Shown here: in pieces, positions 1 to 64,000 of the stretch
Position numbering within the stretch: the stretch's first letter is position 1
Layout of the letters: each line of letters begins with the position of its first letter
From: Bacteroidota bacterium
GTDB taxonomy: Bacteria > Bacteroidota > Bacteroidia > Chitinophagales > Chitinophagaceae
Length of the DNA stretch: 64,000 nucleotides
Direction of reading: 5' to 3'
Assembly (NCBI GenBank): GCA_028875875.1
Contig: JAGWUV010000015.1
Coordinates: 1 to 64,000 of the forward strand
Program-made: the position numbers and the translations under genes
The notes under the pieces: generated by a model
Told to the model about the DNA's origin: nothing
Databases searched by the model: none
What the model saw: only the letters and a program-made list of their open reading frames with translations

Positions 1-520
1 TTGGGGAAAGTTGAACTAATTAAATACTTTATTTCCCTGTAAGGCAGAAATAGAGGATAATAAAAGGAGAATGGCTTTTCATTTTCTTCATCAAAGTCGA
101 TTCCATCGTGATCGATATATTCTTTGTGCAACAGAAAGCAAGGAACAATATTATGTTTAATTCCTACAGCATTGTCCGTGACTTCCATATGATGTTGATA
201 TTTGATAAGAATAGTAATGTACGATAAAATTGTAAGTATCAATTAATTATCTTATTTACTCAATCCTTAAAATAAATATCCGCGTTTAATGTTGGTACGA
301 TAATCCATGAATCACAAAAAAGTTTGAATGTCATAGCAATAGTAAAAGCACCATAAATGACGATTTTATTTCAAAAAGAGCACTAATTATACTATAATGT
401 TAGAACTTATTGAGCTATGTTGCGAACATTATAAAAAAGGGCTTTAAATTACGATCTGATCCCCACTATCTTTCTAGAAAGTGGGCTTTTTATCATCACA
501 ATTTTTTTATCTGAAATAAA
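1..520. other. Gene-poor AT-rich stretch
   Basis: No convincing gene is visible on either strand over about 520 bases. The stretch is AT-rich and full of stop codons. The only structured element is a terminator-like hairpin near 462-491. Together with the decayed recombinase at 798-1160 this looks like the eroded remains of an integrated element; that origin is an inference. Confidence 0.5.
462..491 (+). terminator. Rho-independent terminator-like hairpin
   Basis: CCCACT at 462-467 pairs with AGTGGG at 480-485 around a 12-base loop, followed by CTTTTT. The orientation is plus, but no plus-strand gene is visible upstream, so it may close a decayed gene or a short RNA. Confidence 0.5.
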
Positions 521-748
521 GTGGCTGATAGAATTACCTTAACAATCAACAATAAGCTATGCCAACTAGCCTTGAATGAATTATTGACTTGTCATTCAGA
601 AACTGAATGGGTTAAAAACCACGATTTGTTAGCAAATGCAATTTCAATAGAGTTACTTGATAAAAAAAGAATCGCAATAGATTGTTACGAAGGGGAAAGA
701 TTTGTTTACATAACCCTCTTCTTCAATATTTTTAAAAGATTATCATAA
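521..748 (+). CDS. Small hypothetical protein (doubtful)
   Basis: A 75-residue frame opening with GTG just after a terminator-like hairpin. It has no signal peptide, membrane segment or motif I recognise. The last dozen residues are hydrophobic and end abruptly, which would fit a truncated reading frame. Because it lies in an eroded, gene-poor region next to a recombinase remnant, it may be a fragment of a lost accessory gene or a chance frame. Confidence 0.2.
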   Translation: MADRITLTINNKLCQLALNELLTCHSETEWVKNHDLLANAISIELLDKKRIAIDCYEGERFVYITLFFNIFKRLS

Positions 749-797
749 GCAACGGTAGAAACTATCGCGAAAAAAGCAGTATCTGTAGCTACACTTT

Positions 798-1160
798 TTA
801 AGCTAACGCATAAGTCCTTAAGCTTAACTCATCCAAAAGAAGCAGATTAAAAAACAACTTATTCAAATCAACGATATCTGAATAGGATAACCCTGTAAAA
901 ATCGCTATCAGGAAAATATCGTGGCATAGTTGCTGCATATGTGTCAAATCAGCTAACTGCTGTATAGCATTGATTTCATCTAACTCCAGAAAATCCCTAT
1001 CCACTTTTTTGCGTACAAATTTTACGTTCAAAAAAGGATTCAGTTTAATTATCTGATTTTTGATGGCCGGCATTAATATTCCTCTCAGGGAGCTCATCAA
1101 AGATTGGGCGGAATTATGACTATTTTTCTTTTCCTTTTTCAGGTAGAAGAAAAATTCCAG
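798..1160 (-). pseudogene. Tyrosine recombinase (phage-type integrase) remnant
   Basis: The minus-strand frame between stop codons encodes part of a Bacteroidota-type tyrosine recombinase. It has the end of the SAM-like DNA-binding domain (FFFYLKKEKKNSHNSAQSLM, then a KxxNPFLNVKF stretch), the conserved VDRDFLELDEI segment that opens the catalytic domain, and the helix IFLIAIFTGLSYSDI. After GLSYSDIVDL the frame becomes meaningless and stops, so the catalytic R-H-R-Y residues are absent. An in-frame TAA at 1161-1163 cuts off the N-terminus. Both ends are therefore lost and no function is expected. It marks a former integration event next to a gene-poor stretch; the element itself is gone. Confidence 0.75.
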
Positions 1161-1392
1161 TTAAAAAATAGTTGAAACGCATTCTGAGGAAGAGAAAAGC
1201 AATCTGAGGAACTGTAGTCTAAGGGTAAAAAACCTGTCTCTGAAACTACTCTGGAAACACTCATTAACGTACACTTATTTTCATTTTATTGCACGCACAA
1301 TTAAGTGATAACCAAATAATTGATTTTTTTGAACGTAAATTTGTGTTTGGCAACGCAACAGGTGTAGGGAACTGTTGCTGCAGCCGGCTTCA

Positions 1393-2166
1393 TCACTCGC
1401 CTTCGCTACTGTCTTCTTTAAAGTTGTGTAAACTTAAGGTAGCCGCTACTACGGCATACGCAGGGGCCAGCGCCCATCCAACAATGGGAAGCATATGCAT
1501 ACCATAAAACACCATGCCGTTGCCAATGGCTAATCCCCTGTGCCTTCCTACAAAGAAAATACTTTCGGAGGGTGTTTTGCGATGGCGTTCCATGCTGTAA
1601 TCGAGCATGGAGAAACCGTAATAATAGCACTCTACCAGTACGGCAATTAAAGGGGCTACCCATCCGAACAAAGGAATGAGGCTTAAGAGAAAGATAGAGA
1701 AAGCATATACAGTTTGCCAGGCTGCATTACGCAGGGCAATACGAATACCCCTTACAATGTCTTTGGCTAATTGCGCCAGGGAAAAAGGGAAATCCTTTCC
1801 TTCTAAAATAGCTTCCGTTTTTTCGCTGAGGTAGGCAAATACCGGTGAGCCGGCCACCAGGAAAAAATATTTAAAGAGTGAGAAATAGAAGAGCATCATC
1901 GTCATCCACAGCATGATATTGCTAAGGGTGAGGAAGAAACCAAGCCAGCCGCTATTGATGGTATCGAGCCAGTTTTTTAGCCCCGTTTTAAGGGTAAGCC
2001 ATTCAATAAAATTATTACTGGTATGGGCAAAATAATACATACTCACCCCAAACAGCAGCGTGTACAGGATGCCCGGAATGAGTATCCATTTCCACAGTTT
2101 TTGTGTTTTGATGAACTGGTGTGCCTGGTAATAGGCTTGTAAGGATATAATGATTTCTTTTAACAA
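1393..2166 (-). CDS. EI24/CysZ-like integral membrane protein
   Basis: A 257-residue membrane protein with four or more hydrophobic segments (near residues 30-50, 70-130 with two segments, 150-175 and 215-240). The short amphipathic N-terminus followed by a KLWKWILIPG turn, and the overall pattern, match the EI24 domain family, which includes the sulfate permease CysZ. The family is broad and the substrate of Bacteroidota members is unknown, so sulfate transport should not be assumed. It is transcribed divergently from the downstream DNA glycosylase, with only 46 bases between the two starts, so the promoters share this gap. Confidence 0.75.
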   Translation of the reverse strand: MLKEIIISLQAYYQAHQFIKTQKLWKWILIPGILYTLLFGVSMYYFAHTSNNFIEWLTLKTGLKNWLDTINSGWLGFFLTLSNIMLWMTMMLFYFSLFKYFFLVAGSPVFAYLSEKTEAILEGKDFPFSLAQLAKDIVRGIRIALRNAAWQTVYAFSIFLLSLIPLFGWVAPLIAVLVECYYYGFSMLDYSMERHRKTPSESIFFVGRHRGLAIGNGMVFYGMHMLPIVGWALAPAYAVVAATLSLHNFKEDSSEGE

Positions 2167-2212
2167 CCAGGGAGTATTTTAGTGGCACGAATGTAACTCA
2201 TTCATAACAAGT

Positions 2213-2848
2213 ATGCTGCAAATAAATTCACTCCTCAGCCTTCCTAAACTTAGCACTTCGTTTTACCGGAGAGATAACGTGGTACTGGTTGCGAGGGAAC
2301 TGATCGGTAAGATATTGGTTACCCGGTTCAACAACCAGGTAACAGCAGGACGCATCGTTGAAACGGAAGCTTATAACGGCATTGTTGATAAAGCCTCTCA
2401 TGCTTATGGTGGCAGGAGAACCAAAAGAACGGAAATTATGTATGCGGATGGGGGTAAAGCCTATGTTTACTTATGCTATGGCATCCATCATTTATTCAAT
2501 GTGGTAACGCATCTAAAAAACAGCCCGCATGCGGTATTGATAAGAGCCGTTGAACCCCTGGTGGGAATAGAGCTTATGTTACAAAGAACTGCTAAACCGA
2601 AAGCTGATTTTTCTTTAACCAAAGGTCCGGGTAATGTGAGCAGGGCCTTAGGAATCAGTACACAGCACACAGGAGTGGATCTACTGGAGGATGCATTGTT
2701 TATTGTGACAGATAATGATGACATTTCTCAAAAGAAGATCATCGCCACGCCACGCATTGGTGTGGATTACGCAGGTGAAGATGCTTTACTACCCTATCGT
2801 TTTATAGTAAAGGATAATCCTTATGTAAGCGGGAAGAAGCATGCATAA
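2213..2848 (+). CDS. DNA-3-methyladenine glycosylase (AAG/MPG family)
   Basis: Base-excision repair glycosylase that removes alkylated purines such as 3-methyladenine and hypoxanthine from DNA. The 211-residue length fits the bacterial AAG family. Family hallmarks are visible in order: ARELIGKILV, the catalytic-region segment IVETEAYNG with its Glu, the SHAYGGRRTKRTEIMY loop that intercalates into DNA, YVYLCYGIHHLFNVV, and KGPGNVSRALGI. It is a monocistronic gene, divergent from the EI24-like gene. A-rich sequence precedes the ATG, as usual in this phylum. Confidence 0.93.
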   Translation: MLQINSLLSLPKLSTSFYRRDNVVLVARELIGKILVTRFNNQVTAGRIVETEAYNGIVDKASHAYGGRRTKRTEIMYADGGKAYVYLCYGIHHLFNVVTHLKNSPHAVLIRAVEPLVGIELMLQRTAKPKADFSLTKGPGNVSRALGISTQHTGVDLLEDALFIVTDNDDISQKKIIATPRIGVDYAGEDALLPYRFIVKDNPYVSGKKHA

Positions 2849-2972
2849 TTATTACTCACTCAAGGCCATGTGACCGTTAGTATAACTAACAAAGGGCTGT
2901 ACTTATCGGAAAGTGTATGTAAAGAAAGGATTTTCAAATAAACAACAAACCTTACACACGATACACTCAACT

Positions 2973-3461
2973 TTATCTGGCCGTATCGTACACGCTGTAA
3001 TGGCCCACCGTGGTGACTTTCAGTTGTTCATTCACCACATTCACTGACTTGTATTCACGGAACCGGTGCTGTTTATCTCTAAAACCGATGATACAGGATA
3101 ACGGGTCTTTGCCTTTATGCACTTCCACCTGCGGCTGGATACCAATGTTGGGAATTTTCAATGTATCGGTTGCTTGTATTTCTTTGTACTGCACTTTTAA
3201 CAAGTAATGAAATGTTTTAGCTGTTTCCATTACACGAACATCGAAGCTCCAGTTGTTCAGTTCATCCGGTACTTTTTCGTGATACCCCGCAACAGGCTGC
3301 TCATTCACGGTTGCCCTTGTTTCGGGAATGGTATCGGTACGAATAATTGCTACAGAATCTTTGTCGTTATGGGTACTGGCTCCATTGTTACATGCCAGCA
3401 AGAGGCAACAGCAGGCTGCCGGTATACAATATTTCATAGAAAGAAAGAAATAGCGAAACAT
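2973..3461 (-). CDS. Hypothetical lipoprotein downstream of PorP/SprF
   Basis: A protein of up to 162 residues with a lipoprotein signal peptide ending in LLLACNN, so the mature form is probably lipid-anchored and outer-membrane or periplasmic. The first possible ATG overlaps the TAA of the upstream porP/sprF gene (TAATG), implying translational coupling; a second ATG at 3437 gives a more typical 154-residue lipoprotein with signal peptide directly at the N-terminus. The remainder is soluble and beta-rich with no recognised domain. Its position suggests a partner of the PorP/SprF protein, which is an inference. Confidence 0.6.
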   Translation of the reverse strand: MFRYFFLSMKYCIPAACCCLLLACNNGASTHNDKDSVAIIRTDTIPETRATVNEQPVAGYHEKVPDELNNWSFDVRVMETAKTFHYLLKVQYKEIQATDTLKIPNIGIQPQVEVHKGKDPLSCIIGFRDKQHRFREYKSVNVVNEQLKVTTVGHYSVYDTAR

Positions 3462-4465
3462 TAGAACTTAGGACAGTTAATCGGTTTATCGGTAGAAGGT
3501 CTGCGTACATAAATAAGCGAAACTTCAATACCGCCTGTACCCTGCGAAGCGGTTTTTAGGGAAGAAGTATTCACATCATAAGAAACGCCCAGGCGAAGAT
3601 CGCCGAACTCCAAACCTACATAAGGAATAATGGCATCATTCAAACGAAGCCAGCCACCGGCATACAAACTAACAGGCTTTTCGGCATCGGTGGTTGGTGA
3701 AAGTTGAAAAGCACCACCCAGCACTGTTTCAGAAGCACCGCCCTGGAAACTTTGCATGGCACTTAAATGAAGCGTGGTGGTTTCTCCTATCGGGAAGTAA
3801 GTACCGGCATGTATGGTAGCCCGCGGGTTAAGAGCAAACAAGCCACCCGTAAATTGTTGCTTTGGCCTTGTGATATGATAGAGGCTCACCCCAAAATAAA
3901 AGTTATTGCGGTCTGTTGTACTTCCGTTGTACAGGATACCTGCATTCACATCTACATAATTCGATTTTAAAGTAGAGCCGCTGAATATTTCACTGGTAAC
4001 ACCTGTAAATCCATTGGTGGTTAACTGGTCTTCAAACTTCAGGTCTGCGGTATTGATAATCATATTGGCATAGGTAAGCTGAAAGCCTAAGCCGATCTGG
4101 TTGTACCCTTCTTCATCAAGGCCCTTATGATAAGCCGTAGAAATAGTTCCGTAGTTGAAATTAACCGCACCGTTGGCACTGTTATCATTATACGCCATCA
4201 GGCCAACACCCCAGGTATCATTAGAAGCAATACGATCTTGCAGGATATGAAAATCTACCGCACCGGTTGCAGTAGTAAATGCATTATTAATGGTAGGCCA
4301 TTGGTTGCGATAATTGCCGGCTACCCTGTAAGTACCATCGAACTTTCCGGTAAATGCAGGATTCAATGTTAATGGCGATGAGAAGAACTGTGAAAAATGC
4401 GGGTCTTGTGCCGATGCCCTCATCAACATAAATAAACAGACAGTGGTGGAGATCCATTTTCTCAT
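3461..4465 (-). CDS. PorP/SprF family type IX secretion membrane protein
   Basis: A 334-residue outer-membrane protein of the PorP/SprF family. The signal peptide is followed by the family-defining QDPHFSQFFSSPLTLNPAFTG start, then repeated amphipathic strands typical of an outer-membrane barrel. Known members (PorP, SprF) attach or secrete type IX cargo and are often encoded next to large adhesins such as SprB; newer work ties them to anchoring type B C-terminal domains. No large adhesin gene adjoins this copy, but a lipoprotein gene follows and overlaps its stop codon. It probably works with the gldKLMN machinery encoded about 19 kb away. Confidence 0.9.
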   Translation of the reverse strand: MRKWISTTVCLFMLMRASAQDPHFSQFFSSPLTLNPAFTGKFDGTYRVAGNYRNQWPTINNAFTTATGAVDFHILQDRIASNDTWGVGLMAYNDNSANGAVNFNYGTISTAYHKGLDEEGYNQIGLGFQLTYANMIINTADLKFEDQLTTNGFTGVTSEIFSGSTLKSNYVDVNAGILYNGSTTDRNNFYFGVSLYHITRPKQQFTGGLFALNPRATIHAGTYFPIGETTTLHLSAMQSFQGGASETVLGGAFQLSPTTDAEKPVSLYAGGWLRLNDAIIPYVGLEFGDLRLGVSYDVNTSSLKTASQGTGGIEVSLIYVRRPSTDKPINCPKF

Positions 4466-4630
4466 TACGCCAATTATGACTCCGAAAGTACCTGAATTGT
4501 TGTCTTGACTTTCTAAAAAAAATAAATTTAACAGATAATAGTCAGGAAATATAATATAACAACTTCGTTACCTGCCTTTCCGGTAAAAGAAGCAGTATAA
4601 ACATATCCTCGTTATAAGCAGGAAGATGTA

Positions 4631-5284
4631 TCAGGCTTGCAGTTTGGTTCCAAAAGCAAGGTCGCCTGCATCACCCAATCCGGGTACGATATACCCTTTG
4701 GCAGTTAATTCATCATCAATATCGCCACACCAGATTTGTATCGCATCCCCACAATCTCTGCGGATCGCTTCAATACCAATAGAACAGGCAATGGCGCAAA
4801 CAATATAAATAGCTGAAGGGCTTCCTTCGTCTTTCATGTAGTTGATGGTTTTAATCAGCGAAGCGCCTGTAGCCAGCATGGGATCACTGATGATAACGAT
4901 CCTGCCATCCAAACTGGGACAGCTCATGTATTCAAGACTAATTTCAAAACTACCATCCCGGTGATGTTTACGATAGGCTGAAATGAAGGCATTATCAGCT
5001 TTATCAAAATAATTCAACATCCCCTGGTGCAATGGTAAGCCTGCTCGCAGTATCGTGGCCAGCACAGGTTGTTTCTCCAGCATCTTGCTGTTATGTATAC
5101 CTAATGGTGTTTGCACTTCTGTTTCCTTCCAGGGTAATTCTTTACTTATTTCATAGGCGGCAGCCTCTCCTATACGCTCGAGGTTCCTGCGAAAACGCAA
5201 ACGATCGTTCTGTACAGTAACATCTCTTAATTCTGCTACCCAGTTACTTACAAGGCTATGTTGATTGCTTAAATTAATGACCAT
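4631..5284 (-). CDS. upp: Uracil phosphoribosyltransferase
   Basis: Pyrimidine salvage enzyme that joins uracil to PRPP, giving UMP. The 217-residue length fits the family. Clear motifs: ATILRAGLPLHQGM, the PRPP-binding loop IISDPMLATGASL, and the uracil-binding C-terminal segment GYIVPGLGDAGD. It is a single gene; an AT-rich gap of about 165 bases separates it from the porP/sprF start on the same strand, so it is unlikely to be part of that unit. The opposite-strand gene at 5401 starts divergently. Confidence 0.95.
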   Translation of the reverse strand: MVINLSNQHSLVSNWVAELRDVTVQNDRLRFRRNLERIGEAAAYEISKELPWKETEVQTPLGIHNSKMLEKQPVLATILRAGLPLHQGMLNYFDKADNAFISAYRKHHRDGSFEISLEYMSCPSLDGRIVIISDPMLATGASLIKTINYMKDEGSPSAIYIVCAIACSIGIEAIRRDCGDAIQIWCGDIDDELTAKGYIVPGLGDAGDLAFGTKLQA

Positions 5285-5400
5285 AAAAAAGTGTTTTACC
5301 TATGATTGGCTGTAAAATAACAGCAAAACTTTTTACCATGCTACAGCTAACGCTTGTAGTGCATATATTTTTTTCGTTTCTTTAAAGGGAAAAATGTAAT

Positions 5401-5811
5401 ATGAGACTTAGTGTACCCACCCTGCTGTTGGCCCTTTCGCTGCTAGCTTGTAACAGTAAAGAGAAAAAATTTAATGAAAGAAGCTATCAGGAACAAAAAA
5501 TAAGCCTTGCAGAAAAAGAAAAACAAAGCCCTAAAACCTTTCTCCGCCTCAGCGGGGATGATCATAAAAACCTGTGGGGCAAAACAGTGTATAAAGGCAT
5601 TATAAAAAATACGGCAACCATTTCTTCCTATAAAGAAATAAGAGTTAAGCTTCTCTACTTTAAACAGGGTAAAGAAGTGGCTAATCATGAAGAATTCTTT
5701 GATAAGCCCATTGCACCCAATGATGAATTCAGCTTTAAAGCCAAATACAAAACCCCTTCCGGAACAGATAGTGTAGCAGCTTATATCATGAGGGCCAAAG
5801 CCGGTGAATAA
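5401..5811 (+). CDS. Hypothetical lipoprotein, FxLYD-like
   Basis: A 136-residue lipoprotein: signal peptide followed by LLACNSKEKK, so Cys17 would be lipidated. The mature part carries the pattern of an FxLYD-type beta-sandwich: a KTVYKGIIKNTATISSYKEI stretch, then VKLLYF and a late PNDEFSFKAKY strand. Such domains occur in secreted and cell-surface proteins without known enzymatic roles. The domain call rests on pattern only. It stands alone between upp (divergent) and the yifB gene. Confidence 0.6.
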   Translation: MRLSVPTLLLALSLLACNSKEKKFNERSYQEQKISLAEKEKQSPKTFLRLSGDDHKNLWGKTVYKGIIKNTATISSYKEIRVKLLYFKQGKEVANHEEFFDKPIAPNDEFSFKAKYKTPSGTDSVAAYIMRAKAGE

Positions 5812-5950
5812 AAAAATTTGTTGTACTCATGCTAATAAAGTTTCAATAACGGTAAAATACATTGAAACAAATAAAAATATTTTAACTACATTCACATATA
5901 CATCCCTACGCATATATACCCCCTGACAAAAAAATAAAGCAGCTTACTTT

Positions 5951-7495
5951 ATGCTTGTAAAAACCTTTGGCAGTGCGGTATATGGAGTAGATGCCATTAC
6001 CATTACAATAGAAGTGAATGTTAGCGGTGGTGATCTTAAATATTACATTGTAGGATTACCCGATAATGCAGTAAAAGAAAGCCTGCAAAGAATTGAGAGT
6101 GCTATTAAAACCAATGAGCACTCTTTCCCGAGAACCAAGATCGTAGTAAACCTTGCACCGGCAGATATTAAAAAGAGCGGCAGTGCATTCGATCTGCCAA
6201 TGGCCATTGGTATCTTAGGCGCCAGTGAACAAATTGGTGACCCGGAAAGGCTGAAAGATTATGTAATGATGGGAGAGTTAAGTTTGGATGGAAGTGTGCA
6301 ACCCATCAAAGGCGCTTTACCTATTGCTATTCAGGCTAGAAAGGAAGGTTTTAAGGGATTGATCGTACCTAAAGCCAATGCCCGTGAGGCAGCAATGGTG
6401 AACAACCTGGAAGTATATGGTATAGATCACCTGGATGATGTGGTAGCATTTTTTAACGATGCTAATGCATTAGCCCCCGTTCAGGTAAACACAAGAGAAG
6501 AGTTTTTCAGCAACCAATATGAGTTTGAATTTGATTTTAATGATGTAAAAGGACAGGAAAATATTAAACGAGCACTGGAGATTGCAGCAGCAGGAGGGCA
6601 TAATGCTATATTGATCGGTCCGCCCGGTGCAGGAAAAACCATGCTTGCCAAACGCTTGCCGACCATTTTGCCTCCTTTAGGTTTGTATGAAGCACTGGAA
6701 ACAACAAAGATCCATAGTGTAGCAGGTAAATTACCTGAGAATGCATCACTTATTGCCAAAAGGCCTTTCCGTTCCCCTCATCATACCATATCCGATGTTG
6801 CGCTGGTAGGCGGCGGTGGTGTTCCGCAGCCGGGTGAGATCTCACTGGCACATAACGGAGTTTTGTTTTTAGATGAATTACCCGAATTTAAAAGAACCGT
6901 TTTAGAAGTGATGCGCCAGCCGATGGAAGAAAGAAGGGTGACCATATCAAGAGCAAAAGTTGCCCTCGATTTCCCGGCCAATTTTATGCTTATCGCCTCC
7001 ATGAACCCATGCCCATGCGGTTTTTATAATCATCCTGATAAAGAATGTACTTGTCCGCCGGGCGCCGTTCAGAAATACCTGAATAAAATATCAGGCCCTT
7101 TACTAGACCGTATTGACCTTCATGTAGAAGTTACACCTGTAGCTTTTACAGAACTGAGTAATGTACAGAAAGGTGAAAGCTCTGCACAAATTCGTGAACG
7201 GGTAATCAAAGCAAGAACTATACAGGCAGAAAGGTTTACACAACAGCCCGGCATTTATGCCAATGCACAAATGAGTAGCAAAACATTAAGAGAGGTATGT
7301 ATATTATCTGCAGCAGGTGAAACCTTATTAAAGAAAGCCATGGAAAAATTGAACTTATCTGCCAGGGCTTACGATAGAATTTTAAAAGTAAGCAGAACCA
7401 TTGCTGATCTTTCTTGCAGCGATGATATTAAACCCGAACATCTTGCAGAAGCGATACAATACCGGAGTTTAGATAGGGAAGGATGGGCCGGATAA
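5951..7495 (+). CDS. YifB/ComM family Mg-chelatase-like AAA+ ATPase
   Basis: A 514-residue AAA+ ATPase of the YifB/ComM family. In Vibrio and Haemophilus, ComM is a helicase that promotes branch migration during natural transformation; the role in Bacteroidota is presumed similar. The N-terminal ChlI-like domain (residues 1-165) contains LAPADIKKSGSAFDLPMAIG. The ATPase core has Walker A GPPGAGKTML, Walker B VLFLDELPEF, and the MNPCPCGFY...CTCPPG cysteine segment typical of the family, followed by a C-terminal Mg-chelatase subdomain with the ARAYDRILKVSRTIADL helix. All key residues are present. It appears monocistronic. Confidence 0.95.
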   Translation: MLVKTFGSAVYGVDAITITIEVNVSGGDLKYYIVGLPDNAVKESLQRIESAIKTNEHSFPRTKIVVNLAPADIKKSGSAFDLPMAIGILGASEQIGDPERLKDYVMMGELSLDGSVQPIKGALPIAIQARKEGFKGLIVPKANAREAAMVNNLEVYGIDHLDDVVAFFNDANALAPVQVNTREEFFSNQYEFEFDFNDVKGQENIKRALEIAAAGGHNAILIGPPGAGKTMLAKRLPTILPPLGLYEALETTKIHSVAGKLPENASLIAKRPFRSPHHTISDVALVGGGGVPQPGEISLAHNGVLFLDELPEFKRTVLEVMRQPMEERRVTISRAKVALDFPANFMLIASMNPCPCGFYNHPDKECTCPPGAVQKYLNKISGPLLDRIDLHVEVTPVAFTELSNVQKGESSAQIRERVIKARTIQAERFTQQPGIYANAQMSSKTLREVCILSAAGETLLKKAMEKLNLSARAYDRILKVSRTIADLSCSDDIKPEHLAEAIQYRSLDREGWAG

Positions 7496-7761
7496 TTCAG
7501 AAAAAATCATTCGTTTTTATAGCAATAATTCATTGTTGCAACATCTAATATAAGCAACAATGATACAACACCTATTCAATGAAACCATTTACCACAAAGG
7601 ATTTCATTGGATTGAATGCTTAAACATGATATTTATCACTTCTGCACCTGCGATAAATCATATAAGCAATTGACAGATATCATACGGTAACTTTTGTCAC
7701 GCTTATACTTTTACATCGCAATCAACAAAAAAACTATTCATCATATTTAAAACTTACAGCC

Positions 7762-8361
7762 ATGAACAGGAAACAAATCAGGCTACAACTGTCAAGAGCA
7801 ACAACGATCGTTGCATTAGCATTTATCTCTACCGGCCTTTTTGCACAGGCAAAATTTAAAAGCGCTGCTTCTAACGTAGTGATCACAGGAACTTCTACTA
7901 TGCACGACTGGGAAGAAAAAGCCAACGCAGTAAACGTAACAGCGGAGTTTCATATAGCCAACAACGTTATACAAGGTTTAAACGGCGGAAATGTACAAAT
8001 AGATGTGAAAGCTATTAAAAGTCCTAAAGGTTCATTAATGGACAATAGAACCTATGATGCTTTACAAGCAGATAAACATCCCAGCATTTCATTCCAGGTT
8101 ACCAAAGTAGTAAGTGTACAACAAGCCAATGGTACTACGCTCATCAATGTATTAGGGAACCTTACCATCGCCGGTAATACACAAAGCACAGACCTTCAAT
8201 TAACCTGCGTTTATACTTCTAATGGTAACGTACATATCAAAGGCGCTAAAAAATTAAAAATGAGCGGCTACGGTATTAAACCACCTTCTTTTATGCTGGG
8301 TGCATTGAAAGTAGCCGATGATGTAAGCATCGCAATCGACGTAACCATGATCAAAGCCTAA
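7762..8361 (+). CDS. YceI family periplasmic protein (first copy)
   Basis: A 199-residue secreted protein with a signal peptide ending at about residue 28 (FAQA). The mature part is a single YceI domain, an extended lipocalin-like barrel that binds isoprenoid lipids in characterised homologues. Visible family features: ITGTSTMHDWEEKA, MDNRTYDALQADKHPSISF and the closing GALKVADDVSIAIDV strand. It precedes the barrel gene at 8415 by about 50 bases and is probably cotranscribed with it. A second YceI gene follows downstream. Confidence 0.9.
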   Translation: MNRKQIRLQLSRATTIVALAFISTGLFAQAKFKSAASNVVITGTSTMHDWEEKANAVNVTAEFHIANNVIQGLNGGNVQIDVKAIKSPKGSLMDNRTYDALQADKHPSISFQVTKVVSVQQANGTTLINVLGNLTIAGNTQSTDLQLTCVYTSNGNVHIKGAKKLKMSGYGIKPPSFMLGALKVADDVSIAIDVTMIKA

Positions 8362-8414
8362 CACATAACACTTTAATTAACCCAAACAAATTATTCATCT
8401 AAAACTAATCAATT

Positions 8415-9800
8415 ATGAAAACTATAATGAACAGGATGTTAACAGTTGCCTTAGCAGGGGTTTTACCTGTAGCCCTGATGGCACAACAACCTAAAATTGG
8501 CCACCTAAGAGCATACGACCAGACAGGCATTAATGTATTTGAAGATCTAAAATCAGATTCAGTTCCATTTGATGGTTTAAAAGTTAGATTCGGTGCCGGT
8601 TTCACACAACAGTTTCAAAATTTAAAACATGAAAATCCAGGTGCTTTAAACAATAATGTGGGTGCATATCCTGGTGTTAGTGGTAATAAATTAAAAGTAA
8701 TTACAGCAGGCTTTCAAACAGCACAAGCCAACTTGTTTATGGATGTGCAACTGGCTGATGGTATTCGCCTGAATGTAACTTCTTACTTATCTTCAAAACA
8801 CCACAACGAAACATGGGTAAAAGGTGGTTATATCCAATTTGATAAACTTCCATTTAAAGGTAAAATATGGAGTGATATCATGAAAATCACTACCATCAAG
8901 ATCGGTCACTTCGAAGTGGATTATGGTGATGAACACTATCGCAGAACAGATGGCGGACAAGCATTATACAATCCTTTTATGGAAGGTAATGTAATGGATG
9001 AGTTTGCAACAGAGATCGGTGGCGAAGTATACGTTAAGAAAAATGGTTTCTTCGGTATGTTCGGTTTAACTAACGGTATGATTAAAGGTAACGTAGACTC
9101 TCTGTACGCTGCTAAAAACCCTGATGGTAACTTACATAAATCTCCTTCTGTTTTATTGAAAGCAGGTTTCGACAAAAAATTAGCTGATAATGTTCGTTTG
9201 CGTATGTCATTATCTTACTATGGCAACCAGAGCAGCGGTGGTAACACCTTATTCGGTGGCGATCGTACCGGTTCTAACTACCAGTTCGTAATGGAAGAGA
9301 ACTCAGCTAACCCAAGCAGTGCAACAGGAGCCGGAACTCCATTAGCGTTCTCTGGCCGCTTTAACCCGGGCTTCAGCAAAAAGATCAATGCTGTAATGTT
9401 CAATACCTTCTTTAAAGTAAGCGGTTTTGAATTGTTCGGTACACTTGAAACAGCATCTGGCAGAAGCGCAACTGAAACTTCAAACAGAACAGCTTCTCAA
9501 TATGCCATTGATGGTGTGTACAGGTTTGGTAAAAAAGAAAATTTATTCATCGGTGCCCGTTATAATTCTGTAAAAGCAGGATTAGCTAATAACGCTGCCG
9601 GTACAGGTGCAGGCCCCATTGTTTATACCAATGATGTTACTGTTAACCGTTTTGCATTGGCCGGTGGATGGTTCTTAACAAGAAACGTATTACTAAAAGC
9701 AGAATATGTAAACCAGGTTTACAACAACTTCCCTGCTGCTGATTACAGAGCCGGTGGTAAATTCTACGGATATGTTATCGAAGCTGTAGTAGGCTTCTAA
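8415..9800 (+). CDS. Outer-membrane porin-like beta-barrel protein
   Basis: A 461-residue protein with a cleavable signal peptide (MKTIMNRMLTVALAGVLPVALMAQ region). The rest alternates polar and hydrophobic residues in strand-length runs, is rich in Gly, Asn and Phe, and ends in a strand with a C-terminal Phe (YVIEAVVGF), the signal for outer-membrane barrel assembly. The size suggests a 16- to 18-stranded porin, loosely like phosphate-selective porins. Substrate unknown. It lies between two YceI genes and before a strong terminator, so it is likely in one transcript with the first. Confidence 0.75.
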   Translation: MKTIMNRMLTVALAGVLPVALMAQQPKIGHLRAYDQTGINVFEDLKSDSVPFDGLKVRFGAGFTQQFQNLKHENPGALNNNVGAYPGVSGNKLKVITAGFQTAQANLFMDVQLADGIRLNVTSYLSSKHHNETWVKGGYIQFDKLPFKGKIWSDIMKITTIKIGHFEVDYGDEHYRRTDGGQALYNPFMEGNVMDEFATEIGGEVYVKKNGFFGMFGLTNGMIKGNVDSLYAAKNPDGNLHKSPSVLLKAGFDKKLADNVRLRMSLSYYGNQSSGGNTLFGGDRTGSNYQFVMEENSANPSSATGAGTPLAFSGRFNPGFSKKINAVMFNTFFKVSGFELFGTLETASGRSATETSNRTASQYAIDGVYRFGKKENLFIGARYNSVKAGLANNAAGTGAGPIVYTNDVTVNRFALAGGWFLTRNVLLKAEYVNQVYNNFPAADYRAGGKFYGYVIEAVVGF

Positions 9801-9831
9801 AAATAGGTTTCATTTTCATGGTGTTCTTCAG

Positions 9832-9868
9832 AGTCGGGGTGAATTCTTTCATCCCGACTAATTTTTTA
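9832..9868 (+). terminator. Rho-independent terminator after the barrel gene
   Basis: AGTCGGGGTGA pairs with TCATCCCGACT around a short loop, then AATTTTTTAT. It closes the YceI/barrel transcript and separates it from the second YceI gene. Confidence 0.85.
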
Positions 9869-9942
9869 TAGCATCTCACTACTGTAAAAAACATTCTTTC
9901 TATCAACAGATAATTCTTTATTTTCCCCTTTCTGAAAATTCC

Positions 9943-10572
9943 ATGCTGAAACGCTTCACCATATTAGCCATAAGTCTATTCACTAACGTACTTGCCTTTA
10001 CGCAGCATGAAAAAGGGAATATCAATAACAATGTACACAATACCGCCAGGTGGATCGTTTTAAGAGGTAGCAGCCTTCGGGTAGATGGGAGTACCAATAT
10101 AAATAAATTCAGTTGCGAAATAGAAGATTACAACAATCCGGATACCATCAGTATTTTCAAGAACAATATAAAGGAGCAGGTTTTTGCCATGAAAGGGAAC
10201 CTTAGCCTGGATGTGATGGGATTTAACTGCCATAACCCCATGATGACCAGCGATCTCAGGAAAACTTTGAAATCGAAAGAGTTTCCCAGGCTGAGCATTC
10301 GCTTCATTTCATTAAGCAAATTACCCGATATAAGAAACCCTCAGGAACAAATCACCGGTTGGGTTGATATAGAAATAGCAGGTGTTATAAAACGCTTTGA
10401 TGTGAACTACCGTTTTACTATAGACCAGCAAAGAAACATTCACCTTATCGGAACAAGGGCTGTTAATTTTTCTGATTTCAATTTAATCCCGCCAAGAAAA
10501 TTAGGCGGCATGATCAAAGCCAATGAAAGATTGGATGTTGAATTTCACCTGGTACTTAAAACAATTGGTTAA
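9943..10572 (+). CDS. YceI-like secreted protein (second copy)
   Basis: A 209-residue secreted protein with an N-terminal signal peptide (cleavage near residue 20, AFTQ). The mature part is a divergent YceI-like domain: LRVDGSTNINKFSC, LSLDVMGFNCHNPMM, LRKTLKSKEFPRLSIRFISL and a closing RLDVEFHLVLK strand. Unlike the first copy it has two cysteines in its core, C59 in the opening NKFSC strand and C91 in FNCHN. The terminator at 9832-9868 gives it its own transcript. Its 3' end overlaps the 3' end of the opposite-strand gene by four bases. Confidence 0.75.
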   Translation: MLKRFTILAISLFTNVLAFTQHEKGNINNNVHNTARWIVLRGSSLRVDGSTNINKFSCEIEDYNNPDTISIFKNNIKEQVFAMKGNLSLDVMGFNCHNPMMTSDLRKTLKSKEFPRLSIRFISLSKLPDIRNPQEQITGWVDIEIAGVIKRFDVNYRFTIDQQRNIHLIGTRAVNFSDFNLIPPRKLGGMIKANERLDVEFHLVLKTIG

Positions 10573-10976
10573 GGGTTAATTCTTGCGAACAACACACCTG
10601 CAACCACTGCCTGGATACAGCCGTATAAAAACCAGCTGCCTACCATCAACAGCGTAACGTCCATAGAAGCAAAAGTGATCCACATTACGGGTAACAGGGC
10701 CACTACGGCATATACCAGTCCAAACTCCAATCCCCGCAATACATTATTGCCTTTGAATAAACTCTTAAATCGCTCCCACACCCACGAAAGCGCCATGCTG
10801 ATTACGAGTGCATGGGTATAAAACAGTACATCGCGGCTGCCATCCGAATGAAAGAGCGGGTTATTGTATTCTTCGAATAAGGAAGGAAAAAAACGAATGG
10901 AAAGAAAGAGTCCGCCATAACTGATCACAGTTAATACGGCACCCGCAATTAAACCGGAAATAAGCACCTTCTTCAT
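10569..10976 (-). CDS. Small integral membrane protein, unknown
   Basis: I chose the ATG at 10976 (MKKVLISGLIAG), which gives 135 residues; an upstream start at 11078 would add 34 residues of poor, cysteine-rich sequence. About four hydrophobic segments are visible (residues 2-25, 50-65, 85-105 and 110-132). No charged or catalytic motif and no family is recognised with confidence. It is divergent from the sigma factor gene at 11095 and converges on the second YceI gene. Confidence 0.6.
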   Translation of the reverse strand: MKKVLISGLIAGAVLTVISYGGLFLSIRFFPSLFEEYNNPLFHSDGSRDVLFYTHALVISMALSWVWERFKSLFKGNNVLRGLEFGLVYAVVALLPVMWITFASMDVTLLMVGSWFLYGCIQAVVAGVLFARINP

Positions 10977-11094
10977 AATACCAGGATTCGGGCAACAACT
11001 TACAGCTTTTTCAGCAACCGCCCAATGACATTCTACAGCAAAAAAATTGAATATAGTTGCAATATTCCCGTTCATCAATCGTCTGCCTTAACAG

Positions 11095-11673
11095 ATGAAT
11101 GCAGCAAGTACCTTAGAGGCTAACATGGCAGACCGGCAAAAAAGAAATATTTCGCAGGTAATCAATGAATACAGTAAACGTTTGTTTGGCTTCATTAGGA
11201 AACGTGTGTCCAGTGAGGCCGATGCGGAAGACATACTGCAGGATGTTTTCTACCAGTTCATCGGCAACACGCAACCCATAGAACAATTAACCGCATGGCT
11301 GTTCACTGTTGCACGGAATAAGATCACAGACCGCCAGCGTAAAAAGAAAAATGAATTGATCGAGGATCTATTTGCAGGTACAGATGAAGAGGAAAAACTT
11401 AACTGGGCTGAATTGTTTTTTGAGGAAGGACAAACACCCGAAACAGAATACCTGAGATCACTTTTCTGGGAAACGCTCAACAATGCCTTACAGGAATTGC
11501 CGGAAGAACAACGTTATGCTTTTGTAATGAATGAACTGGAAGATGTTTCCTTTAAAGAACTGGCTGCGCAAACCGGCGAAAGCATCAGTACGCTTATTTC
11601 ACGAAAACGTTATGCTGTGCTGCATTTAAGAGAAAGGCTGCAATCATTTAAAAACGAATTATTAAATTATTAG
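11095..11673 (+). CDS. RNA polymerase sigma-70 family factor (ECF-like)
   Basis: A 192-residue sigma factor with regions 2 and 4 only. Region 2 runs from about residue 20 (YSKRLFGFIRKRV, then ADAEDILQDVFYQFI and LTAWLFTVARNKITDRQRKK). Region 4 (NALQELPEEQRYAFVMNELEDVSFKELAAQTG...STLISRKRYAVLHLRERL) carries the helix-turn-helix. ATG at 11095 or 11125 could both serve as start. It is directly followed, three bases later, by a small membrane protein and then an HMA-fold protein. No classical anti-sigma domain is seen in either. Confidence 0.9.
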   Translation: MNAASTLEANMADRQKRNISQVINEYSKRLFGFIRKRVSSEADAEDILQDVFYQFIGNTQPIEQLTAWLFTVARNKITDRQRKKKNELIEDLFAGTDEEEKLNWAELFFEEGQTPETEYLRSLFWETLNNALQELPEEQRYAFVMNELEDVSFKELAAQTGESISTLISRKRYAVLHLRERLQSFKNELLNY

Positions 11674-11676
11674 GAT

Positions 11677-12018
11677 ATGATGAACAAAAAATTTAAAGGC
11701 CCGGCCATCGCGGGTTTTATACTGATAGGTATTGCTTTTGCAGCACTGGCCATTTGGGTAGTAATGCTGTTATGGAACAATATTCTTACAGTGGCGGTAC
11801 ATGGTGTAAACAGCATCAGCTACTGGCAAGCTGCAGGTATCTTTCTGTTATCCAAATTACTCTTTGGCGGATTTAAAAAAGGCTGCGGCGGAAGAGGACA
11901 CTGGAAGAATAAAATGAAAGCCAAATGGGAAGCCATGAGTGAAGAAGAAAGAGAAAAATTTAAACAGGAATGGAAGAACCGTTGCTGGATGAAACCCAAA
12001 GCAACAACCGAACCATAA
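11677..12018 (+). CDS. Small basic membrane protein in the sigma factor operon
   Basis: A 113-residue protein with two membrane helices (about residues 10-35 and 48-62) and a basic C-terminal tail starting with GGFKKGCGGRGHWKNKMKAKWEAM, followed by EEEREKFKQEWKNRCW. The tail is likely cytoplasmic and helical. It starts three bases after the sigma factor stop, so coupling is likely. Being a membrane protein behind a sigma gene it could act as an unconventional regulator of that factor; this is an inference without domain support. Confidence 0.7.
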   Translation: MMNKKFKGPAIAGFILIGIAFAALAIWVVMLLWNNILTVAVHGVNSISYWQAAGIFLLSKLLFGGFKKGCGGRGHWKNKMKAKWEAMSEEEREKFKQEWKNRCWMKPKATTEP

Positions 12019-12042
12019 CCTACTATACAATTTCTACTGTTT

Positions 12043-12255
12043 ATGAATGTACTTGTGTTTAAAACCAATATCAACAGCATGGAACAGGTGAGAAAGATTG
12101 CACCGCATATACGAAAAGCGGAAGGAGTGGTAAAACATAATTTCGACCTGAACGACTGTGATAATATCTTACGCATAGAAGCAGAAGGTATTTCATCGAA
12201 CACTATTATTGAGCTGGTACAACACCATGGTTATTATTGCGAAGAGCTCTCATAA
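12043..12255 (+). CDS. HMA-fold small protein without metal-binding cysteines
   Basis: A 70-residue protein matching the beta-alpha-beta-beta-alpha-beta layout of heavy-metal-associated domains: MNVLVFKTNI, a helix SMEQVRKIAPHIRKA, VVKHNFDL, NILRIEAE, helix NTIIELVQHHGYYCEEL. The metal-binding CxxC of the first loop is replaced by NINSM, so it should not carry copper or zinc in the usual way. It is third in the sigma factor operon and ends at a strong terminator. Confidence 0.7.
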   Translation: MNVLVFKTNINSMEQVRKIAPHIRKAEGVVKHNFDLNDCDNILRIEAEGISSNTIIELVQHHGYYCEELS

Positions 12256-12289
12256 AATTAAACCCTCCTTACGGCAGGGTTTAATTTTT
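12255..12289 (+). terminator. Strong terminator closing the sigma factor operon
   Basis: AAATTAAACCCT pairs with AGGGTTTAATTT around a nine-base loop and is followed by T residues. The 12-bp stem overlaps the last base of the HMA-fold gene and is symmetrical enough to work in both directions. Confidence 0.9.
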
Positions 12290-12351
12290 GTATAATGAAC
12301 CTTTCTTCTGCAGCATAGTTGTATCTTGTTCTATAACCAACTTCTTCGCTT

Positions 12352-13635
12352 ATGAAAAGAACTATTTTGTTCACTGCTTCTTTCGTATTCATCTGTTCGA
12401 TCATACACGCACAAAAAACCATTGCCATTAAATGTGGGCAATTATTTAATTCAAGGTCTGGAACTGTTGCCTCCAACCAGGTGATCGTAGTAAAAGGGAA
12501 TATCATTGAATCGGTACAACCTTTGGCTTCATTTCACCAAACAACAGATTCTGTTATAGACTTGAGCCAGTATTTTGTGTTGCCCGGTCTTATCGACTGC
12601 CACACACATATCTTGCTACAAGGCGATATTACCAGTGAGGATTATAATGTTCAACTACTGAAAGAATCTGTTCCTTACCGCACCATCAGGGCTGTTCGGA
12701 GCTGCAGCATTGCATTGCAGAATGGTTTCACTACGCTACGCGACCTGGGTACAGAAGGTGCAGGCTTTGCGGATGTTGATGTAAAAAAAGCCATCAACAA
12801 CGGTGTTATCAGCGGACCACGTTTATTTGTATCTACCCTGGCCATCAATACCACGGGGCACTATCCCATTAAAACGTCCGAGTATGCATGGGAACTGCAA
12901 ATGCCCAAGGGTTTACAGGAAATAACAGGAGCCGATGAAGGCCGCAAAGCCGTTAGACAACAGTTGGAACATGGGGCTGACTGGATAAAAGTCTATGCCG
13001 ACAGAAGCTATTACAAACTAAAAGATGGCAGCTACCGTGCCTTACCCAATTTTACCCCTGAAGAGATCAATGCGATCGGCGATGAAACATTACGTTCCGG
13101 CAAAAATTTCGCTGCTCACGCCATGACGAGGGATGGCATTATTGCTGCTATCAACGCAGGTGCCAGGAGTATTGAACATGGCAGCGGTATGGATGAGGAA
13201 TGTATGAAACTGATGGCAGCAAAAGGCATTTACTGGTGCCCTACCATTTTTGTGAATGATTATGTGGCAGAAGGAAGGGCTAAATTAGGTAGCCCCATTA
13301 ATCTTTATTTCAAACAATCCATGCCTGATATTTTTAAAAGAGCCGTACTTGCCGGCGTAAAAGTGGCCTACGGAACCGATATTGGCGGTTACGACTGGAG
13401 CCTTCCGCAGGCAAAGGATTTTGAATATTTTGTACAATGGGGAATGCATCCTGCACAGGCCATACAAACTGCCACCATTACAGCTGCGCAGCTTTTACAG
13501 CAGGAAGGTATGATCGGTGAAATAACCAGCGGTGCTTTTGCTGATATCATCGCCATAAAGGGAGATCCAATACAAAACATCCGTTTATTGCAGCATGTAC
13601 AGTGGGTAATGAAAGATGGAAAAGTGTATAAATAA
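12352..13635 (+). CDS. Secreted amidohydrolase family protein
   Basis: A 427-residue metal-dependent hydrolase with a signal peptide (cleavage near FICSIIHAQ), so it acts outside the cytoplasm. The amidohydrolase TIM-barrel ligands are visible: HxH in DCHTHI, the likely carboxylated Lys in ADWIKVYADR, His in FAAHAMTRDG, His in IEHGSGMD, and Asp in YGTDIGG. The closest known relatives are imidazolonepropionase-like and Xaa-Pro dipeptidase-like amidohydrolases, which cleave cyclic or dipeptide amide bonds. The substrate cannot be told from sequence. Single gene between two non-related units. Confidence 0.88.
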   Translation: MKRTILFTASFVFICSIIHAQKTIAIKCGQLFNSRSGTVASNQVIVVKGNIIESVQPLASFHQTTDSVIDLSQYFVLPGLIDCHTHILLQGDITSEDYNVQLLKESVPYRTIRAVRSCSIALQNGFTTLRDLGTEGAGFADVDVKKAINNGVISGPRLFVSTLAINTTGHYPIKTSEYAWELQMPKGLQEITGADEGRKAVRQQLEHGADWIKVYADRSYYKLKDGSYRALPNFTPEEINAIGDETLRSGKNFAAHAMTRDGIIAAINAGARSIEHGSGMDEECMKLMAAKGIYWCPTIFVNDYVAEGRAKLGSPINLYFKQSMPDIFKRAVLAGVKVAYGTDIGGYDWSLPQAKDFEYFVQWGMHPAQAIQTATITAAQLLQQEGMIGEITSGAFADIIAIKGDPIQNIRLLQHVQWVMKDGKVYK

Positions 13636-13721
13636 TAATTATTTCATGTTGTGCTGACGCATTGGCATTGTACTATTGTTCACACTATTCTTGCAATAGC
13701 TGCCCACTTAAAATCATTTGA

Positions 13722-15500
13722 ATGAAAATCTTATTACAATACATTAAACCTTATCGCTGGCTCATTGCCCTGGCCTTATTACTGGCAGGTATAAACCAGG
13801 TATTTTCTTTATTTGATCCGATGCTGGTAGGTAAGCTGATCGATCATTTTGCCAACCATCCTAAAAAAACAGATGCAGGTATTTCAAGAACAGAAAACCA
13901 ATATATACACGGATTATTGTTCTACCTGATGTTATTGGTAGGAACCGCAATGGTGAGCCGTATTGCCAAGTCTTTCCAGGATTATGTAGTAAATGTAATC
14001 GTTCAAAAGTTCGGTGCAAAAATTTTTACCGATGGTTTAAAACATTCCATGCGTTTGCCTTACCAGGAATTTGAAGACCAACGCAGCGGTGAAACATTAT
14101 CTATTCTTACCAAGGTAAGAGCAGATACAGAAAAGTTCATCGGTTATTTTATCAATGTGTTCTTTGGTATTATCGTAAGCGTAGTATTCGTTTCTATTTA
14201 CGCTACACAAAAACATTGGAGCATCATGCCGGTTTACCTTGGCGGAACCATACTCATAGCCATTGTTACCAACCTGCTGAGTAAAAAAATAAAAGGCATT
14301 CAAAAAAGGATTGTAAAAGAAACAACAGCATTAGCGGGCTCCACCACCGAAAGCTTACGCAATATTGAAATTGTGAAGAGCCTTGGACTTACAGACCAGG
14401 AAGTACATCGCCTTAACAACAACACCTATAAAATTTTAGGACTTGAATTACGCAAAGTAAAAAGCATACGTGCCCTAAGTTTTATACAGGGAACCATGGT
14501 AAACTTTTTACGCCAGGTGATCACCTTCACTTTATTATGGCTGATTTATCGGAATGTATTAACTACAGGCCAGTTCATTGCGTTACAGTTTTACAGCTTC
14601 TTCATTTTCGGCCCGATGCAGGAAATAGGCAATATCATCTTATCATATCGCGAAGCAGAAGCTTCTCTCAATAATTTTCATGCACTCATGCAAAAAGAAG
14701 CAGAGCCGAAACCTGCTTATCCCAAGATGATAGGCATGATTGAAGAACTGGAATTCCGCAATATTTCCTTCAAACACCAAACAGCACAATACAAAGCGCT
14801 GGATGATATTTCATTTGATGTGAAGAAAGGTGAAACCATTGCATTTGTTGGTCCCAGTGGCGCCGGCAAGAGTACATTGGTAAAACTGCTGGTAGGTTTG
14901 TACAGGCCAAAAGAAGGAAACATTCTTTACAATAAAGTGGATGGTTCTGATCTTGATTTTGATGAGCTGCGAAACCAAATAGGTTTTGTAACACAGGATA
15001 CGCAACTCTTTGCGGGCACCATCAAAGAAAATTTATTATTCGTAAGACCTGACGCTTCTGACGCTGAAGTGTTGGAAGCACTGCATAAAGCCAGTTGTGA
15101 TAACCTTTTAAGCCGCGCTGAGAAAGGAATTGAAACAGTGATCGGGGAAGGCGGACTGAAATTAAGCGGTGGTGAGAAACAACGTTTAAGTATTGCCAGG
15201 GCTTTATTACGTCATCCGCACCTCCTGATCTTTGATGAAGCCACTTCTGCATTAGATTCCATTACGGAAGAAGAGATTACCAATACCATCCGTAGTGTAT
15301 CGAAAGAAAGAGAACAAATTACGGTGATGATCGCACACAGACTCAGTACCATCATGCATGCAGACAGGATCTATGTGTTAGAAAAAGGACAGGTAGTAGA
15401 AACCGGCAGCCATGGCGAATTGCTTGCGGAAAAGGGCTTGTATTATGCGATGTGGAGGCAGCAGATTGGTGAAAGAAAATTAATGGCAGCCATGAGTTAG
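13722..15500 (+). CDS. ABC transporter, fused permease and ATPase (exporter type)
   Basis: A 592-residue half-transporter. Residues 1-310 form the six-helix membrane domain (type IV/ABC exporter fold); residues 340-592 form the nucleotide-binding domain with Walker A GPSGAGKST, Q-loop FVTQDTQLF, signature LSGGEKQR, Walker B LLIFDEATSALD and H-loop IAHRLST. It should work as a homodimer or with a partner, exporting lipids, peptides or drugs. No partner gene adjoins it, so a homodimer is likely. A strong terminator follows. Confidence 0.93.
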   Translation: MKILLQYIKPYRWLIALALLLAGINQVFSLFDPMLVGKLIDHFANHPKKTDAGISRTENQYIHGLLFYLMLLVGTAMVSRIAKSFQDYVVNVIVQKFGAKIFTDGLKHSMRLPYQEFEDQRSGETLSILTKVRADTEKFIGYFINVFFGIIVSVVFVSIYATQKHWSIMPVYLGGTILIAIVTNLLSKKIKGIQKRIVKETTALAGSTTESLRNIEIVKSLGLTDQEVHRLNNNTYKILGLELRKVKSIRALSFIQGTMVNFLRQVITFTLLWLIYRNVLTTGQFIALQFYSFFIFGPMQEIGNIILSYREAEASLNNFHALMQKEAEPKPAYPKMIGMIEELEFRNISFKHQTAQYKALDDISFDVKKGETIAFVGPSGAGKSTLVKLLVGLYRPKEGNILYNKVDGSDLDFDELRNQIGFVTQDTQLFAGTIKENLLFVRPDASDAEVLEALHKASCDNLLSRAEKGIETVIGEGGLKLSGGEKQRLSIARALLRHPHLLIFDEATSALDSITEEEITNTIRSVSKEREQITVMIAHRLSTIMHADRIYVLEKGQVVETGSHGELLAEKGLYYAMWRQQIGERKLMAAMS

Positions 15501-15521
15501 TTGCTGTAAGAACAATATGCA

Positions 15522-15555
15522 AAAGAGCCATCAATAACCGATGGCTCTTTTTTTG
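15522..15555 (+). terminator. Terminator after the ABC transporter
   Basis: AAGAGCCATC pairs with GATGGCTCTT around AATAACC and is followed by a run of T. It separates the plus-strand ABC gene from the convergent TonB-dependent receptor gene. Confidence 0.92.
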
Positions 15556-15573
15556 TTGTGAAACTACCCTAAC

Positions 15574-18066
15574 CTATAATTTATAATCCAATGGAAAATC
15601 TATCTTCAAAGCAATATTCCTTCCCATATTGTAGATGCCGTGTTCACGTGGATCATTAGGATAAGAAATAAAATATTTAAGCCTGCTGAGGTGATCCCAA
15701 TAAGCCAGATCGAAAATATTATTAGCCATCAGGTACACATTCATAAAAACCTTACCGGTTTTATTAGTAACACCTCCACCAATACCTGCATTGAACAATG
15801 TATAACCCGGCGTTCTGGTTTCTGTATTGTAGGCTGTGTACACCCTGTTTTGTGTTGCATAATATTCCATTTGCAGCTTAACAAATCCACGTTTGATATG
15901 AAGATGCTTGTTATCAAAATCATACCTCAACTCCGACAAACCATGCAGCGGTGGAATAAACGGAAGATATCTTTCAGAATCGGGCACAGCTTGGCCTGCA
16001 ATACCTTTATTCAATGCATCTACAACAGATAAGCTGTTTTCAAAATGTAACGCTTTATAAGGATGAAGATCTACGCTCAATTCACCTCCATATAAATTAG
16101 CCCTTGAAGCCTGGTATTTAAAAGTTTGTGTAACACCAGATCCTGCAATAACAGAATCCTGTCCGTTAACACCCAACAGCTTTTGGTTATAGATATAATT
16201 ACTGATGAAGTTATTGAAGAGATTAAGTTCTATCACCGCGAATTTGGATGAGAACACGAAGCCAACATCTTCCTGTAAGCTGAACTCAGGTTTAAAATCA
16301 GTATTCCCGATCTGGTAATAGTTAGTTCCCGGGTGAACACCATTGGCAGATATTTCAGAAACATTGGGTGCCCTGAAGCCCCTGGACAGGTTTGCTTTAA
16401 CAGAGAATTTTTCAGAAAAATTATAGGTTGCACCCAAGCTACCGGACATACCCGAGAATGTATTTACATAATTCTGGAATATCTCTTTGCTGCCCGCTGT
16501 GGTTGATGCTACTGCTCTATCAAAACCAGTAACAGGATCGGCTGCTGTATATAACGCATCATTGCTAAACCTGCGGACATCATACCTGATACCGCCGGCA
16601 ACATCAAGTTTATTAAACCTTTTCTTGGCTGTAATAAAAGGTCCTACATCAAACTGTTTATAGGAAGGAACCACGAACTCCGTACCATTAGTAACCGTAT
16701 TGTTTTGATACATCCCATTCACGCCGGCACTGATACTCCAGTCGTCTATGTCTTTTAGGAAATACTTGATATCATATGTATAGGAACTCAGTTGCAGGTA
16801 TAAGCCTGGCACTTTTTGATAAGGCACTTCCGGGTGACTATATTCTCTTCTAATACTATTTTGAAAACCCAGGTTTACCAGTAAACGGCTGCCATTATTG
16901 AAAATAAAATTATTACCAGTGAATATACGATAGTGTTGTATATGCTGGTGCAAGGGTTCAATGCTGTATGAATTGAGATCGGCATTTGATACGATCTGTC
17001 TTGCTGTATCTATCTCTGTTATTTGCCTTGTAAATTTCCAGCTGGCACTGTCACGGCTTCCGTCTGGTATTTCCTGCAAATTATCATACATAACAAAATC
17101 TATATGAGAATAGCCCCATTTACGGTGCAAGCCCAGAGCAGCGTTGGCATCCGTTTCGTTGAATGCAGTACCAAAAACCCTACCATCAACGCTATTTTGA
17201 TAGTTGGTAGCCTGCTTATGAGATATCCTTGCCAGCCATTCGAATCCGTTTTTGGTAGCGCTGAGCATGGCAGAGCCGCCGATCATTTTATTATTGGTTT
17301 GATACTGGGTAGAAATAGAACCGATCATTTTGCCTTCAGGTGCTGCCTGCGTGGGAATCAGGTTTACCACGCCTGCCAATGCATCTGAGCCATAGCTCAG
17401 GCTGGCCGGTCCTTTGATCACTTCTACCCTATCGATGGCAAACTGATCCACTTCAATACCATGTTCATCACCCCATTGCTGGCCTTCCTGCCTGATACCA
17501 TCATATAAAGTTAGAATACGGTTATAACCCAATCCCCTGATAAAGGGTTTGGAAACATTAGGCCCTGTTGTAACGGCACGAACACCCGGTATTTTTGCAA
17601 TCGCATCAATCGCATTGGTATTGAGGTTAGTGGTAAGATAATCTTTATTAACCATCACTATTGGCACCGGGTTTCTCTTTACCTGTGTTGCTTTGGATGT
17701 TCCCGTAACTACCACCTCATTAATTTCTGTAGCACTTTCTTCCAAAAGAAACTGTGCTGTATTTTCTCCAACTTTTATTTGCACTGTTTTACTAATACTT
17801 TTATAGCCTTCGAAAGAAACCACCACAAGGAAAGAACCTACGGGCAAATTCCTGAACATAAAATTGCCGAGTGAATCAGAAACAGCAACCAACTTTAAAT
17901 CGGGAATCATTACGCTTGCCCCAGCAATTTTCTGGGTAGACCTGGCATCTGTAACCGTACCTGTAAGAATACCTTTTTCCGCTTCAAAAGCAGGATTATA
18001 GGCTGCAAAAACAGCTGTATGAAAAAAAGAGAATAATAATATAAATACACCAACGGTTCTATTCAT
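15574..18066 (-). CDS. TonB-dependent outer-membrane receptor
   Basis: An 830-residue receptor. Order of parts: signal peptide (1-21), a CarboxypepD_reg-like domain (about 33-115, opening GILTGTVTDARSTQKIAGASV), plug domain (about 120-235, with IPGVRAVTTG and FIRGLGYNRILTLYDGIRQ), and a 22-strand barrel to the C-terminus. The plug contains GQQWGDEHG, which I associate with ZnuD-like metal receptors, but I would not name the substrate from this alone. The small His-rich gene upstream on the same strand (18143-18535) supports a metal-related role. No SusD partner adjoins it. Confidence 0.92.
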   Translation of the reverse strand: MNRTVGVFILLFSFFHTAVFAAYNPAFEAEKGILTGTVTDARSTQKIAGASVMIPDLKLVAVSDSLGNFMFRNLPVGSFLVVVSFEGYKSISKTVQIKVGENTAQFLLEESATEINEVVVTGTSKATQVKRNPVPIVMVNKDYLTTNLNTNAIDAIAKIPGVRAVTTGPNVSKPFIRGLGYNRILTLYDGIRQEGQQWGDEHGIEVDQFAIDRVEVIKGPASLSYGSDALAGVVNLIPTQAAPEGKMIGSISTQYQTNNKMIGGSAMLSATKNGFEWLARISHKQATNYQNSVDGRVFGTAFNETDANAALGLHRKWGYSHIDFVMYDNLQEIPDGSRDSASWKFTRQITEIDTARQIVSNADLNSYSIEPLHQHIQHYRIFTGNNFIFNNGSRLLVNLGFQNSIRREYSHPEVPYQKVPGLYLQLSSYTYDIKYFLKDIDDWSISAGVNGMYQNNTVTNGTEFVVPSYKQFDVGPFITAKKRFNKLDVAGGIRYDVRRFSNDALYTAADPVTGFDRAVASTTAGSKEIFQNYVNTFSGMSGSLGATYNFSEKFSVKANLSRGFRAPNVSEISANGVHPGTNYYQIGNTDFKPEFSLQEDVGFVFSSKFAVIELNLFNNFISNYIYNQKLLGVNGQDSVIAGSGVTQTFKYQASRANLYGGELSVDLHPYKALHFENSLSVVDALNKGIAGQAVPDSERYLPFIPPLHGLSELRYDFDNKHLHIKRGFVKLQMEYYATQNRVYTAYNTETRTPGYTLFNAGIGGGVTNKTGKVFMNVYLMANNIFDLAYWDHLSRLKYFISYPNDPREHGIYNMGRNIALKIDFPLDYKL

Positions 18067-18142
18067 AATAGAAAAAGATTGTTAGTTAATACGTTTAAGG
18101 GGAAATCAAATGATGGCAAGGAGAATGTATCTCCGGAAAGAA

Positions 18143-18535
18143 TTAACAATTCGGGGGACCTCGTAAACTGAGCAGCGCAATATCATTGGCAATAATATGC
18201 TGCCTTAGCAATGGGTAATACGCTGCAGGTTGTTCAATGATAAATGTTACCTGGTTTTGGGGTACTTCAATAAAAGGCTGTTCTACTACCAGGTTATCGA
18301 AATCGCAAACAATTCCTCTTTGATGGAAATGCAAGGCCGATTGATGATCTTCACAGGCTGCCTTTGTATGTTTATGTGTAGCGATCGCCTGATGCAGCGC
18401 AATTTTAGGTGTAATACTGAATGCGAATATCATCAGTAACACCAAGGCTGTCAGATTTCGTATGTGTATTAACTTTCTCAAGCGATAAACCTGTACAAAT
18501 GTAGTTTTAACGGTTATCAAAATACAACCATTCAT
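18143..18535 (-). CDS. Small His-rich exported protein upstream of the TonB receptor
   Basis: Probably exported, with one hydrophobic segment (TALVLLMIFAFSITPKIAL) followed by a His- and Cys-containing stretch (HQAIATHKHTKAACEDHQ, HFHQRGIVCDF). The C-terminus ends in LSLRGPPNC; similar short RGPP-ending proteins precede TonB receptors in other Bacteroidota, as I recall. I chose the ATG at 18535; the real start may be later, at a GTG nearer the hydrophobic segment. It lies 76 bases upstream of the receptor on the same strand and is probably cotranscribed with it. Metal handling is an inference from histidine content and context. Confidence 0.65.
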   Translation of the reverse strand: MNGCILITVKTTFVQVYRLRKLIHIRNLTALVLLMIFAFSITPKIALHQAIATHKHTKAACEDHQSALHFHQRGIVCDFDNLVVEQPFIEVPQNQVTFIIEQPAAYYPLLRQHIIANDIALLSLRGPPNC

Positions 18536-18706
18536 CCATCTTTTCAATAACTCCTGTTAATACTTGCAAGCAAATTTTTATTCTGCCAGACTTTAAGAAA
18601 CAATACGAAGTGAGAAAAACAAAGAATTTACCTAGATAATTTCAGTGATACGCAGCGCTTAAAACGAAAATATGTCCTATATTTAAGGGTAAATAGTTAC
18701 CCCTCA

Positions 18707-19285
18707 ATGACGGAACAAGCAATAATAGCAGGCTGCTTGCAAAATAATGCCATAGCACAAAGGGAGTTATACAACAGGTATAGCCCCAAAATGCTATCAG
18801 TGTGTTATCGCTTTGCGCAAAGCCGTGAAGATGCTGAAGACATGTTGCAGGAAGGTTTCATAAAAGTGTTCACACAAATTCAAACCTTTCGCAACCAGGG
18901 CGCCTTTGAAGGCTGGATCCGCCGGATCATTGTTCATACCTGCATTAATTTTTTGAAGAAACACAAAAAGTTTAATGAAAGTGTTGATTTAGCTCACGCT
19001 TCTCATTTGCAGGTTAAAGAAGAAACCGTGCCTTCAGTTATGTTGGGGAAGCAGGTAATTGAATGTATAAGACTACTACCGGTTGGATACAAAACAGTTT
19101 TAAACCTGTATGCCATTGAAGGCTTTAGCCATAAGGAAATTGGCGATATGCTTGATATTGAAGAAAGTACCAGCAGAAGCCAATACACAAGGGCAAAATC
19201 GATGTTGGAATCTATTTTGATTCGTAAGAAAATTATTGATAAACCAAAAGAGGATTTCGGTTGGCTCGCAGCATTAAATAAATAA
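18707..19285 (+). CDS. ECF RNA polymerase sigma factor
   Basis: A 192-residue sigma factor with region 2 (ELYNRYSPKMLSVCYRFAQS, AEDMLQEGFIKVFTQI, AFEGWIRRIIVHTCINFLKK) and region 4 (IRLLPVGYKTVLNLYAIEGFSHKEIGDMLDIEESTSRSQYTRAK). It is of the group common in Bacteroidota. The next gene starts 13 bases later and encodes a membrane-spanning protein with a barrel-like end, so the two likely form a signalling unit. Confidence 0.93.
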   Translation: MTEQAIIAGCLQNNAIAQRELYNRYSPKMLSVCYRFAQSREDAEDMLQEGFIKVFTQIQTFRNQGAFEGWIRRIIVHTCINFLKKHKKFNESVDLAHASHLQVKEETVPSVMLGKQVIECIRLLPVGYKTVLNLYAIEGFSHKEIGDMLDIEESTSRSQYTRAKSMLESILIRKKIIDKPKEDFGWLAALNK

Positions 19286-19298
19286 GTGCTGAACAACT

Positions 19299-20750
19299 AT
19301 GGAAAACAGGTTTAATATAGATGAGTTAGAGCAATTCCTGAGTGAAGAAGTTGAGCAGTGCAGGATGTATCCTTCTGAAAAAGTATGGGAAAACATCAGA
19401 ACTGAACTACATGGCAACTCTTCATGGCCGGCACTTACTTTTATTGCCATTTCCCTCATCATTGCATTAACCGTTTCCACCTTATACAACTATCCTCCTA
19501 AAAGTATTCTCTTAAAAAAAGAGATCAACAATCATTTGTTATTGGCTGATCGAATTACTAACGCTGAAACCAATAGTAATCCTGCTAATCGTTTTGATAT
19601 TCAGATTCATCCCGATAGCTACTCTCAAAAGATTTTTAATAACAGCATCACTGCATCTGCAGCTCCGCGTACTACAGAAATAGTTAAACGCGTAACTTCA
19701 TCAAAAATCGCGAAGTTTAGTCCGCCTGTATTTAAACCCATATCTAAGCATGAGAACCATTTTGTAGCACCTGAAGAAATTACAGCTACTCCTGTTAACA
19801 CTTCCTTCAATTCAAGTAACGCTTTGATTACAGAAAATAATTTGAATAAGGTATTTACCTATGGGGAGGCTTTGGATGCAGTTTTAAATACCGGATATGA
19901 TAAGGAACCTTCTGCATTATCCATTTCCACATTTAGCAACGCAAACATAAACGAAAAGCCAACTAAAGAAAACCTGTTTACAGAATTTACACATCAGCAA
20001 CTACATAGAAAACTGGCTGGCTGGAACAGGTGGGGTTGGGATCTGTACATTACACCTTCTGTGAGTTACAGGAAGCTGGAAGATGATAAACAAAGAGTTT
20101 TATATTCAGGGCCTGCAACTGCTGCCAGCAATTCAATTACTGCAAATATTGATAATGCTGTAAGGCATAAACCAGCCTTAGGCATGGAAGCTGGCATTGG
20201 CTTAACTTACCAGCTTACCCAGCACATTACACTCAAAACCGGTTTACAGTTTAATATCAGGCAATATTATATAGATGCCTATCAACAATTTGGCATTGCA
20301 ACCATTTCTTATGTACGCAATAACCAGTTGGATTCAGTAAGAATGATTACCCCATTCAGTAATAGTAATGGTTATGCCACTACTAAACTGGATAATAAAC
20401 TTTACCAGTTCTCCATTCCTTTAGGAGTTCAATGGACCTTCTTCCAGGGTAAAAGACTGGGATTGAATGCAGGAGTTTCTGTTCAGCCCACCTTTACTTT
20501 GAACAAGAATATTTACATGATCTCAACAGATTATAAATACTACGCTAATGGTGCTTCTTTCTTCCGCAAATGGAATGTAAATACAGGCTTGGAATTAAAC
20601 GTAACCTATCAAACCAAAAATGCCACATGGTTTGCCGGACCTCAAATACGTTTTCAACACCTGCCAACTTACAACGATCTTTATCCTATCAAAGAGTACA
20701 GATGGGATTATGGTTTGAAGATTGGTATTTTAAGACCTTTACATAAATAA
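19299..20750 (+). CDS. Single-helix membrane protein with C-terminal outer-membrane-type barrel
   Basis: A 483-residue protein with three parts. Residues 1-42 are short, acidic and probably cytoplasmic (FNIDELEQFLSEEVEQCRMY, then PSEKVWENI). Residues 43-62 are one hydrophobic helix. Residues 65-240 are Asn/Ser/Thr-rich and look disordered or extended. Residues 245-483 are amphipathic strands with the Gly/aromatic pattern of small outer-membrane barrels (ITPSVSYRKL, KTGLQFNIRQYYID, GLKIGIL). A cytoplasmic head behind a sigma gene suggests an anti-sigma role; no anti-sigma domain is recognised. It has no cleavable signal peptide. Confidence 0.75.
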   Translation: MENRFNIDELEQFLSEEVEQCRMYPSEKVWENIRTELHGNSSWPALTFIAISLIIALTVSTLYNYPPKSILLKKEINNHLLLADRITNAETNSNPANRFDIQIHPDSYSQKIFNNSITASAAPRTTEIVKRVTSSKIAKFSPPVFKPISKHENHFVAPEEITATPVNTSFNSSNALITENNLNKVFTYGEALDAVLNTGYDKEPSALSISTFSNANINEKPTKENLFTEFTHQQLHRKLAGWNRWGWDLYITPSVSYRKLEDDKQRVLYSGPATAASNSITANIDNAVRHKPALGMEAGIGLTYQLTQHITLKTGLQFNIRQYYIDAYQQFGIATISYVRNNQLDSVRMITPFSNSNGYATTKLDNKLYQFSIPLGVQWTFFQGKRLGLNAGVSVQPTFTLNKNIYMISTDYKYYANGASFFRKWNVNTGLELNVTYQTKNATWFAGPQIRFQHLPTYNDLYPIKEYRWDYGLKIGILRPLHK

Positions 20751-20812
20751 CTATTTTCCTAAAAGTTAATCTACTATTGAATAATTCAGATGCAGTAAAA
20801 TATTTTTACAGC

Positions 20813-21391
20813 ATGAAACTGCACTTTATTCTACCGGCCGTTCTCCTCATTTGCTTAGCTGCATGTAAAGGGAACAATGGAAATAACGTACGAGCCAATA
20901 CAGATACAGCCAGCTTTTTACCTGTGAATGATTTTATAATAGCGGATGTAAAAGATATTGAGCATACACCTTATTTCATTTATAAGATCATTCAAATGCC
21001 GGATGGACAAAAAGATTCATCTGCAATTGATGCTGCCAGTGTTGAAAAGATAGCGAATCGTTTTTTACAAAATAATTTCACCGATCCCGATCAAAAACAA
21101 TACTACACGTCTTCTTCTTTTCATGATCTTTCTACCAAAAGCTATTCTTTTACATACAGTAGCCAATCTGACAAGACGCCGAATAAAGAAATACTGGTAC
21201 TCTTAGATGATGAAACCAATTCTCCAAAGAATATCTTCATCAAACGAATTACTGAAGAAGCAGATTCAACCATAACGGAACAATTAAACTGGAGAATCCA
21301 CAAAAGTTTACAGGTAAGCCGATCGGCTGTAAGTAAAACAGGAATTGAACGCAATGAAACTATTTTTGTTAATTGGAACGATCATCATTAA
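20813..21391 (+). CDS. Hypothetical lipoprotein in the ECF sigma operon
   Basis: A 192-residue lipoprotein using the ATG at 20813; the lipobox is CLAACKGNN. The mature part is polar with no domain that I recognise. It follows the helix-plus-barrel gene by about 60 bases and ends 12 bases before uvrC, so the four genes may share a transcript. It may be a third component of the sigma-linked envelope unit. Confidence 0.65.
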   Translation: MKLHFILPAVLLICLAACKGNNGNNVRANTDTASFLPVNDFIIADVKDIEHTPYFIYKIIQMPDGQKDSSAIDAASVEKIANRFLQNNFTDPDQKQYYTSSSFHDLSTKSYSFTYSSQSDKTPNKEILVLLDDETNSPKNIFIKRITEEADSTITEQLNWRIHKSLQVSRSAVSKTGIERNETIFVNWNDHH

Positions 21392-21403
21392 TAAGCTACT
21401 GGC

Positions 21404-23209
21404 ATGACGGCAGAACAATTTCAACAGATAGCGTCAAGCATACCTCATCAACCCGGTATTTATAAATATTTTGATGCTACCGCTGAACTATTATATGTTG
21501 GCAAGGCAAAAGATTTACGCAAAAGGGTTAGCTCTTATTTTTCAAAAACATTTACCAGTTACAAAACTCATGAGCTGGTTCATAGAATTGATAAAATTGA
21601 ATTTACCATCGTTGATTCAGAGCAGGATGCTTTTTTGTTAGAAAATGCACTCATTAAACAATTTCAGCCCAGGTTCAACATTAATTTAAAGGATGATAAA
21701 ACATATCCTTTCATCATTATTAAAAAGGAACCTTTCCCAAGAATTTTTCTCACAAGAAAAAAATTGAATGATGGATCTGAATACCTCGGGCCCTTTACTT
21801 CTGCGGGTAAAGTAAGAGAGTTATTGGGCTTAATAAAACAAATGGTTCCTTTGAGAACATGTAAGCTTAACTTAACTGAGTATAACATTCATAAAGCTAA
21901 ATTCAAAGTTTGCCTTGAATATCATTTAGGCAATTGCAAAGGCCCTTGTGAAGGGTTACAATCAACTTCAGACTATGCGGAAGGAATACAGCAGGTGAGA
22001 GATATTTTAAAAGGTAATCTCTCTTCAGTCTTGCTGCATCTTAAAAAAGAAATGCAACAGCATGCAGAAACACTAGCCTTTGAAAAAGCAGCACAAATAA
22101 AAAAGAAAATTGAATACCTCGAAAGCTATCAGGCTAAATCTGTAATAGTAAACAAACACCTGAATAATCTTGACATTTTCTCCATTTTAAAAGATAAGGA
22201 TATAGCCTATGTGAACTATCTGATGGTACAGAATGGAACCATTGTACAAACGCATACCATACAATTAGAAACAAAATTGGAAGAGTCTGATGAAGAAGTT
22301 TTGTGCTTTGCCATTAGCAACCTTCGTGATACATTTAACAGCCTATCCAATGAAATCATTGTACCATTCTCAATAGATTATCCGGATAAAAATATTCCCA
22401 TTACAATTCCTAAGGGTGGAGACAAGAAAAAGCTTTTAGAGCTTTCACTTAAGAATGTAAATTATTACCAGGAAGAGCTCAAACAAAGAAAAAGGCTGCA
22501 TCTGGAGGAAAAAGATGAAAGTCATAAAAACCTTGTTCTAAAAGAACTTCAGCAATACCTACAATTAAAGGAATTACCTGTACACATAGAATGTTTTGAT
22601 AATTCTAACTTCCAGGGAAGCTTTCCTGTATCAGCCATGGTCTGTTTTAAAAACGGGCTTCCTAGTAAGAAAGACTATCGCCACTTTAATGTAAAAACCG
22701 TTCAGGGAATTAACGACTTTGCTACAATGAAAGAAGTAGTTTACAGGCGTTATAAAAGGCTTATTGATGAAAAACAATCTCTGCCTCAACTGGTAATTAT
22801 TGATGGTGGTAAAGGTCAATTAGGTGCAGCGATGGAAAGTATAAAAGCACTCAATCTTGTAGGGGAAATGACGATAGTTGGATTGGCAAAAAATGAAGAA
22901 GAGATCTTTTTTCCGGGAGATAAGGATTCAATTAAAATGCCATGGAACAGTGATAGCTTGAAGCTTGTACGGAGAGTACGGGATGAGGTACACAGATTTG
23001 GAATTACATTCCACAGGAAGAAAAGATCTAAAGGAACTTTTGTAAACGAACTGGAAAATATTAGTGGCATTGGTAAACAAACTGCTGATGTGTTGTTGAA
23101 TAGTTTCAGATCTGTAAAGCAAATAAAGGGAAAGAGTAAAGAAGAACTCGCCGTAGTAGTAGGTAACGCCAAAGCAGAATTAATATGGCAACATTACCAT
23201 TCTGTATAA
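21404..23209 (+). CDS. uvrC: Excinuclease ABC subunit C
   Basis: Nucleotide excision repair nuclease that makes both cuts around a lesion marked by UvrA and UvrB. 601 residues, normal length. The GIY-YIG nuclease domain lies at residues 16-95 (PGIYKYF...LLYVGKAKDLRKRVSSYF), a UVR motif near 205-240, the RNase H-like C-terminal nuclease from about 385 (IECFDNSNFQGS, LVIIDGGKGQLGAA), and a helix-hairpin-helix region near the end (LENISGIGKQTADVLLNSF). Downstream lie two terminators. Confidence 0.97.
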   Translation: MTAEQFQQIASSIPHQPGIYKYFDATAELLYVGKAKDLRKRVSSYFSKTFTSYKTHELVHRIDKIEFTIVDSEQDAFLLENALIKQFQPRFNINLKDDKTYPFIIIKKEPFPRIFLTRKKLNDGSEYLGPFTSAGKVRELLGLIKQMVPLRTCKLNLTEYNIHKAKFKVCLEYHLGNCKGPCEGLQSTSDYAEGIQQVRDILKGNLSSVLLHLKKEMQQHAETLAFEKAAQIKKKIEYLESYQAKSVIVNKHLNNLDIFSILKDKDIAYVNYLMVQNGTIVQTHTIQLETKLEESDEEVLCFAISNLRDTFNSLSNEIIVPFSIDYPDKNIPITIPKGGDKKKLLELSLKNVNYYQEELKQRKRLHLEEKDESHKNLVLKELQQYLQLKELPVHIECFDNSNFQGSFPVSAMVCFKNGLPSKKDYRHFNVKTVQGINDFATMKEVVYRRYKRLIDEKQSLPQLVIIDGGKGQLGAAMESIKALNLVGEMTIVGLAKNEEEIFFPGDKDSIKMPWNSDSLKLVRRVRDEVHRFGITFHRKKRSKGTFVNELENISGIGKQTADVLLNSFRSVKQIKGKSKEELAVVVGNAKAELIWQHYHSV

Positions 23210-23216
23210 AATAAAA

Positions 23217-23248
23217 AAGGGCCAGGATGAAAATCCAGCCCCGTTTTT
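23217..23248 (+). terminator. Terminator after uvrC
   Basis: GGGCCAGGAT pairs with ATCCAGCCCC, with one mismatch, and is followed by GTTTTT. Immediately downstream of the uvrC stop. Confidence 0.8.
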
Positions 23249-23343
23249 AAAATCCAATATCCTATGAAAAACCAGTGCTAAAGTAGGAAATAGTTGACAA
23301 CAAACCAATAAGTATGTAAATTTTTTTTTACTTTTTGTAAATA

Positions 23344-23370
23344 AAAAAGGGAGGCAATGCCTCCCTTTTA
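23344..23370 (-). terminator. Bidirectional terminator between uvrC and gldN
   Basis: AAAAGGGAGGC and GCCTCCCTTTT form a compact hairpin with A and T tracts on both flanks, so it can end the gldKLMN transcript from the right and back up the uvrC terminator from the left. Confidence 0.88.
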
Positions 23371-23400
23371 TTATCAATTAGTTGTTTATAAGAATTAGTA

Positions 23401-24555
23401 TTAATATGCCCAAAGGTCTTGTTCGTAGTTAAAGATCTTCTCCTTAATTTTTTCTCCCTCTAACAACTGAAACAATGGATCTTTAATATATTCTTTCAGC
23501 GATTGATTCTTGAAATTATTGAGCGTAGACTTAACAATATAACTACTAAAGAAGCGGCTCTCAAAAACATCTTCCCATGTTTGCCTGCCCGCCAGATTTT
23601 TAGGATTATACACCTGGTATTTAGCTAATATACTTCTGATATCAGGATAATAAATCCAGAAATAAGGGCTAGCCGGACCTTCAATTACTTTACCACTTGG
23701 CAAAATAGTGGGACCCATAGGAGCTATACCAATAATCCTGGTAACCATTCTTGAAGATTCTTTATCAAAGATCATTTCTTCTTTAACCATAAACTGGTAC
23801 ACTGAATCGACAGGGAATTCCTTCATCCGTACTTCTCTTCTCAATACAGTTTGTCCATCAAGATCCATTACATCACTAGTATCTAAACCACCAGAAAATT
23901 TAGCTTTGAATCTTTCTTTTGTATAAGGGATGGTAAAACGCTCATCTTCAAAGGCAACAACACTGTCTTCAGTAATCGCTTTATACAAAATAGCAAAGAA
24001 CAGCTGGCTTCCATTATCTTCAGTAGATGGATTTCTAAAAGGCAAATTCATCTTTTCCCTTGCATCAATTACTCTCCATATCTTTTCACGAAACAAGGCA
24101 TCGTCTTCCCTTATATAATCGTATTGCAGCGGAGTTCTGTCCTTAATACTGGATTCAATTGCATTTTCGTTACGTAAAGACGCTTTAGTAGAATCAGTAA
24201 GCGGATTAGAAGAAACAGACTGAACAACTACAATAGGCACATCTTTTCTTTGCTTTTTAGTAGTATCTTTTTGTGCAGCACCAAATGGATTTGCTGAAGA
24301 TGTATTGTTAGATGCAGCTCCTGAACCAAATGGATCTGTGCCGGTAGTATTTCCAGATGTAGTACCTCCTCCGAAAGGATTCGCATTTTGCTGCGTACTT
24401 CCTCCAAAAGGGTCTTTTGCAGTCTTAGAAGTTGTTTTCGTATTGGCCCTCGCATTTCTTTTTTTCTGCTGCGCATTAACCTGCGTAAACGCAATGGTTA
24501 AGAGAAGCATCATTATCGCACCGCCACTTTTCAAACAAACTCTTTTCATATTCAC
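23401..24555 (-). CDS. gldN: Type IX secretion / gliding protein GldN
   Basis: 384 residues, last gene of the gldKLMN cluster. GldN (PorN in Porphyromonas) is a periplasmic protein that pairs with the lipoprotein GldK in rings beneath the outer membrane. A signal peptide (cleavage near VNAQ, residue 29) precedes a low-complexity stretch holding four [DN]PFG motifs at residues 48-51, 59-62, 74-77 and 89-92. The conserved domain starts near 135 (TPLQYDYIREDDALFREKIWR) and includes GIAPMGPTIL and PYFWIYYPDIRSIL. ATG at 24555 or 24549 both possible. The gap to gldM is four bases. Confidence 0.96.
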   Translation of the reverse strand: MNMKRVCLKSGGAIMMLLLTIAFTQVNAQQKKRNARANTKTTSKTAKDPFGGSTQQNANPFGGGTTSGNTTGTDPFGSGAASNNTSSANPFGAAQKDTTKKQRKDVPIVVVQSVSSNPLTDSTKASLRNENAIESSIKDRTPLQYDYIREDDALFREKIWRVIDAREKMNLPFRNPSTEDNGSQLFFAILYKAITEDSVVAFEDERFTIPYTKERFKAKFSGGLDTSDVMDLDGQTVLRREVRMKEFPVDSVYQFMVKEEMIFDKESSRMVTRIIGIAPMGPTILPSGKVIEGPASPYFWIYYPDIRSILAKYQVYNPKNLAGRQTWEDVFESRFFSSYIVKSTLNNFKNQSLKEYIKDPLFQLLEGEKIKEKIFNYEQDLWAY

Positions 24556-24559
24556 AATT

Positions 24560-26116
24560 TTAATTTGTTAAGTTAAACGCCATACTGCTTGCCAGCTTAC
24601 GTGTGTTCCCGTTTGGTTCAGCCACAGTAATATCAGTAATATTTACAGAAGAACCGGGCCTGCACATTTCAATATATTGCTTGGCTTCGGGTGAGAAATA
24701 CGCACCTCTTACTACTGCATATTTTGGACCAGTTGATTCGAAACCTTTACCAGTACAAACGATAGTAAATCCCGTAACCGTAAAGTTCACCCCTTCAAAA
24801 ACAAAATCTCTTAAATCTGCCCTTACACCCACATTCGCTTTAAATGCATTGGCAGGAACACTACCGCCGCCAAATTGTCCGATCATTGGTGTTGGATCCG
24901 GAATTCTTTTTACTTTAAACTCAAATGGAGTTGTTTTACCATCAACCGTTACTGCTATCACAGCTTTTCCCGGAGATTCGGGTTCTGCAGTAAAACTTCC
25001 ACCACCATTATTTTTAAGCGAACCATTGTCTATAGAAGCATTGATCGCTTCAGCACCTTTGCTTCCACCCGAAATTCTTATTGGGTTAGGCAATCCTACA
25101 TACAAAGCCTTAACAGCTTCAGCACTTACAAATACTCCGGTTGGAGAACCTACTGTATACTTTATTTCTTGATTCACTGAAGCAATCTGTCCATCAGGTT
25201 TTTTGTAAGAGATTGTCACCTTTTTAGTATAGGTACCAGGGCTGCCTACAATTGTTTTATATTCTGCGGTACCACTTGCTGTCAATGGTACTACAGCTCC
25301 ATCTACCATTACAGTAGGTTTGGCAGCGTTACTATATGCACCTACACCACCTGTAATCTTTAATTCTTGTCCGGGCATCAGGTATTCAGAACTTTGACCA
25401 ACCAAAGCCTGGAACGCATCGTACACTACTTCTACCTCACCTATTTTTTTATGACAGTACTCGATAACCTGTGATTCACTGTTCTTCACATCATTCTGAA
25501 ACTTACTGAGAATGGTAATTGCAGCTATCGTTGGAGTCATATGAAAATAGCCATACTCCCAATTATTATTAGCTACGGTACCGGTTGATTTAGGAATAGT
25601 AAGGTCTAAGGGCAAAGCATTTCCCAGATCCTTTTGAATGTCTGGATGAATTGCAAGAATTTGTTCTTTGAAATCTTTCAATCGTTGATATAACTCCTTT
25701 CCTTTACCTTTTCCTGTTGGAGGATCTTCTACAAACAGACGAGTAGCAGCTTCGAGATTATCCTCTTTATAACTTTCAACACCATCTCTCATCTCAAGTC
25801 CGGCTTCCTTCTTTAATTCTGTTTTCAAATTGTCTAAATAAGAATTCAGATTATCCGCCAGTTCTTTTGCCTTCTCTGCTCTTGGCAGCCATTCCTGCGC
25901 TTTTTCTTTACTTTCCGGCTTTTCTAATTTTGCTTTGAATGATTTAAACAGATCAACATTCTTTCTTTCGATGATATCTGTTGCATTATTCAAACTGTTA
26001 TTTACCGTTTTAAAGGCATTTAAAATTTCTGATGATACGTTAAGAGCTAACAGGGCTGTTAGTACTAAGTACATCAGGTTAATCATCTTCTGCCTTGGCT
26101 CTTTAGGTAGTGCCAT
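24560..26116 (-). CDS. gldM: Type IX secretion / gliding motor protein GldM
   Basis: 518 residues. GldM (PorM) is anchored in the inner membrane by one N-terminal helix, which sits inside the GldL pentamer, and its dimeric periplasmic domains D1-D4 reach the GldK/N ring, carrying motor torque across the periplasm. Visible here: MALPKEPRQKMINLMYLVLTA with the helix at about 13-32, a mostly helical D1 to about residue 225, then beta-rich domains with ELKITGGVGAYSN and GLPNPIRISGGSKG. Length matches the family. Confidence 0.97.
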   Translation of the reverse strand: MALPKEPRQKMINLMYLVLTALLALNVSSEILNAFKTVNNSLNNATDIIERKNVDLFKSFKAKLEKPESKEKAQEWLPRAEKAKELADNLNSYLDNLKTELKKEAGLEMRDGVESYKEDNLEAATRLFVEDPPTGKGKGKELYQRLKDFKEQILAIHPDIQKDLGNALPLDLTIPKSTGTVANNNWEYGYFHMTPTIAAITILSKFQNDVKNSESQVIEYCHKKIGEVEVVYDAFQALVGQSSEYLMPGQELKITGGVGAYSNAAKPTVMVDGAVVPLTASGTAEYKTIVGSPGTYTKKVTISYKKPDGQIASVNQEIKYTVGSPTGVFVSAEAVKALYVGLPNPIRISGGSKGAEAINASIDNGSLKNNGGGSFTAEPESPGKAVIAVTVDGKTTPFEFKVKRIPDPTPMIGQFGGGSVPANAFKANVGVRADLRDFVFEGVNFTVTGFTIVCTGKGFESTGPKYAVVRGAYFSPEAKQYIEMCRPGSSVNITDITVAEPNGNTRKLASSMAFNLTN

Positions 26117-26190
26117 CTTATATATACGATTTAAGTATGATTATTAATCCTGGTTACTTTACTTATAATATTCACTATTTTACAGTGATA

Positions 26191-26958
26191 TTATCTGCCT
26201 CCCTGCATTGCTGAAAGCATATTTCCATAAACCTGGTTCAATTTACCCAGGTTAGTAGCCAATGCGGCAATTTGCTCTTTTGCTTTCATTGCATCATCAG
26301 CACTGTTGGTCATAGCAGCAGACGCCTGAGCTAGTTTACCATAGAATTGATTCAATGCTTTCAGGTGATTATTGCTTTCCTGTAATTCCAGTTCGTAAAT
26401 CGTATTTAAAGAAGTAAGATTTTTAGTAAGAACCTGTACCTGAGAATGAAACTGCTTAGTACCTTCAGATGCAGCATTAAATGCGCTAAGTGAATTGGTA
26501 ACCTGACCAACAGCACCGGAAACAGAACCTAAGGCCGTTGCCGCTTCTTTGGTTTTTTGAGAAAAATCGGAAGTCGATTTTATTACATCTCCTATTTGAC
26601 CTATTTGAGAAACCGTTGTATTTAATTGCTGAAAACTTTCGCTCAGTTTGCTAAGTGTGGCCGGAGTTATACCAGCATCAGCCATCATTTTATCCATTGC
26701 TTTTAAAGGAGAAGCAGCATCAGCGGCTTTTTCCTTAGGCAAATGAACTTCATGCTCATCCATAGCGGGATAATACATATATAAGATACCATACAAAAGG
26801 AAGATAGCAGCTTCAGTATACAAACCAACCTGCAACATAAGGTCTGCAAGTTTTGTGTGCATCAATTTTTGTAATGCCCCGAAAAGAACAATTGCTGCCG
26901 CGATAGATACGAGTACGTCAACCGTTTTACCAACTTTAGGTGGAATTTTTGCTGCCAT
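26191..26958 (-). CDS. gldL: Type IX secretion / gliding motor protein GldL
   Basis: 255 residues. GldL (PorL) forms an inner-membrane pentamer that uses the proton gradient to turn GldM. Two helices are seen, at about 14-32 and 38-60; the second contains Glu49 in GLYTEAAIFLLYG, the position of the residue tied to proton coupling in Flavobacterium GldL. The C-terminal cytoplasmic part is helical, with repeated coiled-coil stretches and a low-complexity middle. It follows gldK by about 60 bases. Confidence 0.97.
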   Translation of the reverse strand: MAAKIPPKVGKTVDVLVSIAAAIVLFGALQKLMHTKLADLMLQVGLYTEAAIFLLYGILYMYYPAMDEHEVHLPKEKAADAASPLKAMDKMMADAGITPATLSKLSESFQQLNTTVSQIGQIGDVIKSTSDFSQKTKEAATALGSVSGAVGQVTNSLSAFNAASEGTKQFHSQVQVLTKNLTSLNTIYELELQESNNHLKALNQFYGKLAQASAAMTNSADDAMKAKEQIAALATNLGKLNQVYGNMLSAMQGGR

Positions 26959-27021
26959 TTGAATTGATTTTTAAATTGGGTTAGTTAGGTGTTTGATTTG
27001 GATTGTAAGGATTTTAAAAAT

Positions 27022-28323
27022 TTATTTTCTCATTCGGGGTGCTAAGTCTATTACACAACGGAAACCGATGTAAGATTTTGCTGTGTCTTGATATTCAAAT
27101 ACCCTGGTACTTGTTTGCAGGAAGTAGCCAACATCTTTCCAGCTACCACCTCTTACTACTTTACGCTTCATTAAAGGAGGATCAGAATCCTTTGCATCCC
27201 ATCTTACGTCGGGACTCATATCAGACATAAAATTGTAAGCACTTTCGCTGAAAAGAGAGCTGGTCCATTCAGCAACGTTTCCAGACATATTGTATAATCC
27301 GTAATCATTAGGCCAGTACGCATCTGCACGAACAGTGTAGAATCCGCCATCTTCAGCGTAATTACCACGACCTGGCTTAAAGTTGGCCAGTAAACAGCCT
27401 TTTTTATTTCTTAAGTAGTAGTTACCCCAAGGAAACATGGAGTTAGTACGGCCACCTCTTGCAGCGTATTCCCACTCTGCTTCGCTTGGCAAGCGATAGT
27501 CACTTTCAACTGCCATTTTTTTCTTTTCTAAAGCGGCATTCTGAATATGGGTTCTCCAGTGGCAGAAAGCAACTGCTTGTTTCCAGTTTACGCCAACAAC
27601 AGGATAGTTACCAAATGCAGGGTGAGAGAAATATCTTTTGGTCATTGGTTCATTATAGGAATAAGAAAAGTCTCTCATCCAAACCAAAGTATCAGGATAA
27701 ATTTTTTGATTATATCTTTTGATGAATTTGTTTCTGGCCATTCCGGCATTCTCTCTTTTTGCAGCTTCTGCAAGATCGAAAGTTTCTACACGGTAGATAA
27801 GTTTATCGGGATCGATATCTGCCTTCCCATATAATCTGTTATCAGGAGCAAGAATCAATTTATTGCCTAATTTTTCAAGATTGCTGGCATCATACTTTAT
27901 TGTTCTTGCCTTAACCCAATCAATGGCAATTGCAGAATCGCCACCATTTCCTGAAGCACCGGCAGAAGATTTATAATAACCCAGCTCTTTAGCTGCAAGT
28001 GAATCTCTTACCCAATATACAAATTGGCGATAATCGTTATTGGTAATTTCAGTAGCATCCATCCAAAAACCTGGAATTGATACCTGCCTGTTTCTTGCGG
28101 AGTAGTTGTAATTCACATCTTCATCGCTGGGGCCCATATGAAAGGTTCCGGGTGGAATATATACCATTCCCCTGGGCTTACCCATGCTTTGCTTTGCTGA
28201 AGGTGCAACACCGTGCAGTTGTCCGTCATCCAACGGATTTTTGCTTTTCCCTTTTTTAAAACAGGAAGCAAATGTTAACATAAATGCCAACAACAAAAGC
28301 TGATTAAAGCGGTTCTTCATCAT
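27022..28323 (-). CDS. gldK: Type IX secretion / gliding lipoprotein GldK
   Basis: About 433 residues from the ATG at 28323 (28320 is an equal alternative; an upstream TTG lies too close to the promoter). GldK (PorK) is an outer-membrane lipoprotein that forms the large periplasmic ring with GldN. The lipobox is FASCFKK. A formylglycine-generating-enzyme-like (SUMF/FGE) fold follows: GMVYIPPGTFHMG, FWMDATEITNNDYRQF, VVGVNWKQAVAFCHWR, YRLPSEAEWEYAARGG and VVRGGSWKD. The fold is structural here; catalysis is not known for GldK. First gene of the cluster, with its own promoter. Confidence 0.97.
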   Translation of the reverse strand: MMKNRFNQLLLLAFMLTFASCFKKGKSKNPLDDGQLHGVAPSAKQSMGKPRGMVYIPPGTFHMGPSDEDVNYNYSARNRQVSIPGFWMDATEITNNDYRQFVYWVRDSLAAKELGYYKSSAGASGNGGDSAIAIDWVKARTIKYDASNLEKLGNKLILAPDNRLYGKADIDPDKLIYRVETFDLAEAAKRENAGMARNKFIKRYNQKIYPDTLVWMRDFSYSYNEPMTKRYFSHPAFGNYPVVGVNWKQAVAFCHWRTHIQNAALEKKKMAVESDYRLPSEAEWEYAARGGRTNSMFPWGNYYLRNKKGCLLANFKPGRGNYAEDGGFYTVRADAYWPNDYGLYNMSGNVAEWTSSLFSESAYNFMSDMSPDVRWDAKDSDPPLMKRKVVRGGSWKDVGYFLQTSTRVFEYQDTAKSYIGFRCVIDLAPRMRK

Positions 28324-28345
28324 ATAATCAATTATCAAGTAAAAA

Positions 28346-28374
28346 CAAATATAAGGTGAAAATTAGCAGTCAAA
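28346..28374 (-). promoter_or_regulatory. Bacteroidota-type promoter of gldKLMN
   Basis: On the minus strand TTTG (28374-28371) is followed after exactly 17 bases by TATATTTG (28353-28346), a full match to the phylum's -33 TTTG / -7 TAnnTTTG consensus. Transcription would start around 28339, giving a very short leader before the gldK ATG. Only a minor shift of the start would make the message leaderless. Confidence 0.7.
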
Positions 28375-28478
28375 CCAATTTTCATCATTAGTTTCATCCA
28401 AATTTCACAATAGGGGTAAATATCAGCTCTATAGGCAAATATGTTATGAGCTTTCCTTAGGGACAGATTAAGTTGAAG

Positions 28479-30533
28479 CTAAAGTAAGTAATTTCCTGTT
28501 ACATAATCGCAAAATTCCTGAAAATTTGTTAAAGGCCTATGGCAAGAGTAATTTTTACAAAGGAAGAACTGTGTTTCAGCTGCTTTGCCTCTGCCTTTTA
28601 ACAAAGGAAAAGTTTCGTTTGCATCATTGCTTACCTGTAAAACTTTATTAGGCAAATACAGTTTCAAAAATGGCTTAATGAAGCTTTCTGCTTTTGGGCC
28701 AACGAAAACAATCTCGTTAATTCCTGCCGTCACTATTTGTATGGCCGAAGCCCATACACCAAATGAGGTAGGATATTTTACCGCTGCTCCACCAATAGAT
28801 TGCAACATTTTTTCAAAACGCAGATACCAGTCTTTCCTGTCGAACAGTATTGATAAATACAGCAGATTTACAGCCATGGTAGCATTACCACTTGGTGTTG
28901 CACCATCATATACTTCCTTTTTACGTACAATCACATCTTGCTGATTGTTGTGAGTGAAATAGAAAAACCCGCTTTCTTCTTCCCCAAAACTTTCAATCAC
29001 CCACTCGGTTAATTTTTTTGCCTTGAGTAAGCACTCAAGATCACCAGTAATTTCCTGAAGATGGATATAAGCCTGGATGAGATAGGCATAATCATCTAAA
29101 AAAGCAGGTATCCTGGCCTCACCATTTTTATACGTATGTTTCCAATGACCAGTCCCCTGGCTAAATTTCATTTCCAAAAACCGCATATTCTTCAGCGCCA
29201 GTTCTTTCAGTGATGCTTCTCCCAATGCGGCATAGGCTTTACTAAAAGCTATATTCATTAAAGCATTCCACCCCAAGAGTATTTTATCATCCAGCTGCGG
29301 CCGAACTCTTTTACTTCTAACATCAAATAACAGCTGCCTGCTTTTATCAAGCTGCTCCTGTAACTGAATTGCATCCAAATTGTTCTCTGTTGCAAAAGAT
29401 GACAATGGCTGCAAAACCCGCAGGATATTGGCATGTTCCCAATTTCCCTCATCAGATACATCATAATAACTGCAAAAGATATCAGCATCTGTGCTAAGTA
29501 TTTCTACTATCTCAGACTTGTTCCATGTGTAAAACTTGCCTTCCACACCCTCGCTGTCTGCGTCTAATGCACTATAAAAACCAAATTCATCACTCATTAG
29601 CTCTCTTTGCACAAAAGCTGCGGTTTCCCGAATAGCCCTTGCATATAGCTCTTTTTGAGTAAGCTGGTATGCTTCAGATAGCACTCCTATCAGCAAAGCA
29701 TTATCGTACAGCATTTTCTCAAAATGTGGTGCCAGCCATTGTGCATCGGTGCTATAACGTGCAAAACCTCCACCCAACTGATCGTAAATACCTCCCTCTA
29801 TCATTTTATCAAGGCTCAAAAGGGCTTGTTGCAAAGCCACTTCATTTTTTGTTTGATGATAATGACGAAGTAAAAATTGTATAGAAAAAGTTTGAGGGAA
29901 CTTAGGTGCTTTACCAAAGCCTCCCCATGCAGCATCGGCCTGCTGCAAAATGTTGCTGGCAATTTGTGCTACATTTTCTTCTGTGAAGAAGGAAGGTTTT
30001 GATGCACCATTCTTCTCAAGTCCGAAAAAATTAGCAGCATGGATATGTTCTGTCAGGTTTTCCGCCTGGGCAAGTATTTCGTTTTTTCTTTCTGAATAAG
30101 CTTTGTAAATGCCGTTGAGCACATCTTTCCAACTCATCCTGTTATATGCAGCAACCGGCGGAAAATAAGTGCCTCCATAAAACGGTTTCCCTTCAGGGGT
30201 AAGAAAAACATTCAATGGCCATCCACCGCTTCCGGTAATTGCCTGAACAGCATCCATATATATGTGATCAAGATCCGGCCGTTCTTCCCTGTCAATCTTA
30301 ATATTAATAAAAAAACGATTCATTACTGCAGCGGTTTCTTCATCTTCAAAGCTTTCCTTTTCCATTACATGGCACCAATGACAAGCGGCATAACCAATAC
30401 TAACCAAAATGGGTTTGTCTTCCTTCCGTGCTTTCTCTAATGCTTCTTCGCTCCAGGGATACCATTCTACAGGATTATGTGCATGTTGAAGCAGGTAAGG
30501 ACTTGTTTCGTTGATCAGCCTGTTAGTATGCAT
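28479..30533 (-). CDS. YyaL-like thioredoxin-domain protein (DUF255)
   Basis: 684 residues, the normal size of the YyaL / SPATA20 family. The N-terminal thioredoxin-fold domain (residues 1-165) holds the CHWC motif within [16 protein letters not shown] and the [25 protein letters not shown] segment. The rest is an alpha/alpha-toroid like those of glycoside-processing epimerases ([42 protein letters not shown]-like helix). The biochemical role of the family is unknown. Its own transcript is bounded by a terminator to its right. Confidence 0.93.
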
Positions 30534-30558
30534 AAATTGTAAGATGAGTTATAAATAA

Positions 30559-30583
30559 AAACCCTTCGGCTTTCGAAGGGTTC
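30559..30583 (-). terminator. Terminator after the uroporphyrinogen-III synthase gene
   Basis: AACCCTTCG pairs with CGAAGGGTT around a five-base loop; on the minus strand it is followed by TTTTATTT. It ends the DUF4271/hemD-like transcript before the YyaL gene. Confidence 0.88.
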
Positions 30584-30609
30584 ATAAATTTTATTTTAAG
30601 ACAAGCCTT

Positions 30610-31407
30610 TTATTTCTTTTTTGTATGGACCGCTAAAAACTGGTCCAGCGCTGCTACCATGCTTGGTGCCTGTGGAGCAGGCGCTTTAATACCTAATTCA
30701 AGACCCGCCTCTTCAATTGCCTTAAAAGTGTTTTGGCCAAAAGCACCAACCACCACTCCGTTTTGTTTGAATTTAGGATAATTATCAAATAAACTCTTTA
30801 CACCACTTGGAGTAAAGAAACAAATAACATCGAATACAGTTTTGTCGATCACTTCTTTAATATCATTACTCACAGTGCGATACATGAAGGCCAGCTGAAA
30901 CTCACATTTGTTATTCTTCAACCAGTTCACAATTTCATTATCCTGCTGGTTCTCACTGCATACATAAAGAATACGTTCATTTTCCTTATGCTTATTAATC
31001 ACATCAAACAGACTTTTATTCGTACCATCAGCACCATAAAAAACCTTACGCTTCCTGTACAGTATAAATTTCTGAAGATATAAAGCAACAGCTTCAGTAA
31101 TGCAGAAATACTTCGTATCCTGGCTTATGGTAATTTTCATTTCTTCGCACATACGGAAAAAATGATCAATAGCGTTTCTGCTTGTAAATACCACAGCGGT
31201 AAAACTGGCAATATCAATTTTTTGTTTTCTGAATTCCCTTGCAGGAATACCTTCCAGTTTTATGAAAGGATGGAACACCAGCTCAACATTGTATTTACGC
31301 TCCAATTCAAAATAGGGCGATTTTTCACTTTCTGGCCTGGGCTGAGAAATCAAAATTCGCTTGACTGTTTTTGCAGTGCCTGAACTTTTGCTTTCGTTTT
31401 TTACCAT
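30610..31407 (-). CDS. Uroporphyrinogen-III synthase (HemD) family protein
   Basis: 265 residues with the two-domain Rossmann-like fold of HemD, which closes hydroxymethylbilane to uroporphyrinogen III in haem synthesis. Segments supporting this: KRILISQPRPESEKSPYFEL, FTAVVFTSRNAIDHFF, NERILYVCSENQQDNEIVNWL, FDVICFFTPSGVKSLFDNY and VVGAFGQNTFKAIEEAGL. HemD sequences diverge strongly, so function is from fold and context: it is preceded by a DUF4271 gene, a pairing I recall from other Bacteroidota, and HemW is encoded close by on the other strand. Confidence 0.82.
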   Translation of the reverse strand: MVKNESKSSGTAKTVKRILISQPRPESEKSPYFELERKYNVELVFHPFIKLEGIPAREFRKQKIDIASFTAVVFTSRNAIDHFFRMCEEMKITISQDTKYFCITEAVALYLQKFILYRKRKVFYGADGTNKSLFDVINKHKENERILYVCSENQQDNEIVNWLKNNKCEFQLAFMYRTVSNDIKEVIDKTVFDVICFFTPSGVKSLFDNYPKFKQNGVVVGAFGQNTFKAIEEAGLELGIKAPAPQAPSMVAALDQFLAVHTKKK

Positions 31408-31440
31408 GCTGTTTGCTCTGTAATTGTTCTGAAATTAAAA

Positions 31441-32496
31441 TCAAACAGACCTTCCCATGTAATTAATTACAAATTTGAGTATTAACAGCAGGGGCAAGAT
31501 CTCGACGGCACAAAGGTAAAGGAAAAAATTCAAGGCACTCACTTTCAGGTCTCTGCGAATAGTACCTAAACTAGCGATATACCGGTATAAAAATAATAAG
31601 CCGATCATTGAGGCTGATAGTGTAAGCACAATGCCAGTGATACCATTTTGAGAAAAAGCCAGGATTAAAAGAAAGGGGATTAAAACAATTCCAATGATTT
31701 TATTTAATAAAAAAACGATAAAGATATATGTGTTGGCAGCCTCTCTGACATTAAAAATCCATCCGGAAAAAAGCAGGAAAATATATTTCAGAAAATATAC
31801 GCCGCCCAACACGGCAGCACCATACAAAATGAGCCACCAAATAAAAACACCCGGAAAAAAATAACGGTGAGCAATTAACCCGATATAAACACCGCCACAG
31901 ATAACAAATAAAATATTAAAAAGAAAGGAAGCAAGATTGTTTTGCAAAAGCTGGTCACGGGTTTGTTTTTGCCTGAAAGAGGTTTGAAAGAACAACTGGA
32001 AAATGCTATTAAAATATTTAGGGAATAAAGCCTTTACAATTCCTGCAAATAAAACAATCCCGGCCAGCAGATAAAACAAATCATCTTTAGATTCCATGGG
32101 CTTTTCCTGCATCAGCATATAAGCCGGAAGCTTTCCAAAAGGCAAATAAGGTATTGGCAAAATAGCGCCATAAGTTGATGTATCAATGGTTGGCATTTTA
32201 GTTTTCAGTGCAATTTTATTCAACGAATCTTTTCGCAAAGAATCCGCAAGGTGCAATGCCTGAAGCGAGTCTGTCATCTTTAAAGAATCAACCATCAGCA
32301 ATTTTGCTACCGTGTCTGCAACCGAAGCAGGAACAGAATCTCTCTTCACCTGAACCATTTTCTTCATTGAAGGCGTTCTAACAATCCTTGCAGCCCTCGC
32401 TGTTTCGGGTTGTGCCCGGAGGCCTGAGTCTGTTTGCGACAAACCATGCACAAATAACGCAATACAAAAAAGTAATATGCCTACAATTTTTTTCAA
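31441..32496 (-). CDS. DUF4271 membrane protein
   Basis: About 351 residues. There is no early ATG, so it starts at TTG 32496 (a signal-peptide-like KKIVGILLFCIALFVHGLS follows) or TTG 32514. A TATTTTTG element lies across 32512-32519 on the same strand; if that is the -7 box, only the 32496 start is possible. Residues 45-130 are polar, with a repeated DSL pattern; the C-terminal half has six to seven membrane helices typical of DUF4271. Function unknown; it precedes the HemD-family gene by 33 bases. Confidence 0.8.
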   Translation of the reverse strand: MKKIVGILLFCIALFVHGLSQTDSGLRAQPETARAARIVRTPSMKKMVQVKRDSVPASVADTVAKLLMVDSLKMTDSLQALHLADSLRKDSLNKIALKTKMPTIDTSTYGAILPIPYLPFGKLPAYMLMQEKPMESKDDLFYLLAGIVLFAGIVKALFPKYFNSIFQLFFQTSFRQKQTRDQLLQNNLASFLFNILFVICGGVYIGLIAHRYFFPGVFIWWLILYGAAVLGGVYFLKYIFLLFSGWIFNVREAANTYIFIVFLLNKIIGIVLIPFLLILAFSQNGITGIVLTLSASMIGLLFLYRYIASLGTIRRDLKVSALNFFLYLCAVEILPLLLILKFVINYMGRSV

Positions 32497-32620
32497 CGGA
32501 ACGATTTGTGGCAAAAATAAGTGTTATCGATGCAGGCATCGTTGGTCGTTACTTTTTTTATCTGCTTAAATCGAAGTAACTGTTCAGCGATACCGTAAAT
32601 TTGCTGTTTATCATTAATCA

Positions 32621-33754
32621 ATGGCAGGTATTTACATTCATATTCCTTTTTGCAGAAAAGCCTGTCATTACTGTAATTTTCATTTCTCCACTTCTCATCA
32701 ATCACTTCCTGCCGTTATCAATGCTATTATTCAGGAAATTGAAATGAGGAAAGATTACCTCTCTGAACCGGTAGAAACAATTTATTTTGGAGGTGGTACA
32801 CCATCTATTTGCCATGCATCTGATATTGAAAGAATACTACAAACCATTCGTAATTTATTTATCGTGAAGGAAAATGCAGAGATTACCCTCGAAGCTAACC
32901 CTGATGATATTTCCGCAGAAAAAGCAATACAATGGAAAAACAGCGGCATCAACAGGCTAAGTATAGGCATACAATCCTTCCATGAAGAAGATTTACAATG
33001 GATGAACAGGGCACACTCAGCAGCTCAAGCCATTGAATCTATCAAAACCGTTCAGCAGTGCGGCTTTCATAACATCACCATAGATCTCATCTACGGTACA
33101 CCGGTTCTTTCAGATGAACAATGGGAAAGAAATGTTACAACTGCTATTCAACTAAACATACCACACATCTCCTGCTATGCCTTAACCGTTGAACCAAAAA
33201 CCGCCTTGGATATGATGATCCGGCAAAAGAAGAAAGAAGACGTGAATACTGATCAACAGGCGATCCATTTTGAAAAATTGATGCAATGGCTGAATGCAGC
33301 AGGATATGAGCATTACGAGATCTCTAATTTTGCAAAGCCGGGTTACAGGAGCAAACACAACAGCAATTACTGGAAAGGTGTGCATTACCTGGGCATCGGC
33401 CCCTCGGCGCATTCCTTTAACGGAGCAACCAGGCATTGGAATGTTGCCAATAATGCCCTGTATATTCAAAACATGAATGACGGAATCCTTCCTTCTGAAA
33501 CAGAAATATTAACCACTTTGCAGCAATTGAATGAGTATATCATGACGAGCCTTAGAACTATTGAAGGACTTTCTCTACTACACGTATCAGATCAATTTGG
33601 AAAAGATAAAAGAGCCGCAATTCTCTCAGCTGCCGGCAAATGGCTTTCTGCTTCACACATGATCCTGATTAATGAAACACTTCAACTTACCGATAGCGGA
33701 AAGTTTCTTGCCGATGGTATTGCTGCAGATATCTTTTTTCTTGAAGAAAACTAA
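32621..33754 (+). CDS. hemW: Radical SAM haem chaperone HemW
   Basis: 377 residues. The radical SAM cluster motif CxxxCxxC is visible in FCRKACHYCNFHF at residues 10-22, followed by IYFGGGTPS and the SAM-binding ITLEANPDD. HemW proteins, long misnamed as oxygen-independent coproporphyrinogen oxidases, bind haem and insert it into respiratory enzymes. The C-terminal HemW domain (YWKGVHYLGIGPSAHSFNG, LRTIEGLSL) is present. It is opposite in strand to the DUF4271/HemD pair and convergent with gpsA, ending three bases before it. Confidence 0.93.
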   Translation: MAGIYIHIPFCRKACHYCNFHFSTSHQSLPAVINAIIQEIEMRKDYLSEPVETIYFGGGTPSICHASDIERILQTIRNLFIVKENAEITLEANPDDISAEKAIQWKNSGINRLSIGIQSFHEEDLQWMNRAHSAAQAIESIKTVQQCGFHNITIDLIYGTPVLSDEQWERNVTTAIQLNIPHISCYALTVEPKTALDMMIRQKKKEDVNTDQQAIHFEKLMQWLNAAGYEHYEISNFAKPGYRSKHNSNYWKGVHYLGIGPSAHSFNGATRHWNVANNALYIQNMNDGILPSETEILTTLQQLNEYIMTSLRTIEGLSLLHVSDQFGKDKRAAILSAAGKWLSASHMILINETLQLTDSGKFLADGIAADIFFLEEN

Positions 33755-33757
33755 AGC

Positions 33758-34771
33758 CTAACGAAGCAAGGCTTCAATCGTAGCAAATCCTTCAGCAGCA
33801 GGAATCCTTCTCCACAATATCTTGTAAATAGTAGAAGCGATGGGCATTTCAGCCTTTACTTTCTGGTTCGTTTTGTAAATACACTTGCTGGCATTGTATC
33901 CTTCGGCCACCATATTCAATTCAAGTTGCGCAGCTTTTACGCTGTACCCTTTCCCGATCATATTACCAAATGTTCTGTTACGGCTGTACAATGAATAACA
34001 GGTAACCAGGAGATCGCCAAGATAAACAGAAGCTGCATAATTCACTGTTTTCCTTTCTTCGGCACAAGATGCATCATCAATAGGTACTTTCTTTAAAAAA
34101 TTACCCATTTCATTGGCTGCATTTGCAATGTAAACACTTAAAAAATTATCACCATATTCCAACCCGTGTGCTATACCTGCACCCAAAGCGTAAATATTTT
34201 TAAGCACCGCAGCATATTGTACGCCAATCACATCATGATTGGTTACCGTGTTGATATAATCTGTTTTGAAATGATTTGCTATTGCAGCCGCCATTGCCTC
34301 ATCCGTACCGGAAAATGTTAGGTAAGATAATTTTTCGGAAGCCACTTCCTCTGCATGGCAAGGCCCTAAAAGTGTGAAATAATTATTGAGCTTAACATGA
34401 AAATGTTCTTGCAGGTATTCATTCAACAACTGGTTATGCGAAGGCAATATACCTTTGATAGCAGACACAATTTTTTTATTCCTGAGAGACTGAGGCTTTA
34501 ATGAAGACAAGGCCTCTTCTGCATAAGCTGAAGGAACGGCAATGATAAGCACATCACTTTTAGAAACAACAGTATTAATGTTAGTGCTCATCCTCAGCTG
34601 AGATGGATTGAAATAGGCACTGCTCAGGTAATGAGGATTGTGTTTACGTTGTTTAAAGGAAGTAATAGATGAAGCATTACGTATCCACCAATGAATGGCA
34701 TTACCATTATCTGTTAAAATTTTTGCTAACGCTGTTGCCCAGCTACCGCTTCCTATAATTCCAAATTGCAT
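33758..34771 (-). CDS. gpsA: Glycerol-3-phosphate dehydrogenase [NAD(P)+]
   Basis: 337 residues. Reduces dihydroxyacetone phosphate to sn-glycerol-3-phosphate for phospholipid synthesis. The N-terminal Rossmann motif is IGSGSWATALAKIL; further motifs are IIAVPSAYAEEAL, SAIKGI, LLGPCHAEEVA, and the catalytic Lys in YAAVLKNIYALGAGIA. Length and order are standard. It stands alone; a terminator between 34832 and 34862 belongs to the efflux genes to its left in transcription order. Confidence 0.96.
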   Translation of the reverse strand: MQFGIIGSGSWATALAKILTDNGNAIHWWIRNASSITSFKQRKHNPHYLSSAYFNPSQLRMSTNINTVVSKSDVLIIAVPSAYAEEALSSLKPQSLRNKKIVSAIKGILPSHNQLLNEYLQEHFHVKLNNYFTLLGPCHAEEVASEKLSYLTFSGTDEAMAAAIANHFKTDYINTVTNHDVIGVQYAAVLKNIYALGAGIAHGLEYGDNFLSVYIANAANEMGNFLKKVPIDDASCAEERKTVNYAASVYLGDLLVTCYSLYSRNRTFGNMIGKGYSVKAAQLELNMVAEGYNASKCIYKTNQKVKAEMPIASTIYKILWRRIPAAEGFATIEALLR

Positions 34772-34831
34772 AGCCTTCTTTTACTGTTCGGTCTGCAAAC
34801 TTACAAACTATGCTGCCAATATTTTTCCTTA

Positions 34832-34862
34832 AAAAAAGAGGAAGTTTTCACTTCCTCTTTTT
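34832..34862 (-). terminator. Terminator of the TolC/adaptor operon
   Basis: AAAGAGGAAGT and ACTTCCTCTTT form an 11-bp stem around a short loop, with T tracts on both flanks. It directly adjoins the stop codon of the adaptor gene. Confidence 0.9.
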
Positions 34863-36233
34863 TTAAGATTTTTTCTTATCGTCGTAAAGTTTATCCTTGG
34901 GCACCACTTTTACTTTATCCCCTTCTTTCAAGGTTTTACTAACAGTAGTATAAGGGCCGGTAATAATTTCATCTCCCTCTTTCAAACCCTCGAGTATTTG
35001 AATGTAGTTTAAATCTTGTATACCTGTTTTCACTTTAATCTTTTTTACAGTTCCGTCTTTTTGCAGTGCAAAAACAACTTCTTCCGTATCATCTGAAGCA
35101 ACTGATTTGGTATCCTGTTGATTTGTATTATTGGCTTTTGACTGATCATCTTTCTTTTCAGCTGTACTCTTTCCGGCTTTATCACGGGTAGTAACTGCAT
35201 TTAAAGGTACACTTAACACATCTGTTTCAGTTCGGGTTTGAATATCTGCGCTGGCACTCATACCCGGACGAAAAGGGAAACTACCTTTTTTAATAAGATC
35301 CCTGTAAGTATCCAGGAACAACCGGATATGTACTTTATAATTGGTTACATCGGTTGAAGAGCTGCTGGTGGTTGCACTTGCATTGGTAACAGGATTTGCA
35401 ATTTTAAATACAACACCTTTGAATTTACGGTTGCTGTACGCATCAATTTCCACTATCGCCGTATCACCGATCTTAACTTTTGGAATATCATTTTCGCCAA
35501 CATCCACTTGGGTAACAATACTGTTCATATCTGCAATACGCATCATTTCCGTACCTACATTAAAACTATTGCCCGCAACACGCTCTCCTTTTTTTACGCT
35601 CATTAAACTGATCACGCCATCCATAGGTGCGGTAATGACGGTACGTGACAGGTCTTTATCAGCTTTAGCTAATTGTGCTTTGGCATTATCAATATTTGCC
35701 TGACCGCCTTTGATCCCCTGGATAGCCGCCTCATAATTGGCTTTAGCAGAGCGGTAACCTTGTTCGGCAGTTTCAAATTCCGAAGCACTGATCACTTTAT
35801 CACTCAAGAGTTTTTTCTGGCGGTTATAATTGGCCAATGCCTGATCTAAGGTAGCTTTTAAGCCCGCTAGTGAAGCTTCATTATTCGAAACCTGGGCCCT
35901 GGCCTGGTTCACGGCAGCTGCTACCTGGTCGCGTTGAGTTAAATATATATCAGCATATATCTTTGCTAATACTTCTCCTTTTTTTACAGTATCGCCTTCA
36001 TCAACATTCAGGGCTACGATTTCCCCGCTTATATCAGGACTTACTTTAACTTCTACTTCCGGATAAACTTTACCACTGGCATTCACAGTTTCAATAATGG
36101 TACGCTTGGCAGCCTTTTCGGTTGATACTTTAACACCCTCATCTTTACCTATTATTCCCGCCGCTTTTAATCCGAATAACCCTCCTAATAACACAACCAC
36201 ACCAATAATGATCCACAATAATGTTTTATTCAT
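34863..36233 (-). CDS. Efflux periplasmic adaptor subunit (MacA/HlyD type)
   Basis: About 456 residues from the ATG at 36233. Membrane fusion protein linking an inner-membrane pump to a TolC channel. One N-terminal helix (residues 3-22), a lipoyl/barrel-sandwich half (GEIVALNVDEGDTVKKGEVLAKI), a long coiled-coil hairpin (about 95-180, VNQARAQVSNNEASLAG...), the second lipoyl half (VITAPMDGVISLMSVKKGERV) and beta-barrel domains. A Lys/Ser/Asn-rich insert (near residues 355-385) interrupts the membrane-proximal domain. It follows tolC; the pump gene is missing here. Confidence 0.92.
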   Translation of the reverse strand: MNKTLLWIIIGVVVLLGGLFGLKAAGIIGKDEGVKVSTEKAAKRTIIETVNASGKVYPEVEVKVSPDISGEIVALNVDEGDTVKKGEVLAKIYADIYLTQRDQVAAAVNQARAQVSNNEASLAGLKATLDQALANYNRQKKLLSDKVISASEFETAEQGYRSAKANYEAAIQGIKGGQANIDNAKAQLAKADKDLSRTVITAPMDGVISLMSVKKGERVAGNSFNVGTEMMRIADMNSIVTQVDVGENDIPKVKIGDTAIVEIDAYSNRKFKGVVFKIANPVTNASATTSSSSTDVTNYKVHIRLFLDTYRDLIKKGSFPFRPGMSASADIQTRTETDVLSVPLNAVTTRDKAGKSTAEKKDDQSKANNTNQQDTKSVASDDTEEVVFALQKDGTVKKIKVKTGIQDLNYIQILEGLKEGDEIITGPYTTVSKTLKEGDKVKVVPKDKLYDDKKKS

Positions 36234-36282
36234 AAAAAGGAATTTCAATTGTTAGTTTATCTGTTCTGCATGTACAGCAGTA

Positions 36283-37623
36283 TTATAATTTTAAACCCTG
36301 TCCTTTATAAAACTCCAGCAACTTCATCTTAAACACATAATCGTATTGGTTGGCCACCTGCTGCAGCTTAGCTTTCAGCAAATTGTTTTGATTAGTGATA
36401 AGATCTATCGTACTGAGTAATCCAATTTCATAACGCTTTACTGCAAAATCATAAGCCTTTTGGGCGCTTTCCACGCTTTTCTTCCCGGCATTAAATTTTT
36501 CAAAAGCATTGACTGCATTTGAATAGGCTGTATAGATATTGTTTTTTAACGTTACATCCGCCTGCTCTTTTTGCAATAAAGTGTTCTTAAGATTTAATTT
36601 GGACTGCTCGTACGCTATCCTGTTCTGTCCGTTATTGAAAATTGGAATTGATAAGCCCAACCCCAAGCTCTGCCTGAAGTTCTGGTTCAGCTGGTCGAAA
36701 TAATGGAGTTTATTCCCTGTAAATGTGGTGGCTTTATCATTAAAGGTGCTGGCCAGTGAGTAACTGCCTCCAATGGTGGGAAATAAACCTCCCTTGTTGG
36801 ATAAAACATTTTTTTCAGCCGCTTTTATTTTTAGATCATTAGAGCGCTGTTGTGGTTGTGTAGTTAAAGCCAGTTTATAAACAGCTTCAGGGTCCAGATC
36901 GGCAAAGCTTTCCAGCGGTATCTTATCTGCGGAAGGGGTTTCTACTTCAAAAAGTGCTGCTGCATCAAGGTTTAGCAATGCTTTAAGCGATAAAACATTC
37001 TGAACGAATATGGTTTTGCTATTATAATAATTACTGCTGTCGCTTGATAGTTGTGCTTCCAGTTCTACCTGATTCAGTTCGGGTAATGCACCGGCATCAA
37101 CCCGTTTCTTTGTAATGTCTAACTGTGCCTGTGTTTGAGCAATCTGTACCTCACTAATATGCACTTGTTCTTTAGCAGCCAGTACCTGCAAGTAGTAAGT
37201 AGCAACATTAAGAGATACATCATTCGCCGCTTTTTCAATATCTACCAAAGCAGCTTCGGCACTAAAGCGGTTTGATATAACATTGTTCTTTAACCTTCCC
37301 CAATTATACAATTGAGCATTCCCCTGCAAATTATAATTCTGATAAAGTAACTGTGTTGTAGTGAACTGGTTGGTAGTAGGGTCAATAGAACGACCAAACT
37401 GAGGACCAACCCCTGTTGAAAAACTGGCAGTAGGGTATTGATATAATTTTGCTTGCTTTAATTGCAAAGCTGCAGTACGAGCTTGTACATCGGCTTGTTT
37501 TACTGAAATGTTATTCTTCACTGCGTAATCGATACACTTCCTCAAATCCCATTTCTCAGCAGGAGCTTGAGCCAAACCCTGGTAAACAATAGCCAAAGAA
37601 ACCAGTGTAAACAATTTTTTCAT
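36283..37623 (-). CDS. TolC family outer-membrane efflux channel
   Basis: 446 residues with a signal peptide (cleavage near YQGLAQ, residue 19). The body shows two internally related halves of long coiled helices with short barrel strands: AVKNNISVKQADVQARTAALQLKQAKLYQYPTA is kept short here to its pattern of A/L heptads, and GLGLSIPIFNNGQNRIAYEQSK is the second strand region. Forms a trimeric channel for type I or MacB-type efflux. A TAAATTTG element just upstream resembles a -7 box. It is first in a two-gene operon with the adaptor. Confidence 0.93.
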   Translation of the reverse strand: MKKLFTLVSLAIVYQGLAQAPAEKWDLRKCIDYAVKNNISVKQADVQARTAALQLKQAKLYQYPTASFSTGVGPQFGRSIDPTTNQFTTTQLLYQNYNLQGNAQLYNWGRLKNNVISNRFSAEAALVDIEKAANDVSLNVATYYLQVLAAKEQVHISEVQIAQTQAQLDITKKRVDAGALPELNQVELEAQLSSDSSNYYNSKTIFVQNVLSLKALLNLDAAALFEVETPSADKIPLESFADLDPEAVYKLALTTQPQQRSNDLKIKAAEKNVLSNKGGLFPTIGGSYSLASTFNDKATTFTGNKLHYFDQLNQNFRQSLGLGLSIPIFNNGQNRIAYEQSKLNLKNTLLQKEQADVTLKNNIYTAYSNAVNAFEKFNAGKKSVESAQKAYDFAVKRYEIGLLSTIDLITNQNNLLKAKLQQVANQYDYVFKMKLLEFYKGQGLKL

Positions 37624-37684
37624 AATAAAACAAATTTAACAGAATCTGGCAGTCCTATTATTTTTTTCGATAAATGGTCTACAT

Positions 37685-38857
37685 TCAAGGTAAGTGGTTT
37701 ATTTTCTCAAATGCCTGATGTAAATCAGCCTGTAAATAGGCTGCTTCTTCCAGGCCAACATAAAGCCTCAGCATCCTGTGTTCCTTTTCAGAAGCATTAA
37801 ATTCGGCCCTTTTCATTCCTGCACAACGTGGTATCACAAGGCTTTCATAACCACCCCAGCTTACCGCCATCAAAATATGTTGTAATGATTCACAAAAGGT
37901 TTCTATCGTTTCCACATTATTGCATTTTATGACAAAAGTTAATAAGCCACAAGCGCCATTCATCTGTTGCTTGGCCAGAGAATATTGGGGGAAAGAAGGA
38001 TGTAAGGGGAAAATAACTTCTTCTACTCTTGGATGATTTTCTAAAAACTCAATAACAGCATTTGTGGTACGGGTTATCTTCTCAAGCCTTGCTGTTAAAG
38101 TTCTTAACCCGCGTATCAACAGCCATGCATTGAAAGGTTGTATGCCAGACCCGATATTCATGTATTCGCTGTTGAATATTTTCTCAATCATCTTTTTGCT
38201 TCCGCTTAAAACACCAGCAACAGTGTCACTATGGCCACTAATATATTTTGTTGCAGATTGCAGGGAAAGATCAATACCTAAGGCTACCGGTTTTTGATAG
38301 ATAGGAGTACAATAACTGTTATCGCAAATGGTTATGATGCCTTTCGAGCGGGCAAGTGTAGCAACAGCTTTAAGATCCTGCAGAGCATAGTTCCAGCTAT
38401 TAGGACTTTCCAGATAGACAATTACGGTATTCGGCTGTATCGCTTTTTCAAAATTTTCTATACTAGTACCATCAATGTATGTATGGGTAACATTAAAGCG
38501 GGGCAATATCTCTTCAAACATTTTTCTGGCCCATGTATAAACACCGGTTACACTAACAATATGATCGCCACTCTTCACATTCGCCAGCACCGCAGCAAAT
38601 ATTGCAGCAGCACCGCTGTTAAATACAAGACAATCCTCCGCTTCATCGAGTGCTGCTAGCTTCTTTCGTAATATCTCTACCGTTGGATTCAGTCCGCGGC
38701 TGTACAACCAGGTAGAATATTCATCTTCAAAACTCTTTCGAAGGTCATCTACTTTCTTAAACGCAAAATTGGAGGTTTGAATGATGGGTGGTGCTACCGC
38801 CCTGAAATATTCATCCCTGTGTTCGGCATACTCGTTTAGCAAAAAAGATACATCCAT
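37685..38857 (-). CDS. Cys/Met metabolism PLP-dependent enzyme
   Basis: 390 residues from the ATG at 38857, which lies four bases after the permease stop; an upstream frame extension overlaps that gene. It belongs to the cystathionine gamma-synthase / beta-lyase / methionine gamma-lyase family: YSRGLNPTVEILRKKLAALD, FNSGAAAI, ICDNSYCTP, and the PLP lysine in LQSATKYISGHSDTVAG. The specific reaction cannot be assigned. Coupling to an amino-acid permease suggests degradation or interconversion of an imported sulfur amino acid. Confidence 0.88.
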   Translation of the reverse strand: MDVSFLLNEYAEHRDEYFRAVAPPIIQTSNFAFKKVDDLRKSFEDEYSTWLYSRGLNPTVEILRKKLAALDEAEDCLVFNSGAAAIFAAVLANVKSGDHIVSVTGVYTWARKMFEEILPRFNVTHTYIDGTSIENFEKAIQPNTVIVYLESPNSWNYALQDLKAVATLARSKGIITICDNSYCTPIYQKPVALGIDLSLQSATKYISGHSDTVAGVLSGSKKMIEKIFNSEYMNIGSGIQPFNAWLLIRGLRTLTARLEKITRTTNAVIEFLENHPRVEEVIFPLHPSFPQYSLAKQQMNGACGLLTFVIKCNNVETIETFCESLQHILMAVSWGGYESLVIPRCAGMKRAEFNASEKEHRMLRLYVGLEEAAYLQADLHQAFEKINHLP

Positions 38858-38861
38858 ACTT

Positions 38862-40187
38862 TTAGTTTTTATGTTTTCTGAATTGCCCAGACATAAAATA
38901 GATAGCAACAAAAGCTCCTAAGACTATTGTACCCACCAGCGCTGTTTGTGGTGTTTGAATGATGATACTTGTGCAGACAAAAATATAAGCTGCCATAAAG
39001 ATCAATGGCATAAGCGGGTAAAGCCTCATTTTATAAATTCCGGTATCATCTAAGTTTTTTGTTCGTTTGCGTAACACGAAAATCGTAGCGCTGCTTGCCA
39101 CCATACCAAACGAATCGAGAAAGATTGAAAAGTTGAGTATTTTTTCGAAGGTTTGAGCGAAAAAAAGAATTACGATACAAACAGCAGCAAAAATGGTGAG
39201 AGAAATTGTGAGTACACCATTTTTTTTACTTTGCTTTGAAAACAAAGAAGGCAACGTTCCTTCCTCACTCATCGCATACATAACACGGGGGTTACTCATG
39301 AGTAAAGCATTTACATAAGCCAGCACACCAAAAAACAGGAAGAAAGAAAAAACAGCGGCTCCCGTTTGTCCAAATACTTTATGCATCACCACATAAGCTA
39401 TTTCTCTTTCTGTTTTCATCTGCTGAAAGCCGATAATGGAATAGTAGCTGAGATTGACAAGAAGATAAAGGCTAATGATAATAGCAATGCCCCAAAAGAT
39501 ACCACGGGGAATATTCTTAGAGGGATGCGCTACCTCATTTCCAAAATTAATAGTTTGCTGGTAGCCTCCATAAGTAAAAGAAACGGCAATAAGACTTATA
39601 CCCAAGCTTTGAATCCAACTCATGGGATGCCCTGTAACTGTGGCTATAACGGCTGTTTCAGAATGCTTTGGAAAGAAAAGGGCAGCGATCAAAACCATTA
39701 TCATTCCTATTTTAATAAGCATCAAAATATTTTGTGCCATTGAACTCATTTTCAACCCCATTAAGTTAATAGCATAGAATACAATAATTGCTGCACAGCT
39801 AATAAGAGCTTTATCTATATCAGTCCACTGATATTGCGGAAAAAGTTTAGTAATATACCCGCTTCCAATTAATGCTACACCACTTAAAGAAGCAGCATTA
39901 CTGATCAGGATTACACAATTAATGGCGAAAGCTATGCTGGGATGATATGCGTAGGAAAACACTTTGTAATATCCACCGGTTACAGGATAGCGGCTGCCTA
40001 TTTCAGCATACGTTAATGCACCGCAAAAAGCAACGATACCACCCAATATCCATGCAGTAAAATATACGGAGGGCTCAATGGCATCTTTAGCCGAAGTAGC
40101 TGCCGTTCTGAAAATTCCCATTCCAATTACCAGCCCTACTACGATCATTGTAAAGCTGAATAAGTTAAGTTTTGGTGATGATGCCAT
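38862..40187 (-). CDS. APC family amino-acid permease
   Basis: 441 residues with about 12 membrane helices. Characteristic opening segments are LFSFTMIVVGLVIGMGIFR (first helix with the GMGIF unwound substrate site) and GGIVAFCGALTYAEIGSRYPVTGG. It imports amino acids by exchange or proton symport in the inner membrane. The next gene, four bases on, is a sulfur amino-acid PLP enzyme, which hints at the substrate. Confidence 0.92.
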   Translation of the reverse strand: MASSPKLNLFSFTMIVVGLVIGMGIFRTAATSAKDAIEPSVYFTAWILGGIVAFCGALTYAEIGSRYPVTGGYYKVFSYAYHPSIAFAINCVILISNAASLSGVALIGSGYITKLFPQYQWTDIDKALISCAAIIVFYAINLMGLKMSSMAQNILMLIKIGMIMVLIAALFFPKHSETAVIATVTGHPMSWIQSLGISLIAVSFTYGGYQQTINFGNEVAHPSKNIPRGIFWGIAIIISLYLLVNLSYYSIIGFQQMKTEREIAYVVMHKVFGQTGAAVFSFFLFFGVLAYVNALLMSNPRVMYAMSEEGTLPSLFSKQSKKNGVLTISLTIFAAVCIVILFFAQTFEKILNFSIFLDSFGMVASSATIFVLRKRTKNLDDTGIYKMRLYPLMPLIFMAAYIFVCTSIIIQTPQTALVGTIVLGAFVAIYFMSGQFRKHKN

Positions 40188-40423
40188 AGGCTCAGTGTAA
40201 AATTGAATGTACTGAAAAAGTAATTAGTGAAGAAGGTTCATTATCCAAAGCGTGAAAATTTTATTTTAAGATGGCACCCAAACTAACCTCATTTACTTAT
40301 ACCTGATTTTGAGTTGCACCTCCTGCCCGGAGATTATTACATAAATGAAAAATTACAGCATGAAAATATTGATACGGCAACCCCATAACGGCATTATAAA
40401 CACTTCCACGAAAACGATATAAC

Positions 40424-40456
40424 AAAAAGAGGCCTTCCATAAAAGAAAGCCTCTGC
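40424..40456 (-). terminator. Terminator of the DUF6089 gene
   Basis: AGAGGCTTTC pairs with GAAGGCCTCT (one bulge) and, on the minus strand, is followed by TTTTTG. The remaining 40188-40423 contains no gene; a loose TTTG-N23-TACTTTTT arrangement there could serve the permease. Confidence 0.8.
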
Positions 40457-40494
40457 TTTTACAATACCCACACCCGTTTTGTTAATGATCCCTG

Positions 40495-41361
40495 TTATCT
40501 GAAATACCATTTATCGTACACTTTTTGTTTTCCCAATTTATAGTAGTAACAGAGCTGAAAAGAATAAAAAACATCTTTGTTATTAGGATTGCCCCTTGGC
40601 TGCCAACCGGGTGAGGTGAGCAATGGATTTACCTCATCCCCCCGATAAGTAAGCTCGTATACATAAGGCGAAACCTGTGATCTATCCGGATATTTTGCAC
40701 CGCTTACATCATCCAAATAATCTGTATTTGTAAACCTGAAAGCAAACTCTATCCCTATGCCTGCCTTGGTATTTATATCTCTTCTAACACCTAAACCAAC
40801 TGTGAAACTCAAAGCCTGTAATCCATATATTTTCTTACCACTGTTTGCCACCTCAAATTTTTCTGATTGAATATTTGCCTGTGCTGTTTCATATTTTGTT
40901 CCCGATTGGCCTTCCGTTCCATAATCATGCAAATGCACTTTTTTACCGTACCTGTCTATCGTTATTGGATCGTAGAAAAAAATACCGGGACCAGCAAAAA
41001 GGTATATCCAGTTTTCATTTTTTTGACCATCAATAAGATCATATTCAGTAAGTAAACTAAGCTCATACACGTGACTGGTGAAGTTGAGGTTTCTTTCTCT
41101 AAAATTTAAGGCAGGAGATTTTTTATCATCCCCTCTCACGTTCAGGTAAGAAAAATTAAATCGTTCTCTAAATCTTTTCAGGAAAGAATAGCTCACACTC
41201 ATATTTGAAGCAGGTGATACCTGGCTAAATGGTCTTCCATTAAACATAAGATCTCCATAATAAGCACTAATACCCATACCCGTTCCAACTGTTATATCTT
41301 GTGACCTGAGAAATAAACAGCCCCATGAAAAAATTAAAGCAAGCAGCATATTCTTTTTCAT
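40495..41361 (-). CDS. DUF6089 family outer-membrane protein
   Basis: I chose the ATG at 41361 (MKKNMLLALIFSWGCLFLRS), giving 288 residues with a normal signal peptide; the longer frame to 41484 adds 41 residues that do not look like protein N-terminus. The mature part begins with QDITVGTGMGISAYYGDLMF and has the strand pattern of a small outer-membrane barrel (WIYLFAGPGIFFYDP, FTVGLGVRRDINTKAGIGIEF). DUF6089 proteins are widespread in Bacteroidota and uncharacterised. Confidence 0.8.
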   Translation of the reverse strand: MKKNMLLALIFSWGCLFLRSQDITVGTGMGISAYYGDLMFNGRPFSQVSPASNMSVSYSFLKRFRERFNFSYLNVRGDDKKSPALNFRERNLNFTSHVYELSLLTEYDLIDGQKNENWIYLFAGPGIFFYDPITIDRYGKKVHLHDYGTEGQSGTKYETAQANIQSEKFEVANSGKKIYGLQALSFTVGLGVRRDINTKAGIGIEFAFRFTNTDYLDDVSGAKYPDRSQVSPYVYELTYRGDEVNPLLTSPGWQPRGNPNNKDVFYSFQLCYYYKLGKQKVYDKWYFR

Positions 41362-42014
41362 AAGTAATTTTTTTACAGTTTGAAATTCGCAGCATACAAT
41401 TCCATTTACCGAGTAGCCACTCAGAAAAAAATTAATAAACAGAATAAAAAAGGCGGAGTTTATAGAGGCGGCATTTCCTAACATTCAACTATGTCAGGCA
41501 GTGCAAACCAATCATAACACTTATTCCTAGGCTTTGCCAATATTTATAAAACCCTGTTCTCGTGAAGGATGGTTTGTATACAATAAAAATCTCCCGGGAG
41601 GCAAAACACCATTTAAACTAAAAAACACAAGCAGGAGTTAACTTTCACTTTATCTACATCGATATTCGATGCTTATATTTTTCAATCGTAAAGCTATTAC
41701 GATGCTATAAATTTATCTCTGACCAGCATCAATGACAGAACTGATTGTGATCAGTAGTAAAAATTTTAATACAGGTAAAATTATTTACTGCGTTGCATTA
41801 CAGAGAAATTTATCCAAGCCCTTTTATTGACACTTACATGACCAATAAATCTGACCATCATCAGACATTATTTACTTAGGATATAGATGAATTGCCACAT
41901 CCTTTAGTAGTGGTTATACATTCAAAACAATTTAAAATGTACTAAGAAAAATGGTACTCAATTTTAAGTTTATAGCAACTTCATGTATCTTTCATTTCCT
42001 CAAACAAAGGCCGT
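41362..42014. other. Intergenic region with no gene seen
   Basis: About 650 bases between divergent DUF6089 and acyltransferase genes. It is AT-rich and full of stops. Near 41985 a TATCTTTC sequence could be a -7 box for the acyltransferase, but no clear TTTG lies upstream at the proper distance. No hairpin of note. Confidence 0.4.
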
Positions 42015-43166
42015 ATGAACCAACGTTATTATTCTTTGGATGTTTTTCGTGGCGCTACAGTTGCACTAATGATCATGGTAAACAACCCCGGATCATGGGA
42101 GCACATATTTACTCCACTGGAACATGCACCCTGGCATGGTTGTACACCTACCGACCTGGTGTTCCCATTCTTTCTATTTGCCGTAGGTAATGCGATGGCC
42201 TTTGTAATGCCAAGATTTGAAAAAGAAGGACCTGCATATTTCTGGAAAAAAGTAATTAAAAGAACCTTACTTATATTCCTAATCGGCCTTTTCTTAAACT
42301 GGAGTCCTTTCATTAAATGGACAGATGGTCACATCGATTTTAAACCCTGGGATGGCGTAAGAGTTATGGGCGTACTGCAACGTATTGCGCTTTGCTATGG
42401 ATTTGCATCTATCATTGTGTATTATGCCAAAACAAAAGGTGCTTATGTAATCAGCGGAATTATTTTACTAGGATATTGGCTGCTATGCCTGCTCGCTGGC
42501 AGCCCTTCCGATCCTTATAGCCTGCAAGGTTTTTGGGGAACTCAGTTTGATATTAACCTATTTGGCATATCGCATGTGTATAAGGGTGAAGGGGTTCCTT
42601 TTGATCCTGAAGGATTATCCAGCACCTTTGCAGCTATTGTACAGGTAATACTGGGATTCCTTGCTGGCCAATACATTCAGCAAAAGGGTAAGAGTTACGA
42701 AATGCTAAGCAACCTGCTTATTGCCGGGCTGATATTAATGTTCGCAGGTTATTGCTGGGATATGGTATTCCCTATCAATAAAAAAATATGGACAAGCAGT
42801 TATGCTTTATATACATCAGGACTTGCGATGGTTATTCTGGGAATACTTATTTATCTTATTGAATTCAAATCATACAAAGGAAAATGGAGCAACTTCTTCG
42901 ATGTTTTTGGAAAGAACCCTTTATTCATTTTTGTATTAAGCGGTTTTCTTCCACGAGTACTTGGTCTTGTACGCATATATGACCATATAGATGAGGAAGG
43001 TAAAAACGTGTATTTATCTCCCTTTGGCTGGTTCTATGAACATATATGTAAAAATATCAGTAGCGATCTTAGAGTGGGTTCACTGGTGTATGCCTTGATA
43101 ATGATCGCGTTCTACTGGTCGATCGTTTACATGATGGATAAAAAGAAAATTTACATCAAAGTATAA
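42015..43166 (+). CDS. HGSNAT-like acyltransferase (DUF5009 family)
   Basis: 383 residues with about 10-11 membrane helices. The family-defining N-terminus is present: SLDVFRGATVALMIMVNNPG, HAPWHGCTPTDLVFPFFLF. Human HGSNAT transfers acetyl groups from acetyl-CoA across the membrane to glucosamine ends of heparan sulfate, the family's reference activity; bacterial members are uncharacterised. The His of HAPWHGC is the position proposed for acetyl transfer. It converges with the MurU-like gene, with their stop codons adjacent, and may be part of an amino-sugar cluster. Confidence 0.88.
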   Translation: MNQRYYSLDVFRGATVALMIMVNNPGSWEHIFTPLEHAPWHGCTPTDLVFPFFLFAVGNAMAFVMPRFEKEGPAYFWKKVIKRTLLIFLIGLFLNWSPFIKWTDGHIDFKPWDGVRVMGVLQRIALCYGFASIIVYYAKTKGAYVISGIILLGYWLLCLLAGSPSDPYSLQGFWGTQFDINLFGISHVYKGEGVPFDPEGLSSTFAAIVQVILGFLAGQYIQQKGKSYEMLSNLLIAGLILMFAGYCWDMVFPINKKIWTSSYALYTSGLAMVILGILIYLIEFKSYKGKWSNFFDVFGKNPLFIFVLSGFLPRVLGLVRIYDHIDEEGKNVYLSPFGWFYEHICKNISSDLRVGSLVYALIMIAFYWSIVYMMDKKKIYIKV

Positions 43167-43883
43167 CTATATAAACAAAGCCTCTGCTTTTGTAATATTT
43201 TCAGGCTTACCTACATCAATCAAGGCTGAACCGGTGTGATCATATCCTTTAATGTTGTGCTTTTCGGCAAGAGATAGGTAAACATCTATCATTGAAAACT
43301 TACCTTCCTGCCACATAAGCTGAAATATAGAAGAACTGATCACATGAATTCCGCTAAAAGCAAAAGGTGTAAGTAATGCATTGCTTCTTACAATTCTTTC
43401 CTGACCGGTATTTACATTCTTCCATCCGCACAACTTCATGTTTGCATCAAACAAAAAATAACGAGATGAATTACGATGACTCACAGCTAATGTAGCCAAG
43501 GGTTTTTGCTGCCGGTGCTCCACTATCATTTGCTGCAAAGAAAGATCAGTTAAAATATCAGCATTCATAACAACAAAATCTTCTTCCTCTTTAAAGTACC
43601 AGGCAGCTTTTTTCAGCCCCCCGCCTGTTTCCAACACCTCACTAGTCTCATCACTAATGCTTACAACACTTCCCCAACCTTTATTTATTTGAACTTCTTT
43701 TATTATCTGGTCTGCAAAATGATGTACATTCACCAGTACTTCATAAATACCGGCACGCTGTAAATATTCTATATTCCGCTGTAATAAAGTTTTACCATTT
43801 ACAACAGCTAAGGCCTTTGGATGATGATCGGTCCATGGCTTTAACCTTGTTCCGAGACCTGCAGCTAAAATCATTCCCTTCAT
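43167..43883 (-). CDS. MurU-like sugar-1-phosphate nucleotidyltransferase
   Basis: 238 residues. N-terminal nucleotide-binding signature LAAGLGTRLKPWTDHHPKAL; metal-binding Asp in VMNADILTDL; ETGGGLKKA. These match the MurNAc-1-phosphate uridylyltransferase branch (MurU) of NTP_transferase enzymes, which works with the kinase AmgK to return peptidoglycan amino sugars to UDP-MurNAc. The neighbouring kinase-RapZ protein, 24 bases upstream in the same operon, supports this pathway. The exact sugar is not proven. Confidence 0.85.
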   Translation of the reverse strand: MKGMILAAGLGTRLKPWTDHHPKALAVVNGKTLLQRNIEYLQRAGIYEVLVNVHHFADQIIKEVQINKGWGSVVSISDETSEVLETGGGLKKAAWYFKEEEDFVVMNADILTDLSLQQMIVEHRQQKPLATLAVSHRNSSRYFLFDANMKLCGWKNVNTGQERIVRSNALLTPFAFSGIHVISSSIFQLMWQEGKFSMIDVYLSLAEKHNIKGYDHTGSALIDVGKPENITKAEALFI

Positions 43884-43907
43884 ATACTTTCAGTTAATGA
43901 CGAGTTA

Positions 43908-45353
43908 TTATAAACTTCTTACCCAGTTATTTTCATTGGTATGGGTCAACTGCACTTTCAGCTTATATTTATTTCGAAGATGCCTTGCGGTTTGTTCTGC
44001 TGCGTACACGCTTCTGTGTTGCCCGCCGGTACAGCCAAAATTGATCATCAAATGATCAAACCCTCTTCTTAAATATTCCTCCACTGTAATATCTACCAGG
44101 TCCCAAACACTGTTGAGGAATTGGTTCATATGTGTTCGTTGTTCTAAAAAGTCCTGAACAGGCTTTTCCTTACCCGTTAATGTTTTGTACTCATCAAACC
44201 TACCGGGATTCAAAATACCCCTCATATCAAACACAAATCCCCCTCCGTTAGGTGTAGTGTCCGGAGGAATACCATTTCGATAACTAAAGCTGTTGATCTC
44301 TATTCGCAAAGGAGTTTCTTCTGTTGCCTGTGGAGGTGTAAAACGTTCTATCACCTCATCATTTACAATGATCCTCAAAACCTTATCAAATTCAGGCGTT
44401 ACAATACCTATCCGCTTGTTTTCAATGAAAAATTTAAGATTGCGTAGCGCTAGCGGTATACTGGAAAGAAAATGAGCCTTTCGCTCAAACAATCCTCTAA
44501 ATCCATAGGCTCCTAACACTTGCAATAATCGAATCAGCACATACCCATTATACTGACTTTCAAAAGTCATCCTATCAATGGGTGAAGGAAGCAGTAGATC
44601 AACCTGGTCCATATAAAACTTCAGCAGGTTGTTCTTCCATTCTTCACTCAGCTCAGCCTTTGCCTGCCATAATAAACTAGCCACATCGTATTGCAACGCA
44701 CCTTTCATTCCACCCTGGTAATCTATAAAATACACCTGCTCGTTATTCACAATAATATTCCTGCTCTGAAAATCGCGGAACATAAAATGCTTGTGCTCCG
44801 TTTTAGTAAGATAGGTACTCAAGGCATCAAAATCATCCAGCATGGCTTGTTTATCGTATGGCAAACGAAGCGTATCGAGAAAGTAATATTTGAAGTATAG
44901 CAGATCACTCAAAATAGCTTGTTTACCAAACTCCTTTGCAGTGAGGCACCAATTATAATCCATGCCTTTATCACCTTCCACCTGTATCAGGGCCAGTGCT
45001 TTCAGGCTTTTTTCGAACAAGCCGTAAACATATTCATTATGCCCGTGCCTCTCCAGTTTATTCAATAAGCTTTCTGTACCAAGATCTTCCTGTAAATAAA
45101 TAATTTCTTCATCATTGATACATAGTATCTCCGGAACGGGTAATCCTTTATTCTTAAAATGCCTGCTGAAATGTATAAAGGTTCTGTTCTCCTTTACATT
45201 CAGGTTCCAGGTAGCTATATACGTTTTAGAAGCACTATATACCCTGAAATAAACACGGTCGCTTCCACTTTGAGGTAATTTTTCTATCCTGTCTGCTACC
45301 ACTCCTTTGCAACTCAAAAACAGGTCGGCAACATGATTAACAAAAGGCTCCAT
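43908..45353 (-). CDS. Sugar kinase (APH/AmgK-type) fused to RapZ C-terminal domain
   Basis: 481 residues in two parts. Residues 20-300 are an aminoglycoside-phosphotransferase-fold kinase: IIYLQEDLG hinge, catalytic loop MFRDFQSRN at 191-199, metal-binding IDYQGG at 210-215. AmgK of Pseudomonas, which phosphorylates MurNAc and GlcNAc at C1, has this fold. Residues 350-481 are a RapZ C-terminal domain (IEINSFSYRNGIP, GGFVFDMRGILNPG, FGCTGGQHRSVY at 439-450). In E. coli this domain binds glucosamine-6-phosphate and RNase E or GlmZ. The RapZ N-terminal ATPase is absent. Upstream of the MurU-like gene in one operon. Confidence 0.9.
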   Translation of the reverse strand: MEPFVNHVADLFLSCKGVVADRIEKLPQSGSDRVYFRVYSASKTYIATWNLNVKENRTFIHFSRHFKNKGLPVPEILCINDEEIIYLQEDLGTESLLNKLERHGHNEYVYGLFEKSLKALALIQVEGDKGMDYNWCLTAKEFGKQAILSDLLYFKYYFLDTLRLPYDKQAMLDDFDALSTYLTKTEHKHFMFRDFQSRNIIVNNEQVYFIDYQGGMKGALQYDVASLLWQAKAELSEEWKNNLLKFYMDQVDLLLPSPIDRMTFESQYNGYVLIRLLQVLGAYGFRGLFERKAHFLSSIPLALRNLKFFIENKRIGIVTPEFDKVLRIIVNDEVIERFTPPQATEETPLRIEINSFSYRNGIPPDTTPNGGGFVFDMRGILNPGRFDEYKTLTGKEKPVQDFLEQRTHMNQFLNSVWDLVDITVEEYLRRGFDHLMINFGCTGGQHRSVYAAEQTARHLRNKYKLKVQLTHTNENNWVRSL

Positions 45354-45499
45354 CGATTTTATACTTGAGCGATAAAAATAGCGGATATGATTTAATTCAG
45401 TGAATTTTAATCGAATGCCTGCTCTTAGGCCGGTGAAAATTTGCTAACTTAATGTAGTGCTATTCGAGTCAAAATCATCTTTAGCATACAAGAATATTT

Positions 45500-45590
45500 T
45501 TTGCTGAAATTGTATTTAACTTTTAGTTTTAACTCCTTATTCGGTTGCTTGCTCAAAGGGCCAGGGTTTTTACTCCGGCCTTCTTTTTTA
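45500..45590 (+). ncRNA. Candidate small RNA (promoter plus terminator, no ORF)
   Basis: On the plus strand TTTG (45500-45503), 20 bases, then TAGTTTTA (45524-45531) resembles a -33/-7 promoter. Transcription from about 45538 would yield roughly 50 bases ending in a bulged hairpin AAGGGCCAGG...CCGGCCTT (45556-45582), then CTTTTTT. Both flanking genes are on the minus strand, and the T tract is on the plus side only, so the hairpin does not serve mutY. No reading frame is inside. Confidence 0.4.
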
Positions 45591-46664
45591 GAATAAATCC
45601 TGTTGCAATGTTGGTTGTTGCAAAAACTGGTTAATAAACTTAGGGAAAGCAAGTTGTTTCAATTCATTTATTGTAATCCATTCATAATGCCGTAAAGGTG
45701 ATGGTATTGTATTAAGCCGCACTTTTATAAACTGGCCTTTAATCTGTTGATGCGTTAACTGCTGGCTACTTACCGGAGAAATATAACTCACCTCGGCTTT
45801 TTTAATACCAAATTGTTCTTCCAGCCAAACATGTACCTGTTCTTCATTCCAGCGTATTTGCTCAGTTCCTTCTACCAAATAAAACTCAAAAAGGTTTTCC
45901 CAAATATCCTTGGCGGTTCTTTTGTGCACCAATATTGTACCCTTGTGTTCAAACTGAAAATAATAGAACCATCTATGCTTTTTCTGTAACACCTTTTCTT
46001 TTACGGGTAAAGCATTCACTCTTCCTTCCGAAAAAGCAGTGCAGACCGGCTGAAGGGAACAATGGCTGCATAAAGGAGATACCGGCTTGCAGACCGTAGC
46101 ACCGAAGTCCATAATGGCCTGGTTATAAAGGCCCGGTTTATCTTTATCCAATACCTGCTGGGCAAGTTCTGTAAAAGTATTTTTCCCTTCGGTTGAATCA
46201 ATAGCGGTGCTTATGCCGAATACCCTGGATAACACCCTGAAAACATTTCCATCAACTACAGCATAAGGAAGATCAAAGGCAAAAGATGCGATGGCCGCCG
46301 CAGTGTACGGCCCTACTCCTTTTAAAGATGCTATTTCTTCATAGGTATCTGGAAATTGTCCCTTTCTTTTTTCTGCAACAAACCTCGCTGTGAATAACAA
46401 ATTCTTGCACCTGTTATAATAGCCCAATCCTTCCCACAACTTAAATACCTCTTCATCTTTAGCTTTGGCCAAATGCTGGATAGAGGGGTATTTTTCAACA
46501 AATGCCTCATAGTATTTCCATCCCTGTTCAACCCTGGTTTGCTGCAAGATCACTTCGCTTAACCAAATCCTGTAGGGATCTTTTTCCCCCTTCCAGGGCA
46601 TGGCTCTTTTGTTTGCAAGCTCATTCCAGCGCATCAGCAAAGAAGTAAAATCGGATGTATGCAT
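45588..46664 (-). CDS. mutY: A/G-specific adenine glycosylase
   Basis: 358 residues from the ATG at 46664 (46673 also possible). Removes adenine mispaired with 8-oxoguanine. Seen in order: the catalytic Glu in WLSEVILQQTRVEQ, helix-hairpin-helix LKGVGPYTAAAIASFAF, the catalytic Asp in VVDGNVFRVLSR, and the iron-sulfur ligands in CKPVSPLCSHCSLQPVC (C-x6-C-x2-C-x5-C), followed by the NUDIX-like C-terminal domain that reads 8-oxoG. All key residues present. Divergent from the HU gene. Confidence 0.97.
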   Translation of the reverse strand: MHTSDFTSLLMRWNELANKRAMPWKGEKDPYRIWLSEVILQQTRVEQGWKYYEAFVEKYPSIQHLAKAKDEEVFKLWEGLGYYNRCKNLLFTARFVAEKRKGQFPDTYEEIASLKGVGPYTAAAIASFAFDLPYAVVDGNVFRVLSRVFGISTAIDSTEGKNTFTELAQQVLDKDKPGLYNQAIMDFGATVCKPVSPLCSHCSLQPVCTAFSEGRVNALPVKEKVLQKKHRWFYYFQFEHKGTILVHKRTAKDIWENLFEFYLVEGTEQIRWNEEQVHVWLEEQFGIKKAEVSYISPVSSQQLTHQQIKGQFIKVRLNTIPSPLRHYEWITINELKQLAFPKFINQFLQQPTLQQDLF

Positions 46665-46850
46665 ACGTAGCAAATATTCAATAAAACAAGAACTATCAAT
46701 AGAAAATTTTGTTTACAGAACTCATTCATTTTCAAAAAGTTTTAAAAATCAAGTGTTAACATCTGAAAAAATTTATTTATCTGCTTGCAGATATCAGATT
46801 ATTTGTTTTATTTTAATTTATATTCTATTTAAAATCAGTAAACAAAGGCC

Positions 46851-47141
46851 ATGAGAAAGTCCGATCTCATTACAAACATTTCTGAAAAAACAGGCATTCC
46901 TAAAGTAGATGTTTTGGTTGTTCTTGAAACGATGTTTAAAGAAGTGAAAGACAGCCTAGCCAAGGGCAATAACATTTATATCAGGGGGTTTGGCAGCTTT
47001 ATAACTAAAAAAAGAGCCGCCAAGATTGGAAGGAATATTAAGAAAAACACAGCGGTTGAAATTCCGGAACATCATATTCCGGCATTTAAGCCTGCAAAAG
47101 AATTTGTGCAGGAAATCAAAACCAAGCGAAAGCCTGAATAA
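46851..47141 (+). CDS. HU/IHF family DNA-binding protein
   Basis: 96 residues, a histone-like nucleoid protein. RKSDLITNISEKTGIPKVDV and ETMFKEVKDSLAKGNNIYIRGFGSF are the typical helical dimerisation part; KRAAKIGRNIKKNTAVEIPEHHIPAFKPAKEF is the DNA-binding arm and C-terminus, referenced here in pieces. It may bend DNA as a homodimer. TTTG, 20 bases, and TATTTAAA about 45 bases upstream could be its promoter. It leads a block HU / TPR / bS22-like / RNase G. Confidence 0.95.
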   Translation: MRKSDLITNISEKTGIPKVDVLVVLETMFKEVKDSLAKGNNIYIRGFGSFITKKRAAKIGRNIKKNTAVEIPEHHIPAFKPAKEFVQEIKTKRKPE

Positions 47142-47161
47142 CTTTGCTGAAAATTAATATA

Positions 47162-48013
47162 GTGAAACGTCAGCAAATTTTCCTGATTAGCAGTGGCATT
47201 GCAGCAGTAATCCTTCTTTTTGTTTTCGGAAAAACCACCCCTCCCAAAAATCAGTCTGGCAACAACATGCCTGCTGCCCAGGCTCAGGAAAGACCATCAA
47301 CCATACAATTTTCAGATATTCTTTCCAAAGCTAAACAAAAGCTGAGTTCAGATCAGAACCAACGCCTTACCGGGTTGGAGAACGCAGTAACCCGTGGCGA
47401 TGTGAAAGACCAGCAATTGCACGTATATCATCAGCTCGCCAGGTTCTGGAAAGACTCTGCCCATATATTTGAACCTTACGCTTATTATACTGCAGAAGCC
47501 GCCAAGTTGGAAAATTCAGAAAAAAGCCTCACATTTGCTGCCCAATTGTTTGTAGATAACCTACTTTCAGAAGGTGAGCCTGCCATGCAAAACTGGTTGG
47601 CAACAAATGCAAAAGATCTTTTAGACAGGGCTTTAAAAATCAATCCCAACAACGATTCTACTAAAATAGGTATCGGAGCCTGTTACATGCTTGGCAACAT
47701 TTCGGATAATCCGATGCAAGGCATTTTGCAGGTGAGGGAAGTGGTTCAAAAAAATCCGGATAACCTTTATGGGCAGTTGATTTTGGGATTAGGGGGAAAG
47801 AAAAGTGGCCAGTTTGATAAAGCGATAGAACATTTTAAAGTTATCCTTCAGAAACAACCACATAACCTTGAAGCTATTTTTCAGCTGGCAGAATGTTACG
47901 ACCTGAAAGGTGATAAAGCTGATGCAGTTAAATGGTATGAAATGGCCAAAGGAATGATTGATAATGAGCAGATCAAAAAAGATTTAGAAAAGCGTATTAA
48001 CGAACTGAAATAA
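47162..48013 (+). CDS. Tetratricopeptide repeat protein, membrane-anchored
   Basis: About 283 residues from the GTG at 47162 (a TTG at 47144 is the alternative, three bases after the HU stop). One N-terminal helix (IFLISSGIAAVILLFVFG) anchors it to the inner membrane with the rest periplasmic. Residues 160-275 carry tetratricopeptide repeats (AKDLLDRALKINPNNDS, KAIEHFKVILQKQPHNLEAI, FQLAECYDLKGDKADAVKWY). The role is unknown; TPR proteins usually mediate protein contacts. Closely linked to HU upstream and the tiny ribosomal-like gene downstream. Confidence 0.85.
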   Translation: MKRQQIFLISSGIAAVILLFVFGKTTPPKNQSGNNMPAAQAQERPSTIQFSDILSKAKQKLSSDQNQRLTGLENAVTRGDVKDQQLHVYHQLARFWKDSAHIFEPYAYYTAEAAKLENSEKSLTFAAQLFVDNLLSEGEPAMQNWLATNAKDLLDRALKINPNNDSTKIGIGACYMLGNISDNPMQGILQVREVVQKNPDNLYGQLILGLGGKKSGQFDKAIEHFKVILQKQPHNLEAIFQLAECYDLKGDKADAVKWYEMAKGMIDNEQIKKDLEKRINELK

Positions 48014-48043
48014 ATTATTAACTAATTAAAAATTGACCGAGTT

Positions 48044-48139
48044 ATGCCTTGTGGTAAGAAAAGAAAACGTCATAAAATTGCTACTCACAAACGCAAAAAA
48101 CGTTTAAGAAAAAATCGTCATAAGAAGAAGAACAAATAG
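48044..48139 (+). CDS. 31-residue basic protein, bS22/mS38 (COX24/AURKAIP1)-like
   Basis: ATG at 48044 to TAG at 48139 encodes 31 residues: after MPCG come 27 residues of which about 20 are Lys, Arg or His, ending in LRKNRHKKKNK. The order of basic and hydrophobic positions aligns without gaps to the C-terminal core of mycobacterial bS22 and mitochondrial mS38 (COX24/AURKAIP1 domain), small proteins that sit in the small ribosomal subunit near the decoding site. It lies 30 bases after the TPR gene and before a hairpin and RNase G. Composition bias limits certainty. Confidence 0.75.
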   Translation: MPCGKKRKRHKIATHKRKKRLRKNRHKKKNK

Positions 48140-48157
48140 TTCTTTAACATGATTATT

Positions 48158-48177
48158 GCCCCGCATTAATGCGGGGC
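48158..48177 (+). terminator. Perfect inverted repeat after the bS22-like gene
   Basis: GCCCCGCATTAATGCGGGGC is a perfect 20-base palindrome. The following ACACTTT has few T residues, so it may be a weak terminator or an RNA-processing site ahead of the RNase G gene. Confidence 0.6.
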
Positions 48178-48315
48178 ACACTTTACGGTGTTTGCCACAT
48201 CTCTCCTTCTACGCAGCAACTTTACCTTTCCTTCCCTGGCAAATACGTGGTGTGATGTATTAGGTATGTCTGCTATAAGCGGATAGTGATTTCGTATTTA
48301 AAAGTTGCAAATTTT

Positions 48316-49866
48316 GTGAACAAAGAATTAATAATAAATGCAGCCCCTTCCGGCGTTGAAATTGCTTTGCTGGAAGACAAGAAACTTGTTGAGCTGCACA
48401 ATGAAAAAGCAGATGCCAGCTTTGCCGTTGGCGATCTTTATCTTGGAAAAGTTAAGAAACTAATTCCAGGACTGAATGCAGCATTTGTAGATGTAGGATT
48501 TGAAAAAGATGCATTCCTGCACTACACTGATCTTTCACCTTATGCCCGCTCCATCCTTAAATTCACGCAAATGGCGATGAATGATAAAGATGGCCATAGT
48601 TTTGATTTCGCTAAATTCCAGATAGAGCCTGAGATCATTAAAACAGGAAAGATCAACGAAGTATTGAACGGTAAGCCTCATGTACTGGTTCAAATTTTAA
48701 AAGAACCTATTGCTGCCAAGGGCCCGCGCCTCAGTTGCGAATTGAGCCTGCCCGGTAGATTTGTGGTTTTAACGCCCTTCAACGAAATAGTAGCCGTTTC
48801 TAAAAAAATTCATTCCGCCGAAGAAAGAAAAAGACTGCATAAGATCGTGGAAGCCATCAGGCCGAAAAACTTTGGGGTAATTGTAAGAACAGCAGCCGAA
48901 GGCAAAAGTACTTCGGAATTACACCAGGACCTGTTAGACTTGACGCAAACATGGGCCAAAATCCAACAGAATCTTCGGGGTGCTGAAGCTCCTTCAAAAA
49001 TCATGAGTGAGCAGGATAAAACAACAAGTATCCTCAGAGATCTTTTGAATGAAGATTTTAACCGCATTGTTGTAAATGATAAGAACATTTATAATGATAC
49101 TAAGAGTTATATCCAGCGTATTGCGCCTGATAAAGCAGAGATCATCACTTTCTATAACAGCGGCACAGCCGTTTTCGATCAGTTTGGTATTACCAAGCAG
49201 GTGAAAAGTTCATTCGGTAAAACCGTTAACCTTCCAAGCGGGGCTTACCTCATTATTGAACACACCGAAGCGTTGCATGTGATTGATGTGAACAGTGGCT
49301 ACAAAAGCGTTAGTAATAACCAGGAAGAAAATGCCCTGGAAACCAACCTGGAAGCGGCTGAAGAAATTGCAAGACAATTACGCTTACGCGATATTGGAGG
49401 TATTATTGTTATCGACTTCATCGATATGAAACTACCCGATAACAAGAAGAAGTTGCAGGAAGCTATGGAAGAATTTATGAAGCCGGATAGAGCAAAGCAT
49501 GCAGTTCTTCCCATATCCAAATTTGGATTAATGCAGATCACCCGCCAGCGTATGCGTCCGGAGGTGAACATTAATACATCCGAAACATGCCCTTCCTGCG
49601 GAGGAACTGGCAAAGTAACTTCTACCCTATTACTGGAAGATGAAATAGAAAAACGCCTGCATTATTTAACTACCCATTCACACAGGAACCTTTTATTGAT
49701 GGTACATCCTATTGTGCACTCACATCTAACCAAAGGTTGGTTTTCTTCCATCTATAAAAAATGGAAACGTAAGTATAAGATTGATCTGAAAGTAGAAGCT
49801 AACACCAGCTATCACCTTATTGAATTTCATTTCTTTGATGAGCATGATGAAGAAATAAAATTCTAA
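48316..49866 (+). CDS. rng: Ribonuclease E/G family protein
   Basis: 516 residues from the GTG at 48316 (FVNKELIINAAPSGVEIALLE); an in-frame GTG at 48286 would add ten residues. Single-strand endoribonuclease for rRNA maturation and mRNA decay. Parts: S1 domain (about 35-120, GLNAAFVDVGFEKDAFLHY), catalytic DNase I-like region with IDVNSGYK and IVIDFIDM, the metal-binding Asp pair, and the zinc link CPSCGGTGKV. It lacks the long E. coli RNase E C-terminal scaffold, as usual for RNase G types. Confidence 0.93.
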   Translation: MNKELIINAAPSGVEIALLEDKKLVELHNEKADASFAVGDLYLGKVKKLIPGLNAAFVDVGFEKDAFLHYTDLSPYARSILKFTQMAMNDKDGHSFDFAKFQIEPEIIKTGKINEVLNGKPHVLVQILKEPIAAKGPRLSCELSLPGRFVVLTPFNEIVAVSKKIHSAEERKRLHKIVEAIRPKNFGVIVRTAAEGKSTSELHQDLLDLTQTWAKIQQNLRGAEAPSKIMSEQDKTTSILRDLLNEDFNRIVVNDKNIYNDTKSYIQRIAPDKAEIITFYNSGTAVFDQFGITKQVKSSFGKTVNLPSGAYLIIEHTEALHVIDVNSGYKSVSNNQEENALETNLEAAEEIARQLRLRDIGGIIVIDFIDMKLPDNKKKLQEAMEEFMKPDRAKHAVLPISKFGLMQITRQRMRPEVNINTSETCPSCGGTGKVTSTLLLEDEIEKRLHYLTTHSHRNLLLMVHPIVHSHLTKGWFSSIYKKWKRKYKIDLKVEANTSYHLIEFHFFDEHDEEIKF

Positions 49867-49882
49867 ACAGCACTAAAAAACG

Positions 49883-49913
49883 GAATCGGCCTGAGAACAG
49901 GCCGATTCTTCAT
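49883..49913 (+). terminator. Strong bidirectional terminator
   Basis: GAATCGGCCTG pairs perfectly with CAGGCCGATTC around AGAA, then TTCATTTT. It separates rng from the convergent SusCD operon. Confidence 0.92.
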
Positions 49914-49931
49914 TTTACACACATTTATTGA

Positions 49932-50861
49932 TTATTGCTTCTGCAAAATGAGTTTTGTAGGGCCATTATTGTACCCATTACCACCGGTAGCATTTGCCAC
50001 TACACTCATGGTTAAGGTAATATAACCCGTACAAGAGAATACATAGCCTGCCAATCCATTGGCACCTGTTCCAACTGCGGTCATATTATAACCGCCACCA
50101 TAGTTACCAAAATTCACTTTCTTAACGGTAGCAGTACCAGATGCAGGATCTACATCAACCACCAAAGGATTTACCATCGTACCATAGGCAGGATTAGGCC
50201 AAACCTGGCTCAGGTTCACTTCATTAGGTCCGGGGCCATCTGTAACCTGTACAAGGTCGCCGGGGTTCCAGTCTGCCCAATCATCTCTTAACACTTTATA
50301 GGTTCCGGCAACCGGACCAACAAATGGACAAACCACATAAGCTGAAAAGGAGAATGCGCTATGATAATAAGCACCTGTTACCAAGCCGCTTCCACTGTTA
50401 TTACCGGTATTATTAACATCATAAGTTTTACCGGATTTGGTTACGATCCTGTTGTAAAAAGTGTAATTCGAACCTGGCGAAATAGCTCCAGCCCCACCTA
50501 ATGCAGTAGCCAGTTCTGAGCCTGAAACCGTAATAGCAGTTTTAGGTCCTGTGTAATTAATAGTTTTTACCTTTTTCCATTTTGTAGTATCGTAAGAGGT
50601 ACCCTGAACGGCATATACTATAACACTAGAAATAGCTTCGCCATTAGGATACTGCGTAGCCATGATACCTACTGTAGATGTACTCAAAGAAGCATAGTTA
50701 AGGTTTTGGTTTAATGTACTATCCAAAGTAAGATAGGAACCAATACCCAGGTTGGATACGCTGCTTAACGGGTTAATGTTAGCCCCTGTTTTCTTACAGG
50801 AGTTAAACGCCAGAAGCAAGCATAACAGGCTGGTTAAAAAAACAAAAAATGACTTCCTCAT
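49932..50861 (-). CDS. Third gene of the SusCD operon: surface lipoprotein, unknown
   Basis: 309 residues with lipobox FNSCKKTG. The mature part is beta-rich, with two or three domain-like stretches (LTLDSTLNQNLNY..., GTYKVLRDDWADWNPGDLV, and a Gly/Asn/Thr-rich C-terminus). It is placed like SusE/SusF, surface lipoproteins that hold substrate near the SusCD transporter, but shows no SusE/F motif that I recognise. It follows susD by 17 bases in the same operon. Confidence 0.75.
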   Translation of the reverse strand: MRKSFFVFLTSLLCLLLAFNSCKKTGANINPLSSVSNLGIGSYLTLDSTLNQNLNYASLSTSTVGIMATQYPNGEAISSVIVYAVQGTSYDTTKWKKVKTINYTGPKTAITVSGSELATALGGAGAISPGSNYTFYNRIVTKSGKTYDVNNTGNNSGSGLVTGAYYHSAFSFSAYVVCPFVGPVAGTYKVLRDDWADWNPGDLVQVTDGPGPNEVNLSQVWPNPAYGTMVNPLVVDVDPASGTATVKKVNFGNYGGGYNMTAVGTGANGLAGYVFSCTGYITLTMSVVANATGGNGYNNGPTKLILQKQ

Positions 50862-50878
50862 ATTAATATTTTTAAAAA

Positions 50879-52600
50879 TTATTTAATAAAGTTATCAGGA
50901 TTGTTATCCCAGAATACTTTGTTAGCTGCATCTCCCGGCGTTTTCTGAGCAGGAGCATTTGAATTCCTGTTTACAAAAACGGATGGGTAAAAGAATGAAC
51001 GCATAAATAAACCAGGGCTAGGAGTAGTAACTGCCAACTGGAGATTTGCAGGTTTACCCGTTCTTCTGAGGTTATTATACGCTTCAACACCATTCCCCCA
51101 AAGAGCGATATAATACTCTGTCATAATAACATTCAGGCGGTCATTATCTGTTGTTGCTGCATCATAATTACTTAATACAAGATTCATGTAGTTCGATATC
51201 TGAGAAGCAGTTGGTACATAAGATGAAGGAATACTATTATACCCTATTGATGCAGGGAAATTAATCACCTTGTTAATAGAAGCAGTTACGCCGTTCTGTA
51301 ATAAAGTTCTGGCAGTTCCCTGTGTTGTAATGCCCAGTGCTAGGGCGGCTTCAGCCTCAAGGAATGAAGTGAAAGAAGATAACCATATTGGGTTAATACC
51401 TGCTCCTTGTCCGCCCATGGTTAAGGTAACGGCCGCCCCCTGGTCTGCATCAAACTGTCCGCCCGCAGGATAAATACCCCAGGCTGTTCTATAGTTACCA
51501 TCCGGTGGCGCACCACTGTTATCGCCGTGATCTCTTCCTAAATATCCCTTACCAACAACACAGAAGGGTGTTTGATCCGGAACACTTGGATACCAGGCCG
51601 GGAAGTTGGAAGAACCATATAATGAATTACCGTAACATGGACAAGTTTGCTGGTTAGCCCAGCTATAATCCAATACTTGCCTGTAAAAATAGTAACGAGC
51701 CCTTGGGTCTGCATTACTTGTTGAGGAGTTGGTGATCTTTACACTTCCGCCATATTTCTGAGCCATCACTGCCCACAAAAAGTAGTTACCCAAATACTCA
51801 CCCACTCCACCTGTTTGCACATAATCTATCCCATAATGTTCATGCCTGCTATCCGGCGCACTTAAGTTGGTTCCGTATTTGAAAACGAAATCCTGGGAAG
51901 GACTGTTGATCAGGTTATTTTCTGTTAACAAAGCCTGGATCTTAGCATTTACGGAAGGATCAACCAAACGCACCTGCATGTATAATTTTAATTTCAGTGT
52001 TTTAGCTAATGCTATCCAGTTGCTTTTTTTACCCCCATAGAACAGATCATTGGTAGGAGAAGCTGAGGCTGTTTTACCAAAATCTATAATGGCGCTGTCT
52101 AACAAACTCTGTGCAGCTGCATAAACACTTGCACCACCATCTACTTTAGGATTTGTATTGGCAGCACCCAACACAGCCTGGGAAAAAGGAACATCACCAA
52201 AATCATCTACCAAAGTGGCCAGGGTAAACGCTTCAAGTGTTCTGGCAATACCAGAATGCACATATTTCTTTTGCTGCTGAGCCAACGTAATTAACTGCGA
52301 AGCATTCACCAGCATGTTTGAGTAAGCATTCGTCCACATACCATCAAAACTGGCGGGCTGATAGGCATTCCTGTACAACGGGCCACCCCAATATTGCTGG
52401 CGACTTAACTGGGCGCCGTAATCTGAAGCTGTTGTCCAGAAATTATTAAAACTTAACTGAACCTGGTTCAGGTATAAATCTGCATCTGCATTGGACAGGC
52501 CTGGATAGTTTGGATTATTCAACATGGTATCCAGCTGCTTTGTACACGAGGATATGCTTACGATGAGCAGTAATCCAAGTAATATTCTTTTATAATTCAT
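50879..52600 (-). CDS. SusD/RagB family nutrient-binding lipoprotein
   Basis: 573 residues from the ATG at 52600 (an upstream TTG lies at 52627). The lipobox is SISSCTKQ. The mature sequence is of the SusD/RagB-like 2 type (LDTMLNNPN, LSNADADLYLNQVQLSF, AFTLATLVDDFGDVPFSQA, late NNLRRTGKP). SusD caps the SusC barrel and captures oligosaccharides or peptides. The substrate is not apparent: no hydrolase is encoded beside it. Confidence 0.93.
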   Translation of the reverse strand: MNYKRILLGLLLIVSISSCTKQLDTMLNNPNYPGLSNADADLYLNQVQLSFNNFWTTASDYGAQLSRQQYWGGPLYRNAYQPASFDGMWTNAYSNMLVNASQLITLAQQQKKYVHSGIARTLEAFTLATLVDDFGDVPFSQAVLGAANTNPKVDGGASVYAAAQSLLDSAIIDFGKTASASPTNDLFYGGKKSNWIALAKTLKLKLYMQVRLVDPSVNAKIQALLTENNLINSPSQDFVFKYGTNLSAPDSRHEHYGIDYVQTGGVGEYLGNYFLWAVMAQKYGGSVKITNSSTSNADPRARYYFYRQVLDYSWANQQTCPCYGNSLYGSSNFPAWYPSVPDQTPFCVVGKGYLGRDHGDNSGAPPDGNYRTAWGIYPAGGQFDADQGAAVTLTMGGQGAGINPIWLSSFTSFLEAEAALALGITTQGTARTLLQNGVTASINKVINFPASIGYNSIPSSYVPTASQISNYMNLVLSNYDAATTDNDRLNVIMTEYYIALWGNGVEAYNNLRRTGKPANLQLAVTTPSPGLFMRSFFYPSVFVNRNSNAPAQKTPGDAANKVFWDNNPDNFIK

Positions 52601-52634
52601 AATCTTTTTAGTTTTTAGTGACTTCAAATGGAAT

Positions 52635-55600
52635 TTAGAAAGTTACCCTAACACTGGCACCGTACCTGCGAGCAGAAGGACCAGATAAGAACTCCATACC
52701 TCTACCATTACCTACACCCAAACCATTTGATTCAGGATCGAAGTGCATGTATTTGGGGAAGTTAGGAGCGAAATACCAAAGGTTGCTTCCTGAAATGCTG
52801 ATAGAAACTGAACCAAAAGGCAGCTTAGATAACATTTTTGTTGGCAATGAATACGCTAAAGAAGCCTCCCTTAACCTGATGCAGGTAGCATCATAAATAG
52901 CTGTTTCATCCGCAGCACCGTTGGTGATGCTGTTTCCATAATAAGCCTGTGTTGCAGATATCTGAATATTATTTGGAACACCGCCCGCTAAAACACCAGG
53001 CAGAATGTAAGGAGCCGCCCTGTCAAACTCCGTATCTTTCGTAACACCACGGCCTAATAAAGCACCTACAGTACCAGAGTACATATCGCCACCGCAGGTA
53101 TAATCCCACTGCATTCTGAAAGAGAAAGCCTTATAACTTAAAGTACTGATACCTGTAAGTTTATATAATGCGTTAGGATCACCGATGATGCCGATATCGT
53201 TGGCTGTGATATAGTTTCCATCAACACCTACCATTCTCTGACCAGTTTTAGGATCTCTCTGAATATATGTTCCCATGATCACACCTAAAGGCTCGCCATT
53301 CATTGCAAATGTGCCCTGGTTCGAATAGCCGGAAGTATTTATCCGCGTTAAATAGCTGGGAAGATCTGATACTTCACTCTTGTTAAGTGTATATAATCCA
53401 TCCACATGCCATCTCCAGTTCTTGTTCTTAATTACATCATAACCTACAGATAATTCAATACCCTTATTGGTAACTTTTCCGGCATTGATCTGCTGGAAAG
53501 TGTAACCGGTAGAAGGATCCAGAAACCTGTTTAATATCTGGTTATCAGCAACCCTGTTATACAAGGAGAGGTCTACCGTCATTCTGTTACTAAAGAACCT
53601 TCCTTCGATACCTGCTTCTAATTCTTTCAGCAATTCGGGCTTAAGATCAGGATTAGGCAACTGGCTTTGAAGTGCATTGGTATTGATAGCCGTTCCTCCG
53701 GAAGTAAGAAACTGGCGTGTACCAATATTCAGCGATGGCCTTGTGCTGTAAGGGTCGGGGAAGTTGGCGCTGGTTGAATAACCTAACCTTAGTTTGAGGT
53801 AATTCACATTTTTCTTTCCTTCCAACCATGAGATAACACTTGTTGGAATGAAGGATACGCCTACATTAGGATAGAAAAGACTTCTGTTGGATTGCTCAAC
53901 GGTAGAAGCCCAGTCGTTACGGCCCCCGAAGTTCAGGTAAGCATAATCTTTATATCCCAACTGGCCCTGCGCAAAAGCTCCTAATAATAATTTTTCCTGC
54001 GTGTAGTTCAGTGGGCTACCATTTTCACTCTTCACATCATGGGTAATAAAATTACCGTGATTCATTAACCCGTAAACAAGTTGCTGGGTACTTGTCATAC
54101 CTGTTTGCTCGTACGAATATTTACGGGCATTGAAACCTCCATCCACATTCAACGTGAAATTTGAATTAAGGTTCCTGTTAAAGTTCAGCAACAAGGTATG
54201 ATCCATGATTGTGTTGATACCTGTTGAGGTACGTAAAATACCTGTTGGCGTAAACACACCGCCTTTGTTTTGAGCATATGTCTGAGATTCTGTGTAATTA
54301 TCGAAACCGACATGATACGATAAATTCAGTCCTTTCATCAAATCATACGCTATTTTCATCTGGCCATAAATACGGGCTACTTTATCCTGGGTAAAAGCAT
54401 TGTAGAGTGTCCACCGAGGATTCTGGATATCATTACCACCCCGATAGTAAACAGAAGAGTGGTCATAAGGGTTTTCCCAAGGTAATCCCATCAGGTCCAC
54501 CGCGGTAGGTGTGTACATTACGTTACCAAAAACCGAAGTATTGGAAGGGTTATTACCATAACTGTTACTTGTTGGGGGAGAACTTACATTATCCAATACA
54601 TAGTTAACAGTTCCGCTTACCGTTAAGTTATTAGTAAGCTTTGCAGAACCACCAACTCCAAAAGTGTTTTTATACATGGAGTTCATGGGGATATATCCGT
54701 TATCACCGGTATAACTGTAGTTCATATTGTAGTTCAACTTACCGGATGATCCGTTCACATTAATAGAAGTGTTGGCACTATTGCCTGTTCTGAAGAAATC
54801 ATGAACACTGTTATAAAACTTGTAATAATAAGGTGCCCCTGCAAACTGGGGAAATACATTGGCCAATGCGGCCCTATCATAAGGATGTTTTACTACTGCC
54901 GGGGGATCAGTAAACTTAGCACCCCAGTTACTGAAAAACGCAATACCCAAACTCAAATCAAAACCACCGCCATAACTCCTGTTGTATTCCGGAAGGATAG
55001 CCTGCGTCATGAAATAAGATTGGGAAACGGTAACCTCCGATTTTTTGCGGGTCGTACCGGCAGATCCGTTTTTAGTAGTAACAAGAATAACACCGTTTCT
55101 ACCAGCAGATCCGTACATGGTGGTAGCACTTAATCCTTTCAGGATGTTGATACTTTCGATGTTGTTGGGATCTAAATCTAAAAAACGGCTGGAAGTTTGC
55201 GTACCATAAGTAAAATCTGTAGAAGAGTTATTGGTACCACCATCAAAAGGAACTCCATCCACAATCCACAACGGTTGCGAGTTACCTGTTATGGTGCTGA
55301 TACCCCTAATGTTAATGTTAGTTCCGCTACCACTTAAACCACTGGTGCTTACAATGCTAACACCCGGGGCCTTACCGTTTAAAACACGGGCAATATCACC
55401 TTCAGGCCTTTGTTCAAGATCTTTTTTGTCAACTGTGGATACGCCGTAACCTAAAGCTTTTTTCTCCCTTTTAATACCCAGGGCCGTTACTACCACCTCA
55501 CTTAGATCTGCTTCCTGGGTTTTGAGAGAAGCATTTACCTCGAGGCCATTTCTTGCTGTGACTTCCTGTTTGCCGTATCCTACGGCAGAAATCACCAGCG

Positions 55601-55805
55601 TTGCCCCTTCTTTTACATTGACTTTAAAGAGACCGTTTTGGTCTGTTACAGTTCCTTTTTGGGATTTTTTTTCTACAACGGAAGCGCCTTCTATCGGCTT
55701 TCCTTTCTCGTCGGTAACCTTACCGGTTACTGTAGAAACTTGCGCAAAGTTGCTCGTAATAGCAAACAGGATGGCGCAAAAAACCAGTAGCAGTTTTTTT
55801 CTCAT
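52635..55805 (-). CDS. SusC/RagA family TonB-linked outer-membrane transporter
   Basis: 1056 residues, full length. Signal peptide (cleavage near TSNFAQ), CarboxypepD_reg-like domain (VTGKVTDEKGKPIEGASVV, SAVGYGKQEV), the SusC signature after it (EVVVTALGIKREKKALGYGV), plug with ARVLNGKAPGVSIVSTSG and INIRGISTITGNSQPLWIVDG, and a 22-strand barrel ending in VRVTF. Imports large nutrient molecules powered by TonB. Transcribed first, ahead of susD and the third lipoprotein. Confidence 0.96.
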   Translation of the reverse strand: MRKKLLLVFCAILFAITSNFAQVSTVTGKVTDEKGKPIEGASVVEKKSQKGTVTDQNGLFKVNVKEGATLVISAVGYGKQEVTARNGLEVNASLKTQEADLSEVVVTALGIKREKKALGYGVSTVDKKDLEQRPEGDIARVLNGKAPGVSIVSTSGLSGSGTNINIRGISTITGNSQPLWIVDGVPFDGGTNNSSTDFTYGTQTSSRFLDLDPNNIESINILKGLSATTMYGSAGRNGVILVTTKNGSAGTTRKKSEVTVSQSYFMTQAILPEYNRSYGGGFDLSLGIAFFSNWGAKFTDPPAVVKHPYDRAALANVFPQFAGAPYYYKFYNSVHDFFRTGNSANTSINVNGSSGKLNYNMNYSYTGDNGYIPMNSMYKNTFGVGGSAKLTNNLTVSGTVNYVLDNVSSPPTSNSYGNNPSNTSVFGNVMYTPTAVDLMGLPWENPYDHSSVYYRGGNDIQNPRWTLYNAFTQDKVARIYGQMKIAYDLMKGLNLSYHVGFDNYTESQTYAQNKGGVFTPTGILRTSTGINTIMDHTLLLNFNRNLNSNFTLNVDGGFNARKYSYEQTGMTSTQQLVYGLMNHGNFITHDVKSENGSPLNYTQEKLLLGAFAQGQLGYKDYAYLNFGGRNDWASTVEQSNRSLFYPNVGVSFIPTSVISWLEGKKNVNYLKLRLGYSTSANFPDPYSTRPSLNIGTRQFLTSGGTAINTNALQSQLPNPDLKPELLKELEAGIEGRFFSNRMTVDLSLYNRVADNQILNRFLDPSTGYTFQQINAGKVTNKGIELSVGYDVIKNKNWRWHVDGLYTLNKSEVSDLPSYLTRINTSGYSNQGTFAMNGEPLGVIMGTYIQRDPKTGQRMVGVDGNYITANDIGIIGDPNALYKLTGISTLSYKAFSFRMQWDYTCGGDMYSGTVGALLGRGVTKDTEFDRAAPYILPGVLAGGVPNNIQISATQAYYGNSITNGAADETAIYDATCIRLREASLAYSLPTKMLSKLPFGSVSISISGSNLWYFAPNFPKYMHFDPESNGLGVGNGRGMEFLSGPSARRYGASVRVTF

Positions 55806-55846
55806 GTGCGTTAGTTTAGTTTAAGTACCGTTTGTGCTTTATTCGA

Positions 55847-55875
55847 TTAAAATACAACTTTCTCTAATTGCCAAA
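55847..55875 (-). promoter_or_regulatory. Candidate promoter of the SusCD operon
   Basis: On the minus strand TTTG (55875-55872), 17 bases, then TATTTTAA (55854-55847) resembles the -33 TTTG / -7 TAnnTTTG consensus, with the final TG missing. It would give a leader of about 35 bases before the susC ATG. No sigma/anti-sigma pair of the SusCD-regulating type adjoins the operon. The rest of 55876-56127 has nothing I recognise. Confidence 0.5.
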
Positions 55876-56127
55876 CTTTTGTTAAACATTATTTAAGCAA
55901 AATTTAAAATCTTCCCCCTCCGGATAGCCTTCCTGAAAAAGAATAAGCCGGGAGAATTTCATCCTGCCCTGCAAAAGGATTCTCCTTGTTTTCAAAAAAA
56001 TCATTTTAAAATGGTTACTTGTATAAACTACAGAAAATCAGCTTTTTAAGATAAAAAAATGAAGTTTTAGCGGTTCAAAACAGGTATTTTATCCTCTTTT
56101 TTTTATGCACAATCACCCAAAATTTAT

Positions 56128-56215
56128 TTTGCCATGTGCCCTATTATTGTAATTTAGTATCAGAATTTAATGGGTTAGTAAGTAAGAGGGCTGACAGCAA
56201 TGTTGGCCCTTTTGC
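56128..56215 (+). ncRNA. Candidate short RNA or radA leader attenuator
   Basis: TTTG at 56128-56131, 18 bases, then TAATTTAG at 56150-56157 resembles a promoter. From a start near 56163, about 50 bases run into a hairpin of ten pairs, AGGGCTGACA (56187-56196) with TGTTGGCCCT (56201-56210), closed by a GCAA tetraloop (GNRA type) and followed by TTTT. Two of the pairs are G-U. The radA ATG is about 100 bases downstream on the same strand. Confidence 0.5.
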
Positions 56216-56312
56216 GTATACTGCCAGTGCAATGGATACACCCATATTCACATTATTGAACCCGCCCGTTTAATATACTTCATTCAAAAAACATTCAATC
56301 TATCTTTAATCG

Positions 56313-57680
56313 ATGAGTAAAATCAAAACTGCTTTTTTTTGTAGTAACTGTGGTTATGAGAGTACTAAGTGGTTGGGTAAGTGTCCATCCTGTGCACAAT
56401 GGAATACATTCATTGAAGAAATACTTGATAAAAACAATAAAGAAGAAAGTTGGAAAGGATATACTGATGATAAGAAGAAAGCAAAAGCGATAGCAATTCA
56501 GGATGTTTCTTTTACTGAAGAAAAAAGAATTGTTACTCCCGATGCTGAGTTGAACCGTGTAACTGGCGGAGGAATTGTTCCGGGCAGTATTGTTCTGGTT
56601 GCAGGCGAGCCTGGTATCGGGAAAAGTACTTTGTTTTTACAGCTGGGCTTGCAAATGAAAAACCTGCTGGTATTATATATCAGCGGGGAAGAAAGCGAGC
56701 AGCAAATTAAAATGCGGGCTAACAGGTTAGCCATCAACAATGATAATTTTTACTTACTCACTGAAACATCAACACAAAGCATTTTCCAGGAAATAAAAAA
56801 ATTAAAACCCCAGCTTGTTATCATCGATTCTATACAAACGCTACAATCCAACTTTATAGATTCGTCTGCAGGAAGTATTTCACAGATAAGAGAATGTACT
56901 GCCGAATTTCAAAGGTTTGCCAAAGAAACAAATACACCTGTTTTTTTAATAGGCCACATTACCAAAGAAGGAAGCATTGCAGGCCCGAAAATTTTAGAAC
57001 ACATGGTGGATACGGTTTTGCAGTTTGAAGGCGACAGGCACTACGCATACCGCATTCTGCGTACGCTTAAAAACCGTTTTGGAAGCACATCGGAACTGGG
57101 CATTTACGAAATGGCAGGTGATGGCATGAGAACCGTAGCAAACCCCTCGGAAATTTTAATCGCACAAAGAGAAGACCAGCTAAGCGGCAGCGCCATTGCT
57201 GCTACCTTAGAAGGTATGCGACCCTTACTTATAGAAGTTCAGGCCCTGGTTACACAAAGTGTATACGGAACTCCCCAAAGAACAGTGAGTGGTTTTGATT
57301 TAAGAAGGCTGCAACTCTTACTGGCTGTTTTGGAAAAAAGAGGTGGATTTCATTTTGGTGTAAAAGATGTGTTTGTAAATATTGCAGGTGGATTAAAAGT
57401 TGAGGATCCTTCTATTGATCTTTCCGTTATCTGCGCATTACTCTCTTCTTACGAAGATATTCCGTTACCGAAACATATTTGTTTTGCTGGAGAAGTTGGA
57501 TTGAATGGCGAAATACGTGCCGTGAACAGGATTGAACAGCGTATTGCCGAAGCAGAAAAACTTGGGTTTGAAAAAATTATCGTTTCCAAATACAACAAAA
57601 AAAATATAGAAGCACATAAACCTAAAATTGAAGTGATTGCTTTAAGCCAGGTGCATGAAGTGTATCAATACTTATTTTAA
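56313..57680 (+). CDS. radA: DNA repair protein RadA
   Basis: 455 residues. RadA (Sms) is a hexameric ATPase of the RecA superfamily that helps recombination by branch migration. N-terminal zinc finger CSNCGYESTKWLGKCPSCAQW is referred to by its four cysteines at residues 10-31; Walker A is GEPGIGKST; Walker B LVIIDSIQTL; the family-specific KNRFG motif is in RTLKNRFGSTSELG; the C-terminal Lon-like domain closes the protein. Normal length, all key motifs. Followed by comF. Confidence 0.97.
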   Translation: MSKIKTAFFCSNCGYESTKWLGKCPSCAQWNTFIEEILDKNNKEESWKGYTDDKKKAKAIAIQDVSFTEEKRIVTPDAELNRVTGGGIVPGSIVLVAGEPGIGKSTLFLQLGLQMKNLLVLYISGEESEQQIKMRANRLAINNDNFYLLTETSTQSIFQEIKKLKPQLVIIDSIQTLQSNFIDSSAGSISQIRECTAEFQRFAKETNTPVFLIGHITKEGSIAGPKILEHMVDTVLQFEGDRHYAYRILRTLKNRFGSTSELGIYEMAGDGMRTVANPSEILIAQREDQLSGSAIAATLEGMRPLLIEVQALVTQSVYGTPQRTVSGFDLRRLQLLLAVLEKRGGFHFGVKDVFVNIAGGLKVEDPSIDLSVICALLSSYEDIPLPKHICFAGEVGLNGEIRAVNRIEQRIAEAEKLGFEKIIVSKYNKKNIEAHKPKIEVIALSQVHEVYQYLF

Positions 57681-57721
57681 AGATACTTGCATGATTGAAA
57701 TATTATTTTTATTTTTCAATC

Positions 57722-58423
57722 ATGATTAGCCGGTTGCAAACCTATCTCAAAGACTTTAGTCATCTTTTATTTCCTCATTACTGTGAAGGATGTGGAACAG
57801 ATACGCTTAGTTCCTCTTCAATTTTATGTGCCCAATGTTCCTTTCAATTACCGGTCACCAACTTTACGCAAACAGCAGATAACCCTGTTGAAAAAACTTT
57901 CTTCGGCCGCGTACACATTGAAAAAGCAACCGCAGCTTTTTACTTTACAAAAGATTCATTATTACAACAACTATTAATTGAATTAAAATACCGTAATCAT
58001 AAAGAAGCGGGCATTTATTTAGGCAAACTCCTTGGCCACCAGCTACAACAATCCGATAGGTTCAGTGATATTGATGCTTTAGTCCCTCTTCCCCTGAATC
58101 CTAAAAAAGAACAAAAGAGAGGATATAACCAGGCTGAAATTATTTGTAAAGGTATTCATGAGGTATGGAACAAGCCCATTCTTACCAACGTGGTAACAAG
58201 AGTTCAGTTTACAGAAACACAAACCAAACAAGACAGGGTGCATCGCTGGCAAAATATGAAAGATGTTTTTGCCGTTACAAACAGGCAGCAAATAACAGGC
58301 AAACATATATTACTGGTAGATGATGTGGTTACTACAGGCGCTACACTGGAAGCATGCGCTGCTGCAATGCAAAAAGACTCCGGTACAACTATCAGCATTG
58401 CTACAGTAGCCTATACTATTTAA
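57722..58423 (+). CDS. ComF family phosphoribosyltransferase-like protein
   Basis: 233 residues from the ATG at 57722. The N-terminal double zinc knuckle is seen (CEGCGTD..., SILCAQC) and the PRPP-binding loop LLVDDVVTTGATL near the end, with ALVPLPLNPKKEQKRGYNQAE before it. ComF supports natural transformation in Gram-positive and Gram-negative bacteria, probably by contacting primosomal protein PriA and ssDNA. It directly follows radA, also recombination-linked, and the window also holds a yifB/comM. Confidence 0.9.
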   Translation: MISRLQTYLKDFSHLLFPHYCEGCGTDTLSSSSILCAQCSFQLPVTNFTQTADNPVEKTFFGRVHIEKATAAFYFTKDSLLQQLLIELKYRNHKEAGIYLGKLLGHQLQQSDRFSDIDALVPLPLNPKKEQKRGYNQAEIICKGIHEVWNKPILTNVVTRVQFTETQTKQDRVHRWQNMKDVFAVTNRQQITGKHILLVDDVVTTGATLEACAAAMQKDSGTTISIATVAYTI

Positions 58424-58492
58424 CAAACATACTTTACCTAACTTTACCAACCTTTTTTATACTTCATTGTTATAATCCAAAAAATTTGTTTT

Positions 58493-59026
58493 ATGAAAAT
58501 TTTACTCACTATACTAGGCCTTTCAGTTGCCAGTATTTTTTCTCCTGTAAAAAATTACAGCATACACAGTTTTAAAGTAAAAGCGCTGGATGGTAACTCC
58601 ATCGATTTTTCTAAATTCAAAGGCAAGAAAATATTGGTTGTGAATACAGCTTCCAAATGCGGATTCACCCCGCAATATGAGGCATTGGAGAAAGTATACG
58701 AACAATATAAAGATAAGCTGGTGATCGTGGGGTTCCCCTGCAACCAGTTTGGCGGACAAGAACCGGGTAGCAGCCAAGAAATTCAAAGCTTTTGCAAAAA
58801 AAATTATGGCGTAACATTTCCTATGGCCGAGAAAATAGATGTCAAAGGGGATAACATAGCACCTATTTATAAGTGGCTCACTTCAAAAGCGGAAAATGGT
58901 GTGCTGGATGCTACCATCACATGGAATTTTAATAAATTTTTACTTGATGAGAATGGGAAGCTCTTAGCCTATTTCCCAAGCCAGGTTACACCGGATAGTC
59001 AGGAGATTATTAAGTATCTGAAATAA
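58493..59026 (+). CDS. Glutathione peroxidase family protein
   Basis: 177 residues. A short N-terminal hydrophobic stretch (ILLTILGLSVASIFS) suggests export. The catalytic Cys is in NTASKCGFTPQYEAL, the Gln in GFPCNQFGGQEPG and the Trp/Asn in TWNFNKFLLD. A Cys replaces selenocysteine, as is usual in bacteria. Such enzymes commonly use thioredoxin rather than glutathione to reduce peroxides. An independent gene with a bidirectional terminator after it. Confidence 0.93.
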   Translation: MKILLTILGLSVASIFSPVKNYSIHSFKVKALDGNSIDFSKFKGKKILVVNTASKCGFTPQYEALEKVYEQYKDKLVIVGFPCNQFGGQEPGSSQEIQSFCKKNYGVTFPMAEKIDVKGDNIAPIYKWLTSKAENGVLDATITWNFNKFLLDENGKLLAYFPSQVTPDSQEIIKYLK

Positions 59027-59033
59027 CCAAAAT

Positions 59034-59060
59034 AAAAAGCCTCCGAAAGGAGGCTTTTTA
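59034..59060 (+). terminator. Bidirectional terminator
   Basis: AAAAAGCCTCC and GGAGGCTTTTT pair perfectly around GAAA. It closes both the peroxidase gene and the convergent small secreted protein gene. Confidence 0.92.
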
Positions 59061-59063
59061 TTT

Positions 59064-59450
59064 TTATTGTCCATTATTTTTTCTTTTCACCACATCAATG
59101 GTCAATCTGGTATGAGGCGGACTATCATACATTAAGCATTGCACACACCCCGTATTTTTCCCGTTATCTCCTTCAACAACAAATTCAAATTCTTCCCCCA
59201 AGCCAATACTCTTTCTTAAAAAATCACATCTGTTCTTTACCAAAAAAACATGCTGATACGTTTCTGAATGATCATTGGGAGCCTCCCATTCCTCCTGCCC
59301 AAGATAATAATATTCATCGCTTAAAATCTCTACTACCACACTGGCGCATGATGTGTATACCAATCTTCCTTTAATTATACCAGTCTTTGTTTGAGCTGAG
59401 ACACCTATTGCTAAAAAAAATAACGTAATTAACAAACCAGATTTCCTCAT
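59064..59450 (-). CDS. Small secreted protein, unknown
   Basis: 128 residues with a clear signal peptide (cleavage near IGVSAQ, residue 19). The mature part of about 109 residues has four cysteines (in YTSCAS, KNRCDF and GCVQC), which may form disulfides or bind metal, and mostly short beta-like stretches. I recognise no family. It stands alone, convergent with the peroxidase gene. Confidence 0.65.
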   Translation of the reverse strand: MRKSGLLITLFFLAIGVSAQTKTGIIKGRLVYTSCASVVVEILSDEYYYLGQEEWEAPNDHSETYQHVFLVKNRCDFLRKSIGLGEEFEFVVEGDNGKNTGCVQCLMYDSPPHTRLTIDVVKRKNNGQ

Positions 59451-59666
59451 TCATTCAAAATTTAAAGAATGCGAAACTAAGTTTTATTCAGTTAATCATA
59501 ATTAAAAAAAACTCAAATTGACACTTTTTTTACAGTTATCACTAAAAGTAGTAACAACAACTACAGAAGTTTCACAAAATCATTATTGGCTATAAATTTT
59601 TAATCACTTCAATCATCTTTTTTCTTCATTCGTTAGTTATCATCATTCCGTTTATCTTCGTTGCCC

Positions 59667-60863
59667 ATGCTGTTAAAAGATGTTATAGGACAACAGGAAG
59701 TAAAACAACACCTGGTTGAAATGGTACAACAAAACCGTTTGAGCCATGCACTGCTTTTTTTGGGTAAAGAAGGCAGTGGCGCACTTCCTTTGGCACTGGC
59801 TTTTGCCCAATACGTGGTGAGCCAGCCGCAGGCGGCACCTGTAGTAGAGGACCTATTTGGTGGCTTTACCGCATTGGAAGTAACGCCTTCCTTTATCTCG
59901 CCTGATGAGATACAATCACAACCGGCATTCCAGCGTGCCGAGCAATTAATCCATCCCGATCTCCATTTTTCGTATCCCGTTATTCCTAAAAAAAGTGGCG
60001 ACAAACCCGTTAGTGCCGATTATATCAATGAATGGCGGGAGTTCATTAAACTTTATCCTTATGGTAATGTGTACGACTGGCTGCAATTTATTGGAGCAGA
60101 AAACAAACAGGGAAACATTACGGCAGATGAATGCAACGATATTATTCGTAAGCTCAATTTAAAAAGTTTCGAAAGTGAATACAAGGTTTTAATGCTTTGG
60201 ATGCCTGAATATTTAGGTAAGGAAGGCAACAAACTATTAAAGCTGATTGAAGAACCACCTGCCAATACGCTATTCATCTTGGTTGCTGAAAATGACGAAC
60301 AAATATTACCCACTATCCTCAGTCGCTGCCAGCTTGTAAAAATTCCCATGCCCGAGGCAACAGACATTGAGGCCGCACTGATTACTCGTTCCAATGCTTC
60401 ACCCGAAACAGCGAGGCAAATTGCCGCCATCTGCGAAGGCAATTACCGGGAGGCTTTACAATTATTGCAACACTCTGAAGAAGACTGGCAAAGCCTGTTA
60501 CGCGAATGGCTCAATGCCACCCTGAAAGGGGGGCCTGTGGCACAGATCAAATTCACCGAAGAAGCCAGCAAACTGGGCCGTGAAAAACAAAAACAATTCC
60601 TGCGTTACTTTAATCATCTGCTCGAGCAGAGTATCCGCATAAAAGTAATGGGTGCAGAAAATATTACAGTAGCCGATAATGAAAGAGATTTTGCCCAGCG
60701 ATTAAATAAGATCGCATCGGTAAGCCAGCAACAGGCCATTATTGATGAACTTGATAAAGCTTCGTACTATATCGAACGTAATGCCAACAGCAAAATGCTC
60801 TTCCAGGCACTTACCATCAAGCTGTTTCACATTATCCAAAACAAAACTATCGTAAGCGCCTGA
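59667..60863 (+). CDS. holB: DNA polymerase III subunit delta'
   Basis: 398 residues from the ATG at 59667; a TTG at 59661 is the alternative. A clamp-loader subunit of AAA+ fold that helps place the sliding clamp. Seen: DVIGQQEVKQHLVEMV, LIEEPPANTLFILVAE, ILPTILSRCQLVKIP with sensor arginine. The P-loop is GKEGSGALPL, without the Lys, as is common for delta'. Unusually, residues 52-90, where the family usually has a zinc knuckle with four Cys, hold an acidic, Gly-containing insert with no cysteine. Followed by ricT, an arrangement common in Bacteroidota. Confidence 0.92.
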   Translation: MLLKDVIGQQEVKQHLVEMVQQNRLSHALLFLGKEGSGALPLALAFAQYVVSQPQAAPVVEDLFGGFTALEVTPSFISPDEIQSQPAFQRAEQLIHPDLHFSYPVIPKKSGDKPVSADYINEWREFIKLYPYGNVYDWLQFIGAENKQGNITADECNDIIRKLNLKSFESEYKVLMLWMPEYLGKEGNKLLKLIEEPPANTLFILVAENDEQILPTILSRCQLVKIPMPEATDIEAALITRSNASPETARQIAAICEGNYREALQLLQHSEEDWQSLLREWLNATLKGGPVAQIKFTEEASKLGREKQKQFLRYFNHLLEQSIRIKVMGAENITVADNERDFAQRLNKIASVSQQQAIIDELDKASYYIERNANSKMLFQALTIKLFHIIQNKTIVSA

Positions 60864-61155
60864 TACCCGTTTGGCAATAATTTCCTTATTTTTGACCGTT
60901 AGGGAAAGATTATGTGGTAACGGGCTATTGTGCAAATAGCAACTTTTGTTGCGTCGCACACTTGTACTATCTATCATTCATCAGCCTATTTTATTATATA
61001 AAGCCAACCCGGATGGCTGCAGATCATAAAAGCTGAACAGCATTACAAAATGCTGAAGTGAGTGACACAACAGGTGTTCAGTAATGACTCCAATGCTCGT
61101 TCAATCCTCATAACTTCTCTATTTTAATTTTAAAGAACACTAAACCAACAATAGA

Positions 61156-62499
61156 ATGGGTTGCGGATCTTGTGGAACGGGAAAACCGAACGGATGTAAA
61201 AGCAATGGCGGCTGCAGCACAGGCGGTTGTAACCGCCTGAACGTACACGACTGGTTACAGAACTTACCCATCGGCGATGCGGAAAGCAGTTGTAAAGTAA
61301 TTGAGGTAAGCTTTAAACAGGGAAGCAGAAAAGAATTTTATCGCAATACCACCTTACAATATTTTGAAAAAGGTGATTACGTTACCGTAGAAGGCGTGGG
61401 CGGTTTTGATGTAGGTGAAGTATTGCTTACCGGTGAGCTGGTACGTTTACAAATGAAGAAAAAAGGGGTAGATGAGTTTAACCCCGAAATGAAAAAAGTG
61501 TTGCGCAAAAGCACAGACAGGGATATTGAAAGCTACCGCATCAGTAAAGACAGGGAACCTTCTGTACAGGCCCGAAGCAGGGAACTAGCATTGCAACTGA
61601 ACCTGAAAATGAAACTGAGTGAAGTAGAAATCCAGGCCGATGGCAAAAAAGCTACTTTCTTTTATACGGCAGAAGATCGTGTTGATTTCCGCGAACTGAT
61701 CAAATTTTATGCCGGCGAGTTCAAGCTAAAAGTAGAGATGAGGCAGATTGGTATCAGGCAGGAAGCCGCTAAAGTGGGCGGCATTGGAAGTTGTGGCCGC
61801 GAATTATGCTGCAGCACATGGCTGAATGATTTTAAGAGCGTGAACACCACAGCGGCACGTTATCAAAACCTGTCCATCAATCAAACCAAGCTAAGCGGCC
61901 AGTGCGGACGTTTAAAATGTTGCCTCAACTATGAACTGGATACATATTTAGATGCTTTACAGCATTTCCCGGATAATGCCGATATATTGGAAATAGCCAA
62001 AGGCACTGCCATACTTATTAAAAAAGATATCTTCAAAAACCTGATGTGGTATATGATACAAGGTGGCAGTAAACACTACCCTGTTACCATTCAGCGTGTA
62101 AAAGAGATCAAGAGATTGAATATGCAGGGCATTAAGCCGGAAGAACTGGAAGCGGTGGAAGTTATCAGCGGCAAACCGAAAGAAGTGGAACCACAATTTG
62201 TTGATGTAGTAGGACAAATTAGCTTGCGGAGCCTTGAAAAGAATGATCGCAGGAGAAAAGAACAACAAAGAGAAAACAGGCAACAGGAAAGAAGGCAGGA
62301 GCAGCAAAGGGGTAGAGAACAGGAACCGAGGAACAGGGGTAACGAGCCAAGAAACCCCAACCAGCAACGCCCACAGCAGGAAAGGGATAGAAATACGCCG
62401 AGGCCACAGCAGCAACGTCAACAACAGCAACAAAGGCAGCCGAACAGGCCGCCACAGCAAAGGCCCCAACAGGAAAAGAAGAAAGACCAGACAGATTAA
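61156..62499 (+). CDS. ricT: RicT/PSP1 family iron-sulfur regulatory protein
   Basis: 447 residues. RicT (YaaT) of Bacillus is part of the RicA-F-T complex with two [4Fe-4S] clusters that steers RNase Y. The PSP1 core is at about residues 35-300, with GIGSCGRELCCSTWL and GQCGRLKCCLNYELD, the conserved cysteine segments. A Cys-rich head (Cys 3, 6, 14, 20 and 25) precedes it, and the last 85 residues are a Gln/Arg/Pro-rich tail without structure. It starts about 290 bases after holB; no terminator separates them. No gldH follows. Confidence 0.9.
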   Translation: MGCGSCGTGKPNGCKSNGGCSTGGCNRLNVHDWLQNLPIGDAESSCKVIEVSFKQGSRKEFYRNTTLQYFEKGDYVTVEGVGGFDVGEVLLTGELVRLQMKKKGVDEFNPEMKKVLRKSTDRDIESYRISKDREPSVQARSRELALQLNLKMKLSEVEIQADGKKATFFYTAEDRVDFRELIKFYAGEFKLKVEMRQIGIRQEAAKVGGIGSCGRELCCSTWLNDFKSVNTTAARYQNLSINQTKLSGQCGRLKCCLNYELDTYLDALQHFPDNADILEIAKGTAILIKKDIFKNLMWYMIQGGSKHYPVTIQRVKEIKRLNMQGIKPEELEAVEVISGKPKEVEPQFVDVVGQISLRSLEKNDRRRKEQQRENRQQERRQEQQRGREQEPRNRGNEPRNPNQQRPQQERDRNTPRPQQQRQQQQQRQPNRPPQQRPQQEKKKDQTD

Positions 62500-62817
62500 G
62501 GAACTGTTATAATACATAAAAGTTTCACATCGGTACAAGAAGGTAGCAGGCCAATAACAATAGAACGGATCAATACTATTGTTCTTTCGCTAAATCCTCT
62601 TTGATGGGTGTGAGACTTTTTTATTTACCGCCTCATCAAATCACCAGAACGATATGTGGAAACAGTATATGAATATGGTTGTTGGTTTACTGTTATGTAA
62701 TCGATGTTTACACACAAACAGTATCATGAATTTTATCATGTATGAAGCCGTTAATTAAGACTACCTTTACGTTGTTGTGAACTATTTTCAATTCACCATT
62801 ACTGAATCAACTTAACT
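62500..62817. other. Intergenic region
   Basis: About 320 bases between ricT and the exporter gene with no convincing gene. A frame of 34 codons at 62654-62758 is hydrophobic but has nothing to support it. No strong hairpin is visible. Confidence 0.4.
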
Positions 62818-63576
62818 ATGGAGGAAGCAACGGAGTTAGGTTCTTTGTTACTGGATGTAGGTGTTTCATTGTTACAGTCGGGTGCCAGTTGCAGCAGGAT
62901 AAGGATAACAATGAGGCGTTTTGCAACAGCTTATCATTATGATGCACATATTTCCATAGGACCCAAATCTATCTCACTTACCCTGAATGATGAACAGGAA
63001 CAGCCTGTATTCACAGGTGTACACAGCACACCGGCACAAGGCGTTAATTTCAAGATCATTTCCGGCATCAGCCGGTTAAGCTGGGATACCGTTGAACATA
63101 AATTATCTCTTCAGCAAGTACGGAACGAACTTAACCGCCTACTGAGTTTACCTCATTATCCAAGATGGGTGATTTTATTCTTTGTTAGCCTCGCCGGTTC
63201 TGCTTTTTGCTTTTCGTTTGGAGGCAAGGCCATTGAAATGATGATCACATTCGGAGCTACTTTTTTCGGCCTGTTCATCAGGCAGGAGGCATTGAAGAAA
63301 AAATTCAATTCCAATATCTGCGTATATGCCGGATCGTTAGCTGCCGCTTTATTTGCAGGCGCTTTTATCAAAGCAGGAGTTAACATAAACCTGGAACATG
63401 CATTTGCAACTTCTGTACTATTTCTTATTCCCGGCGTTCCGCTGATCAACTGTTTTACAGACTTGATCGATGGAAACACGTTAAATGGTTTGGTGAGAGG
63501 AATGAATGCTATTATTATTTCATTGGCTATTGCATTAGGCTTATTAACTGCAATGCTTATTTACCAGTTGCAATAA
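62818..63576 (+). CDS. Threonine/serine exporter family, N-terminal half (DUF1212)
   Basis: 252 residues. The soluble N-terminal part carries LGSLLLDVGVSLLQSGASCSRIRITMRR, typical of ThrE N-domains, and the C-terminal part has about four membrane helices (WVILFFVSLAGSAFCFSFGG, LFLIPGVPLINCFTDLIDG). It corresponds to the first half of Corynebacterium ThrE, which exports threonine and serine. It pairs with the second-half gene seven bases downstream. Confidence 0.88.
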   Translation: MEEATELGSLLLDVGVSLLQSGASCSRIRITMRRFATAYHYDAHISIGPKSISLTLNDEQEQPVFTGVHSTPAQGVNFKIISGISRLSWDTVEHKLSLQQVRNELNRLLSLPHYPRWVILFFVSLAGSAFCFSFGGKAIEMMITFGATFFGLFIRQEALKKKFNSNICVYAGSLAAALFAGAFIKAGVNINLEHAFATSVLFLIPGVPLINCFTDLIDGNTLNGLVRGMNAIIISLAIALGLLTAMLIYQLQ

Positions 63577-63583
63577 TTTATTT

Positions 63584-64000
63584 ATGGAATGGATACTAAT
63601 ATTAGGTAAGGCTTTTTGGTGCGGATTCGGTGCTGTTGGGTTCGGCATCTTATTCAACGTACCGCCACGTACGCTATTTGCCTTATGGGTAGGTGGTGCT
63701 ATCGGCGGATTTTTAAAATTCAGTTTACTGCAATTATCTGCCGGTGTAGTGTTTGCTTCTTTCGTAGGCGCTTCTTTTATCGGCATACTAAGTATTCCTA
63801 TCGCTCATTTCAGACATGTACCACCCATGATTTTTTCTATTCCCTCTGTTATTCCTTTAATACCGGGTGTATTCGCTTACCGTACCATGCTTGGATTAAT
63901 CAAACTAACAGGCAGCATTGGTCCTGACTATTCACAAGTAATAGCCGATACAGTAAACAATGGCGTAAAAACATTATTCATCATCATGTCGCTGGCTGTA
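63584..64000 (+). CDS. Threonine/serine exporter family, C-terminal half (DUF3815), partial
   Basis: The ATG at 63584 opens a frame that is still open at the window end (139 codons seen). It has four to five membrane helices, and the segment FSIPSVIPLIPGVFAYRTML is typical of the second half of ThrE-type exporters. The gene starts seven bases after the first-half gene. Together they likely form one split exporter. The C-terminus is not in the window. Confidence 0.85.
   Translation, partial: MEWILILGKAFWCGFGAVGFGILFNVPPRTLFALWVGGAIGGFLKFSLLQLSAGVVFASFVGASFIGILSIPIAHFRHVPPMIFSIPSVIPLIPGVFAYRTMLGLIKLTGSIGPDYSQVIADTVNNGVKTLFIIMSLAV

Follow-up and report, generated by a model that had tools for sequence, protein, structure and literature searches.

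A 31-residue gene upstream of rng in a Bacteroidota contig is a close relative of ribosomal protein bS22

The window analysed here, a 64,000-nucleotide stretch of DNA from a Bacteroidota bacterium, carries on its forward strand a 31-residue gene (48,044..48,139, ATG to TAG; translation MPCGKKRKRHKIATHKRKKRLRKNRHKKKNK) that is conserved as protein-coding and whose product closely resembles, in sequence, chains modelled in ribosomes of the Bacteroidota type and of Borrelia. Judging by sequence, this product is almost certainly bS22, a constitutive component of the small ribosomal subunit. bS22 was already known in Bacteroidota from the structure of the Flavobacterium johnsoniae ribosome, and the window gene is an ordinary known part; what is new here, a conserved neighbourhood and an apparent absence through loss in certain lineages, adds modestly to that picture. 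Knowledge of bS22 in the phylum is said to originate with the F. johnsoniae ribosome structure of Jha et al. 2021. The gene, which falls under the usual gene-calling cut-offs, belongs to the core ribosomal genes of the phylum.

The source genome contains one copy of the gene, whose product comprises 12 lysine, 6 arginine and 3 histidine residues. The first-pass annotation had both the coordinates and the length right, and its estimate that about 65% of the residues are basic is close when histidine is counted (21 of 31, 68%) but too high for lysine and arginine alone (18 of 31, 58%).

Identity and conservation of the 31-residue gene

A phmmer search of all PDB chains with the window protein returned three matches, all ribosomal or bS22-family by name: 7jil_5 from F. 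johnsoniae (E 1.3e-9), 9i5v_10 (E 2.1e-9) and 8fmw_V, the bS22 of Borrelia (E 2.1e-7). Two of these significant matches, 7jil_5 and 8fmw_V, are chains structurally assigned as bS22, and all three alignments were ungapped over 28–29 residues. With a profile built from 18 members of the bS22 family we recovered the same three chains at E 1e-14 to 6e-13 and nothing further. The window protein also shows the features of the Bacteroidota/spirochaete type of bS22, namely a length of about 28–35 residues, an MPxG(K/R)KR start and an HKRKK / RHKK core.

We also considered the name bL38 and dropped it: '50S ribosomal protein L38' is only one molecule name on the 7JIL sequence, and bL38 has been described as a separate protein of the large subunit, with the F. 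johnsoniae helix given as bS22 (PMC10618245).

The conserved linkage of the gene to HU, and in one class also to rng, could be taken to mean that its product is a basic non-ribosomal peptide, such as a partner of HU or RNase G that binds RNA or DNA and is encoded in the same operon. We regard this as very improbable, however, given that the protein is 86–90% identical to chains modelled in ribosome maps; moreover, outside the window's class the protein stays where the rng linkage does not, and some genomes encode bS22 without HU in the 1.5 kb upstream. The proposal that the tiny ORF specifies a Bacteroidota ribosomal protein is instead borne out by the gapless matches to solved ribosomes and by near-universal conservation.

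A bS22 match (E ≤ 0.01) was present in 377 of 392 genomes sampled across Bacteroidota and in 40 of 41 close relatives, the single exception being a genome that is 57% complete. Among 111 bS22 loci parsed in orientation, the start codon was ATG in 109 and GTG in two, and the stop codon followed shortly past the RHKK core. Codon differences from the window gene comprised 1478 synonymous and 157 replacing changes. Residues P2, G4, K6, R7, R9, K11, H15–K19 and R25–K27 never varied in the 111 loci, although the codons for them did; the invariant core of the family is P2, G4, K6, R7, K11, H15–K19 and R25–K28. The first-pass annotation had proposed a search for this short ORF in other Bacteroidota and had held that failure of related genomes to keep the ORF, its start and its stop would speak against it; the ORF proved near-universal, with both start and stop kept. 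That a functionless lysine-rich ORF arose by chance in A-rich DNA, as its shortness and its preponderance of AAA and AAG codons might suggest, has a probability close to nil and is refuted by this conservation, by the synonymous change and by the retained start and stop.

A longer bS22 C-terminus (RLRYRNK-type, 34–35 residues in all) was seen in several other families (L079, L080, L082 and L104); at these loci HU and rng matches were absent within 1.5 kb of bS22.

Gene neighbourhood and transcription unit

The order on the forward strand of the window is HU, TPR, bS22 and rng, with mutY lying upstream and divergent. The first gene of the probable unit encodes an HU/IHF-family DNA-binding protein (46,851..47,141; PF00216, E 1.8e-26) and is followed by the gene for a TPR protein with an N-terminal hydrophobic segment (47,144..48,013; PF14559, E 2e-13), the stop codon of which ends at 48,013 and leaves the 30-base gap to bS22 that had been noted previously. 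Downstream of bS22 is rng, encoding an Rne/Rng-family ribonuclease (48,316..49,866; PF10150, E 3.7e-103; TIGR00757, E 1.1e-137), for which the usual N-terminus indicates a start at GTG 48,316, an upstream GTG at 48,286 also being possible.

HU was found upstream of bS22 on the same strand and within 1.5 kb at 84 of the 111 loci, and rng downstream at 54 of the 111; wherever these members occurred they shared a common orientation. A TPR gene upstream of bS22 was detected across the window's class, and inspection by eye identified TPR-like proteins immediately 5′ of bS22 at loci L085 and L110. The HU-TPR-bS22-rng order is thus conserved in the window's class, and the HU(-TPR)-bS22 arrangement extends beyond it. 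Because rng as a neighbour was confined to the window's class in our sample, and HU and TPR-like neighbours occur in other classes too, the HU(-TPR)-bS22 linkage probably came first. These conserved neighbours offer a simple way of locating bS22. At Balneolaceae-type loci (L105 and L106) we noted Shine-Dalgarno-like AGGTGA or GGTGA motifs before HU and bS22; none was evident in the window.

Directly 3′ of bS22, on the same strand, lies a perfect 9-bp hairpin, TGCCCCGCATTAATGCGGGGCA (48,157..48,178), which is a candidate transcript end or mRNA 3′ structure; since the T run is missing 3′ of it, it stays a terminator candidate only. In several relatives (L023, L091, L097, L100, L105, L106 and L108) a hairpin followed by a T run sits immediately 3′ of the bS22 stop, which suggests that rng is probably a transcription unit separate from bS22. 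We infer that a HU-TPR-bS22 transcript stopping 5′ of rng is likely. The earlier suggestion that bS22 is cotranscribed with HU and the TPR gene is therefore plausible, and the conserved order and orientation lend it support.

Genomes without bS22

For the 15 of 392 genomes without a bS22 match a profile search was also empty; as a positive control, the same profile does detect bS22 in sister genomes. In one family, presumably Salinibacteraceae, bS22 was missing in 24 of 27 genomes, some of them incomplete, and was retained by one genus of three genomes; restricting this family to genomes with completeness of 90% or more and contamination of 5% or less left 13 of 14 lacking the gene. A second group is the Fodinibius/Aliifodinibius genus (that of genome G350), seven of whose 12 genomes have no bS22: Fodinibius sediminis, F. 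halophilus and F. salsisoli are among the species without it, and uncultured Aliifodinibius carry it. At the HU locus of the Fodinibius non-carriers the bS22 stretch is simply missing, and their HU is 89–96% identical to that of a carrier. Absence both 3′ of HU and genome-wide by profile was found for Fodinibius-type loci L131 and L133–L136 and for probable Salinibacter loci L137, L138 and L141–L143.

In an rng tree of the 12 genomes from the genus of G350, the seven bS22-less genomes fell on one side of a single branch (support 93/94), and the distribution therefore fits a single loss; one of the two outgroup rows, L125, was in the wrong reading frame, which makes the rooting unsure and leaves ingroup membership unaffected. 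Three fragmented assemblies (G248, G295 and G380) were left out of the loss count, as were 35 Balneolaceae-type loci with bS22 absent within 2 kb of HU, because bS22 sits elsewhere in other genomes.

Both the Salinibacter-like and the Fodinibius groups are halophiles. A tentative reading, which we hold to be possible and rather doubtful, is that bS22 disappeared on two or more occasions, from Salinibacter-like bacteria and from one Fodinibius clade, and that an extremely basic rRNA-binding peptide may be dispensable in a salty cytoplasm or environment; the connection with salt is conjecture. If the losses are true, the bS22-less lineages would contain natural bS22-free ribosomes and could serve as natural knockouts for the role of bS22 at the decoding centre.

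Proposed role and comparison with known systems

By analogy with solved relatives, the window protein is likely to clamp rRNA below the decoding centre and to serve as an intersubunit bridge. The peptide, probably expressed from a HU-TPR-bS22 transcript, would form a bent helix and lie buried within a 16S rRNA pocket between h2, h27, h44 and h45, where it would neutralise phosphate charge and stiffen the upper part of h44 beside the decoding centre; on subunit joining it would touch 23S rRNA (H67/H68) and so add a bridge between the subunits. bS22 has been described in Borrelia, with contacts to h2, h27, h44, h45 and H68, and the same pocket is filled in mycobacterial and Bacteroidetes ribosomes (PMC10618245); in F. 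johnsoniae it has been observed and superposes on actinobacterial bS22 (PMC10085706). The mechanistic effects proposed here draw on such structures and on mitochondrial mS38, whose deletion in yeast hampers assembly of the mitoribosome and changes the decoding centre (PMC6582356). Since some lineages lack the gene, bS22 is not indispensable everywhere.

Likeness to mycobacterial bS22 and mS38, which the first-pass annotation had claimed, holds for position on the ribosome and not for sequence. Actinobacterial bS22 and mitochondrial mS38/COX24/AURKAIP1 are likewise tiny basic helices in the same h27/h44/h45 pocket (PMC10085706, PMC10618245), and the bS22 proteins of C. acnes and F. johnsoniae are superposable and 37% identical (PMC10085706). 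A sequence alignment of these proteins with the window protein was undetectable, however, and mS38 differs further in its long extra N-terminal sequence. BLASTP gave no alignment between the window protein and M. smegmatis bS22 (its sequence verified by exact PDB chain matches), nor did the family profile reach actinobacterial bS22 or mS38 in the PDB; the mycobacterial sequence itself reaches mS38 weakly (best E 0.11). Comparison with the COX24 family, suggested earlier as a check, turned out negative for the window protein, which has no significant match to Pfam COX24_C (PF08213; mS38/AURKAIP1), and yielded weak matches in 9 of 18 bS22 relatives (best E 0.052). The relation of Bacteroidota bS22 to mS38/COX24 is thus positional and perhaps ancestral, and is invisible in sequence from the Bacteroidota side.

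Searched alone, the window protein matched no Pfam or NCBIfam model, and the bS22 family gave only meaningless NCBIfam hits; since these models fail to recognise bS22, it would be worthwhile to build one for it. The expectation that the protein is widely unannotated is only partly right, because PDB chain names show that bS22 is already named in some records, such as 'AURKAIP1/COX24 domain-containing protein'.

The chain of that name in 9I5V/9I5X is 90% identical to the window protein without gaps, differing by three internal substitutions. Borrelia burgdorferi bS22 (8FMW chain V) is 79% identical, also gapless, and shares the MPCG(K/R)KRK start, although it belongs to another phylum and initiates at GUG (PMC10618245). 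F. johnsoniae bS22 (7JIL chain 5) differs in having S for C3, V for I12 and A for both L21 and K23, and the window protein is one residue longer at the C-terminus; the two are 86% identical, gapless and near-equal in length, with a shared MPxGKKRKRHKxATHKRKK...NRHKKK core.
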